IMG/VR virus record: IMGVR_UViG_3300037840_000486
Location: 1-40,387 of that record
Reading direction: 5' to 3' (one strand)
From: a virus
Length of the DNA stretch: 40,387 nucleotides
Shown one piece after another: positions 1-40,387 of the stretch. Within the stretch, counting starts at the first letter, position 1. Each line of letters starts with the position of its first letter. The position numbers were made by a program, and so were the translations under genes. The notes beneath the pieces were generated by a model. The model made no database searches, was not told where the DNA came from, and saw nothing but the letters and a program-made list of their open reading frames with translations.

Positions 1-127
1 TAGTCTGATTGTCTTTGGTATGACTTGCTATTTAGTTAGAAGTGGTCATCTCTCCGATGTCGCATATTCAGCAGTAGTGCCATTATTAGCTTTACACTTT
101 TGGATTTCACACAAAGAAGGTCAAACT
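1..127. repeat. Terminal direct repeat, left copy (circular assembly overlap)
   Basis: This stretch is identical, base for base, to positions 40261-40387. A 127-bp exact overlap at contig ends is what a de Bruijn assembler leaves when it closes a circle with a word size of 127. The repeat lies inside one reading frame that continues correctly across the join. I infer a circular or circularly permuted genome of 40260 bp rather than a biological terminal repeat. Confidence 0.93.
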
Positions 128-205
128 GCTAATAATAATCAAGCTCTTCCCACCGTTTCAGAAGCTGTCAGTGAGGTAGTCTCTACTGTCAGAGGTCAGA
201 TATAA
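1..205 (+). CDS. Small two-helix membrane protein, holin-like (3' part; 5' part at 40166)
   Basis: This is the C-terminal part of a 99-residue protein that starts at 40166 and crosses the circular join; base 2 is the first base of codon 33. Two hydrophobic segments are visible in the whole protein, about residues 31-45 and 52-67, separated by a short charged turn. A polar tail of about 30 residues follows. Size, two helices and position behind the tail-fibre genes fit a class II type holin, but no family motif was recognised. It is the third gene of a chain of overlapping small genes (39814, 39990, 40166) and is followed one base later by the gene at 207. An internal ATG at 20 is possible but has no advantage over the start at 40166. 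Confidence 0.75.
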   Translation, partial: SLIVFGMTCYLVRSGHLSDVAYSAVVPLLALHFWISHKEGQTANNNQALPTVSEAVSEVVSTVRGQI

Positions 206-206
206 T

Positions 207-377
207 ATGTATTTTGTGATCGATATTACAGCTTTTCAGAATAGTGAAAGACAATTTGAGATTATTAGAGAAATGTCATTATTACATTTGAGCAGTGAGC
301 AACGGGATATGTGGCTGGCTACTTTTCCGACTTTGGATGAGGCATTGCAATTTGTGGAAGAGCAGAGAAGAAAATAA
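207..377 (+). CDS. Hypothetical 56-residue protein ending the rightward operon
   Basis: An ATG at 207 begins one base after the stop of the holin-like gene, and the frame runs to TAA at 375-377, giving 56 residues. The product is mixed in character, rich in Glu and Gln near the end (LDEALQFVEEQRRK), with no membrane segment or recognised motif. Tight spacing to the upstream gene suggests translational coupling and that it is the last gene of the late transcript. It faces the leftward gene at 381-611, whose stop codon begins four bases away. No function can be assigned. Confidence 0.6.
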   Translation: MYFVIDITAFQNSERQFEIIREMSLLHLSSEQRDMWLATFPTLDEALQFVEEQRRK

Positions 378-406
378 TCATTATAGAAATGCTTTCAATT
401 TATTAA
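378..406. repeat. 29-bp direct repeat, copy 1 (gene-end boundary)
   Basis: Exact copy of 608-636. Read on the minus strand it encodes the final residues NKLKAFL, the stop TAA, and an ATG overlapping that stop. In this copy the ATG opens only a short frame antisense to the gene at 207-377, so it looks like a relic gene junction. Confidence 0.9.
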
Positions 407-611
407 TTCGTGCCAAATAATCAATCACCTCATCTACTTGCTGATCCGAAACGGGGTAAGCGCCCCCACAGTTGGTTAGACCTATGGTACGCAATAGACC
501 AGCACCGATGGCATCATCCGGCACCAGCAAATAACAGTCTTCGCCCATATACAAATCATCCAAGAACGCTATATGAAAGCGGTTTGCAACCTCTTGCAAT
601 TTAGTGCTCAT
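381..611 (-). CDS. Hypothetical 76-residue protein with KLKAFL tail
   Basis: The ATG at 611 overlaps the stop of the upstream gene as TAATG, so translation is probably coupled. The 76-residue product has one Cys and no membrane segment. Its last 20 residues look helical (VDEVIDYLARINKLKAFL) and closely resemble the end of the preceding gene (VVDNFDRLNKLKAFL), although the rest of the two proteins differs. The DNA for this tail lies in an exact 29-bp repeat. An opposite-strand frame at 410-604 is judged a shadow because it lacks operon context. Function unknown; it is the last gene of a leftward four-gene cluster. Confidence 0.65.
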   Translation of the reverse strand: MSTKLQEVANRFHIAFLDDLYMGEDCYLLVPDDAIGAGLLRTIGLTNCGGAYPVSDQQVDEVIDYLARINKLKAFL

Positions 612-636
612 TATAGAAATGCTTTCAATTTATTAA
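608..636. repeat. 29-bp direct repeat, copy 2 (gene-end boundary)
   Basis: Exact copy of 378-406, lying at the join of the genes at 611-940 and 381-611. It contains the KLKAFL codons, the TAA stop and the overlapping ATG of the next gene. Confidence 0.9.
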
Positions 637-940
637 GACGATCGAAATTATCAACAACTTGTCTGATCTCATCATCAGAAATGTTAAATAGTTTTTGTAG
701 ATTTATCAGTTTGCGATAATCTTTATCATGTGGACAATCGTCATCATCTCTTTCGATTAGATATGGCATATCACATTTAGCACAGGTAGTTTCATTATAT
801 GTGTCTAATATATAATCAGGCAGCGAACACTGACATCCATCACATAATGCATTATAAACATCATTAAAATGCCAATCACGATTAAATCTGCTCTCTATTT
901 CTGAATCATTTAATTCTATTTTACAATGTTCGCAATTCAT
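611..940 (-). CDS. Small zinc-ribbon-like protein with KLKAFL tail
   Basis: I start this gene at the ATG at 940, two bases after the stop of the upstream gene, giving 109 residues; the longer frame to 991 would overlap that gene heavily. Cys pairs near the start (CEHC), in the middle (CDGCQC) and after that (CAKC) suggest one or two zinc-binding ribbons. An acidic run (ERDDDDCPHDKD) and a helical C-terminus ending DRLNKLKAFL follow. The sequence around its start (GATTAATAATGAA) repeats that of the gene at 1149-1589. Role unknown; small zinc-ribbon proteins in phage early regions often bind nucleic acid or host proteins, which is inference here. Confidence 0.7.
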   Translation of the reverse strand: MNCEHCKIELNDSEIESRFNRDWHFNDVYNALCDGCQCSLPDYILDTYNETTCAKCDMPYLIERDDDDCPHDKDYRKLINLQKLFNISDDEIRQVVDNFDRLNKLKAFL

Positions 941-942
941 TA

Positions 943-1149
943 TTAATCGCCGAATGGTACATACTTCGTGCTCCAATTGTCCCCAATGCAATAAATATTA
1001 CCACAATGATTGTCATTGGGCTGACATTGACAAGTTAATTTATCGCTGCACTCAATGCATAATGAAAATAAAGAGCAAAAATCCCATTCATCTTCATCGG
1101 TTCGAATCAATCCGCAATGATCACATTGATCTTGATTATATCTATTCAT
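943..1149 (-). CDS. Small Cys-rich zinc-binding-like protein
   Basis: A 68-residue product with CDHC near residue 9, CIEC in the middle, CQC shortly after and further single Cys residues, a pattern expected of a small treble-clef or ribbon fold. The ATG at 1149 overlaps the upstream TAA (TAATG), and its own stop lies two bases before the next start, so it sits in a coupled leftward cluster. It lacks the KLKAFL tail of its neighbours and ends VPFGD. Function unknown. Confidence 0.65.
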   Translation of the reverse strand: MNRYNQDQCDHCGLIRTDEDEWDFCSLFSLCIECSDKLTCQCQPNDNHCGNIYCIGDNWSTKYVPFGD

Positions 1150-1589
1150 TAGACTGTCTCTTTGTTTAAGATTTTGGCAGCTTCTTGGAAAGAAAAATAT
1201 TCAATACAATAATCATTTGGATTATCCCCATCAAAACAAAAGTCTTCCACATTTACTTGCTGTTGCATGCATAAGATATTTCCATTACCCGGAATAGTTA
1301 AATCCGCACCCACATCATAAATAACTCCCGCATTCATCTGATACAGATAAGCATGATAATCAACTGCACCATTATTTGTTTTGGGAGACCAATCTTTCCA
1401 ATGCCAAATGCCAATTTTCCAATTATTAGCATGTTTTCTTTGCTGCATCTTAGCCAAGACTAAGAGGCAGATTTCACCACATTGTTTATTATAATGCATT
1501 AACCAATTATAATCATAATCATGATTATAAGAATATAATACATCTTTATAGATTTTATTATGTTTAGGTAGATTGGTTAATAATTTCAT
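1149..1589 (-). CDS. Hypothetical 146-residue protein, first gene of leftward cluster
   Basis: I choose the ATG at 1589 because GGAG lies a few bases upstream (GGAGATTAATAATG); the longer open frame to 1634 would run into the leader hairpin. The product is rich in Tyr, Asn and Trp and has no membrane segment. Residues around VDYHAYLYQMNAGVIYDVGADL resemble the way small globular domains such as papain-like or N-glutaminase folds present a Cys-His-Asp set (QCGEICLLVLAK, then YHAYLY, then DVGADL), but this is only a weak hint. It is expressed from the promoter at 1657-1703. Confidence 0.65.
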   Translation of the reverse strand: MKLLTNLPKHNKIYKDVLYSYNHDYDYNWLMHYNKQCGEICLLVLAKMQQRKHANNWKIGIWHWKDWSPKTNNGAVDYHAYLYQMNAGVIYDVGADLTIPGNGNILCMQQQVNVEDFCFDGDNPNDYCIEYFSFQEAAKILNKETV

Positions 1590-1621
1590 TATTAATCTCC
1601 AAATAGACAAATAGACAAATA

Positions 1622-1648
1622 CGAGCCGAAGCAATATGCTGGGGCTCG
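1622..1648 (-). promoter_or_regulatory. Leader hairpin at the 5' end of the leftward cluster transcript
   Basis: On the minus strand CGAGCC pairs with GGCTCG, and an inner AGCA pairs with TGCT, giving a stacked hairpin just after the predicted transcription start near 1650. A short direct repeat of AAATAGAC follows before the ribosome binding site. It may stabilise the mRNA or bind a regulator; it has no U-tract, so it is not an intrinsic terminator. Confidence 0.5.
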
Positions 1649-1656
1649 CATCTCAC

Positions 1657-1703
1657 ATTATATGCACGGTTTCGGGGGCGCGCCAGCTGGCATGCTTCTT
1701 GCC
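1657..1703 (-). promoter_or_regulatory. Promoter with 23-bp upstream element shared with 33569-33591
   Basis: TATAAT occupies 1662-1657 on the minus strand. Eighteen bases upstream begins a 23-bp element (1681-1703) that is 20/23 identical to 33569-33591, where TATCAT also follows at exactly 18 bases. The element holds a dyad, GGCA-N7-TGCC. Two leftward loci about 8 kb apart on the circle therefore share an upstream element and spacing. The conserved TGGCG end lies where a -35 box would be, so the dyad may bind an activator or repressor. Confidence 0.6.
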
Positions 1704-2306
1704 TCATCCCAATAAATTCTTATTCACCTTTTTTGGTAAATCCTCTATCACCACCAGATTAAATTTATCCATTAGTTTCCTCAACTCTGGGTGCTGATAG
1801 TGCTTGCCCTCTGGATCAATCTTACACTTTGGATTAGGATATTTATCTCTTAATCTGTGCAGGACCCAACACCAATGATATGGACTCAGCCAAACTCCCT
1901 CATATCCTCCCGCCTTAACCAGCGGGATTTTTTCTTTGTGAAAAAAGTCAAATGCATATTGATTAGAAGGAATTAAAAAACTACAGGGAGTTTCTTCTTC
2001 ATACATAAAATCAATACTCATCAGGAAAGGAACTTTTAGCTGATTAGCTAAGGCTATCTGGGCCTTCATGCCTGACCAAACTAATTCTCTCTTGGTTTTA
2101 CCATATCCCGACTTGTGATCTAAAATGGCTCTAACTACTGGTTCTCCGTTCTCATAATCATACTCATTACATAAATTCATGATATCTTCCCCATTGCTCA
2201 TAATCAGAACATCTATATCCGTTACATAACATTTAAAAAAGTAATGCCAGTAAGTCATGCTGTTATCAGTAAAGGTATTAGTATTAGCAGTAGAACTATA
2301 AGTCAT
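1704..2306 (-). CDS. Putative PD-(D/E)XK nuclease-like protein
   Basis: A 200-residue soluble protein. A hydrophobic strand carrying TDIDVLI (about residues 29-35) is followed about 30 residues later by AILDHKSG. This spacing of an Asp and a D-x-K set on a strand matches the PD-(D/E)XK nuclease pattern. Later, a helix with Gln and a strand (VPFLMSIDF) fit the rest of that fold. The assignment rests on motif reading only. A second ATG 16 codons in (MTYWHYFF) is an alternative start; neither has a clear ribosome binding site. It diverges from the HTH gene at 2403 and lies just upstream of the promoter of the 1589 cluster. Confidence 0.5.
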   Translation of the reverse strand: MTYSSTANTNTFTDNSMTYWHYFFKCYVTDIDVLIMSNGEDIMNLCNEYDYENGEPVVRAILDHKSGYGKTKRELVWSGMKAQIALANQLKVPFLMSIDFMYEEETPCSFLIPSNQYAFDFFHKEKIPLVKAGGYEGVWLSPYHWCWVLHRLRDKYPNPKCKIDPEGKHYQHPELRKLMDKFNLVVIEDLPKKVNKNLLG

Positions 2307-2402
2307 ATCTACATGATCTAATAGTAGCTAATCTATTCAGATTATTTTCGGTAATTATCTCTCTGTATATATACTACTTCCCCCTATAGATCCCCCATCG
2401 TT
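2307..2402. promoter_or_regulatory. Divergent intergenic region between 2306 (-) and 2403 (+)
   Basis: These 96 bases separate divergent genes and are AT-rich, with a TATATATACT stretch near 2367-2376 that could serve as a -10 box for the rightward gene. No convincing -35 box or operator could be fixed by eye. Confidence 0.3.
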
Positions 2403-3323
2403 ATGTCGAGATTTAGTTCGTTCAATTATGTGAAATATAAAGTCTATCAATATCGGATCATCCCCAATATGGCCAAACAACTACATAATGTCACCGACAC
2501 CATGACGTCCCGCGTCAAACGAACGCAAGTATATCTGCTGGAGTATCCTACCGAGCCCCAGATACTAACCGAACTTTGCGAGCAGCAGGAGAAGGATATA
2601 CTTATTTCGGAGGAGTTAAGCGAGCTGAACCTGCAGGCATATCATCGAATGCTACAAATTACCCCACTGACCCCCAAGCAACAAGCTATCCTGGATCTGA
2701 TGACGAATGGAGAGGATTTAACGCAGGTGGAAATAGGGAAACGATTAGGCATGCGACAAACTTCTGTTTTTAAGGCGATAAGGGGGAATAGTTATGGTAA
2801 ATGGATCCCAGAGAGTGGTTATGCTGGAGGGATGGGCAATAAGTTTATGAAATATGCCTTAATGGATAATACCTTTCGCAAACTGGTCTTATCTATTCAG
2901 GACATGGATCATCCCTCGGGGATGATGTATTATTTGGTGAGGAATTGGTTTCAGAATGAATTAAAATTTCTGGAGTGGGTCAAGACCGAATTAAATGAAA
3001 TGTACAAAATCCCCCAATGGAAATATCATCAGGTGATAGCCTCCTTTGAGAGGGGGCTGGCTAATTGTTATGCCTTATCCCAAGAATTCGAACTCAAAAA
3101 TCAAATTGTGGTCAAGATGAAAAAGGATTGGTGTCAAAAAAAGGGTATTAACCTCTTTCCTCTAACCGAAAGAAATCGTCAAGAAATCTGTCATGATTAT
3201 TTGAATGGGATGTCGACCAAACAAATCAAAGAGAAATATCATAGGAGTAATACCACTATTTATCAGATCTTAGAGGCAGCGGGTATTCCCCGAGGCAAAC
3301 AAGGTCGTAGCACGGTAGTTTGA
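2403..3323 (+). CDS. HTH regulator with sigma region 4-like domain (paralogue of 7898 gene)
   Basis: A 306-residue protein. Residues about 89-130 read LTPKQQAILDLM, then TQVEIGKRLGMRQTSVFKAI: the helix-turn-helix pattern of sigma region 4 and LuxR-type proteins. A second HTH sits at the C-terminus (about 256-300, MSTKQIKEKYHRSNTTIYQI), of resolvase/IS30 type. The first HTH and the following GN-x-Y and GG-x-x-x-K stretch align with the gene at 7898, so the two are paralogues, this one longer. I infer a phage transcription regulator. Start uncertain: ATG 2403 or ATG 2472. Its 3' end overlaps a leftward gene by 61 bases. Confidence 0.7.
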   Translation: MSRFSSFNYVKYKVYQYRIIPNMAKQLHNVTDTMTSRVKRTQVYLLEYPTEPQILTELCEQQEKDILISEELSELNLQAYHRMLQITPLTPKQQAILDLMTNGEDLTQVEIGKRLGMRQTSVFKAIRGNSYGKWIPESGYAGGMGNKFMKYALMDNTFRKLVLSIQDMDHPSGMMYYLVRNWFQNELKFLEWVKTELNEMYKIPQWKYHQVIASFERGLANCYALSQEFELKNQIVVKMKKDWCQKKGINLFPLTERNRQEICHDYLNGMSTKQIKEKYHRSNTTIYQILEAAGIPRGKQGRSTVV

Positions 3324-3481
3324 TACTTATTACAATTGCCACAACAGATAGTTTCCTCTACTACATAGTCTTCATATTGGGGGTCATGGAGCAAAACTGT
3401 TTTGCTAATCCACCAAGAGGTATTACGTTGGCAGTTTGGGCAGCTGTTGGGGATGGGATGATATGGTGGGAGTCGTTCCAT
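3263..3481 (-). CDS. Small zinc-ribbon protein overlapping the HTH gene tail to tail
   Basis: From ATG 3481 this is a 72-residue protein (MERLPPYHPIPN) with CPNC near residue 14 and CGNC about 35 residues later, a clear zinc-ribbon spacing. A longer GTG start at 3505 would lie inside the tRNA-like element, so I reject it. The ATG begins directly after the CCA end of that element. The last 20 codons are antisense to the end of the HTH gene at 2403-3323. No ribosome binding site is apparent. Function unknown; last gene of the long leftward operon. Confidence 0.6.
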   Translation of the reverse strand: MERLPPYHPIPNSCPNCQRNTSWWISKTVLLHDPQYEDYVVEETICCGNCNKYQTTVLRPCLPRGIPAASKI

Positions 3482-3618
3482 TGGTGGAGATAATGGGATT
3501 TGCACCCATAAACATCGACATAATTAATCCATTGTTACGATCAATGACTTACCTGTCAGATTCAGGCTTCTACATTTAATTATCTCTATGACCACTTGCT
3601 TTTAGTGGCTATATCCCC
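3482..3618 (-). tRNA. tRNA-like element: strong 3' half, unresolved 5' half
   Basis: On the minus strand the 3' end reads as tRNA: a 5-bp T stem ATGGG/CCCAT (3509-3505 and 3497-3493) with loop TGCAAAT, then TATCTCC (3492-3486), discriminator A and encoded CCA (3484-3482). Upstream, CATTG/CAATG encloses the loop ATCGTAA (3546-3530), a correct anticodon loop with U33 and A37, anticodon CGU. GGGGATA (3618-3612) pairs fully with TATCTCC, and AGAGATA (3587-3581) pairs at six of seven positions. Neither gives a normal D arm, and the total of 137 or 106 nt is too long. It may be a decayed tRNA, an attachment-site copy of a host tRNA 3' end, or another tRNA-like RNA. Confidence 0.45.
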
Positions 3619-3629
3619 GTTTCTTCATT

Positions 3630-3818
3630 TCACCAAAACGCCTTTAGATTTAGGTATCTAATAAATTCAGACTCAGTATAAGCAACATGTTTTAATATAT
3701 GAAGGTCTTGATAATATAAATAATCACAATCATGACATACATGACATACATCTTCTATATCATTATCTCTAATTAAGGTCCCCCGCCACATTTCATTGGT
3801 GCAAAATGGACAAAGCAT
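3630..3818 (-). CDS. Small zinc-ribbon protein with LKAFW tail
   Basis: A 62-residue product. CPFC at residues 3-6 and CHVCHDC about 25 residues later form a two-knuckle zinc ribbon. The C-terminus, YLNLKAFW, matches the tails of the genes at 3822, 3896, 381 and 611. The start at 3818 follows the stop of the 25-codon gene by three bases, with GGTGA just upstream acting as a possible ribosome binding site. Eight codons (MKKRGYSH) follow from an ATG at 3628, possibly a leader or nothing. Function unknown. Confidence 0.65.
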   Translation of the reverse strand: MLCPFCTNEMWRGTLIRDNDIEDVCHVCHDCDYLYYQDLHILKHVAYTESEFIRYLNLKAFW

Positions 3819-3821
3819 ATT

Positions 3822-3899
3822 TCACCAAAAGGCTTTCAATTTTTGCAATCGTTCATTTGGAGTAGCTATTATAATAAATGTATATTCATTCAACATCAT
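3822..3899 (-). CDS. 25-residue miniprotein with KLKAFW tail
   Basis: A very short frame, starting at ATGATG (3899 or 3896) that overlaps the stop of the upstream gene and ending at TGA 3824-3822. The product has a hydrophobic run (YTFIIIAT) and then RLQKLKAFW. I consider it real because it fills the gap between two coupled genes with overlapping start and proper spacing, and because it carries the same tail as its neighbours. It may instead be the relic of a longer gene of which only the ends remain. Confidence 0.5.
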   Translation of the reverse strand: MMLNEYTFIIIATPNERLQKLKAFW

Positions 3900-4216
3900 A
3901 AGAACGCCTTATTATTTAAGGCTTTTTCCACTTCATCCAAAGTCTTAAACTGATGTTCATCTAACAGATATCCAACTCCACCATTACTATCAGCATAATT
4001 CTTTAATGATAATGATCCATTTGCTTTATCTTTTAATTGTTCAAAACGTTGAGTTACTTTCAAACATTCAAAATAATGATTAACTTTTTGTTGAACTTGA
4101 TCAACATTAACGAATTCAAACATGATTGTTAATGATTTAATTAGTTCGACTACGTGGTCGGTAGCATTATTTTTAATGAATTGTATTTGTTCAGCTTCGG
4201 AAATTGGTTTATTCAT
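3896..4216 (-). CDS. Hypothetical helical protein with NKAFL tail
   Basis: A 106-residue, mostly helical, charged protein with no Cys pairs and no membrane segment. It ends VEKALNNKAFL, a variant of the tail found on four neighbours. The ATG at 4216 follows the upstream stop by one base; the stop overlaps the next start (TTATGATG). Function unknown. Confidence 0.65.
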   Translation of the reverse strand: MNKPISEAEQIQFIKNNATDHVVELIKSLTIMFEFVNVDQVQQKVNHYFECLKVTQRFEQLKDKANGSLSLKNYADSNGGVGYLLDEHQFKTLDEVEKALNNKAFL

Positions 4217-4217
4217 T

Positions 4218-4337
4218 TTATTTGTTCTCTTTTACCTTTTGGACACGCTCTAAAACCTTCTTTAGATCTTTTAGAAATTCAATAGTAGAGCTAATTAGAA
4301 GTTGCACTTGTGGATCTTTGATATCTATTTTATTCAT
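4218..4337 (-). CDS. 39-residue helical miniprotein
   Basis: An ATG at 4337 directly abuts the stop of the upstream gene, and TAA at 4220-4218 lies one base before the next start. The product is short, Lys-rich and probably one amphipathic helix (IEFLKDLKKVLERVQKVKENK). GGAGAAAAATAA upstream supplies a ribosome binding site. The perfect tiling with both neighbours supports it as a real gene. Function unknown. Confidence 0.6.
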   Translation of the reverse strand: MNKIDIKDPQVQLLISSTIEFLKDLKKVLERVQKVKENK

Positions 4338-4940
4338 TTATTTTTCTCCAAAATCTGGCTCAAACTCTATACTCAATCCATACTCATAGTTTTTGACTGT
4401 AAATTTCCCACCAATAAGAATACGATTTTGATTGCAGGCATCTACACCTTTCAAAAACCACTTTTTTCTATACTCATAGAAAGAGGTGCATTCGGTATCA
4501 CCTGTGTACATAGTGATGGCAGCTGCTTCGCTCATTTGCTTGTTTGTCTCGGCAGATGGCTCCACAATACAATCACGTTTCGATTGAACATTTAAGGCAT
4601 TTTGCAATTGTTTTATTTGATCTGAAAGTTCTAATATCAGTGCTGCTATTGCGGCAGGTATAGGTTGGCTAGCATCATATTTAAGGCCAGACATATCATC
4701 TCGTAATTGTTGTATAGTTGGTTTAGTCATATTTTCTCCAGTGTTTGCCTCATCTCTATGAGGTGTATAGTCATATGGTAATGGTTTCTCAAAATGAGTC
4801 ATTAAAATACCACCGCACTTATTGCAATTAAATGAAGTATATCCGTCAAACGAATACTTAGTAGTAGTTGCCTTAACCTTGCATTTATCACAACATAAAC
4901 TAACTGCTCCGCAGTAGCTTTGCTCAATAGTTTGATTCAT
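4338..4940 (-). CDS. Hypothetical protein with N-terminal zinc ribbon
   Basis: From the ATG at 4940, which overlaps the upstream TGA as ATGA, the product is 200 residues. The first 60 hold CDKC and CNKC about 20 residues apart, a zinc ribbon. After an acidic linker, an in-frame ATG preceded by GGAGAAAAT (near 4729) could start a shorter second product of about 130 residues comprising only the helical and globular C-terminal part. The C-terminal half begins with a coiled-coil-like segment (ALILELSDQIKQLQNALN) and ends in a beta-rich part (GGKFTVKNYEYGLSIEFEP). Two domains, unknown function. Confidence 0.6.
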   Translation of the reverse strand: MNQTIEQSYCGAVSLCCDKCKVKATTTKYSFDGYTSFNCNKCGGILMTHFEKPLPYDYTPHRDEANTGENMTKPTIQQLRDDMSGLKYDASQPIPAAIAALILELSDQIKQLQNALNVQSKRDCIVEPSAETNKQMSEAAAITMYTGDTECTSFYEYRKKWFLKGVDACNQNRILIGGKFTVKNYEYGLSIEFEPDFGEK

Positions 4941-5092
4941 TTGTTTGTGTCCATTTCTTTTGTTTGCCCACAATATAGGCAATGTGTTTTGGCTTTGATC
5001 TTAATAAAGATACCTAATACTATCCATGTGATTAAGCTACCTAACAAAAAGCCCGTCTCCCAGCTGATTAGCATGATAATTAGTTCAATCAT
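4937..5092 (-). CDS. 51-residue single-pass membrane protein
   Basis: An ATG at 5092 overlaps the end of the upstream gene, and its TGA overlaps the next ATG. The first 33 residues are hydrophobic (FLLGSLITWIVLGIFI), followed by a basic stretch (KIKAK) and a CLYC pair, so the C-terminus is predicted to face the cytoplasm. The overlaps on both sides make it a convincing small gene. Possible roles include host membrane or exclusion functions, but nothing shows which. Confidence 0.6.
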   Translation of the reverse strand: MIELIIMLISWETGFLLGSLITWIVLGIFIKIKAKTHCLYCGQTKEMDTNK

Positions 5093-5471
5093 GGGTTTCT
5101 TTTACCTTCATTAAGACCAAAGTATTGTATAAGATTTGCATTCTGTCTGATACCTCTAGAGGCTCTAATTTAAGCCGCCCCAGATAAAACTGATAAGCTG
5201 TTAGCAGTCCGATATAAGATGGTGCTTTTGCTGGTGGTTGGTTTTGGCGCAGTTTGTAGATGGCGGATTGCGAGCAACGATATTGTTGAGCTAATTGGAT
5301 GACAGAGGCTGTGGAGTGATAATCTGCCCATTCCTTGCTTTCTTTGAGATGAGCCGCCCACTCTAACTCATTATATGTTTCTAAATCTACGCCATATTCA
5401 TAGTTTGTCTTATGAACTAATTCTTCTGTTGTTTTCTTGTATTTCCAATTGCCGTGCTTAATTTGTTTCAT
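5085..5471 (-). CDS. Small HTH-containing protein
   Basis: I start at ATG 5471, which follows GAGGAGAAACAAG, giving 128 residues; the longer frame to 5585 overlaps the replication gene and a small zinc-ribbon gene. Residues about 63-85 (VIQLAQQYRCSQSAIYKLRQ) form a clear helix-turn-helix. A Lys-rich N-terminus and a helical C-terminus flank it. It lies just downstream of the replication helicase, so it may regulate early transcription or assist origin work. This is inference. Confidence 0.65.
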   Translation of the reverse strand: MKQIKHGNWKYKKTTEELVHKTNYEYGVDLETYNELEWAAHLKESKEWADYHSTASVIQLAQQYRCSQSAIYKLRQNQPPAKAPSYIGLLTAYQFYLGRLKLEPLEVSDRMQILYNTLVLMKVKETHD

Positions 5472-5589
5472 CTTGTTTCTCCTCATAACATTCTTGACAT
5501 AACATAATAAATTGATTGACATAAGTGTCATAGGTTTCGTAAAGTTGTTCGGTATATTCGCCGCAATGATCGCAGATACCATCATTCAT
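5458..5589 (-). CDS. 43-residue zinc-knuckle protein
   Basis: An ATG at 5589 overlaps the end of the helicase gene, and the frame runs to TAA 5460-5458. CDHC at residues 6-9 and CQEC about 24 residues later give a compact zinc-binding layout with an intervening Tyr-rich segment. Its end overlaps the start of the HTH gene by 14 bases, and the GAGGAG inside it serves that gene as ribosome binding site. Below usual gene-finder length but well supported by motif and overlaps. Confidence 0.6.
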   Translation of the reverse strand: MNDGICDHCGEYTEQLYETYDTYVNQFIMLCQECYEEKQDETN

Positions 5590-6928
5590 GGTTCACCCAT
5601 ACCTTGCGTAGTTCGCCATTAATTCTGTGGTTCGATTTTGACCAGCCCAGATTGCGCAAGATGCCAGCTAATCTGTAGGAATCTTTCATCCGTTGCTTCT
5701 CACGTGGAATATTAAAGCACTGAGTTAGCATGTCCGATATGATGATGTAACTCGGATGAGCCTGAGCAATCCATTCTATTACCTGATCGGTCCATACATC
5801 TTGATTACGGTAGTCATTCACATACTGGTTCATTAGCTCTTGGTCTTGTTCGTTCAGATAGTGAGTCTCGCCTTGCTTATAGGCAGCTACCGCCTGTGCC
5901 CAGAGTTGAGCACGCACCTTCTCAAACCTATCAGTATCGATCTTTCCCACGCTTACCACCCAGAAGCGACGATTGACGTTATCTGTTAAAAACTCGTCAT
6001 TATTAGTCGAGCCTGTAAACACCACCTGGCGCGGATACTGCTGATTACCTCTCCCATACGCCTTGCGGAAGTCATCTACTTGGCGCGACAAGAAGGCTTT
6101 GATGGAATCAGCTTCCTTCTTTTTGAGAGAGTAAAATTCTCCAAACTCCATAATCCACTTTCCCTGAATAGTCTCTTGGCTATCCTTGTGATCAATATCG
6201 ATCTGTTGGTCGGAAAACCAGTCATCCATTACCGCTAGCTTGCGCAAAAAAGTAGATTTGCGGCAACCTTGATCCCCCTTTAGAACTAATATGGTGTCAA
6301 CTTTACAACCTGGCTCAAAAGCGCGAGCGACGCATGAAACAAGGAACTTAAGTAGCATTCGCTGGACTAGCGCCTGATGATCCGAATCTTGGTAGGCCAC
6401 CTCTAGACATTCCGCTAAGTCGGGAATATAGTCTTTCTGGTCCCACGTCAGAGAGTTTAGATAATTCCTAACTGGATGAAAGGCATTCTGCGAGGCTACT
6501 TGCTCAGTAGCCCTAATGATATCTGGCTCACTAAATACTAAATCTAACTTGTCGCTAATGGTGCAGCGGATGTTGGTATAATCCACATCTTGCAAACGTT
6601 TACCCCTGTAATAGACACAGTGATCTAACTCATTCATTTTGAGGCTACCATGGAAAGCCGCGTGCTCCGACAGAATGCGTTGCAGGTTGTCAGGCGTTTT
6701 TTTGATCTTGCCCTTACTACTGAGTTTAAGCGGAGCAGTGGATGTGCTTGGGTTCTGCTGGGACCTCAAGAATTCGGACACATATTGGTTAGCTTGGTCC
6801 CTAACCTCATCGTCTAAATCTTCGCGATCGATGAATGCCTGGCACTGGTACTCTTTTGCCTTTAGTGAGGAGGTAGAGTTTAGATAGTCTTTAAGTTTAT
6901 TGATTATTGGTTGTGGTAGATTGTTCAT
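5582..6928 (-). CDS. VapE/VirE-family replication helicase
   Basis: A 448-residue P-loop ATPase. Walker A is GDQGCRKST at 218-226, Walker B lies in KWIMEFGEF at 257-265, and FTGSTNNDEFLTDNVNRRFW at about 304-323 is the sensor/arginine-finger region typical of the virulence-associated protein E family. The first 120 residues show no primase zinc finger or TOPRIM motif, so this is a helicase-type initiator without a fused primase. It is the only replication enzyme recognised in the genome and sits about 350 bp from candidate origin iterons. The host presumably supplies polymerase. Confidence 0.88.
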   Translation of the reverse strand: MNNLPQPIINKLKDYLNSTSSLKAKEYQCQAFIDREDLDDEVRDQANQYVSEFLRSQQNPSTSTAPLKLSSKGKIKKTPDNLQRILSEHAAFHGSLKMNELDHCVYYRGKRLQDVDYTNIRCTISDKLDLVFSEPDIIRATEQVASQNAFHPVRNYLNSLTWDQKDYIPDLAECLEVAYQDSDHQALVQRMLLKFLVSCVARAFEPGCKVDTILVLKGDQGCRKSTFLRKLAVMDDWFSDQQIDIDHKDSQETIQGKWIMEFGEFYSLKKKEADSIKAFLSRQVDDFRKAYGRGNQQYPRQVVFTGSTNNDEFLTDNVNRRFWVVSVGKIDTDRFEKVRAQLWAQAVAAYKQGETHYLNEQDQELMNQYVNDYRNQDVWTDQVIEWIAQAHPSYIIISDMLTQCFNIPREKQRMKDSYRLAGILRNLGWSKSNHRINGELRKVWVNHE

Positions 6929-6943
6929 AATTTCTCCGTGTTA

Positions 6944-7105
6944 TTAGTTGGTAGGTTGACTTGCTTGGTGAGTCGTGATGAGAAATCTGATAACATCAGT
7001 GCGATTAACGCCAATGCCAGTCAGACTAAGCTGTGCTGCAATAGCATCCAACTTATGTAATTCTTCATCATTCAATCTCACTTGCACTAAATTAGTTCGT
7101 TTCAT
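6944..7105 (-). CDS. Ribbon-helix-helix (Arc/CopG-type) repressor
   Basis: From ATG 7105, preceded by AGAGGTTAAC, the product is 53 residues. VQVRLNDEELHKLDAIA is the beta strand and first helix, and NRTDVIRFLI the second helix, of the ribbon-helix-helix fold; nothing else is present. It is the first gene of the leftward early operon, 16 bases before the helicase, and most likely autoregulates it by binding near 7190-7275. The longer frame to 7165 lacks a ribosome binding site. Confidence 0.82.
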   Translation of the reverse strand: MKRTNLVQVRLNDEELHKLDAIAAQLSLTGIGVNRTDVIRFLITTHQASQPTN

Positions 7106-7192
7106 GTTAACCTCTTCTCTAATATAACCAAGTATGCACATGTAATACTGAAAAAATGCAAGCACTAATTATTTTATTTTCTGAGGAGCTGC

Positions 7193-7211
7193 TGCCTCCT
7201 ACTAGGAGGCA
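7193..7211. promoter_or_regulatory. 8-bp perfect dyad, possible operator
   Basis: TGCCTCCT and AGGAGGCA are separated by three bases. The dyad lies about 30 bases downstream of the predicted leftward transcription start and 90 bases upstream of the repressor gene, a good position for an operator or leader hairpin. Confidence 0.45.
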
Positions 7212-7244
7212 TCGATGACTCTCTGTAGCCCATCCGTTTTTTTT

Positions 7245-7274
7245 ATAATACACAATAATATCCACATCTTACAA
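7245..7274 (-). promoter_or_regulatory. Probable leftward early promoter
   Basis: On the minus strand TTGTAA (7274-7269) and TATTAT (7250-7245) are spaced by 18 bases, a fair sigma-70 match. An A-rich initially transcribed region follows. It would drive the repressor and helicase operon. Confidence 0.5.
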
Positions 7275-7278
7275 GACT

Positions 7279-7460
7279 GATGCCCCGTTGCCCCTGTTTT
7301 GACCTTGGAGTATAGTAATATTTCTACCTCCTCCCCATCTAAGAATCTACCTAAAAGTAATAAAGTAGGGGCATCAGGGCATCAGTAGTATTTTTATGCT
7401 TGTTTTGTCGAGCCGCCGCTGATGCTCCTGCTGGGGCAAACAAGGAGCATCAGGGGCAAC
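7279..7460. other. Candidate replication origin with GGGGCATC/CAGGGGCAAC iterons
   Basis: Short related words recur in both orientations: GATGCCCC then GTTGCCCCTG at 7279-7296, GGGGCATCAGGGCATCAG at 7368-7385, GATGCTCC at 7421-7428, GGGGCAA at 7433, and GGAGCATC then CAGGGGCAAC at 7444-7460. They fill an otherwise gene-free, partly AT-rich region beside the replication helicase operon. Clustered iterons at such a site suggest initiator or repressor binding. The array is irregular, so the origin call is inference. Confidence 0.45.
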
Positions 7461-7476
7461 ACCAACTAAAAAAATA

Positions 7477-7508
7477 GCCCCGACCTAGCTACCACACTAG
7501 GTCGGGGC
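7477..7508 (-). terminator. Strong leftward intrinsic terminator
   Basis: GCCCCGACCTAG and CTAGGTCGGGGC form a perfect 12-bp stem with an 8-base loop. On the minus strand it is followed by TATTTTTTTAG, a proper U-tract. It would stop leftward transcripts from the right before they enter the origin and early promoter. Confidence 0.75.
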
Positions 7509-7621
7509 CCGTTTGAACAATATTTACCACAATATTGAAGATCTTTAATCTCCGTGTACTACTATATCCATTTATGCAGATATTGTCAAGTTATCCGATA
7601 ATTTTAAACAATTTAAAACAA

Positions 7622-7650
7622 AAGGCGACAATATTTTGTACTGTCGCCTT
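7622..7650 (-). terminator. Second leftward intrinsic terminator
   Basis: AAGGCGACA and TGTCGCCTT form a 9-bp stem with an 11-base loop. On the minus strand TTTTGTTTT follows. It overlaps the stop of the weak leftward frame at 7649-7852, as a terminator of that gene would. Confidence 0.65.
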
Positions 7651-7852
7651 AAGTCGAAATGGAATTTGGAGTAATTACGATGCTGGTTATTGTCCCAGTA
7701 TTATCATATATATCAGCATATCGCCTGCCAAAGAGATTGGGCCCCCAAAAGCATTGAGAGGATAGCTCTTGACTAACTATCCTCTCAATAAGAATTTCCT
7801 CCCCAGGAAATAAAACACAATAGATTGACAACCTTTTCCTCTTATGCCCCAT
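7649..7852 (-). CDS. Possible leftward small gene ending at a terminator
   Basis: A 67-residue frame from ATG 7852 (MGHKRKRLSIYCVLFPGEE) ends exactly where the terminator at 7622-7650 begins. That would explain why leftward terminators exist here. Against it: no ribosome binding site, no recognised motif, and a 13-bp inverted repeat inside the coding part. It could equally be promoter DNA of the rightward operon that happens to be open. Confidence 0.3.
   Translation of the reverse strand: MGHKRKRLSIYCVLFPGEEILIERIVSQELSSQCFWGPNLFGRRYADIYDNTGTITSIVITPNSIST
7753..7789. promoter_or_regulatory. 13-bp perfect inverted repeat upstream of rightward operon
   Basis: ATTGAGAGGATAG and CTATCCTCTCAAT are separated by 11 bases. 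No U-tract of note follows on the plus strand; GCTTTT follows on the minus strand. It lies about 110 bases upstream of the rightward regulator gene and could be an operator, a third terminator or an RNA hairpin. Confidence 0.5.
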
Positions 7853-7897
7853 TATGCATTTTTCTTTCACCATCTGGGCATATTATCTCCTGTAGTT

Positions 7898-8449
7898 ATG
7901 AGCGCAACAGAGAAAAATCTCGATGATACCAGAGGAAGGGTCAATTCCTATCAATGGAAATTTCATGAATCTACCTATAGTCCATTAGAATGGGATACCA
8001 TCGAGTCTCTCCAATTCCTCACCTCCATCCACACCCTGCGTTCCGATTATGAATATCTTCTGGATATGGATGATCAACTCCATACTGCTTTCCATTTCCT
8101 CTTTACTCATCCCATCCTCACTAAACATCAACAACGTGTGCTCTTCCTCCTCTCCCAATCGCTCTCCCAAGTAGAAATGGCCAAATTATTCAATTGTAAT
8201 CAAACTTCTATTCATAAAGCTCTGTATGGCAATTTAACCTATCAAATTATCAATGGTCAAAAGACCTCTTTCTTATATGGAGGAATTAAAACTAAACTAA
8301 TTAAATTAGTCAAGCAATCTTTTGAAATTAAATCAATTATGAAAGAAATGTCCAATTACGATACCACAGGATGTCGTTTGCCTTATTATCAATCTTTAAG
8401 GAGACATTGTTTTCATTCATTTAGGGAGTTTGAGCAATGGATCCAATGA
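7898..8449 (+). CDS. HTH regulator with sigma region 4-like domain (paralogue of 2403 gene)
   Basis: First gene of the rightward operon, 183 residues from ATG 7898 (MSATEKN) or 201 from ATG 7844; neither has a clear ribosome binding site, and the shorter start avoids the leftward frame. The segment LTKHQQRVLFLLSQSLSQVEMAKLF, then NQTSIHKALYGN, parallels LTPKQQAILDLM and RQTSVFKAIRGN of the gene at 2403. Both continue with an aromatic residue, a GG and a basic helix. The C-terminal HTH of the longer paralogue is missing here. As an HTH protein at the head of the long rightward operon, it is a candidate activator of middle or late transcription. Confidence 0.65.
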   Translation: MSATEKNLDDTRGRVNSYQWKFHESTYSPLEWDTIESLQFLTSIHTLRSDYEYLLDMDDQLHTAFHFLFTHPILTKHQQRVLFLLSQSLSQVEMAKLFNCNQTSIHKALYGNLTYQIINGQKTSFLYGGIKTKLIKLVKQSFEIKSIMKEMSNYDTTGCRLPYYQSLRRHCFHSFREFEQWIQ

Positions 8450-8700
8450 ATCAATATCAATTTTATTTAGATGCAGAGGGGATGGTGCAAGTTATTTTAT
8501 CGGAGATTCCTCTTCCCCCAACCTGTTATCTCATTTGCACTATTTCTTTACCACTGATACAAATTTCCGAGACGATCCAACTCCTCCAGGCAGCCTGTGA
8601 TACACAATTAGTGGCCCTGAATGATAAAGCTAATAAGATAGAGGAAGCCAGACGGTTGGAGGAGATGTTTAAGAATCATTCAGCAAAGGATATTAATTAA
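8437..8700 (+). CDS. Hypothetical 87-residue protein
   Basis: The ATG at 8437 overlaps the preceding gene by 13 bases. The N-terminal half is hydrophobic and Pro-containing with three Cys; the C-terminal half is a charged helix (LNDKANKIEEARRLEEMF). No family recognised. It belongs to a run of six small overlapping genes between the regulator and the terminase. Confidence 0.6.
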   Translation: MDPMNQYQFYLDAEGMVQVILSEIPLPPTCYLICTISLPLIQISETIQLLQAACDTQLVALNDKANKIEEARRLEEMFKNHSAKDIN

Positions 8701-8701
8701 T

Positions 8702-8914
8702 ATGAAAACAATAGAAGAATTACAAGGGGAATACACCAAACTATGCGCCCAATTGGGAGAAATCTCTTTCAAACAAGAGCAATTGAAGCAACAAGAGATG
8801 CAATTAAAGAATCAACTACTCTTAATTGCGCAAGAGGCGGATCGAATTAAGTTAATACAGCAAGAGGTAGAGAAAGTGGCACAGCAAGATAAGACTGCCA
8901 CGCAGGAGTCATAA
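8702..8914 (+). CDS. Small coiled-coil protein
   Basis: A 70-residue, Gln- and Glu-rich protein with heptad spacing of Leu and Ile throughout (LGEISFKQEQLKQQEMQL and on), so almost the whole chain should be one coiled coil. It starts one base after the previous stop and its TAA overlaps the next ATG (TAATG). Function unknown; an oligomerisation or adaptor part is a fair guess. Confidence 0.65.
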   Translation: MKTIEELQGEYTKLCAQLGEISFKQEQLKQQEMQLKNQLLLIAQEADRIKLIQQEVEKVAQQDKTATQES

Positions 8915-9276
8915 TGTATTCTAATATTGGCAATTTCACTTTACATTTACTTAATAATGGAGACTATGAAATTAGTTGGAAAAGAGGTAATGTCACATAT
9001 AGAGTACTATCACATAATCTAATAGATGCTGTTGAGCAACACGCAGCACATCATTTTTTGTTATGTGCTCAATGGATCAAAGATATGGAAAATTTAAGTC
9101 CAACTGATTTTATCGAAAAGTCGGGAGCCATTGAATTAATTTCTCATCTGGATGACAGGCCCCCATCCATAAATCAATCTCAGCAAATCAAATGGGATCG
9201 TTATCTCTTGGTGAAAGCCTATAATAGATGGCAAATTACCAATCTTACATTACCCCAAGTAGAGGCGTATCTCTAA
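8914..9276 (+). CDS. Hypothetical 120-residue protein
   Basis: ATG 8914 overlaps the upstream stop, and its own TAA overlaps the next ATG. The first 35 residues look like a beta hairpin (FTLHLLNNGDYEISWKRG), followed by a His-rich helix (AVEQHAAHHFLLCAQWI) and a charged helical rest. No family recognised. Its operon position suggests an early or middle function before packaging. Confidence 0.65.
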   Translation: MYSNIGNFTLHLLNNGDYEISWKRGNVTYRVLSHNLIDAVEQHAAHHFLLCAQWIKDMENLSPTDFIEKSGAIELISHLDDRPPSINQSQQIKWDRYLLVKAYNRWQITNLTLPQVEAYL

Positions 9277-9764
9277 TGAGTCTTAAACAGGACATGGATT
9301 TTTACTGGAACGTGGCTCCCATGTATCTGGGATATGGTTCCTCCTATTCTTCGTTCCAATATCGCATGGAAGGAGGCCGCCCCACTGCCTCCTCTGAAAT
9401 GTCCCTCGATTCCATTCAAAAAAATCGTAAACATATCGCCAGATACAACCGTATTCAAAAACTATACTCATTATACTCTTCAGACGACCGTGCCAAACTT
9501 AATGCCATTTTTAACCAAGAAAATAATATTCCTCACATCATCAAGACCGCTTTTGGAGAATTAGCTGGTCTCTCACTATTTCATCCCACCTTATCAGATA
9601 TTCTGTATACTCATACTTGGAAATCTGGATTGGAGCTAAGACTCAAAAATGATAAGAAAGTAGCGACCCAAATTAAATTAGATATAAAAAAAGATTATCA
9701 AAGACTACAAGACCTCTATTACCAATACAAACAGGAGCTCGATTATCACCATGACAAAAAATAA
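9276..9764 (+). CDS. Hypothetical helical protein with GYGSSYSS motif
   Basis: I take ATG 9276, overlapping the upstream TAA, giving 162 residues; the longer frame from 9228 overlaps the previous gene. The motif YLGYGSSYSSFQYRMEG near residues 18-33 precedes helices with RYNRIQKLYSLYSSDDRAKL and a later FGELAGLSLFHP. Proteins of this general design (GYGSS, then a helical body) lie upstream of terminase in various phages and are sometimes thought to regulate late genes; I cannot confirm this. The C-terminus is strongly charged and probably coiled. Confidence 0.6.
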   Translation: MSLKQDMDFYWNVAPMYLGYGSSYSSFQYRMEGGRPTASSEMSLDSIQKNRKHIARYNRIQKLYSLYSSDDRAKLNAIFNQENNIPHIIKTAFGELAGLSLFHPTLSDILYTHTWKSGLELRLKNDKKVATQIKLDIKKDYQRLQDLYYQYKQELDYHHDKK

Positions 9765-10158
9765 ACTGCCCTCCCCAAAAGAATTCGGACAATTCACTCC
9801 TCCTACCAATCCACAATGTCAAATGACCATTAACTCGGTTGGACTACAGGACGAACATGTTTTCCATCCAACCCAAATTAAAATAGAACAACTTCCCACT
9901 TCAACAAAACAATTTGCGATCTATCTTGTCTTAGATAATGATGAACATAACTATTCCGATATCTTCCAAGAGAGCCAGGGATATACCCTTCATTATCAAC
10001 ATAATTCACTCTCTCTCCATTATAGGGGGCATTTTAAGGGCGTGCAAATTCACAACAAATTGGATAGAAGCACTAACTCCATCTCTCAGCAACTTATTTT
10101 TGCGGCTATCTTAATTAGCAAAACAGATGAAAATCAAACCTCTAATCTCCTTGTCTGA
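9751..10158 (+). CDS. Hypothetical beta-rich protein
   Basis: A 135-residue protein starting inside the previous gene (14-base overlap) and ending 32 bases inside the next. Alternating hydrophobic and polar residues (FAIYLVLDNDEHNYSD, then YTLHYQHNSLSLHYRGHF) suggest beta structure. His-rich. No motif recognised. Confidence 0.55.
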   Translation: MTKNKLPSPKEFGQFTPPTNPQCQMTINSVGLQDEHVFHPTQIKIEQLPTSTKQFAIYLVLDNDEHNYSDIFQESQGYTLHYQHNSLSLHYRGHFKGVQIHNKLDRSTNSISQQLIFAAILISKTDENQTSNLLV

Positions 10159-10480
10159 TGGCTACTATACTATTAGTCAGCTCGCTACTCTCCTACAAAT
10201 TAACAAAAGAACCATGGCCCGTCTTCTCCAAGCCACACAAGTAAATTATACAATACACAAAAACAGGCACATCATCCACCATCCAGGACATCCTCTCCTT
10301 ATTTCCATTGCCCTCTCACAATCTCTAAAATTATCCCCAATCTACTCGGCAACCCAACTCTCACATTTACTCCATAAATCAAAAACCTATCTGCATACCC
10401 ATCTGCCAACCAAATATCATTTGAAAAAGAAAAAGATATGGTTCCTATCTGATTTACACAGTAGAATCAAGACAAAATAA
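10127..10480 (+). CDS. Putative DNA-binding HTH protein upstream of terminase
   Basis: A 117-residue basic protein, rich in His and Lys. Residues 13-34 (YYTISQLATLLQINKRTMARLL) form a clear MerR/excisionase-type helix-turn-helix, and a similar element may repeat near residue 75 (YSATQLSHLLHKSKTYLHTHL). Two HTH copies in one small protein and a Lys-rich tail fit DNA binding. Its place directly before the small terminase gene makes it a candidate packaging or late regulator. Unlike small terminases, it lacks an oligomerisation helix. Confidence 0.55.
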   Translation: MKIKPLISLSDGYYTISQLATLLQINKRTMARLLQATQVNYTIHKNRHIIHHPGHPLLISIALSQSLKLSPIYSATQLSHLLHKSKTYLHTHLPTKYHLKKKKIWFLSDLHSRIKTK

Positions 10481-10502
10481 CCAAAATAAACACTAAAAGA
10501 AT

Positions 10503-10952
10503 ATGGCAGCTCATATTAAACTCACGGATGAACAAAAATCTCTGCTACACAAATTGTATTTTGAGGGGATGCCTGTGTCTGCTATTAGGGCTCATTTTTT
10601 AGATAAATATCAGATTAAGCTATCACGAGCTGTGGTGTATTCTTATATTTCACAGATTAGAGAACAGCAATTAGAAGACTTGGGTGAAATTATGCGCACT
10701 GCCGTAACTAATAAGCATCACCAATATGAATACTGGTTAGAACGAGCGGAAAAACTGTGTAATTCCGAGGCAGTTAAGACTAATCCTTCTCTGCAAATTG
10801 ATTGCATTAAGCTAATAGAGTCTATCCTATGGAAGCAGCTGACCTTAAATGGTTCTACCAAGGGAGAAACCACAGATACTAAGCAAACCTTTTTGGATGA
10901 ATTACAGAAGTTAGCTCAAAAAACCGTTTCCGATCCCCAAAAGAAGGAATGA
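10503..10952 (+). CDS. Terminase small subunit
   Basis: A 149-residue protein with an N-terminal HTH (about residues 8-48; FEGMPVSAIRAHFLDKYQIK, then SRAVVYSYI) followed by a helical, charged part that should drive ring formation. Its stop overlaps the start of the large terminase (ATGATG), the normal pairing. It would recognise phage DNA and recruit the large subunit. Assignment rests on domain order and neighbour. Confidence 0.75.
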   Translation: MAAHIKLTDEQKSLLHKLYFEGMPVSAIRAHFLDKYQIKLSRAVVYSYISQIREQQLEDLGEIMRTAVTNKHHQYEYWLERAEKLCNSEAVKTNPSLQIDCIKLIESILWKQLTLNGSTKGETTDTKQTFLDELQKLAQKTVSDPQKKE

Positions 10953-12355
10953 TGCCTCTGGATGTTGGCTCTCAATGGCATGCGATGAATATGCAGCAAC
11001 GTCATGCTTTCGTTGAGCAAATGTCGCCCGAACAATGGGAATATTTCCGATATTATTCTGACATTAGATTAAGGAAAAATCAAATACTACCTACTGCTAA
11101 TCACAGATATCTTTTTATCTGTGGAGGTAGAGGGGGTGGCAAAGATTTTATGTCGGCGGCTCACATGAGAAAATTAGCCCTCAATGGCCAAAAAGGTCTC
11201 ATGGTAGTAGCCCCAACTTATGCCTACCTAGATGATCCAGGAGGAATGGTAGATTCTCTCTTAGACCAATTCCCACCCAATCAAGCGCAACGTGTGGGTT
11301 CTACCATTCGTGTTTTTGATAAATCTCACAAATTAATCAATGAGATTACCCTTAAAACTACTCAACAGAATAATGGGTATCTCATTGGTGCTAACGTTTC
11401 CTTTGCTTGGCTTAATGAATTACGTATCTGTTGGGATGGTGATCCCGAAAAACAAGAAAAAATGTTCCATCTGTTCGATGCTTCTATCCGTCTCCCAGGT
11501 GCCCAGTTATTGATTACTACCAATCCTGATAATACTCCCATTTTCCGTTATCTCCACCAACTACACAAAGAACAACCAGATTTGTGCTATTATGGCTCTA
11601 ACTCTATGTTTGATAACGAATATTTGGATGAAAGAACCAAAAATCTCTTCATTAAGCAATGGCAAGGAACTAGATATTTTGACTCTGAACTCAATGGGGT
11701 GTTAGATTTCTCTACCCCTGGGGCCCTGTGGACACAAACTACTATTGATCAAACTCGCCATCCAGATTTACAACAAGCTTTTGCTAAAACCGCCAGAATA
11801 CCCAATCTCAATCCGTATCATTTCCTTGCCAGAATTATTGTGGCCGCCGACCCCTCTTTTACTTCTGATCCAGAAACTTCTGACGAATTTGGTATTTCGG
11901 TACAGGCCAGAGGCAAAGATGGTCATCTTTATATCTTAGAAGATCAATCTGCTATTATGAGCCCCGAACAAGCCGCCACCACTATTCAACAATTACGAGC
12001 CAAATATCAATCTCTTACCTCTCTACCAGTGGAAGTAGTAGGTGAAAAGAACGGCCTTGGAGAATATCTAACTTATGCTCTCCGAACCAAAGACCCCACT
12101 ATCAACCCAAAACTCATCCACATCTCTGAAGGTAAGATGACTCGTGCTCAGCCAATATCTTTATTATGGGAGCAAAAATTAGCTCATTTGGTGGGCTCTT
12201 TTCCCAAATTAGAAGAGGAAATGATGACTTATACCGGCAATCCGAAACAAAAATCTCCAAACAGATTGGATGCCATGGTTTTAGGCGCCCAAGAACTAAT
12301 GTTAGAAAAACGTGCCCAACAACCCACTCCCTATCAATCTCCACGCTTCAGGTAA
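10949..12355 (+). CDS. terL: Terminase large subunit
   Basis: A 468-residue packaging motor. Walker A is GGRGGGKD at 59-66; the acidic Walker B is in FAWLNE at about 151-156; LLITTNPDN is the coupling motif. The C-terminal RuvC/RNase H-like nuclease shows AADPSF near residue 293, a middle acidic site around VVGEKNG, and NRLDAM near residue 440. All landmarks are present, so the protein should cut and translocate DNA into procapsids. GGAATGATG at the start offers two ATGs, 10949 and 10952. Confidence 0.93.
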   Translation: MMPLDVGSQWHAMNMQQRHAFVEQMSPEQWEYFRYYSDIRLRKNQILPTANHRYLFICGGRGGGKDFMSAAHMRKLALNGQKGLMVVAPTYAYLDDPGGMVDSLLDQFPPNQAQRVGSTIRVFDKSHKLINEITLKTTQQNNGYLIGANVSFAWLNELRICWDGDPEKQEKMFHLFDASIRLPGAQLLITTNPDNTPIFRYLHQLHKEQPDLCYYGSNSMFDNEYLDERTKNLFIKQWQGTRYFDSELNGVLDFSTPGALWTQTTIDQTRHPDLQQAFAKTARIPNLNPYHFLARIIVAADPSFTSDPETSDEFGISVQARGKDGHLYILEDQSAIMSPEQAATTIQQLRAKYQSLTSLPVEVVGEKNGLGEYLTYALRTKDPTINPKLIHISEGKMTRAQPISLLWEQKLAHLVGSFPKLEEEMMTYTGNPKQKSPNRLDAMVLGAQELMLEKRAQQPTPYQSPRFR

Positions 12356-12362
12356 TTAACTA

Positions 12363-14540
12363 ATGGTAATCAATTTTTCCAATCAAGACCTATACGCTCA
12401 GTTGTCGCAAAAAAAAGACACTCAAGATGATACCATCTATCCTACTCTGGCCTGGGGCAATCTCAAACGACCTCACCTATGTTATGATCCGCTCAACATT
12501 AAAAAGTTGGATATGTTGTATCATGGTGGCCAAGAGGTGCAAAATAATGCCTCTCTTTTCGCTCCCAGATTCGGTTGGGAAACCACCCAAGCGGCCTACC
12601 AAGATCGTCTAGCCGCAGGTGCCTATATTCCACTTATCTCTAAGCATATCGACTACTACGCTACCATGCTCTTCGATGTTCCTATTCAGATCACTCCCTC
12701 CACTGAAACTAACACCCCCGTCCCACCATTCTATCAGGAATGGGTGGGTGGCTGCGACAAAGCTAAGCAGGAGTCTTTGCATCATTTCTTGCAAAAACAA
12801 TTCATTTCATCTCTTCTACATCACACCTCTTATACTGGCATCGATGTCCCTAAAATGCAAAAGGAATATCGCTCCCGTGCCCAACAGGAAGCCGATGGCT
12901 TGCTCTCCCCCTATCTGTATCATATTGATCCAAAAGCTGTAGTGGATTGGAAACAAGATGAAAATAACAAACATCTCTTCCAACAAGTTAAACTAATTTA
13001 TGAGCTTTGTGTCCAACCCGATCTCCTCAAACCACCTCAAAAACAACTTCAGGTCATCTTTTGGAATCAAAACCCCTCTACTAAAGTAGTTTCTTGTACT
13101 ACTTATTTGTCCAAAGTGCAGCCAATACCAGAGGAGTGGGATGATTATATGCTGCTCCAAGAAGAGGACACTATTAAAACCACTTATCCTCATATTCCTA
13201 TCATTTGTCTTCACCTGCATTCCGGTTTAGCTATTGGTGCTAAATTAGCCCCGCTGGCCGAAGAACACTTTCAACGAAGGACGCACACTAACTATTCTGC
13301 TTATCGTGATGCTATTATTGTTCCTACCTTATCAGGCGGCAATATGATTCCGGGAGTGGGACAATCTATTGACCCTCGCACTCTGAATCCATCCAATTTT
13401 CATATGCCACGAGGTCATGTGGATGACAATGGCGTCTTCCAAATTGGTGAAAACCAAAAGTTCGATATTGTGGAAGCTCATGGTCATGTCCTGGCTTTCT
13501 TGCAACAGCAAAATGAGGATTTAGAAAACCAAATGGCCCGTGTTGTTTCTCAAATGGCAACAACCAACCATAAGAAACAATCTCAACATGCCCAATCTGG
13601 TCAAGCCAAGCAAGAAGACCGCCATGAAATGGAAACCTTCCTGCAGTCTTTTGCGGAAATTGTCCGTAATCATTTACAACAAATCCTTTCTTTTGTCGCT
13701 CACCATCGACAAGAAGAATTAAAGTGGAATATTCAGGGCCTCCAAACCTCCGATTATCCAGACCGCCAAGAACTCTTGCAAGAAGCTATCTCCTTAACCA
13801 AAATCGATATCAATTCCACCACCTTCCAACAGGCTTATAAGTATAAGATATCTTTGGCGTTGGTGGATGATTTGACCGATGAAGATAAAGCTAAAATCAA
13901 AGAAGAATTGGCCGCTCCTGCCAATGAGGATGCCGATGGTTATGCCACTGCCGTTTCCAATCAGGGACAAGATCAGGCAGATAAACAGAATGATGATTCT
14001 TCCGATGATCTACAAATGGCACCAAATGGACATGAAATGGCCTCTCCTCTTCTGCATAAACGTGCGCAAGAATCCACTTCTGGCATTGCTGATAAGGTCT
14101 ATGACCAGCTGAAGGATGATTATTCAGAAGATTTGATCCAATGGGTCAAAGCTGCCAACTGGCAAGGCCCATTAGAGATCAATATGAACCAAATTGATGA
14201 TTCCAATATGGGAAATTGGGATGCGGTCAAAAATCCAAAACGTCAACCACAAATCAAAGATTTTGAACAGCAAATGTCGGAAACGGATGAGAACAAACCA
14301 ATTATTTTGATCAATTTGCCCGATGACTCAAAACTACAATTGGCAGATGGTCATGGCAGATTTACCGCCGCTCATAATATCAATAAACCTACTATCACCG
14401 CTTACGTAGCTGAAGTAGGTAGCATGAAGGGTGAATGGGATCAAATGCATCGCTTGCAACGACAAGGTGAGGTAGGTGGTAAATCCATGCAATCTTCTCA
14501 ACAAATATCTAACCAAAATGAACCAGTTCCTGAATATTAA
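12363..14540 (+). CDS. Portal protein fused to a C-terminal ParB-like domain
   Basis: A 725-residue protein. The first 480 or so residues are a portal: an N-terminal wing, YIPLISKHIDYYATMLFDVP near 80-100, Gln-rich helices around 380-430, and the tail crown. An acidic linker (about 500-560) follows. The last 160 residues are a separate domain: ILINLPDDSKLQLADGHGRF at about 648-667, then AAHNI and ITAYVAEV, which match the ParB/sulfiredoxin-like core (strand, DGHxR box, helix, strand). The same type of domain is known at the ends of some phage head proteins. The portal forms the packaging ring; the fused domain may bind nucleotide or DNA. It follows terminase by seven bases. Confidence 0.82.
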   Translation: MVINFSNQDLYAQLSQKKDTQDDTIYPTLAWGNLKRPHLCYDPLNIKKLDMLYHGGQEVQNNASLFAPRFGWETTQAAYQDRLAAGAYIPLISKHIDYYATMLFDVPIQITPSTETNTPVPPFYQEWVGGCDKAKQESLHHFLQKQFISSLLHHTSYTGIDVPKMQKEYRSRAQQEADGLLSPYLYHIDPKAVVDWKQDENNKHLFQQVKLIYELCVQPDLLKPPQKQLQVIFWNQNPSTKVVSCTTYLSKVQPIPEEWDDYMLLQEEDTIKTTYPHIPIICLHLHSGLAIGAKLAPLAEEHFQRRTHTNYSAYRDAIIVPTLSGGNMIPGVGQSIDPRTLNPSNFHMPRGHVDDNGVFQIGENQKFDIVEAHGHVLAFLQQQNEDLENQMARVVSQMATTNHKKQSQHAQSGQAKQEDRHEMETFLQSFAEIVRNHLQQILSFVAHHRQEELKWNIQGLQTSDYPDRQELLQEAISLTKIDINSTTFQQAYKYKISLALVDDLTDEDKAKIKEELAAPANEDADGYATAVSNQGQDQADKQNDDSSDDLQMAPNGHEMASPLLHKRAQESTSGIADKVYDQLKDDYSEDLIQWVKAANWQGPLEINMNQIDDSNMGNWDAVKNPKRQPQIKDFEQQMSETDENKPIILINLPDDSKLQLADGHGRFTAAHNINKPTITAYVAEVGSMKGEWDQMHRLQRQGEVGGKSMQSSQQISNQNEPVPEY

Positions 14541-14617
14541 GACCCATGATTAGAAAAAGTATTGGAAACATAAGCATTGAGAATCAAGACAAAATGAATA
14601 GTCCCAACACTAAGTAG

Positions 14618-14745
14618 TAAGGGGTTATTGATGACTAAAGATGATTTTGTTGAGCATTTGCAAGAATATCTTGGTTTTACAATGGCGGAAGCCAAAGCTA
14701 TGATTGATGCACTAATAAAAGTCAAAGGTCTCTAATAACCCCTTA
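14618..14745. promoter_or_regulatory. 12-bp inverted repeat enclosing a 34-codon gene and its ribosome binding site
   Basis: TAAGGGGTTATT at 14618-14629 pairs perfectly with AATAACCCCTTA at 14734-14745. The left arm contains the AAGGGG ribosome binding site of the small gene at 14631, and the right arm begins in its stop codon. In mRNA the two arms could pair and block initiation; ribosomes reaching the stop codon would open the right arm. Confidence 0.65.
14631..14735 (+). CDS. 34-residue miniprotein between portal and scaffold
   Basis: ATG 14631 follows AAGGGG with seven bases between. The frame runs to TAA 14733-14735. The product (MTKDDFVEHLQEYLGFTMAE and on) is an acidic, all-helical peptide ending in a basic helix (MIDALIKVKGL). 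Its position between portal and scaffold genes suggests a small assembly or processing factor. A 23-codon frame just upstream (14546-14617) has no ribosome binding site and is left out. Confidence rests on the good ribosome binding site and on the inverted repeat bracketing it exactly. Confidence 0.6.
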   Translation: MTKDDFVEHLQEYLGFTMAEAKAMIDALIKVKGL

Positions 14746-14759
14746 TTAAGATCTAAAAA

Positions 14760-14823
14760 CATTTTCTATTACTTAATTGGGATAGAAAATGCCAATCAGC
14801 TATGATCTCTGAATATAGATCAT
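14760..14823. promoter_or_regulatory. Two hairpins upstream of the scaffold gene
   Basis: CATTTTCTAT (14760-14769) pairs with ATAGAAAATG (14782-14791), 10 bp with a 12-base loop, and ATGATCT (14802-14808) pairs with AGATCAT (14817-14823). Neither has a U-tract downstream. They may be RNA processing or stability elements between the packaging and capsid parts of the late transcript. Confidence 0.45.
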
Positions 14824-14902
14824 CCTCCAATTGAAAGAGGTTAATTTCAACAATCCTTCGGGATCAAGCCAAGCTGAATGGCTTAAAATAAGGAACAGCT
14901 AT

Positions 14903-15523
14903 ATGACCACTTTTTCTCCTGAACAACTACAAGAAATCAATTCTATTTTCACCTCTCGTATGGATCCGCTCAAATCTTCCATTGACGCTCTCAAGCAATC
15001 TATGGACAGACAAGCCCAGGAATCGCAACAAGCTAAACAGCCTAAGGCTCCCGATCCAGATGAAATGACCACTCGTCAAAGAATTGAAGCCTTGGAATCC
15101 CGTAATAAGCAATTAGAAGAACAACGCTCTCAAGAGAATCTAAAATCTGCTCTTCTTAACGGTCTTAAAGCTCATGGTATTGATAAGAACTCTGATTTGG
15201 CTACTTCCTTTTTGGAAAAAGGTCTTCACTACGATAAATTGTCAGGTCAACCATACCTAACCATCGATGGTGTACCGCGTCCTCTGACAGATGCTCTACA
15301 ACAGTTCTCTCAAACCTCTCATGGACAATTCTTGCGCGATCCGGTCGATCTAAAAGGTGCGGGACAAAATCCTAACAACACCCTTCAAACTCGCACCAAT
15401 ACTTCCACCAATACCTCCGTGGAACAAAAAATTAACAATGGTATTACTGCCAAAAACTATCTCTCTATGGATGAAATGAGAGAAGCCGCTAAAGCTTGGG
15501 TTGGCAACGGTCGTCCTCTCTAA
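14903..15523 (+). CDS. Capsid scaffold-like protein
   Basis: I start at ATG 14903, preceded by AAGGA at eight bases, giving 206 residues; the longer TTG frame from 14831 lacks a ribosome binding site. Long Gln- and Lys-rich helices (about residues 15-80) with heptad character, then a small globular part (GLHYDKLSGQPYLTIDGVPR) and a Thr/Asn-rich tail. No protease motif is seen. Placement directly before the major capsid gene and the helical make-up are those of scaffold proteins, which guide shell assembly and leave before DNA enters. Confidence 0.7.
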   Translation: MTTFSPEQLQEINSIFTSRMDPLKSSIDALKQSMDRQAQESQQAKQPKAPDPDEMTTRQRIEALESRNKQLEEQRSQENLKSALLNGLKAHGIDKNSDLATSFLEKGLHYDKLSGQPYLTIDGVPRPLTDALQQFSQTSHGQFLRDPVDLKGAGQNPNNTLQTRTNTSTNTSVEQKINNGITAKNYLSMDEMREAAKAWVGNGRPL

Positions 15524-15545
15524 ACTCTCAAACAATTTCATAAAG

Positions 15546-15580
15546 ATTATTTACACCAACTATATTAATTTGTAAATAAT
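15546..15580. promoter_or_regulatory. Hairpin upstream of the major capsid gene
   Basis: ATTATTTACA and TGTAAATAAT form a perfect 10-bp stem with a 15-base loop, ending 20 bases before the capsid ATG and just ahead of its AAGGA ribosome binding site. It could mark an RNA-processing or stabilising site for the abundant capsid message. Confidence 0.5.
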
Positions 15581-15599
15581 TACTCAATAAGGATAACAC

Positions 15600-16736
15600 A
15601 TGGCTGGTATTGATTTCATCGGGAACATTGCTGCAAGCGTCCCTAACCAATTTGCAAAAGAAGGTGTAGATGCTTGGAACGAAGCCGCTCCACTCATGGG
15701 AATGATGGATTTTGAATTCGAATTCACTGGTTCGACCGCTGTTTTCTGGTCAATCGGCTTTTCTGGAGTGGCGGGAGGCTTCGTTTCTGAAGGCTCTAAC
15801 GTAGATAACGCTACGGAGCTTGGTGCCAGAGACATTACCAAAGCACAGCTCAATCGAGCTATTGCCAGAACAGGTTTTGGTTTCACTCATACTGAATTGG
15901 CGACAGTTCGTAGTATGGACGCTTCCATTACACCTGATGTGGTTGTAGATCGTTTGAAGAAAGCTTGGCTTAACTCTCTTTCATATGAATGCAGAGTGAT
16001 CGAAGTACAGGCGGCCATTGGAACTGGCACAGTAACTGATAATTCAGGTACCTTTGCCAATACCCAAGGCCCAGTTGGTTTCATCTATGCTGCCCTGACA
16101 GTTGCTAATGGCGGTCAATATGCAGGTTTAACCAATGCTTATGGCGCATGGAATCCTTCTGTTACTAACGCAGGTGGTGCGGCTCTAACGGCTTCTGATT
16201 TGGATCATATGATTGCTAATTTGCAAACGAATGCCAACATCTTTCCAAAGGCTATTATGATGTCTCCTAAGACATTTACTACTTTTAAGGAAGTTTTGGG
16301 TGATGGTTTGGTTAGAATTTGGTCGATGGGAACTCCAGCTGCTTATGAACTAGGCGTTAGAGATATGAAGAATGCTGTAGTAGGAGGGGCTGTGGCTTCT
16401 TACGATGGTATTCCTGTGTATGTTAACTCGGCTTGGGCTGGTACTGTTGCCACGGCTACACAAGCAGGTCTCGACGGCTACATTGCCGCTTTCCGCCCTG
16501 AAGATTTGGTCTGCAATATCCTACCTTATGAGTCTTGGGTAGATGCGGTTCTCTCTGAGAAACGTAATGGTGTGGAGTCTTATGCTCAAATTGTTAAGAA
16601 ATTGGGCTTACCATTCTATACTTACTCTCTATACAAGCCAGGTGCTACACTCAGAATGGCTATGGAATTAGAACACCAATTTAGAGTGAAATCACTTAAC
16701 CGTATTGGTGTCATCTATAATTTGGCGGTTAGCTAA
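15600..16736 (+). CDS. Major capsid protein
   Basis: A 378-residue protein with a strong ribosome binding site (AAGGATAACACATG). It begins with an acidic helix, then FEFEFTGSTAVFW near residue 38, a long central domain rich in Ala, Gly and Thr, and ends with EHQFRVKSLNRIGVIYNL, a typical closing strand and helix for HK97-fold capsid proteins of this kind (VVGGAVASYDGIPVYVN is the matching A-domain strand pair). Position after scaffold and before neck genes supports the call. It should form the icosahedral shell. Confidence 0.85.
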   Translation: MAGIDFIGNIAASVPNQFAKEGVDAWNEAAPLMGMMDFEFEFTGSTAVFWSIGFSGVAGGFVSEGSNVDNATELGARDITKAQLNRAIARTGFGFTHTELATVRSMDASITPDVVVDRLKKAWLNSLSYECRVIEVQAAIGTGTVTDNSGTFANTQGPVGFIYAALTVANGGQYAGLTNAYGAWNPSVTNAGGAALTASDLDHMIANLQTNANIFPKAIMMSPKTFTTFKEVLGDGLVRIWSMGTPAAYELGVRDMKNAVVGGAVASYDGIPVYVNSAWAGTVATATQAGLDGYIAAFRPEDLVCNILPYESWVDAVLSEKRNGVESYAQIVKKLGLPFYTYSLYKPGATLRMAMELEHQFRVKSLNRIGVIYNLAVS

Positions 16737-16787
16737 GCGCAGCTCCTGCGGAATAACTGAGCAGCGGTTAAATAGGAACATAATTAA

Positions 16788-17231
16788 ATGCCTCTCAATC
16801 CATACTATAATCCAGCTGTTCAAAATCCGCTATCTCCATTATCGAACTTCGAAAAACAGTTTTTACGCACTTTTTGCGGATTTCCTACCTTGGTGGGAAC
16901 TAACCCTGAGTTTGATAGTATTCTGAATGGTATTGATGGATATTATGTATGGGATGGTGGGGTATTAATTACGCAGGTCAGATATTGTTTAGGTCGTTTA
17001 ATCGATCTAGATTATCAGATCAAGAACTTTTCCGTCATACCCATTACTATGGCCACGGAGAATACTGATTATGCTAGACAAGAAATTATGTGGAGATATG
17101 TTACTGGACCATCTTTGGTGCAGGAACTTTCCATTATTATGAGTTTTCCTATACCAGCTAATTATTTTGCTCCCGCACCTACTACAGGATACGGACATCA
17201 AAGATATCGACGTATTCAGAATGCAGGTTAA
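16788..17231 (+). CDS. Head-tail connector-type protein
   Basis: A 147-residue protein starting behind AGGAACATAATTAA and located right after the capsid gene, where adaptor proteins that bind the portal lie. It is mixed alpha/beta, with an early Pro-rich arm (PLNPYYNPAVQNPLSPLS) and a C-terminal Tyr/Gly-rich tail. No specific family recognised; the assignment is by position. Confidence 0.55.
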   Translation: MPLNPYYNPAVQNPLSPLSNFEKQFLRTFCGFPTLVGTNPEFDSILNGIDGYYVWDGGVLITQVRYCLGRLIDLDYQIKNFSVIPITMATENTDYARQEIMWRYVTGPSLVQELSIIMSFPIPANYFAPAPTTGYGHQRYRRIQNAG

Positions 17232-17233
17232 TT

Positions 17234-17752
17234 ATGGTCACGGATGCTTCCGATCCTATTCGTCTGGCTAATGATTACGCCTTATTAGGGCGTGTCATGT
17301 TAGGCGAATGTCCATATGCTGTTTGGCTGTATCAAATAACAAATGATCAAATTAGTTTTGCTGATTTGCCAGCCAATCCTACCATTACCAAGACACGATT
17401 AACAGTGTGCGAAGGTTATTTGTCCTTTGCTCCCGGTGATGGGTATCTTAATCCACCCGTTTCTCAGTTAACAGGCGAACAATTAGTACTATCAGGTGGC
17501 GCTTTAACCGATAATATTGTCAAGCTGGGCCCTTTGGTGTTCCCATATGTTTCAGGTCAAGGTGGCGGTATTAACCCACAAATTTTTCAAAATACCTCTC
17601 CTAATAACGAACAACTTTATATACAATTAACAGGGCCGTCTTTGAATGCCAATGGTAATTACTTTGTGGTTAAGCAATTAGTTATAGAGAGTATGAATAA
17701 TATTCGATATTGGGTTTTGTTACAGGCAACATCTTCTACACCATGGACTTAA
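17234..17752 (+). CDS. Head completion/neck protein
   Basis: A 172-residue, beta-rich protein with a Gly/Gln loop (YVSGQGGGINPQIFQN), starting two bases after the previous gene and overlapping the next by 10 bases. Gene order (capsid, two neck proteins, gp10-like completion protein, tail terminator) supports a head-closure function. No diagnostic motif. Confidence 0.5.
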   Translation: MVTDASDPIRLANDYALLGRVMLGECPYAVWLYQITNDQISFADLPANPTITKTRLTVCEGYLSFAPGDGYLNPPVSQLTGEQLVLSGGALTDNIVKLGPLVFPYVSGQGGGINPQIFQNTSPNNEQLYIQLTGPSLNANGNYFVVKQLVIESMNNIRYWVLLQATSSTPWT

Positions 17753-18153
17753 ATCACGCTTTTCACCAGCTCTCAGAGCAATTAGAGACAATAGGTGAGC
17801 AGACTTTACACAAAGCTGGGGAGAGAGGAGCAGAACTTGCACGAATGCAAAACCTGTTCCATGCCTCCGATTCTTTCAATCAAGCCATCCAGTTTCACCC
17901 TGTTTCTGAAACTTCCGGGTTTGTCTTAGCTGATAAACCTTATTCTGGTTATTTGGAAGAAGGCAATGCGCAAGCGGGCCCCATCATCTATCCCAAGACC
18001 GCTAAAGCTCTTCGTTTTAGAGTTGGCACGCAGGTTATTTTTGCCAAGCATGTTAAGGCCCATGAAGGATACTTCTTCATGCAGAAAGCAGCTGATAAAT
18101 TAGAACAGGAACTAAACGAGATTTTTGAGCAAGTTTGTCATCAATATCTCTGA
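17743..18153 (+). CDS. Tail completion protein, HK97 gp10-like
   Basis: From ATG 17743 the product is 136 residues; the longer frame to 17710 only extends into the previous gene. A leading amphipathic helix (HQLSEQLETIGEQTLHKAGERG), then YSGYLEEGNAQAGP near the middle and FMQKAADKLEQELNEIFEQV at the end follow the layout of the HK97 gp10 / Mu gpG virion-morphogenesis family, where the conserved A-xY-LE-G and H-P-FM-A stretches are seen. It joins head and tail. Confidence 0.7.
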   Translation: MDLNHAFHQLSEQLETIGEQTLHKAGERGAELARMQNLFHASDSFNQAIQFHPVSETSGFVLADKPYSGYLEEGNAQAGPIIYPKTAKALRFRVGTQVIFAKHVKAHEGYFFMQKAADKLEQELNEIFEQVCHQYL

Positions 18154-18170
18154 TCTGAACAGGAATATTG

Positions 18171-19160
18171 ATGACACAACTTTGGTCATTTGACGATAAT
18201 TTTTATCCACCACAGCCCACTTCTTCTAATAACGAGCTGTATGATTTAGACATTGTCACCTATCGTCTGTTAGCTTATTACCAAGGGGTCTTACAAGCTA
18301 ACTTCATATCTCGTTGGCAAGCGGTTACACAAGCTTTACAATTGACTTCTGCTAATGTTAATTATTTAGTAGATGGTTATGTAGTGCCCCAAGCTATTGC
18401 TTATCCAGTTACTTCTACTTTACTTTCCACTGACTATAAATTTCCTCTTCTCTCTTGTTATCGTAAAGATGAAAAATGGACACAACAATCTATCCAATGG
18501 ATTAATGTTGAATCTAACTATTTAATTACTTTGGTCATGCCACCCTTGACCAATCCACAATTAGCTCGATTATATCATTTCTTAGCAGCTTTCTCTAAAT
18601 GTATTCTTAAATCTACCTTCTTTCAATCTGATCCTCTTTACAATAATGGAGAGTTAGTCTTTGCGGAAGCTGATTCTTCTTTTATCTTGGCTAAGGGAGC
18701 CGAATATGGCTCCTTATTAGGACAAGATGGGAAAACTTATTTCCCATCTTTGCAAGTCCACGTAACAGTAGCAGAAAGAACCAATTTCGTTTCTTCCAAC
18801 TATTCGGAATTTACTGGATTTGATATTACTGATAGTTTAATAGATGGTTATCAGCCAGGCAATCCAATTTCACCGTTTAGTCAAGCCACATTAAATCCTA
18901 ATATTACCATTACTTCTATTACGCCTAATACTTCTCCATTATCAGGTAATCAAGTTTGTTTATTACAGGGAGCGGGATTTACTTCTAATATTGTGGCAAT
19001 CTCTTTGGCAGGAGTTCCGGTCACCAAGTTTATAGTTAAGAGTCCTCAAACTATTTTAGCTATTTCGGCAGGATCACCAGCAATTACTAATGGTGATGTG
19101 ACCGTGACTGATAATCGTGGTAATATTTACACTCTAACAGGAGCCTTTTCATACGCATGA
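18171..19160 (+). CDS. Tail terminator-like protein with C-terminal IPT/TIG domain
   Basis: ATG 18171 follows CAGGAATATTG; 329 residues. The first 230 or so form a mixed domain with VHVTVAERTNF, similar in place and size to tail-terminator proteins. The last 85 residues (from NITITSITPN) are an IPT/TIG immunoglobulin-like domain: S-x-x-P-x-x-x-PLSG, GAGF, V-x-L-x-G-V-P and a closing ITNGDVTVTDNRG strand pair. Ig-like add-ons on virion proteins usually sit on the particle surface and bind glycans weakly. The stop overlaps the next start. Confidence 0.65.
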   Translation: MTQLWSFDDNFYPPQPTSSNNELYDLDIVTYRLLAYYQGVLQANFISRWQAVTQALQLTSANVNYLVDGYVVPQAIAYPVTSTLLSTDYKFPLLSCYRKDEKWTQQSIQWINVESNYLITLVMPPLTNPQLARLYHFLAAFSKCILKSTFFQSDPLYNNGELVFAEADSSFILAKGAEYGSLLGQDGKTYFPSLQVHVTVAERTNFVSSNYSEFTGFDITDSLIDGYQPGNPISPFSQATLNPNITITSITPNTSPLSGNQVCLLQGAGFTSNIVAISLAGVPVTKFIVKSPQTILAISAGSPAITNGDVTVTDNRGNIYTLTGAFSYA

Positions 19161-19465
19161 TCTCTCCACATCGTTTACTCAAAGTTATGGCTGTTGAAAC
19201 GGCTAACGTGCATGAATTGAATGAGCATGGTATGCCTTTTCGTACAGGCGCCATTCGTTTAGTTGGCAAAACATACAATCCAGCAACAAATTCATATCAA
19301 GTTAATCCTGAGGGATGTCAAGTTTTGTATCATCCTCATTATGTAAAATGCTTAAAGGAACAAACTCTTTTGGCTATTGATATTGAGACGGCTCGAGCTT
19401 GTGGTGTTCCTCTCTTTTCTCCCTCTGTCGCTGTTCAGACGACATCTAATAATAAGGATCAATAA
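19157..19465 (+). CDS. Small tail protein preceding the sheath gene
   Basis: A 102-residue protein that starts inside the previous stop (ATGA) and ends overlapping the sheath start. It has FRTGAIRLVGKTYNPATNSY, and a later EQTLLAIDIETARACGVPLF. In Mu-like phages a short DUF2635-type gene sits directly before the sheath, and this occupies that place, though with weak sequence resemblance. Function unknown. Confidence 0.5.
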   Translation: MISPHRLLKVMAVETANVHELNEHGMPFRTGAIRLVGKTYNPATNSYQVNPEGCQVLYHPHYVKCLKEQTLLAIDIETARACGVPLFSPSVAVQTTSNNKDQ

Positions 19466-21075
19466 TGGCTGCGCCTATCGTACTTAATGGAATTAGTGCT
19501 AATGCACCTCCTGGCATTTATGGACAACTTAATTTAGGGACGGGAGCGCAAAGCGCCCCAACCGAAGTTTATGCAGTTCTACTTTTGGGGAATATCACTT
19601 CGCAAGGTTCAGCTTATGCAGGAATCGATGGCTATACCATCTATGGGCCAGACACTCAAATAACTATGGGATCTACTAATGATGCTATTAACCTTTTCGG
19701 CCCCGGCTCACCACTGATGTTAGGCGTCCAAGCCTTCATGAAGGTTAATCCTTCGACACCAGTGTATGCAGTACCTATTCCGGATGCAGGCCTGCTACAT
19801 GGTGGCGTGGCTGCTTCTTTATCTTTTACAGTAACAGCTGCAGGTTCTCCAACACAAACATCTGGTGTGGTACAAGTTTCTGTAGATGGTAAGGTGCCAG
19901 TTCAGTCTAGTTTCGCTTCTACTGATTCTTCTGCTACTATTGCAACCAATTTAGTTAATCAAGTGAACGGTAATATTCTCTTACCGGTTACTGCTTCTGC
20001 TACCTCCAACACGGTTACTCTTACAGCCAAGGTAGCAGGTGCACGTGGTAATTGGGTGCGTGCTTTCCCACAAGTGGTAGCGGGTTCTGGTGTTACTCTT
20101 TCGGTTCATGCTCCCACCTTCCTAACGGGTGGTGCAGGTAGTGATTCTGCTGGTTATGCAGCTGTCTTAGCTTCCTTGGCACTGACAGGTGTTAATGGTG
20201 GTAATTTCTACTATTACATACCAGAGGCCGGTTTCGATTCCATTGATGGGACTGCTAATGGAATTTGTTCTCAAGTTCAGGTTCAGATTGATACATTAGC
20301 ACAACCTGTTTATGGACAACGTCAAAGAGCACTTTTTGGTTCAGTAGATACTTTGGCCAGCACAGAATCAGTTGCCACTAGTGTTAATGATGCTCGTTGT
20401 GAGTCTATTTGGTGCAAGAACTTAGACCTAACTCCTTTTGAGCTAGCAGCCACTTGGTGTGCAGCTATTACTACTTTTGAAACTAATCCTTTGACGGCTT
20501 CTGGGGTCAATTTTGACTATTTCGGCCAAGATGCACAGACTCAGCCTTTCTGGAGTGTTAGAGCTCCATTAGATGGTTCTTCTCCATCTGCGACGGATAT
20601 TCAGTCAGCTATTTTATCAGGCGTAACTCCTATGAAAGTATTACGTGGTGGTAATACGACTGTGGTCAAACGTTGCACTTCACATTTTCAGCAAACAGTT
20701 GGTAATACTACTGTCTTAGATTTGAGAATCGTAGATGCGGGTAAAGTCACTGTGTCAGATCATTTTATGAATGATTTGATTGCAGAGTTAGCTCTGACCT
20801 TTAACCGTAGAGTCATTATACCTAATCCTCCACAGGGGTCACCTCCTCCAGCGGCTGGTACAGTTTCAGCGTCTCAAGTCCAGAACTTGGTAGTTGGAGT
20901 CATTCAGCAATATGGTGCAGCTAATTTAATTGATCCGGTGGCCACACAACAGGGCTTGGTTGTTCAGCAAGAGACCAATCCAAATACTCGTATCTCCATT
21001 AGCTGTCCGCTAGTAATCAATAATCTGCTTCATACCATCGTCTTGTTGGTGAATGAGTCTGACAGCGTTGTATAA
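19465..21075 (+). CDS. Tail sheath protein (Mu gpL-like)
   Basis: A 536-residue protein with AAGGA ahead of the start. The N-terminal region is strand-rich and Gly/Ala-rich with an inserted Ig-like segment (about 120-220: SFTVTAAGSP to VTLTAKVAGARGNW). The C-terminal part has the sheath core: MNDLIAELALTFNRRVIIPNP, a QQYGAANLIDP stretch and a final ISISCPLVINNLLHTIVLL strand that pairs with neighbours in contractile sheaths. It is followed by the tube gene as in Mu. It makes the contractile outer tail. Confidence 0.9.
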   Translation: MAAPIVLNGISANAPPGIYGQLNLGTGAQSAPTEVYAVLLLGNITSQGSAYAGIDGYTIYGPDTQITMGSTNDAINLFGPGSPLMLGVQAFMKVNPSTPVYAVPIPDAGLLHGGVAASLSFTVTAAGSPTQTSGVVQVSVDGKVPVQSSFASTDSSATIATNLVNQVNGNILLPVTASATSNTVTLTAKVAGARGNWVRAFPQVVAGSGVTLSVHAPTFLTGGAGSDSAGYAAVLASLALTGVNGGNFYYYIPEAGFDSIDGTANGICSQVQVQIDTLAQPVYGQRQRALFGSVDTLASTESVATSVNDARCESIWCKNLDLTPFELAATWCAAITTFETNPLTASGVNFDYFGQDAQTQPFWSVRAPLDGSSPSATDIQSAILSGVTPMKVLRGGNTTVVKRCTSHFQQTVGNTTVLDLRIVDAGKVTVSDHFMNDLIAELALTFNRRVIIPNPPQGSPPPAAGTVSASQVQNLVVGVIQQYGAANLIDPVATQQGLVVQQETNPNTRISISCPLVINNLLHTIVLLVNESDSVV

Positions 21076-21131
21076 TAGTAGAATGAAGGTATGCAGTCTC
21101 TTTAATTTTTTGTTTAAGGAAATAATATAAA

Positions 21132-21602
21132 ATGTCTCTTCCTACATCGCCTCCTTATGTTGGCCAGAAATACCAACCTTCTTTTATTGCTGTAGATAAT
21201 AACTTCCTGACAGAAGTTCAATCCATCACTCTTAATAGAGTAGATGGTGGTGAAACTGTCAAAACCATTATGCGTGGTTGGGCAGGTATTGTCACAGGCG
21301 CTGCTATGACTACTGGCACTATGAAAGGTGCTGTTCCATATCAACCTACTGATGTAACTGGTCCTGGATTTGCTAATCAGGGTATGATTACTGGTAAGGG
21401 TTATCAGTTGGATGCCACTATGCTAACTCAAATGAACCAAAATGGCAATACTCCTTTGACTTTCTTAATTGCTATTGGTCAGCCAGCTGCCCAACAATTA
21501 GTTTTTAAGGGATTCATTCGTTCCGTTGATATGGACTATACTGTTGGTGGACAGATAAACTTTTCCTGCAATTTTGAGGGGAATTTTACACTTTCGCAAT
21601 AA
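21132..21602 (+). CDS. Tail tube protein (Mu gpM-like)
   Basis: A 156-residue beta-rich protein behind AAGGAAATAATATAAA. It has the two-sheet layout of contractile-tail tubes (FIAVDNNFLTEVQSITLNRV, then the final GGQINFSCNFEGNF). Its location directly after the sheath and before the chaperone and tape measure genes fixes the assignment. It polymerises around the tape measure. Confidence 0.82.
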   Translation: MSLPTSPPYVGQKYQPSFIAVDNNFLTEVQSITLNRVDGGETVKTIMRGWAGIVTGAAMTTGTMKGAVPYQPTDVTGPGFANQGMITGKGYQLDATMLTQMNQNGNTPLTFLIAIGQPAAQQLVFKGFIRSVDMDYTVGGQINFSCNFEGNFTLSQ

Positions 21603-21636
21603 CTGATGTGAATAATTTATATAAAACTAATTGACC

Positions 21637-21746
21637 CAACAGGACATTTGGTCATTTAGTCCTCATTGAGATCGTTCAATGGGCTGCTAATGAGCAGAAA
21701 GACAATTTAGCTTTTCGTCCTGTTGAGCTTTGTTGTTTTTCTGCTC
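21637..21746 (+). promoter_or_regulatory. Interleaved inverted repeats, possible RNA pseudoknot
   Basis: CAACAGGAC (21637-21645) pairs with GTCCTGTTG (21717-21725), and GAGCAGAAA (21692-21700) pairs with TTTCTGCTC (21738-21746). The second pair starts inside the first and ends outside it, so both together make a pseudoknot; separately, they are alternative hairpins. They fill the 170-base gap before the tail chaperone gene. A T-rich run follows the second pair, so the second could also be a weak terminator that tunes tape-measure expression. Confidence 0.45.
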
Positions 21747-21772
21747 TTTTTCTTTTCAACGGGACACAATCT

Positions 21773-22375
21773 ATGACAGAACAAAATTTAGATAAAAAGA
21801 ATCTCTATCATCAATTGGGACAGCGCTTTCAACACAATGTTCAGCTGCCCAAATCAGATGGTACCTTTATTACTTTACCCATGGTAGTTTTATCTGGTAG
21901 AGAAGAATTCGAAGCCAAACAATTAGCTCATCAAGAGGTAATGGCTTCTTTTGGTAAAAATCCTCCTAAAAAAGATGATGTCTCTAACTATGATGACCTG
22001 TATCAAGATAGATTTGCTTATTGGGTTGTTTATTATTCTGTTAGACTTCCACAGGATATAAATAAGAAATTCTTTCCTACTATTGAATCTGTTTCTGAAT
22101 TACCATATGAGCATATTGGAATTTTGTCTAATTCCTATTTGATGCTCAAAATGAATCAACCTTATCTGACGCATCTTAATAATGATGATCCTGACAAGCT
22201 AAATGCGCTACTGGATCAGATCATTGCGGATGGTAAAGAGCCACATTTTTTTTTGAATTCGCTGCCTCAGCTCAGTTTGATCGTCCTGATCAACTATATG
22301 GGTGCCAAATTGGCAGTATTACAGAAGGACAATGGCTCCACTGGTATGCTCTCAAGCGATACCAACGAAGTTTAA
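21773..22375 (+). CDS. Tail assembly chaperone, short form (gpG-type)
   Basis: A 200-residue, acidic, helical protein in the position of Mu gp41, before the tape measure. AACGGGACACAATCT lies upstream. Residue 158 onward is encoded by CAT TTT TTT TTG, a run of nine T. If ribosomes stay in frame they finish at 22375; if they slip by -1 they continue to 22473. The short form would coat the tape measure together with the fusion during tail assembly. Confidence 0.8.
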   Translation: MTEQNLDKKNLYHQLGQRFQHNVQLPKSDGTFITLPMVVLSGREEFEAKQLAHQEVMASFGKNPPKKDDVSNYDDLYQDRFAYWVVYYSVRLPQDINKKFFPTIESVSELPYEHIGILSNSYLMLKMNQPYLTHLNNDDPDKLNALLDQIIADGKEPHFFLNSLPQLSLIVLINYMGAKLAVLQKDNGSTGMLSSDTNEV

Positions 22376-22473
22376 TGGATCCTGAAGCTACCAAATCACA
22401 GATTCTTAAACCAGCAGCTCCAATAAAGTTTACGATTGATTTGTTGGCACAACTCCACGGAATTAATAAATGA
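22252..22473 (+). CDS. -1 frameshift extension of the tail chaperone (gpGT-type)
   Basis: After the nine-T run at 22246-22254 the -1 frame is open for 73 codons and stops at TGA 22471-22473, overlapping the tape-measure ATG at 22470. It has no start codon of its own near its beginning, and its product (EFAASAQFDRPDQLYGCQIG, then EGQWLHWYALKRYQRSLMDP) looks like a real protein with Trp/Tyr-rich helices. Fusion with the first 160 codons of the upstream gene gives about 233 residues. Programmed -1 slippage at this place is a conserved feature of long-tailed phages. Confidence 0.85.
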   Translation, partial: FEFAASAQFDRPDQLYGCQIGSITEGQWLHWYALKRYQRSLMDPEATKSQILKPAAPIKFTIDLLAQLHGINK

Positions 22474-24533
22474 CACCACCTAAGGCTCAGATTGATCTTC
22501 AATTGATGGGAATACCACAATTAAAAAGTCAAATGAAGAGTATTTCTGATTTATCTCAGGATATGCAAAAGCGAATTGTTCAATCTGAAGAAAAAGCTGC
22601 TTTACAACGCACTCAAATTAACCAGCGTATGTTGGCCGCTTTGCGTGAGTTTGATGCTAAACATGTACAGGGTACTGCTAAATCGGCAGAAGACAGATTA
22701 GCTATTGAAAATAAGTTTCAAAGACAATTATATAATCTAAATCAAAGAGCTGCTTTACAACAACAGCATTTAATGCAAAATACTTCGGGTGGTGGGTTTA
22801 ATTTATCATCGGCTGGTCATTTAGCTCAGACAGCTGGGTTTTATCGTACTGGTCATTTACTACGTGCGGCTGGTGAATTGGGTGTTGGGACTGAGATGAG
22901 TTTAGGAGGAGCAGCAGCTTTTGGTGGTTTAGCTGTAGCAGGCGTATTAGTTGAAAAGGCTTTTGCAGGAGTGGCAGGGGCCGCAACTCATTTAGCGACC
23001 AGTTTAATTGGTGCAGTTAGTCAAATTGGTGGTGCTCGTAATCTACAAGAAACTATCGTAGAAGGTGTTTCCACCGAAAGATTAGCTGCCCAAATTGCTG
23101 CCAACGTTACTGATAATGTTTCTACTAAAGAAGTTCTTAATTTAATAAATAAGACTTCTGCTAATGGTGAATTTACTCCAGGACAGATTGGGGCAGGCTT
23201 TAGTGCCTTCAAAGCTCGCACAGGAACATTCGGGCCTCTCAAAGAGTTGGCTCCATTTATGGCTAATTTAGCTTCTGTTTCTGGTTTAACTGCAGAAGAA
23301 TCAGGTGGTATTTTGGGTCAGATTATGACGCAATTTCCCGGATTAAAGAGTAATGAAGTTAAGCAAGTAGCTATGAACATGTGGGGGTTAGGGCGTTCAG
23401 GAGCAGTAGAACTTAGGAATGCTCAAGACATCACACAAGCTTTGGGTTTTGCTGGTAAAAGTGGTATGGGAGTTACTAAGGGCATCAATTTTGAAATGGG
23501 AATGGTGCAATTAGCCCAACGTTTTACTGGAGGCCAATCAGCTGATCAAGCTGTTACGGGCGTTCGACGTTTGCAGGAAGAGTTACTCCTATCTCCTGGT
23601 AGCTCTAAATATGGTGGTTTGCAAGGAATATTGGGTGGTAACTTTTTAACTCATGATAAGAGTGGACAATTAGTTTTTAGCGATGAAATTAAAACTATGT
23701 CCAAATTAGCCTTAGCTTCTTATGAAGGTAAATTGCCTTCTAAATTGATCGAGGAAAGAGGCCAAAAGGCTTTAATGGGAATTACTTCTTCTTTGTCTTC
23801 TCAATTTACTCCTGGCATGTCAGAAGCTGATAAACAAAAGATTATAGAAGATACTTTTACGAAAATGGCAGATGGCTCTATGGCTATTGATGAGTTTGAT
23901 GGTAAATTGAAAGACATCTCAGAAACTACCGAATATCAAGCTAAAAAAGCCTTTAATAACTTGGCTATTGAACTAGAGACAGAAGTGATGCCAGTCTTTA
24001 AAGATAAGGTAATGCCAGCGGTGTTAGATTTCGTTAATGTGTTGAAAGACAACGCGCCCGCCTTAGCTTCATCTATTGAAATTTTGACCAAGGCATTTAG
24101 CGCTTCCATTCCAATCATGCTGGGTTTTGCCAAGTATTTAGTGGCTACTATGCAAGTTTTAGAGCCCATTATTCCTGGCGCCAGTTCAGATGAATTACAG
24201 AAATTATCTGATGTTATTCAAACTAGTTCTCAGGATTATAATCAAAGCAAACATGGTTCTGATTTGGCACACTTTCTTGGCATCTCTGATGAAGATTTTA
24301 GAAAACAAATAATTGCTGACATCGAAGAAAAAAATCCATCTTTAAAGGGTGATAAGAATTTAGAGAATCAACCATTATCTAAATTTAGTAAAGAAGAAGA
24401 GGAGAGTACTTTTCATCGATTATTATCGCCTATTGCTGATAAATTAACTGTGGCAGCTGATAAACTTAAAGAAGCAGCTGATAAACTGAATAAGACACCT
24501 CAACCTGCACCTCCTGCTCCTACTGGACGATAA
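22470..24533 (+). CDS. Tape measure protein
   Basis: A 687-residue protein beginning with a long Gln/Lys-rich coiled coil (about 10-110), then a hydrophobic Gly/Ala block (about 140-190; GGAAAFGGLAVAGVLVEKAF), mid helices, and a C-terminal helix with repeated AADKL units (TVAADKLKEAADKLNK). This profile plus its place after the chaperones identifies the tail-length ruler. The length is on the short side, implying a tail of roughly 100 nm. Its start overlaps the frameshift product stop. Confidence 0.85.
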   Translation: MTPPKAQIDLQLMGIPQLKSQMKSISDLSQDMQKRIVQSEEKAALQRTQINQRMLAALREFDAKHVQGTAKSAEDRLAIENKFQRQLYNLNQRAALQQQHLMQNTSGGGFNLSSAGHLAQTAGFYRTGHLLRAAGELGVGTEMSLGGAAAFGGLAVAGVLVEKAFAGVAGAATHLATSLIGAVSQIGGARNLQETIVEGVSTERLAAQIAANVTDNVSTKEVLNLINKTSANGEFTPGQIGAGFSAFKARTGTFGPLKELAPFMANLASVSGLTAEESGGILGQIMTQFPGLKSNEVKQVAMNMWGLGRSGAVELRNAQDITQALGFAGKSGMGVTKGINFEMGMVQLAQRFTGGQSADQAVTGVRRLQEELLLSPGSSKYGGLQGILGGNFLTHDKSGQLVFSDEIKTMSKLALASYEGKLPSKLIEERGQKALMGITSSLSSQFTPGMSEADKQKIIEDTFTKMADGSMAIDEFDGKLKDISETTEYQAKKAFNNLAIELETEVMPVFKDKVMPAVLDFVNVLKDNAPALASSIEILTKAFSASIPIMLGFAKYLVATMQVLEPIIPGASSDELQKLSDVIQTSSQDYNQSKHGSDLAHFLGISDEDFRKQIIADIEEKNPSLKGDKNLENQPLSKFSKEEEESTFHRLLSPIADKLTVAADKLKEAADKLNKTPQPAPPAPTGR

Positions 24534-25829
24534 ATGACTACTGGATTACCTCCTACTAACCCACCCATAACACCCAGTTCCAATAATGCAGGCCCCGCTG
24601 GTAGCAATGATTTTTCTTCCAACTTACAACAAATTAGTTGGAGAGGTCTTATTATGCCGTGCGTCTCTTTCAAAGAGAACGGTTCTCAACAATTAGCAGT
24701 GCATGAATATCCTAATCTAGATGGTGCCCGTGTAGAACCAGTCGGTCGTAATCCCATGCAGTTTTCTGTCAGAGCAGTTTTCACTAATAATGTTTACCCC
24801 GCTATCAATGAAACATGGCCAGCTGGTAAATTATATCCTGATGTCTTTAATCGTCTAATGTCACTTCTGTATAATGATGCACATATGGAGTCAGGCATTT
24901 TTCAACATCCAGATAAGCCTGCGTTCAATTGTCGCATTGTTAGTTGGGATTACGGATATACGGGCGATGCTCCACGAGATGGGGCTTTTGTTGATTTTAC
25001 GTTGATTGAAACAATCAAGGAAAAAGCCGCCCCCATTCAAATACCTAGTGGAATACCAGAACTAAATATTCCTTTCGTACAGGATGCTCTCAATAATCCA
25101 CCCTTTGCTCCACCTGGACTTAATTTAGGTCAATTTTTACAACAAGTTTCCACGGCGGTAGCTCAGATTACTGCTTATCCCTCTACCGTCATTACAGGAC
25201 TACAATCTCAATTAGCCTCTTTGAATGCATCTACACAAAGTATTGCAGCTTCTTTGATTACCGCTATTCCACAAACTATTGCTACCTCCCGCGTAGTCGC
25301 TCAGCAGACTAGTAATAGTTTTCAATATGGCTCTTTATTAAATGCTTATAATCAAGCTTCTAACACCAATTTTGGCACTAATTCAAATGCCTCGACAATT
25401 AGTGGAACGTCTGGTTTATCTGGTAATACAGCTTTGATTACTGATCCCCAAAGCTTACAAGCTGTTTATCAAGCTGCCTTTGCTCTTAATAATACTACTT
25501 CGGGTCATGCCGGAATCTTTCTTAGCAAAACTGCTAAATTAATGACAGCACTAATCTATTACTATAATTCCCTTAATAATGTCACTACCGCTTCTGTCAA
25601 ATTGGGTTTAGAGTTATTATTGGGTCAAATACAAATTGCTCAAGAAGTATTAGCTAATAATGCTAATGGACAAACCATAAGACAATATGTGGTGCCACAA
25701 AATATTTCTCTTATTAGTTTATCTAGTTATCTTAATCAAGATCTAGATACTTTCCTATCTCTTAATCCATTTGTTACGCCTTATTATTATGTAGCAGCTC
25801 AAACACAAGTTAATTTTATTCAATCATGA
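24534..25829 (+). CDS. DNA circularisation/tail protein (Mu gpN-like)
   Basis: A 431-residue protein starting one base after the tape-measure stop codon. Residues about 30-165 match the DNA_circ_N family pattern: ISWRGLIMPCVSFKENGSQQ, HEYPNLDGARVEPVGRNP, a FNRLMSLL helix and a closing FVDFTLIE. The rest is a long low-complexity helical and Ser/Thr/Asn-rich part. In Mu this protein belongs to the baseplate hub at the tail tip. Confidence 0.8.
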   Translation: MTTGLPPTNPPITPSSNNAGPAGSNDFSSNLQQISWRGLIMPCVSFKENGSQQLAVHEYPNLDGARVEPVGRNPMQFSVRAVFTNNVYPAINETWPAGKLYPDVFNRLMSLLYNDAHMESGIFQHPDKPAFNCRIVSWDYGYTGDAPRDGAFVDFTLIETIKEKAAPIQIPSGIPELNIPFVQDALNNPPFAPPGLNLGQFLQQVSTAVAQITAYPSTVITGLQSQLASLNASTQSIAASLITAIPQTIATSRVVAQQTSNSFQYGSLLNAYNQASNTNFGTNSNASTISGTSGLSGNTALITDPQSLQAVYQAAFALNNTTSGHAGIFLSKTAKLMTALIYYYNSLNNVTTASVKLGLELLLGQIQIAQEVLANNANGQTIRQYVVPQNISLISLSSYLNQDLDTFLSLNPFVTPYYYVAAQTQVNFIQS

Positions 25830-27277
25830 ATTCTTCTAATCAGCCGATCGATCAAGATTTTGTGAGTATTCATTTTGGCAATATCATTATTGACGATTGG
25901 ACATCTTACAATATTGAACAAGATTTTTTTACTTGTTCGGATGCTTTTACAGCTACTTTGGAAGACAGTAAGGACACACAATTAGCTCAGTATATGGTGT
26001 TGGGTCAGCAGGTTAGAGTATATATTGCTGGTAATCTGCAGATGATTGCTTATTTGGATGATATCGATATTTCTTATACACGTAATGGTGGTACTAAATT
26101 AACTATTTCGGGTAGAGATATTTTGGGACAAGCTGCACAGGCTTATATTTTGCCAAATGTGGGAACTTCTTCTGATAATAATTTCCATTTTACGGCTAAT
26201 ACCACCTTTTCACAAGCTTTTGCTCAAATCTTTGGTAGTTTTCAACCTAATTTAGATATTTCTATCACGGGTGATACTGATGCGGAGGGCAAGTCACTCA
26301 CCCTAAAGAGTGGAGGCCAATTCGGTGTAAGAGTTAAAAGAAAAGGTAATGTGAGAGACCAAACTCAAGTTCGTAGTTTCACCGATAGCTTAAAACACTT
26401 ACTACAGCCTGGTCTTAATGAAACTTATCTCTCCTACGCCAAAAAGCTAGCTAATTGTTTGGGTTGCTATATCAAAGTAATTTTGGTTCCTAATGGAACC
26501 AATATAGAAGAACAAATTTTAATTTCTCCTCCTACTTATGATCGTTCTTCTGCTTCACCTTTCATTTTACGTCATAGTCACGACTCTACATTATCTATTT
26601 TGAATAATGTACTACAAGGTAGTCTTAGATTCAGTGCCAAAGAACAATTTTCTGTCATCATTGGACAATCTACCCTCGGACAGCCAGGATATCGTAAAAA
26701 GACACAAAAGAATATTTGTATCAATGAATTAACGGGCTACTCAGCCCCCGCCAATAATATTTATGATTTAAGTATCAAGTTGGCTAATGCCACCAGCAAT
26801 CAACAGCTAGATAATACAATTCAAAATGTAAAAAATGCTATCAAAGATCTGACACAAAATAAGGGATATATTTTGATGGAATCTAATTTAGATATATATA
26901 ATGTCTTTAGTCAATTACCCATTAAAGTTTCTACTAATTATAGTCGTCCTTTTTACTATGAATCGAAGGAAGCTCATGAGGGACAAGAGTTATCAATGAG
27001 TGTTCGTAAATTGATGGCAGAAAATCAGAACAAATTTTTACAAGCTCATTATACAGTGGATGGTCATTCTATTTCTGGAGTAGTATGGCAACCCAACTGT
27101 ATGTGTCAATTGCAGGATGATGTAGTTAATAATACTGCTCCAATTAACACACAACTTTGGATTGAGAAAGTTAATTTTACTCGTACTCGACAAGACGGCC
27201 CCAAAACTCATCTCAAACTCAATCTCCCCTACACCAATACGGCGATAATAGACAATACGGCGGTAATAAAATCATGA
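25826..27277 (+). CDS. Baseplate hub protein (Mu gp44-like)
   Basis: A 483-residue protein overlapping the previous stop. N-terminal beta domain with QQVRVYIAGNLQMIAYLDDI and GGTKLTISGRDILG, an inserted domain with YAKKLANCLGCYIKVILVPN, and a C-terminal beta domain with VVWQPNCMCQLQDD and ending in EKVNFTRTRQDG. These are the gpD/gp27-type hub landmarks. It forms the trimeric hub that the spike sits on. Confidence 0.85.
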   Translation: MNSSNQPIDQDFVSIHFGNIIIDDWTSYNIEQDFFTCSDAFTATLEDSKDTQLAQYMVLGQQVRVYIAGNLQMIAYLDDIDISYTRNGGTKLTISGRDILGQAAQAYILPNVGTSSDNNFHFTANTTFSQAFAQIFGSFQPNLDISITGDTDAEGKSLTLKSGGQFGVRVKRKGNVRDQTQVRSFTDSLKHLLQPGLNETYLSYAKKLANCLGCYIKVILVPNGTNIEEQILISPPTYDRSSASPFILRHSHDSTLSILNNVLQGSLRFSAKEQFSVIIGQSTLGQPGYRKKTQKNICINELTGYSAPANNIYDLSIKLANATSNQQLDNTIQNVKNAIKDLTQNKGYILMESNLDIYNVFSQLPIKVSTNYSRPFYYESKEAHEGQELSMSVRKLMAENQNKFLQAHYTVDGHSISGVVWQPNCMCQLQDDVVNNTAPINTQLWIEKVNFTRTRQDGPKTHLKLNLPYTNTAIIDNTAVIKS

Positions 27278-28077
27278 TGGGGACTAATATTCATGGTGAT
27301 TCCATTAGATTGGCTATTTTTGATGTGCTAGGAACAACTACTCCTACACAAGGTGGCTCCGATATTACCTCACAAACCGGAGCCTCTTTAGCTAATGTTG
27401 GTTTTTCCGAATACAACGAAATGGCAAGCGTGCAAGCCGAAATTTGGCATCCTGCTGGATTGGTCTCCATTCCGGCTCTCCCAAACTCTACTGTCAGTAA
27501 TCAAGACAGTGCTCAAGCTATAGGTTTTATTAGAGGAGATCAAAATATTCTCTTTGCCTATCGCGATACTCGCACTGAATTAGCGGCTGGTAAAATACAA
27601 CCTGGTGAGACTTGTCTATATGGTAGTAATAGTAAAGCTGCTATGTTTATTAAAAGTGATGATTCTATTACACGACTCACCGAAGACTCTAGCGGAAATT
27701 TAATTATGGATGAATTATCTCCTAATGGATGGAAAATGGTTAGTCCGTTTGGTACGGCTATCTGTGATCAAACAGGTTGGCATTTTACTCATCAAAGTGG
27801 AGCGGGTATGCATTTAGGGGGCACGACCCTTAATCCTATTTATCCAACATTTTTTAATGTTAATGCGGCTAGTTGCACCACCAATGATATGGCGACCCAG
27901 AATATAGTTAGTGATTTATGTTTAGTAATTGTGAATCTATTAGCAGAATTAAGTGCTATTGGTGTAACCTCTGGCATCCCTGCGGGTATGGCAGCTACTA
28001 TTACCGCTTTGGCTGCAGATTTATCTAATAATCCTGTTTATGCTACCACGGTAGCGGCTCTCTTGGCGGCTATATGA
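27274..28077 (+). CDS. Baseplate spike protein (Mu gp45-like)
   Basis: A 267-residue protein. An N-terminal OB-like part (EYNEMASVQAEIWHPAGLVS), a GETCLYGSNS turn, and a middle beta region (SPFGTAICDQTGWHFTHQ) lead to a thin C-terminal part with a hydrophobic helix. The size and order after the hub gene match the membrane-piercing spike of Mu-like tails. There is no obvious HxH metal site at the tip, unlike P2 gpV. Confidence 0.78.
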   Translation: MMGTNIHGDSIRLAIFDVLGTTTPTQGGSDITSQTGASLANVGFSEYNEMASVQAEIWHPAGLVSIPALPNSTVSNQDSAQAIGFIRGDQNILFAYRDTRTELAAGKIQPGETCLYGSNSKAAMFIKSDDSITRLTEDSSGNLIMDELSPNGWKMVSPFGTAICDQTGWHFTHQSGAGMHLGGTTLNPIYPTFFNVNAASCTTNDMATQNIVSDLCLVIVNLLAELSAIGVTSGIPAGMAATITALAADLSNNPVYATTVAALLAAI

Positions 28078-28346
28078 CGCAGACTATAAAACCTTGTTTT
28101 ACCGTTAGCGTATCTCCTCCTCAATTACCTCCTATTTTTGGAGGCTTGAGTGCAACAATCTCTATTGGATTATCGGTTCCACCCTTAGCTATTCCTTGTT
28201 GTCCTTTGTCTATTCCATTATCTCCATTACCGAGTTTACCGCTTACTATTCCTGGACTCAATATGGCCATAGCTACTCTTAACGCCGCTTTGAATAGTGC
28301 TTTTAGTTCATTGTCTCAAATACAAATACCCACCTGCCCAAAATGA
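28074..28346 (+). CDS. Pro-rich small baseplate-associated protein
   Basis: A 90-residue, hydrophobic, Pro-rich protein (FTVSVSPPQLPPIFGGLSAT, then CCPLSIPLSPLPSLPL) with four Cys and no membrane-helix pattern. It overlaps both neighbours by four bases. Its position next to the spike gene and its repeated IP/LP spacing suggest a tip- or hub-associated structural part. No family recognised. Confidence 0.55.
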   Translation: MTQTIKPCFTVSVSPPQLPPIFGGLSATISIGLSVPPLAIPCCPLSIPLSPLPSLPLTIPGLNMAIATLNAALNSAFSSLSQIQIPTCPK

Positions 28347-28642
28347 CTATTGTAAAATTATATCAACATACTATTACTCATCAAAATGGAGGTTTACATG
28401 CTGAGAAGCATCCTGCCATGATGCATACAGATTATCAGGAATGGTCTCTCAATGGTGTTTATCATCGTGAGGATGGGCCCGCTCGTTTATTTAGAGTAGC
28501 TCCTGATGGTAAAAAATATGTTTTAGAATGGTGGCAAAATGGCAAATTTATCCTCTCTGATATTTTACCTCTCGATGTTTTTGAGAAATATTGGTTTAAT
28601 GGTGTTGTGCAACCTGATCACATAATTGGGCAAAATAAATGA
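28343..28642 (+). CDS. MORN-like repeat protein inside the baseplate operon
   Basis: A 99-residue protein with WSLNGVYHREDGPARL (about 34-49), EWWQNGKF and YWFNGVVQ: the W-x-x-NG-x-x-HREDGPA repeat seen in many virus and phage proteins, related to MORN or toxin_YwqK repeats. It overlaps both neighbouring baseplate genes by four bases. The function of this repeat in phages is not established. It is an unusual item within a conserved baseplate order. Confidence 0.65.
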   Translation: MTIVKLYQHTITHQNGGLHAEKHPAMMHTDYQEWSLNGVYHREDGPARLFRVAPDGKKYVLEWWQNGKFILSDILPLDVFEKYWFNGVVQPDHIIGQNK

Positions 28643-29115
28643 CATTTCCTTTTCCTATCGGAGTAAATCTCCTCATACCTCCAGCTAATACTCCGCCTGA
28701 TCGTCGAGATTTAATTGATTGGCAGAATTCTTCTACTATAGATGGGGCCCGTTTTATCAATCCAGTAACAGGAGACTATCAATTAGCCTCTAATGGACAT
28801 TTTAATGGTATGAACGCTATTCAACAAGAGGTTTATCTGGCAGTTTTGACACGTTATAATACTACCTCTATTCCTGGTTTTGGGAACAATATTCAATCTA
28901 TTAAAATCATCAATACTCCTAATTTTGCGCAACAAGCCTATCTTATTATTCAACAGGCACTATCTAATTTAACGAGTAGCGGTCAAATTACTGTGACGCC
29001 ACCAGTTAGTATTACGCAACTTTTTCCTGGACAAGCTATTATTAGTTTCAATTGGATCGATAATGTATCGGGATTGACTAATACGACTAATTTACCAATC
29101 AAGACTAACTCATGA
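28639..29115 (+). CDS. Baseplate wedge protein (Mu gp46-like)
   Basis: A 158-residue protein between spike-side genes and the gp47-like gene. It shows GARFINPVTGDYQLASNGHF near residue 35 and QQEVYLAVLTRYNTTSIPGFGN near 60, then a strand-rich end. This is the layout of the gp46/gp25-like wedge family: a short disordered start, a helix, and a beta sandwich. It would connect hub and gp47. Confidence 0.75.
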   Translation: MTFPFPIGVNLLIPPANTPPDRRDLIDWQNSSTIDGARFINPVTGDYQLASNGHFNGMNAIQQEVYLAVLTRYNTTSIPGFGNNIQSIKIINTPNFAQQAYLIIQQALSNLTSSGQITVTPPVSITQLFPGQAIISFNWIDNVSGLTNTTNLPIKTNS

Positions 29116-31172
29116 GCATAAACCTTACCATCCCATCTGCTGCGGTCATTCTGCAACAACTTTTGAATGATTATCAGGCTGTCACAACACAGTACGGCTA
29201 TAGTGTCAGTATTGATCCTGGTTCCGAATTAGCTATACGTTATTCTTCGTTAGCTAACCAAATAGCTGTCTTATACTATCAAGCATTGCAGCAATTTCAA
29301 AGCCAAATGCCAGATAGTGCAACTGGTAGTGATTTAGACCGTTTAGCTAATCAGTTTGGCATTTTCCGCCGAGGAGCTACTTCAGCTCAAGGATTTGCTG
29401 CATTGATTGCAGCAGCTCCTCAAACACTCACTACCGCTATGACCTTAACAGCTTCCAATGGGTTAAGTTATCAAGTCTCGCAGACTGGCATCTATCAACC
29501 AGGTAGTAATTTTCCCATTGTCTCAATTGATCAAGGTAGTAATACTAATTTAGCACCTCCAGCCGTGCTGACTTGGTCAATCGGTATTCCTCCACTGACA
29601 CAAAATACGTGTCCTGTCACCGTTGCTTTGACTGGTGGTCAAGATGTAGAAGATGATACTACTTTTCGTAATCGTCTACTGTTAACTTTGCAAAATCCAC
29701 CACAAAGCGGCAATGCCTCTTCTCTCATCCAATTAGCACAAGGTGTAGATACTCTCATTCAGGCAGCTTTTATCTATCCTAATTATAATGGAGCAGGCAC
29801 CCAATTAATCGCCCTAGCCGGTTATCAAACCACCTCTTATATTGGCAGAGATTTGCCACATTTAGCTAATGATAATAGTTTATCTCTTAACTTACAATCT
29901 CCTGTCTATAATCAGTATACTTTACCTAATTCAGTAAATAATCTATCCAATCCTAATTTTGGAGAGTTTAATGATGGTAATACTTTAGCTAATGATACTT
30001 CTGCCGTTTATGGTCAATTAGCAGCTACTGTCGGCAATATCTATGCCACGGCTGTTACAACCGTTAATAATTTACCTATTAATTTAGCTTTTACTTTATC
30101 ATTACCTTATCCAGTGGGGGCAGCTTATAATGGTAGAGGTAATGGTTGGAATAATTTTACTACTTGGCCTAATCCAGATGGATATTGGGTAGGAGGTCTC
30201 AATTTATCTGGTTATCATGTGCCACAAATCGTCTCGGTGACAGGTAATGTTAGTGCTACTCCTACCACACCTGCTGGATTTGAGATTACCATCGCAGCCG
30301 CTACTGGTTCTACTGCTTCCATTTCTGATGGTAAAGTTCCATCTCCTACTGCTAATGTCACTCAAATAAACTGGATCAATCGTTCTGATTCTTTAGAAAC
30401 GGGTTGGCAGGTTGTGCAAGCCACTATTCTAAATGCTGTTAATAATGGCGACAACACCTGGACACTTATTTTAGATACGCCACTTACTTTCTCTAGTACG
30501 GGTGCTACCCAAACAGATAATATGAACGCTGCAACTGGCACTTTGACTTATAGTAGAACTTTGTCTTTTTTACCTGTCCCCGGACTTTTAACAGTTAATG
30601 TCAATGGTAGTATTATTGGATCTGATAATGGCGCTGGAGTTATTTCAGGATCTTTTGGTGGTCAATCTATGAGTGGAACTGTTAATTATTCTACAGGTGC
30701 TATTTCTATCACCTTTAATGTGGCTGGAGCCCCTGTAACTGGACAAACAATTACTTTCAGTTACACTATTGCTACTACAGATTTTTACGGTGATACTGGG
30801 GCAGTTGCTGGAGATTACATTTTCCCTGCCTCTGCTAATGCCCAAACTTACCTGACTAATGTCCTGCAAAACTTTGCATTATTGGGCCCTGGTCAAGTAA
30901 CTAATTCCTTGGGATTATTAGCTTTAGGAGCAGGCCGTGTTCCTTCTCTTTCGCAAGCTTATCAAACCAATATTACCAGCCAATTTGATAAAAATCTAGA
31001 GAGTAATTCTGAAGTATATTCTGCTTCCATATATTATAATCAAGCAACCGATACTACTTTTACTTATTATAATACAGTTAATCCCGGACAACCTCCTGCA
31101 TCTGCACCTCCTGGCATATGGATACCAAGAAATATCAGTTTCTATTCAGCAAATGACTCTAACTACCAATAA
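29112..31172 (+). CDS. Baseplate J-like protein (Mu gp47-like), enlarged
   Basis: A 686-residue protein. The gpJ-type start includes MPDSATGSDLDRLANQFGIF (about 70-90) and GGQDVEDDTTFRNRLLLTLQ (about 175-195). The usual family length is roughly 350-400, so about 250-300 residues are extra: a central insert with Ig-like sections (about 290-560; GFEITIAAATGSTASISD, LSFLPVPGLLTVNVNGSI). The C-terminal part, about 565-670, returns to a baseplate-like fold. Its stop lies just before the tnpB element. Confidence 0.8.
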   Translation: MSINLTIPSAAVILQQLLNDYQAVTTQYGYSVSIDPGSELAIRYSSLANQIAVLYYQALQQFQSQMPDSATGSDLDRLANQFGIFRRGATSAQGFAALIAAAPQTLTTAMTLTASNGLSYQVSQTGIYQPGSNFPIVSIDQGSNTNLAPPAVLTWSIGIPPLTQNTCPVTVALTGGQDVEDDTTFRNRLLLTLQNPPQSGNASSLIQLAQGVDTLIQAAFIYPNYNGAGTQLIALAGYQTTSYIGRDLPHLANDNSLSLNLQSPVYNQYTLPNSVNNLSNPNFGEFNDGNTLANDTSAVYGQLAATVGNIYATAVTTVNNLPINLAFTLSLPYPVGAAYNGRGNGWNNFTTWPNPDGYWVGGLNLSGYHVPQIVSVTGNVSATPTTPAGFEITIAAATGSTASISDGKVPSPTANVTQINWINRSDSLETGWQVVQATILNAVNNGDNTWTLILDTPLTFSSTGATQTDNMNAATGTLTYSRTLSFLPVPGLLTVNVNGSIIGSDNGAGVISGSFGGQSMSGTVNYSTGAISITFNVAGAPVTGQTITFSYTIATTDFYGDTGAVAGDYIFPASANAQTYLTNVLQNFALLGPGQVTNSLGLLALGAGRVPSLSQAYQTNITSQFDKNLESNSEVYSASIYYNQATDTTFTYYNTVNPGQPPASAPPGIWIPRNISFYSANDSNYQ

Positions 31173-31194
31173 GAGGATATAGATAGCTGAATAA

Positions 31195-31215
31195 CTCCAA
31201 GCTAAAGCATTGGAG
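31195..31215 (-). other. Right-end hairpin and probable omega RNA 3' region
   Basis: CTCCAA and TTGGAG pair around the loop TGCTTTAGC on the minus strand, followed by TTATTCAG. This resembles the right-end hairpin plus TTCA tip of IS605 elements, where the TnpB guide RNA scaffold ends and the guide begins in flanking DNA. Here the guide would be read from about 31186 leftwards. Confidence 0.6.
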
Positions 31216-31240
31216 GTTCCGAGGTCGAAAAAGTCTTGCT

Positions 31241-32260
31241 TCAGACATTTCGTTGCCTCATAGGCGTATCAGTATCGCCATTACCACCGATCTTTTTCTC
31301 GGTGGCAGAGATCAATGCGTTTGATTTGCCAATATTGAAACTGGCATTGACATCGGCATGACCAGTGTGGTTGCAATTTGCACACTTAAATACTTTTCCA
31401 TTACGCTTTCCAAGATGACCACATCTACTACAGTTTTGACTTGTATAGGCTGGATCAATGTATTGCACTGAAATACCTTGCAAAAGTGCCTTGTAGGCTA
31501 TCATAGCACCAAGTTGGTAGTATGACCAAGAGTTTAAGGTATAGCGAAATGACTTATTGTTTTTCTTACTATTGCGAATACCAGTTAGTTTCTCTAATTT
31601 GATACCGCAGTTATTTTGTTTAGCAAACTCAACTATCTGTTTGCTAATTTTATGATTGATGTCTTTGACCTTTCTGGTTTCTTTGCCTTTGGTTTGTTTT
31701 AGTTTTTTGTATTTAGCTTGTCGTTGCAAGGCACTACGCAATGCCTTATATTTTTTGTGGATATGTGGTGCTTGCTTACCTAACTTGATGACTTTACCAT
31801 TTGGAGCGGAGGCTACTGCACAATGGCTGGTAGCATTGAGATCAATTCCGACAAACCGATTAGTATCTAATAGTTCTTGATTGATCTTACTGAAAGCTAC
31901 ATAAGCATAAGTCTTGTCTAATTCTATCTGATAGACTTTTTCTATCTGATACTTACTATCGTTGGTTAGAGTTAGTTTCAGTGGAATTATACGAATGGAC
32001 TTTCCATCCACCTTGATTGATTGTGCTGGTGCTACTAATTTGATCTTGTTTGGATTGATACGCCTACATTTTTTGTTCTTGCCATATTTTCGTAGAACCT
32101 GATTGCTAATAGCGGAAGGCAAACCAATATCAGAAACATTTTTACTTGATAGCGAATATCTGTTTTTGATAGCATAGTTGGCTATCTGCACCGCTTTTGC
32201 TAATTCAGCAGTTAGGTCAGCATTATGTTTGATCTTGACTACTAAAATACTTTCAGACAT
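31241..32260 (-). CDS. tnpB: TnpB RNA-guided nuclease
   Basis: A compact 339-residue TnpB. RuvC residues are present: D140 in VGIDLN, E223 in KLEKL, D303 in HADVNAS. The four-Cys zinc finger is C277, C280, C293 and C296 (NCSRCGH and KCANCNH). The protein should therefore still cut DNA guided by an RNA made from the element's right end. The ATG at 32260 overlaps the tnpA remnant stop region, as in complete elements. It is transcribed against the surrounding late genes. Confidence 0.9.
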   Translation of the reverse strand: MSESILVVKIKHNADLTAELAKAVQIANYAIKNRYSLSSKNVSDIGLPSAISNQVLRKYGKNKKCRRINPNKIKLVAPAQSIKVDGKSIRIIPLKLTLTNDSKYQIEKVYQIELDKTYAYVAFSKINQELLDTNRFVGIDLNATSHCAVASAPNGKVIKLGKQAPHIHKKYKALRSALQRQAKYKKLKQTKGKETRKVKDINHKISKQIVEFAKQNNCGIKLEKLTGIRNSKKNNKSFRYTLNSWSYYQLGAMIAYKALLQGISVQYIDPAYTSQNCSRCGHLGKRNGKVFKCANCNHTGHADVNASFNIGKSNALISATEKKIGGNGDTDTPMRQRNV

Positions 32261-32318
32261 TTTTCTGCTCGCTAATATATTCTTTGACCACTTCTAAACT
32301 AACCGAACCACAAGTAGA
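32253..32318 (-). pseudogene. tnpA (IS200-type) C-terminal remnant
   Basis: Twenty-one codons (STCGSVSLEVVKEYISEQKN then V) before a TGA that overlaps the tnpB start. The S-V-S-x-E-x-V-x-x-YI-x-xQ pattern is the usual end of Y1 tyrosine transposases TnpA. Upstream of 32318 the homology stops abruptly where the endonuclease remnant begins. Confidence 0.65.
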
Positions 32319-32415
32319 AATTTCAAAACTTCACAAAGGTCGTAAGAAAACTGCCGAACACGTTAAACGTCTGAGCGAGTCACTTAAACAATATTATTCC
32401 AAAAGGAGATCATAA
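32317..32415 (+). pseudogene. Homing endonuclease remnant (NUMOD3-type C-terminus)
   Basis: Thirty-two codons in frame to TAA 32413-32415 read EISKLHKGRKKTAEHVKRLS and continue SESLKQYY. This is the H-K-G-R-K-x-x-x-EH-x-x-x-x-SES pattern of NUMOD3 DNA-binding motifs found at the ends of GIY-YIG and HNH homing endonucleases. The catalytic part is gone, replaced by the IS element. The stop lies in the ribosome binding region of the next gene, so this fragment has been kept for that gene's AAGGAG. Confidence 0.65.
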
Positions 32416-32922
32416 ATGCCATATCTGCCATCGAGAGACAGTGGAAGTACGTACCAGTGTCTGGCCAAAACTAACTACCAAAATTTACCACCCTCCAATC
32501 CCTTAACAGATTGGGACAATACTCTTTTAGCTCCTGCTATTTGTAATATAGCTGGATTAGGATTAACTGCTCCACGTATAACTTTACGTGTGCAATTAGC
32601 AGCTTCAACGGGTGGATTGAGTGTTATCACTTGGTATGCTGTTTGGAAAAATGTAGTTACAACCACTCCTGTCCCCAATCGCACTACCACTGGCACATAT
32701 ACTTTTACCCTTCCTGTCAATGTCAGCGATGAATATGACGCTTCCATCGGAATTACTGGCAATCAACCAGTGCAACTTTTTATGGCACAAGGCAATGTGG
32801 AAGGCTCCACTTTTGGACATCTACAGTGTTCAGCTAATGCTAATGTCATAACTGTCTATAATTTTAACTCGTCTGGTAACTTAGCTGATTCCACAGCTAT
32901 CATTAGCATTGTGGGATATTGA
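32416..32922 (+). CDS. Hypothetical virion-associated beta-rich protein
   Basis: A 168-residue, Thr/Asn-rich protein with few charged residues and a strong ribosome binding site (AAAAGGAGATCATAA). Strand-like stretches (RITLRVQLAASTGGLSVITW, then GTYTFTLPVNVSDEYDASI) suggest a jelly-roll or Ig-like decoration or tail protein. It is expressed in the late direction but is cut off from the baseplate genes by the tnpB element and from gp48 by the lipoprotein gene. Confidence 0.6.
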   Translation: MPYLPSRDSGSTYQCLAKTNYQNLPPSNPLTDWDNTLLAPAICNIAGLGLTAPRITLRVQLAASTGGLSVITWYAVWKNVVTTTPVPNRTTTGTYTFTLPVNVSDEYDASIGITGNQPVQLFMAQGNVEGSTFGHLQCSANANVITVYNFNSSGNLADSTAIISIVGY

Positions 32923-33016
32923 AAACCAATTACAGCGGCATTGTAAGAGATTAAAAGATACACGATCCCATTACCGTCAGGCGCAAAAGCCTTTCAGTCT
33001 GCATGCAATATAATAA

Positions 33017-33046
33017 AAAAGATCAATTCATTAAGAACGATCTTTT
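33017..33046. terminator. Bidirectional hairpin between convergent genes
   Basis: AAAAGATC and GATCTTTT form an 8-bp stem with a 14-base loop, with A and T runs on the outside of both arms. It separates the rightward gene ending at 32922 from the leftward gene ending at 33056 and could stop both transcripts weakly. Confidence 0.5.
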
Positions 33047-33055
33047 AGAGAGGAA

Positions 33056-33511
33056 TCAATAAGGAACCTCTTGATCTTTTTGTGGAATAGATGATTGAAA
33101 CATTCTTTTCCATTCAATTAGATCTTGTTGAATTTTTTCTGGCGAAATCAGTCGGGTACAATGTTCTGACATGTTATCACATGCTTGTGCTTCCCGTATT
33201 AGACTCGCCTCATACTGAAGAAAATCTTTGCAATCTTGATTACAATCTGGGTCGTTAATTATCTTATTAATTTCATCAAGATGAGCAATATCGGCTACAG
33301 CTCTTTGTTTCCTGGCTTCTGTCTCAGGATCAGGAGCAGGATGCATCCAGAGGTATTGTTGTTGAATCATACTTTGAATATTTTCCTGTTGCATACGTTG
33401 ATGTGCTAGCGTTTCAGGATCAGAAACGGCAGGCGGATAACCAACCTGACATCCCATACAAGTCATACAAGCCATACAAGCCACAATAATGCTAAAATCT
33501 ACAATCTTCAT
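33056..33511 (-). CDS. Secreted or lipoprotein-type moron protein
   Basis: A 151-residue protein with an N-terminal signal (MKIVDFSIIVACMACMTCMG then C): a short basic start, a hydrophobic Cys/Met-rich core and a possible lipobox ending at Cys21. The rest is hydrophilic and helical with four further Cys (NDPDCNQDCKDF, QACDNMSEHC), which may form disulfides in the periplasm. It is antisense to the late operon and has its own promoter, typical of a moron expressed outside lytic growth. Superinfection exclusion or a spanin-like lysis role are both possible. Confidence 0.65.
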   Translation of the reverse strand: MKIVDFSIIVACMACMTCMGCQVGYPPAVSDPETLAHQRMQQENIQSMIQQQYLWMHPAPDPETEARKQRAVADIAHLDEINKIINDPDCNQDCKDFLQYEASLIREAQACDNMSEHCTRLISPEKIQQDLIEWKRMFQSSIPQKDQEVPY

Positions 33512-33544
33512 GTTGAAGCAGGCTCCTAACCCCGCTTATTATCT

Positions 33545-33591
33545 ATGATAAGTCGTCTTCGTAACCCACGCCACTTGGCATGCTTATTGCC
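33545..33591 (-). promoter_or_regulatory. Promoter with 23-bp upstream element shared with 1681-1703
   Basis: On the minus strand TATCAT occupies 33550-33545, 18 bases downstream of a 23-bp element at 33569-33591 that is 20/23 identical to 1681-1703. It reads toward the lipoprotein gene, with AGGAG ahead of the ATG at 33511. On the plus strand the same DNA shows GG-N10-GC (TGGCATGCTTATTGCC), resembling a sigma-54 promoter toward the gene at 33624, an alternative reading. Confidence 0.6.
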
Positions 33592-33623
33592 ACACCACCC
33601 ATATTTATGAGAATAAAACTACA

Positions 33624-34601
33624 ATGTCTATAATGCCTGGATTTGGAAATAGCCAAGCTGGCTCCGAACTTTCTCTTATCTTGCAAGATTTACTAGCAGA
33701 TATGGGATCTGTCTTGACCACAGAAATAGGTTCTCTGGCTTGGTGTGAGGCAGTGGCTGTGGCTAGAGCTCTTCGTGCTGCGCAACAATTTAGTAAATTA
33801 CTTTCCAATCAATTAAATGCTACTACGATGAGTGTTCTGCAAGCTCGTTATGCTGTTTTATACGGACTGCCCAATACACCACAATTATCAGAAACCTTAT
33901 TGGCTAATCAACAAATATTTGGATTAGAACCAACCATCAGTAATTTGACTACGTATTTACAATCCACCATGGATGGCACTTTTATTGGATTAGATTTTAA
34001 TTATCAGATGCAGCCATATGCAACCAATAGCAATATTAGCAATGGTCAGTCTTATTTGTCTCCCTTATCTACTCTTTTTGTTTATATTTGGCAGCCTCGC
34101 AACAATCAAGATATTACGTTGATGCCCAATAATCTATTTTTGCAATATTCTAATAGTTATCAAAATATAGTGGATAAGTGGCTACCTGCTTATTGTGATG
34201 CTGTCAATCTCAATTTAACTAATCGAGGTTTTGAAGATGGATATGGCAATAATTATAATGGACTCATTTATAACAATTACAATGATGGATACAATGTCAT
34301 TTCTGGCACGGTAAGTTCTAACATTATCACTGGCACTAATACTGCTTTCCAATTATATCCAAATGGACAAGTAGGTGATTTTTCTTTACCTTTGAGTCAG
34401 GGATTTTTACCACCTCTGCAAGTGGTAGATGATAATAATGTTTTACAAACATACACAGTGGCATCGGTGCAATCTAATACTCAATTAACTATTGTAGGAA
34501 ATTTGGTTAGTAATATTACTAATAGGGCATACCGTACATTGGGTGTATGTATGGATCAACCTGGTTTAGATGGCGTTTGTTTATTGAATAACGGAACATA
34601 A
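33624..34601 (+). CDS. Baseplate/tail protein, Mu gp48-like N-terminus with long tail
   Basis: A 325-residue protein. The first 120 residues (ALRAAQQFSKLLSNQLNATT, then LQARYAVLYGLP) fit the DUF2313/gp48 pattern that follows gp47 in Mu-like phages. The remainder is Asn/Tyr-rich with a GYGNNYNGLIYNNYNDGYN stretch and a final beta part. It lies 112 bases after the divergent lipoprotein gene; no strong ribosome binding site is apparent. It should link baseplate to fibres. Confidence 0.65.
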   Translation: MSIMPGFGNSQAGSELSLILQDLLADMGSVLTTEIGSLAWCEAVAVARALRAAQQFSKLLSNQLNATTMSVLQARYAVLYGLPNTPQLSETLLANQQIFGLEPTISNLTTYLQSTMDGTFIGLDFNYQMQPYATNSNISNGQSYLSPLSTLFVYIWQPRNNQDITLMPNNLFLQYSNSYQNIVDKWLPAYCDAVNLNLTNRGFEDGYGNNYNGLIYNNYNDGYNVISGTVSSNIITGTNTAFQLYPNGQVGDFSLPLSQGFLPPLQVVDDNNVLQTYTVASVQSNTQLTIVGNLVSNITNRAYRTLGVCMDQPGLDGVCLLNNGT

Positions 34602-34610
34602 GGAATAATC

Positions 34611-35636
34611 ATGGTTTTTAACAAGCCTTCAACTGAAATTAATGTGAGTGGAGCTTATGCTTTTCAGGGGTCTGTCTTATCTTCCGCTCAAAATTATATC
34701 GATAACTCATTCCCCTATTTAATGGATATTAGGGGAAGTAATGTGTTGGCAGGCACAAATACCATTAGTGGCACCCTAAATATCTTATCTGGTGGCAGTT
34801 TGGATGTAGAATCGGGGGCAGTATTAACTATCAGTGGTCTTCTGGCTAGCAACCTAGAGTGGGAATCTTCCTTATCTACACCTTCGCTATTGCAAGCTAC
34901 GCCCAGCACAGATAGTACTGTAGGTAATATTACCATACAAGCCTCTGACGCTTATGCATCGGCAATGACGCATACAAGTGGTGGAAGTATTACTATTTCT
35001 ACCGGAAATCCAACAACGGGCGGTACTAATGGAACTTTAACATTACAAGTGGGTCATGGTATTGGGAGCTCCAGTAGTTTTCTGATTGGTAATGGCGTTA
35101 CAGGTAACACCACGATAAATGCTTCTGCCTTAAGTGTCTCCACTAGTGGATTAGTTGTCACAAACGATAATGCGTCGGTAGAAATTCTTCCTACTGGAGC
35201 TTCCGCCGTAAGCGGGTTTGTGCCCGGTGCCCTGACAGTGGCGCCATGGAATCAAAATGGAAGTGGATTACTACCGGCTATTCTCTGTAATAACTGGACT
35301 CCATATACTGTGTCCACAGCCGCTAGCGGTAGCAATGCAGTCGCAGCCTCATTAACAGTACCTATTTTACGAGCTTTTTGGGTGGAAATGGTTTGGATTA
35401 GACGTGGTGTAACGGGTGTCGTCGTGCTTGGTAATCGTTCTGCTACCTCTGTTATTGTAGCCTCCTCTGGAGCCGTCACAATCAATGGTGTCTCTGCCTT
35501 ATATTCAGGGGGTGGTTTCGATAGCGCTTCTAATCTTACCGTAACATCAACAGGGAATAACAATCTTACCATTACAGCAGTAGCTCAAACAGCTTATATG
35601 GATTGGCAAATTTTTGTTAACTTGGTCGCAATTTAA
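34611..35636 (+). CDS. Tail fibre protein with modules shared with the next gene
   Basis: A 341-residue protein behind AAGGAATAATC. Residues 40-80 show a beta-helix-like series (TNTISGTLNILSGGSLDVES), and residues 85-165 have LEWESSLSTPSLLQATPSTD and GGSITISTGNPTTGGTNGTL, which recur in form in the gene at 35646. The C-terminal part is Val/Ala/Thr-rich and beta-like. Assigned as a fibre from place and composition. Confidence 0.7.
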   Translation: MVFNKPSTEINVSGAYAFQGSVLSSAQNYIDNSFPYLMDIRGSNVLAGTNTISGTLNILSGGSLDVESGAVLTISGLLASNLEWESSLSTPSLLQATPSTDSTVGNITIQASDAYASAMTHTSGGSITISTGNPTTGGTNGTLTLQVGHGIGSSSSFLIGNGVTGNTTINASALSVSTSGLVVTNDNASVEILPTGASAVSGFVPGALTVAPWNQNGSGLLPAILCNNWTPYTVSTAASGSNAVAASLTVPILRAFWVEMVWIRRGVTGVVVLGNRSATSVIVASSGAVTINGVSALYSGGGFDSASNLTVTSTGNNNLTITAVAQTAYMDWQIFVNLVAI

Positions 35637-35645
35637 GGATTTATA

Positions 35646-38093
35646 ATGGCAAATGCAACTTGTTTAGTAAATGGTAATACTTTACCAACCACTGGCCCCA
35701 CTGGACTCAATGTCTCCGCTGGTAGCACCGTTACCATTAGCTTACTGAACCCTGCTGGTGTAGTTGGTAGTTGGAATATTTCCTGTACCAATTATGACGG
35801 CTACAACTCTAATGGTCTACCAGCCACTATCAATGCTGGCTTAACTATCAATCAAACAACATATGTAGCCACTTTCACAGCCCCCGCTATGCAGGGTGTG
35901 GCTGGTTCCGCGTTGCAATTTACTTCCATTGTCAACCAAGGAAGAAGCGATCAAAACACTGTTACCTTTGGTATCTTCGTTCTCAATAGTGATGGTAGTA
36001 GATTCTTCTTTGGAGGAGAAAGCTTTGAAAGCAATGCTACAGTAGGCTGCGCTTATGATCTAAATTTATTGATGGCCACCATCAATGATGATGCAGTCAC
36101 TCTATTAGGCGATGTCACTGGCACTACCAACAATTCCAAAGTAGTAGGCTTACTCAGTCATTTACTACCATCTCTCTCTACCGGATATCTAAATTGGACG
36201 GGCTCCAGCTGGGCACTCACCTCGGGTGGCACGCTCTTTACGCCAGGATCTGATTTATCTGGCAATAGTACTTCTACTACCACCAATCAGTATGTTTCAT
36301 CGCTTTCCTATTCTTCCGCTGCTGCGGGTGGCACCATTGCCATCAATGGGACCGGAACTACTTTGCAGTTTGCCAAAAATAATACCGCGCCCTCCTTAAG
36401 TCAGGCAGCGCAAACCACGGATGCAGCTACTAATAACCTAACCTTGCAGGCACAAGGACCATGGGCCTCGGCTTCCACGAACAAGTCGCCGGGCAACATT
36501 GTACTAAATACACCAGCTCCTGTGGCAGGTGGTAATACTGGTTTCTCTGTTTTTGAAAGTGGTGGTACCGCTTATGGGGCTCTTGGTTTGTATAATAATA
36601 CAGCTGGAGAGGGCGCCTTGTGGCTGGGCGTCTCCACATTTACTGGAGCCAACTGGTCTATTTTTAATAGTGGCGGCAATACCACTCAGTTCAATGCTGG
36701 CACGGATATTTATTTTGATATTGGCGGCAGTGCAGAATTGCACCTTTCCACGTCTGGCTTAGTTCCTTACACAGACGTCTCTATTCCCATTGGTCTATCT
36801 ACTAACCGCTGGACAACTGTGTATAGCCAAACGGGTATGCTAGCCGGAACTTCTACTACTGGCGCTGGTACCACCATGACTGTAGAAGCTGAGCAAGGTT
36901 TAGCGGTAGGTTCTGGCACCAACAATAACGGAGCTAATTTAATTCTTAGTTCGGGTCCCGTAGGTACAGGTGGTTCTGGTGGCTCTTCTGGTAACTTGCA
37001 ATTAAATATCGGTGGCACTAACAATCTTACTCTTACTTCGGGCGCTCTAAACTGGGCCTCCGCTCTTACTGCGGTGTCATTAGGACAGACGTCCACCTCT
37101 ACTGCGCCGGGTGCTAACTTCACAATTAGCAGTCAGTCTACTAGCCAAAATTCGGCTAATGCTGGCAACTTGGTCTTACAATCAGGAACCTCATCCACAG
37201 GTACTGCGGGTAATATCACCTTCAACATTGGAAGCACGCAAGAACTAACATTAGTAGATACTACGTTGAGTTGGGCAGTAGGTATTAACGGTCCTATTAT
37301 CAATCAAACCACTACCACTGTGAACGGTGCCACAGGCAATAATCTTTTGATCCACGCACAAACGGCTAGCACAGGATCAAGCACGGGCGGCAATCTAAAC
37401 CTTTCATCCGGATCGGGACAGACAGCAGGAAATGTCAATTTGCAAGCAGGTGGTAGTAGTGCTCTCACTGTGGGACAAAACACTATTACCTTAGGAGCTA
37501 ACGTAGCCAATAGTTCTACTGTCCTTCAGGTCAGCGGAACCACCAATCTTACATTAACTTCGGCTCTACTAACGTGGGCAACAGGTATTACCACCCCCAA
37601 AATCAGTCAGGCTAATAATACTACCAACTCTGCCACTGCAACCAGTTTTACCATCCAAGCCGCCAACGCCACAGGCACAACCGCAGTGGGTGGCAATCTC
37701 GTCTGCACTAGCGGCTCGGGGACAGCTACAGACGGATATTTGCTATTACAGAATGGTGGCACCACTGTGATGAGCATCGGTCCCAATGGTATTTTGGGCC
37801 CTACCTCGACTAAAACTGGTAACTACACCATTAACTCTGGTTCCACTCCAGATGATATTATTCTGTGCAATCAATCAGCCGGTATTACCATTACTTTACC
37901 AGTTCCTGCAGCTGGAGCCTGTTATACTATTAAAGATATTTCTGGCAATGCGGTTACTAATAATATTACCATAGCTAGACATGGTTCTGAAAGTATCGAT
38001 GGTGTAGCGGGCAGCGCCACCATCGCATCAAACTATGGTGCATTAACACTTGTATCGAATGGTACAAATTGGTTCAGTATATCTAAATTCTAA
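35646..38093 (+). CDS. Large tail fibre protein with repeated Gly/Thr modules
   Basis: An 815-residue protein behind AAGGATTTATA. The N-terminus (about 1-115) is Ig-like (LNVSAGSTVTISLLNPAGV). A VTLLGDVTGTTNNSKVVGL stretch near 155 marks a common fibre junction. From about 240 to 710 there are four or five imperfect repeats of roughly 75 residues with the order P-x-I-x-Q, TIQA or LIHAQ, GGNL-x-LSSGSG, L-x-L-GG, LTL-x-x-x-LTWA. The end (about 730-815) is a compact beta domain (GNYTINSGSTPDDIILCNQS) often found at fibre tips. It is likely the main receptor-reaching fibre. Confidence 0.82.
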   Translation: MANATCLVNGNTLPTTGPTGLNVSAGSTVTISLLNPAGVVGSWNISCTNYDGYNSNGLPATINAGLTINQTTYVATFTAPAMQGVAGSALQFTSIVNQGRSDQNTVTFGIFVLNSDGSRFFFGGESFESNATVGCAYDLNLLMATINDDAVTLLGDVTGTTNNSKVVGLLSHLLPSLSTGYLNWTGSSWALTSGGTLFTPGSDLSGNSTSTTTNQYVSSLSYSSAAAGGTIAINGTGTTLQFAKNNTAPSLSQAAQTTDAATNNLTLQAQGPWASASTNKSPGNIVLNTPAPVAGGNTGFSVFESGGTAYGALGLYNNTAGEGALWLGVSTFTGANWSIFNSGGNTTQFNAGTDIYFDIGGSAELHLSTSGLVPYTDVSIPIGLSTNRWTTVYSQTGMLAGTSTTGAGTTMTVEAEQGLAVGSGTNNNGANLILSSGPVGTGGSGGSSGNLQLNIGGTNNLTLTSGALNWASALTAVSLGQTSTSTAPGANFTISSQSTSQNSANAGNLVLQSGTSSTGTAGNITFNIGSTQELTLVDTTLSWAVGINGPIINQTTTTVNGATGNNLLIHAQTASTGSSTGGNLNLSSGSGQTAGNVNLQAGGSSALTVGQNTITLGANVANSSTVLQVSGTTNLTLTSALLTWATGITTPKISQANNTTNSATATSFTIQAANATGTTAVGGNLVCTSGSGTATDGYLLLQNGGTTVMSIGPNGILGPTSTKTGNYTINSGSTPDDIILCNQSAGITITLPVPAAGACYTIKDISGNAVTNNITIARHGSESIDGVAGSATIASNYGALTLVSNGTNWFSISKF

Positions 38094-38135
38094 GCTAAGC
38101 CGAAGGTCTAACTCCAGAAAACAAAAGGTTCAATC

Positions 38136-39011
38136 ATGTCTCTTACATCTCTTACATTTAATTCTACTACTTCTTCTGGTTTTACTGCACCTCCTGGCTG
38201 CTACTTCGTCTTCGTCTATTTAGTCGGAGGTGGGGGAGGGGGAGGGGGAGGTGGTGCAGGACAATCCGCCAACACTAATACTGTGGGGGGTGGAGGCGGC
38301 GGTGGTGCAGGACAGATTCTCTTCCTGCCGATCGCTGTCACACCAGGGACAGCTTACGATATTACTATTGGAGCGGGCGGAGCTGGAGGCGGATCTGCCA
38401 CCAAAGGTAGTGATGGTAGTAGTAGTACTTTCGCTATCCATTCTTCCACTGTTTTATTGACTGCTTTAGGAGGTCAAGGGGGTGGAGGCGGTTTCTCCGA
38501 AGCTACAACTTCACAAGCTTTAGTAGTGGGTGGAGTAGCTGGAGGTGCCTCGGGAGTCGAATGGGCATTAGGTACACCCGGAGCTTCCTTTGCTGCCTCA
38601 GGCAATGTCTTCCCTGGGAGCGGTGGTATTTCTTATGCCGGTGGTGTTTTTTCTTCCGGTGCTCCCTCAGCGGGCGGACACTCTGTTTTAGGTTTTGCGG
38701 GAGGTTCCGCAGGCGCTAACGGAAGTGTCACTGGTTTTGGTATTGGTGGGGCGGGTGGAGCTGCGTGCTTAGCTACATCCTCCGCAGGTGGTGGAGTGGG
38801 GGGCAACGGAAATACTTCAGGCGCTGGAGGCAATGGTAGCGGCGGTAAGAACCAAGCTGGCTCTGCTTCTACTTCTGCCACTACTACGAATACTGGTAAT
38901 GGGGGAGGCGGGGGAGGGGGAGGTGGAAGTGGTACAACTTCTGGGGGTACAGCAGGTTCGGGGGCTGGTGGAGATTCAGGCACTTGCGTAATTTATTACT
39001 TTTCCCCATGA
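38136..39011 (+). CDS. Glycine-rich tail-tip adhesin
   Basis: A 291-residue protein; about half of it is glycine. A short beta start (SLTFNSTTSSGFTAPPGCYF) leads into Gly runs of up to ten residues, with TPGTAYDITIGAGGAGGGSA and similar sections typical of phage glycine-rich fibre-tip proteins (gp38-like adhesins). It closes with CVIYYF. Loops between polyglycine helices usually bind the receptor. The coding strand has several runs of five or six G. No ribosome binding site stronger than AAAAGG. Confidence 0.78.
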   Translation: MSLTSLTFNSTTSSGFTAPPGCYFVFVYLVGGGGGGGGGGAGQSANTNTVGGGGGGGAGQILFLPIAVTPGTAYDITIGAGGAGGGSATKGSDGSSSTFAIHSSTVLLTALGGQGGGGGFSEATTSQALVVGGVAGGASGVEWALGTPGASFAASGNVFPGSGGISYAGGVFSSGAPSAGGHSVLGFAGGSAGANGSVTGFGIGGAGGAACLATSSAGGGVGGNGNTSGAGGNGSGGKNQAGSASTSATTTNTGNGGGGGGGGGSGTTSGGTAGSGAGGDSGTCVIYYFSP

Positions 39012-39050
39012 AAATTCGAAACACGACAACAGCTTGTTTTAGGCTGTTAT

Positions 39051-39083
39051 ATATAATGCATGGAGTTGATCCATGCATTATAT
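39051..39083 (+). promoter_or_regulatory. 13-bp hairpin burying the start codon of the GIY-YIG gene
   Basis: ATATAATGCATGG (39051-39063) pairs perfectly with CCATGCATTATAT (39071-39083) around a 7-base loop. The ATG at 39073-39075 lies wholly in the right arm, and half of the GGAG ribosome binding site is in the left arm. Start sequestration by hairpins is known for T-even homing endonucleases. A preceding AACAGC/GCTGTT stem (39029-39047) may be a terminator of the adhesin message. Confidence 0.72.
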
Positions 39084-39810
39084 TTACAAAATTACTAACA
39101 TTAGAAATAACAAGATTTACATCGGACAGTCGAAGGAACCTCGCAAACGCTGGTACGAGCACAAAAGACTGGCGGCTAGCCCACAGCCAAAATTAGTTAT
39201 CCAGCGAGCACTCAAAAAATACGGCAACGACGCTTTTGAATTCGAAGTCATTGCGAGCTGTCGAACCGCAGATGATGCGGATGCGACAGAAATTGCCATG
39301 ATCGCACAGTACCAATCTAATAATAATATATTTGGTTATAATATTGCTTCTGGCGGAAGATCACCGCGATGGAGTATATCCATGAGGCAGAAGCTAGTCA
39401 ATTATTACAAGGACCATCCAGAGCGTAGAGCCGAACTTCGAAGGCGTGCTCTAACAAACGAATCTATTCGTCATAATCAGTTCAAACGTGGACATTACAC
39501 ATGGAACAAGAATCTTAAAGGCATTCATCTAAATCCCGCTAATGAGTTTCAGCCAGGCATGCACCATTCTCTCGCTACAGAATTTAAACCAGGAGAACAC
39601 CCATCTCCAGCAACGGAAATTAAGAAGAATCAGCGATTGTCTCCCGAAACTGAATTCAAAAAGGGTCATATTCCTGCCAACAAAAAACTTACCACTCAGC
39701 AAGAGCAAGAAATCTTAACCAAATGGCAAAATGGTCAATCCAAACGTTCTCTGGCCAGAGAATACAAGATCGATCGATCTTCCATTCAACGAATCACAGA
39801 TAAAGGATAA
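39073..39810 (+). CDS. GIY-YIG homing endonuclease
   Basis: A 245-residue free-standing endonuclease. HYIYKITN at 2-9 and IYIGQS at 15-20 are the GIY and YIG strands; R26 or R24 and E73 (DATEIAMI) are catalytic candidates, and GYNIASGG follows at 88-95. Residues about 145-215 contain four or five copies of a short motif (TEFKPGEHPS, TEIKKNQRLS, TEFKKGHIPA), a DNA-binding linker. The C-terminus (about 215-245) is an HTH (SKRSLAREYKIDRSSIQRI). All catalytic landmarks are present, so it could be active. It interrupts the passage from fibre genes to membrane genes. Confidence 0.85.
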   Translation: MHYIYKITNIRNNKIYIGQSKEPRKRWYEHKRLAASPQPKLVIQRALKKYGNDAFEFEVIASCRTADDADATEIAMIAQYQSNNNIFGYNIASGGRSPRWSISMRQKLVNYYKDHPERRAELRRRALTNESIRHNQFKRGHYTWNKNLKGIHLNPANEFQPGMHHSLATEFKPGEHPSPATEIKKNQRLSPETEFKKGHIPANKKLTTQQEQEILTKWQNGQSKRSLAREYKIDRSSIQRITDKG

Positions 39811-39813
39811 CTT

Positions 39814-39993
39814 ATGAGTTTAGTTTCGGAACTTAATCACCACATATTGCCCTCTGCAGGCGCTGTTGGCACTATGTTAGTTTTTGGGGAGCACGTCTTA
39901 TATTCGCTGGCAGTAGGTGCGGTGTGCTGGATCATTACTCACGCTTTGGCACATGTCGCAAAAAAGATTTGGAAGAAATGGAACTTACCATGA
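39814..39993 (+). CDS. 59-residue single-pass membrane protein, lysis candidate
   Basis: ATG 39814 lies three bases after the endonuclease stop, with AAAGGA upstream. The product has one hydrophobic segment (about 28-47; VLYSLAVGAVCWIITHALAH) and a strongly basic end (KKIWKKWNLP). Its stop overlaps the next start. Single-helix proteins with a basic tail in this place are often holins or antiholins. The gene is below the usual length cut-off. Confidence 0.65.
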   Translation: MSLVSELNHHILPSAGAVGTMLVFGEHVLYSLAVGAVCWIITHALAHVAKKIWKKWNLP

Positions 39994-40169
39994 AAACCAA
40001 ACAATATAGAGAGTGTCGATTATATTATCAAACACAATGGAAAGTCTCTTTCGATAATGAAGAACATGAAACAATTTTTGAAACTATTGGTATTGGAGAA
40101 GATGCTAATACCGAAAAAGCTCTGCAAGTTAATGTCCAGCTCAAAGAAATGAGAAAGAAAAAGATATGA
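39990..40169 (+). CDS. 59-residue soluble hypothetical protein
   Basis: ATG 39990 overlaps the preceding TGA (ATGA), and its own TGA overlaps the next ATG. A longer GTG frame from 39924 runs through the membrane gene and is rejected. The product is charged with a beta-like middle (YYQTQWKVSFDNEEHETIFE) and a Lys-rich end (KEMRKKKI). It lies between two membrane proteins, so it may regulate or partner with them; nothing more can be said. Confidence 0.6.
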   Translation: MKTKQYRECRLYYQTQWKVSFDNEEHETIFETIGIGEDANTEKALQVNVQLKEMRKKKI

Positions 40170-40387
40170 CCAAACCAAATAAGAGCGTAGCCTCCGAAGG
40201 CAAGCATCTCTTCTCTGGCTTATTAGACATCTTATCTTTTCGTTCTAAACGCATGAGTATTAGTCTGATTGTCTTTGGTATGACTTGCTATTTAGTTAGA
40301 AGTGGTCATCTCTCCGATGTCGCATATTCAGCAGTAGTGCCATTATTAGCTTTACACTTTTGGATTTCACACAAAGAAGGTCAAACT
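40166..40387 (+). CDS. Small two-helix membrane protein, holin-like (5' part; continues at 1)
   Basis: ATG 40166 overlaps the previous stop by four bases, and the frame continues through the join to TAA at 203-205, 99 residues in all. The first 29 residues are hydrophilic and basic (KPNKSVASEGKHLFSG, then FRSKR), placing the N-terminus in the cytoplasm before the first membrane segment. See the entry at 1-205 for the rest. Confidence 0.72.
   Translation, partial: MTKPNKSVASEGKHLFSGLLDILSFRSKRMSISLIVFGMTCYLVRSGHLSDVAYSAVVPLLALHFWISHKEGQT
40261..40387. repeat. Terminal direct repeat, right copy
   Basis: Identical to positions 1-127. Annotated once in a circular map of 40260 bp. Confidence 0.93.

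Follow-up and report, generated by a model that had tools for sequence, protein, structure and literature searches.

Why should five small proteins of one phage, said to differ along their length, finish in nearly the same few residues? The preliminary description of this locus offered two answers: a short DNA boundary used again and again when small gene cassettes are exchanged, or a peptide tail that itself works, for example as a tag. We addressed the question in the window, by which we mean the whole 40,387-nucleotide stretch of viral DNA analysed, and in other phage genomes.

Five gene ends in the window

The five tails end KLKAFL, KLKAFL, LKAFW, KLKAFW and NKAFL, and all belong to minus-strand ORFs (gene calls are mechanical ORFs) lying where the preliminary description had placed them. 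The exact 29-bp repeat reported in two of them is also present.

381 to 611, minus strand: 76-aa protein with the tail ...YLARINKLKAFL (tag codons 384-401, stop 381-383)
611 to 940, minus strand: Cys-rich 109-aa protein with the tail ...NFDRLNKLKAFL (tag codons 614-631, stop 611-613)
3630 to 3818, minus strand: Cys-rich (zinc-ribbon-like) 62-aa protein with the tail ...FIRYLNLKAFW (tag 3633-3647)
3822 to 3899, minus strand: putative 25-aa mini-ORF, MMLNEYTFIIIATPNERLQKLKAFW before its stop (tag 3825-3842)
3896 to 4216, minus strand: 106-aa protein with the tail ...DEVEKALNNKAFL, its stop overlapping the next ATG (tag 3899-3913)
378 to 406, no strand: exact 29-bp repeat, copy one, from sequence comparison
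608 to 636, no strand: exact 29-bp repeat, copy two, from sequence comparison

The ORF at 3822-3899, previously listed as a small protein, does exist and does carry the tail, but it extends hardly beyond the tag itself. A degenerate DNA pattern for [KR]AF, one further residue and a stop has five matches in the 40,387 bases, all of them these five gene ends; over the same record it has none on the plus strand, and the reversed control has none at all. The best C-terminal residue triple, K at -4, A at -3 and F at -2, occurs in 4 of 56 window ORFs against 0.007 expected (p 1e-10), an enrichment reached in 0/100 residue shuffles and 0/100 pseudo-end nulls, so that chance does not explain the window tails. 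C-terminal [KR]AFx likewise has 4 occurrences against 0.03 expected. We saw no sign of stop-codon reassignment in the window, where TAG serves as a stop.

The repeat is embedded in a longer pair of 47 nt (378-424 and 608-654, 87% identity), and the two proteins that end in it are alike over their final ~32 residues (44% identity), beyond the last six. This pair was therefore copied locally at the DNA level, which accounts for the exact match of these neighbours over 29 bp, and for them the likeness is longer than the tail first described. The tails had also been described as running directly into the next start codon, which is so for three of the five. The ATG after the tail at 381 opens a 20-codon ORF that overlaps an opposite gene, and the one after the tail at 3630 opens an ORF of 8 codons; no credible gene follows either. 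The DNA form after the second W tail is GGTGAAATATG, where GGTGAAATG had been given.

Homology searches with the window proteins gave little by way of known families: the 76-aa protein matched no Pfam or PHROG family and the 62-aa protein had sub-threshold Pfam matches only. Two of them have kin that are themselves tagged, since phmmer joins the 109-aa protein to a 160-aa protein of a ~447 kb phage (G002, 3e-4) and, weakly, the 106-aa protein to a 78-aa protein of another phage (G008, 3e-3).

A separable C-terminal tag on many small proteins

The same tail ends at least ~174 small proteins (median 95 residues) in 32 uncultured phage records, a minimum because our scans demanded exact patterns. 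The pattern NKLKAFL-stop occurs at 13 places in IMG/VR, and at four of these it closes an ORF of ~100-150 residues, each time with a different body. Those four records, of 55 to 448 kb, hold further copies: [KR]AFx ends 46 of the 495 ORFs sampled in the 448 kb phage (0.08 expected), 11 ORFs in the 55 kb phage (0.00 expected), and 7 and 2 in the two further records (0.09 and 0.06 expected), while the reversed pattern has no matches in any of the four. KLKAFW-stop brought 71 additional stretches, many with several tagged genes, and among 28 matches to KLKAFL-stop with K at -9, 18 are the ends of ORFs of at least 45 residues.

Comparison of these proteins defines a motif of ~11 residues, with a hydrophobic residue at -11, K/R at -9, a hydrophobic residue at -8, K at -6, L/M/I at -5, K at -4, A at -3 and F at -2; the final residue is mostly L, W or I. 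Its short form is approximately [KR]xxKLKAF[LWI], and in every case it terminates exactly at the C-terminus. The LKAF end first noticed thus stands, but the motif is not limited to the last residues and reaches upstream to the K at -6 and the K/R at -9. Positions -11, -9, -8 and -6, which played no part in selecting the proteins, carry 1.16, 2.36, 1.33 and 2.47 bits of information in nonredundant tails. Position -9 is K or R in 97 of 119 such tails, and 88 have L, Y, I or F at -8. Residues -5 to -1 served to select the proteins, with either K or R accepted, and -4 is K in 109 tails and R in 10, a preference more specific than mere charge; A occupies -3 in 102. N-terminal enrichment was absent from the window and from the 55 kb phage.

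The bodies that carry this motif appear mostly unrelated. With the final ten residues cut off, the 155 tagged proteins compared fell into 81 BLAST clusters, 66 of them single (blastp, 1e-3), although some of these short and fast-evolving bodies may be distant paralogues. Simple tandem duplication with aligning bodies, raised earlier as a way in which the likeness might be trivial, is not the pattern seen, and the suggested search for different bodies under one tail has a clear answer. The claim that no described family has this tail held within the libraries searched: a handful of 105 scanned proteins match Pfam, PHROG or PADLOC, each family via one member. In phage G, shared YEIxY tails sit on homologous bodies, which is the appearance of plain tandem duplication.

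In AF2 models of two families that differ in fold, the tag lies within a terminal helix. In the largest family, with HREDGPA repeats, MORN-like beta hairpins (pLDDT 95) precede the helix that holds it; the model of another family consists of helices only, at moderate confidence (pLDDT 70), and the tag ends the last of them. Such a terminal helix, with spaced hydrophobics (-11, -8, -5, -2, -1) among basic residues (-9, -6, -4) and a bulky F-W/L end, resembles the amphipathic basic C-terminal helices of MinD or FtsA and could be imagined to target membranes. We consider this very unlikely, because the near-exclusive use of K over R at -4, the fixed A at -3 and the exact distance to the C-terminus exceed what lipid binding needs; unlike those helices, the tag is sequence-specific at K-4 and A-3, where K and R are not interchangeable, and is common to many bodies. 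PIP boxes and beta-clamp motifs are also short, hydrophobic or aromatic and often found at protein ends, but the tag has no conserved Q and its basic residues are fixed; at -8, the first PIP-box position, Q is not among the eight commonest residues of the 119 tails, and the position is hydrophobic. Clamp-binding and SSB-tip-like readings were rejected on sequence.

The tag can also be missing from a body that elsewhere carries it. In body-only BLAST searches, a small test that leans on one family, nearly all homologues inside tag-bearing phages still end in the tag or a close variant (KLKIFL, KLRTFW, KLKIFW), a conservation that is partly circular when taken alone because the tagged set was found via the tag, while homologues in other phages, Atu_ph07 and Celeribacter phage P12053L, lack it. 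The window itself holds an untagged relative:

28343 to 28642, plus strand: untagged MORN-like homologue of 99 aa with the HREDGPA motif, ending ...HIIGQNK, found with phmmer

It matches tagged proteins of two other phages (phmmer, 3e-12 to G009 and 7e-10 to G004), so its kin carry LKAFW elsewhere and it serves as an internal control. The MORN-like HREDGPA proteins, though often tagged, thus have untagged homologues, and the tag is no part of that family. The 642 kb phage LR756502 has a frequent tail of its own, RDxKLxxLGI or KLxEIL, on 47 of 187 sampled ORFs in 46 body clusters, and a further homologue encoded there ends in a similar way, HRDYQIKNILD.

Conservation of the peptide rather than the DNA

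A DNA or RNA element, whether a recombination boundary or a site for ribosome binding or translational coupling, might encode the peptide incidentally. The exact window repeat does include the next ATG, and over the whole set an ATG overlaps the tail at -4 in 39/174 cases and at -1 in 22/174. These 61 of 174 are nevertheless a minority, which is all that start-stop coupling accounts for; the remainder have no overlapping start, and two of the window tails precede no credible gene. Nor is the third codon position held. Alanine wobble entropy is 1.87 bits in the tag against 1.83 in the bodies, with all four alanine codons in use, and there is no shift from AAA to AAG (p 0.15), which would give a Shine-Dalgarno-like AAGG, whereas positions -9 and -6 are conserved as amino acids. 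In homologous pairs across phages, mean identity is 0.89 for the tag and 0.47 for the body, and the tag codons differ by 58 synonymous and 15 nonsynonymous changes; these pair figures are biased upward because the proteins were picked by their tag.

Synonymous drift, start overlap in a minority of tails and separable bodies together point to a selected peptide tag and not to a cassette boundary. Of the two answers offered at the outset, the peptide is thus supported, by its conservation over drifting codons and by its presence on different bodies and in other phages, and the comparison of synonymous with nonsynonymous change proposed earlier comes out the same way. The cassette boundary fails as a general cause, with wobble as free as in the bodies, and a nucleic acid element as the source of the tails is hardly credible; DNA copying keeps its place in the adjacent pair of window genes.

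A lineage-specific label and its possible reader

In the genomes covered, the tail is restricted to certain phage lineages. No close relatives of the window phage were found in IMG/VR via VapE and the 109-aa protein. Among named phages, tblastn with tagged families returned nothing, or HREDGPA homologues without the tag only. The tag pattern had 0-2 matches per record in 14 annotated phage records (named isolates and uncultured huge phages), and none of three matches inspected in phage G and SCTP-2 is a gene end. C-terminal enrichment of comparable size was not seen in sampled stretches of SCTP-2 (a Salicola phage), Atu_ph07 and LR756508 (484 kb). Cellular genomes gave at least 118 matches to KLKAFW-stop, with no convincing gene end among the matches listed. 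A literature search found no description of the tail or of such a tag, the peptide strings matching unrelated words only.

This distribution bears on whether the tail could be a degron, its C-terminus read by an AAA+ protease such as ClpXP, Lon or FtsH, of host or phage origin, that would keep many early accessory proteins short-lived. SsrA and MuA-type ClpXP degrons are, like the tag, short C-terminal peptides that act independently of the body, and the strict position and nonpolar ending of the tag would fit; A plus a hydrophobic residue after basic ones would make it similar to the MuA-type ClpX signal. It is absent, as a general host degron would not be, from gene ends in the other phages checked and, among the matches listed, in cellular genomes; the strong fixation of K at -4 and of K/R at -9 goes beyond ssrA-like needs; and, in contrast to SsrA, it is gene-encoded, confined to phage lineages and ends mostly in L, W or I after KAF, not LAA. 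We regard a degron as unlikely.

The reading we prefer, with a probability of roughly 0.6, is that the LKAF tail is a phage-lineage-specific C-terminal docking or sorting label for a common partner. The tail, a helical short linear motif of ~11 residues, is carried by numerous small phage proteins whose bodies are unrelated; a common putative partner would recognise the free C-terminus and the lysine/phenylalanine face, and would gather these accessory proteins, whose genes lie close to replication genes wherever they were mapped, at a single site or machine. We infer the role of address label from sequence comparisons, in which homologous bodies in other phages are untagged or differently tailed, so the label would be a trait of the phage lineage, or of its host, rather than of the protein's own activity.

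What the destination might be is suggested by the surroundings of the tagged genes. The window phage carries tail sheath, portal, terminase and VapE genes, and two further features lie near the tagged ones:

2403 to 3323, plus strand: HTH/sigma-region-4-like regulator (Pfam Sigma70_r4, 2.6e-8), between the two groups of tagged genes
5582 to 6928, minus strand: VapE-like replication gene (Pfam PF05272, 1.5e-71), sharing its minus-strand block with the tagged genes

The regulator has homologues in two tag-bearing phages (G007 and G011). All tagged genes of the window lie in the VapE block, away from the structural genes, which face the opposite way, and those of the 55 kb phage lie amid DnaB- and sigma-factor-like genes. 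This location supports action inside the cell.

It speaks less well for loading into the capsid, by which the tail would do at the C-terminus what the T4 capsid targeting sequence (CTS) does at the N-terminus, and the proteins would be taken up into the head and injected along with the DNA. The CTS is the nearest precedent for the tag: T-even internal proteins are diverse defence proteins that have in common only a conserved terminal targeting sequence (PMC3012670), one short peptide on small, highly diverse phage proteins and separable from the body (PMC3012670). The tagged proteins share this architecture, and their small size and lack of known families would fit injected counter-defence proteins. 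The CTS, however, is N-terminal and removed by the prohead protease (PMC5694885), whereas the LKAF tag is C-terminal and of other sequence.

LR756502 has, besides its C-terminal tail, a separate N-terminal tag, MK[HY]LKxYKIFES. The two never occur on one protein (0/187, Fisher p 1e-5), a mutual exclusion that suggests two different addresses. We take the N-terminal tag to resemble the T4 capsid signal, so the exclusion, like the placement of the tagged genes in the window and in the 55 kb phage, argues against a capsid destination for the C-terminal tail, which we think quite unlikely.

As for the reader of the docking or sorting label, we found no protein-coding gene present in all tag-bearing records, so the reader would be host-encoded or too diverged to see. 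The window gene most widely shared among these records, at 39073-39810, matches what we take to be GIY-YIG-like endonuclease ORFs.

Separately, DPYGEE recurs at 109 sites, partly internal, in a 735 kb phage.

More tentatively, and at somewhat less than even odds in our judgement, some phages, large ones above all, would run a protein-sorting code, in which terminal labels of each lineage's own are set on scores of unrelated accessory proteins, swapped when bodies pass from one lineage to another and read by a dedicated receptor. LKAF[LW] would then be one such code, RDxKLxxLGI at the C-terminus and MK[HY]LKxYKIFES at the N-terminus two more in the 642 kb phage, and DPYGEE may be another.

Nearly all tagged proteins lie outside known families, so that for this large share of phage dark matter the tag is the one available handle, a mark of which uncharacterised proteins probably share a fate. 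Through it, a phage receptor, compartment or protease that serves dozens of proteins could be revealed, and should the tail prove to be an address label, portable tags of 11 residues would also serve to steer proteins in infected bacteria.

Tandem arrays of HREDGPA proteins

The HREDGPA proteins, the largest body family among the tagged proteins and modelled as MORN-like beta repeats, occur as a tandem run of eight genes in one phage stretch (L114:7580-9790), every one of them with a [KR]LKAFW end. Tandem arrays of such genes with the same ends are also found in the 91 kb uncultured phage record G009, with 24 pattern matches. Elsewhere, a single ORF (L066:4664-5152) spans two tagged HREDGPA units and carries the tag of the first, KLKAFF, internally, an arrangement that looks like the result of stop codon loss.

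Small and regulator-like ORFs of the window

The window also holds a predicted ORF hardly longer than the tag helix and two HTH/sigma-region-4-like proteins that are related to each other:

3822-3899, predicted ORF of 25 codons
2403-3323, HTH/sigma-region-4-like protein
7844-8449, HTH/sigma-region-4-like protein

A homologue lies near tagged genes in both G007 and G011, two uncultured phage records.

Other terminal motifs in phage genomes

Besides the LKAFL class, the 55 kb phage G001 has another kind of tail, [KR][LIV]K[TN][LYW]xxFS, and several ORFs of the array that bears it contain CxxC pairs:

L036:790-11409 (G001), tandem ORF array with [KR][LIV]K[TN][LYW]xxFS tails

Among 187 sampled ORFs of the 642 kb phage LR756502 (stretches L274 and L289), 47 belong to a C-terminal RDxKLxxLGI class and 36 to an N-terminal MK[HY]LKxYKIFES class, and no protein carries both; the two classes are genome-wide. 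DPYGEE[DEN]W occurs 109 times in the 735 kb phage LR756501, at C-terminal and internal positions (for example in L290:29681-48781), versus none in 12 other large phage records, and several of the LR756501 proteins that have it begin M[IL]KxFKxF.

In the gp102-gp107 region of phage G (L291:41885-43668), six tandem paralogues have a YEIxY tail in common and their bodies are homologous, making them a useful control for duplication.
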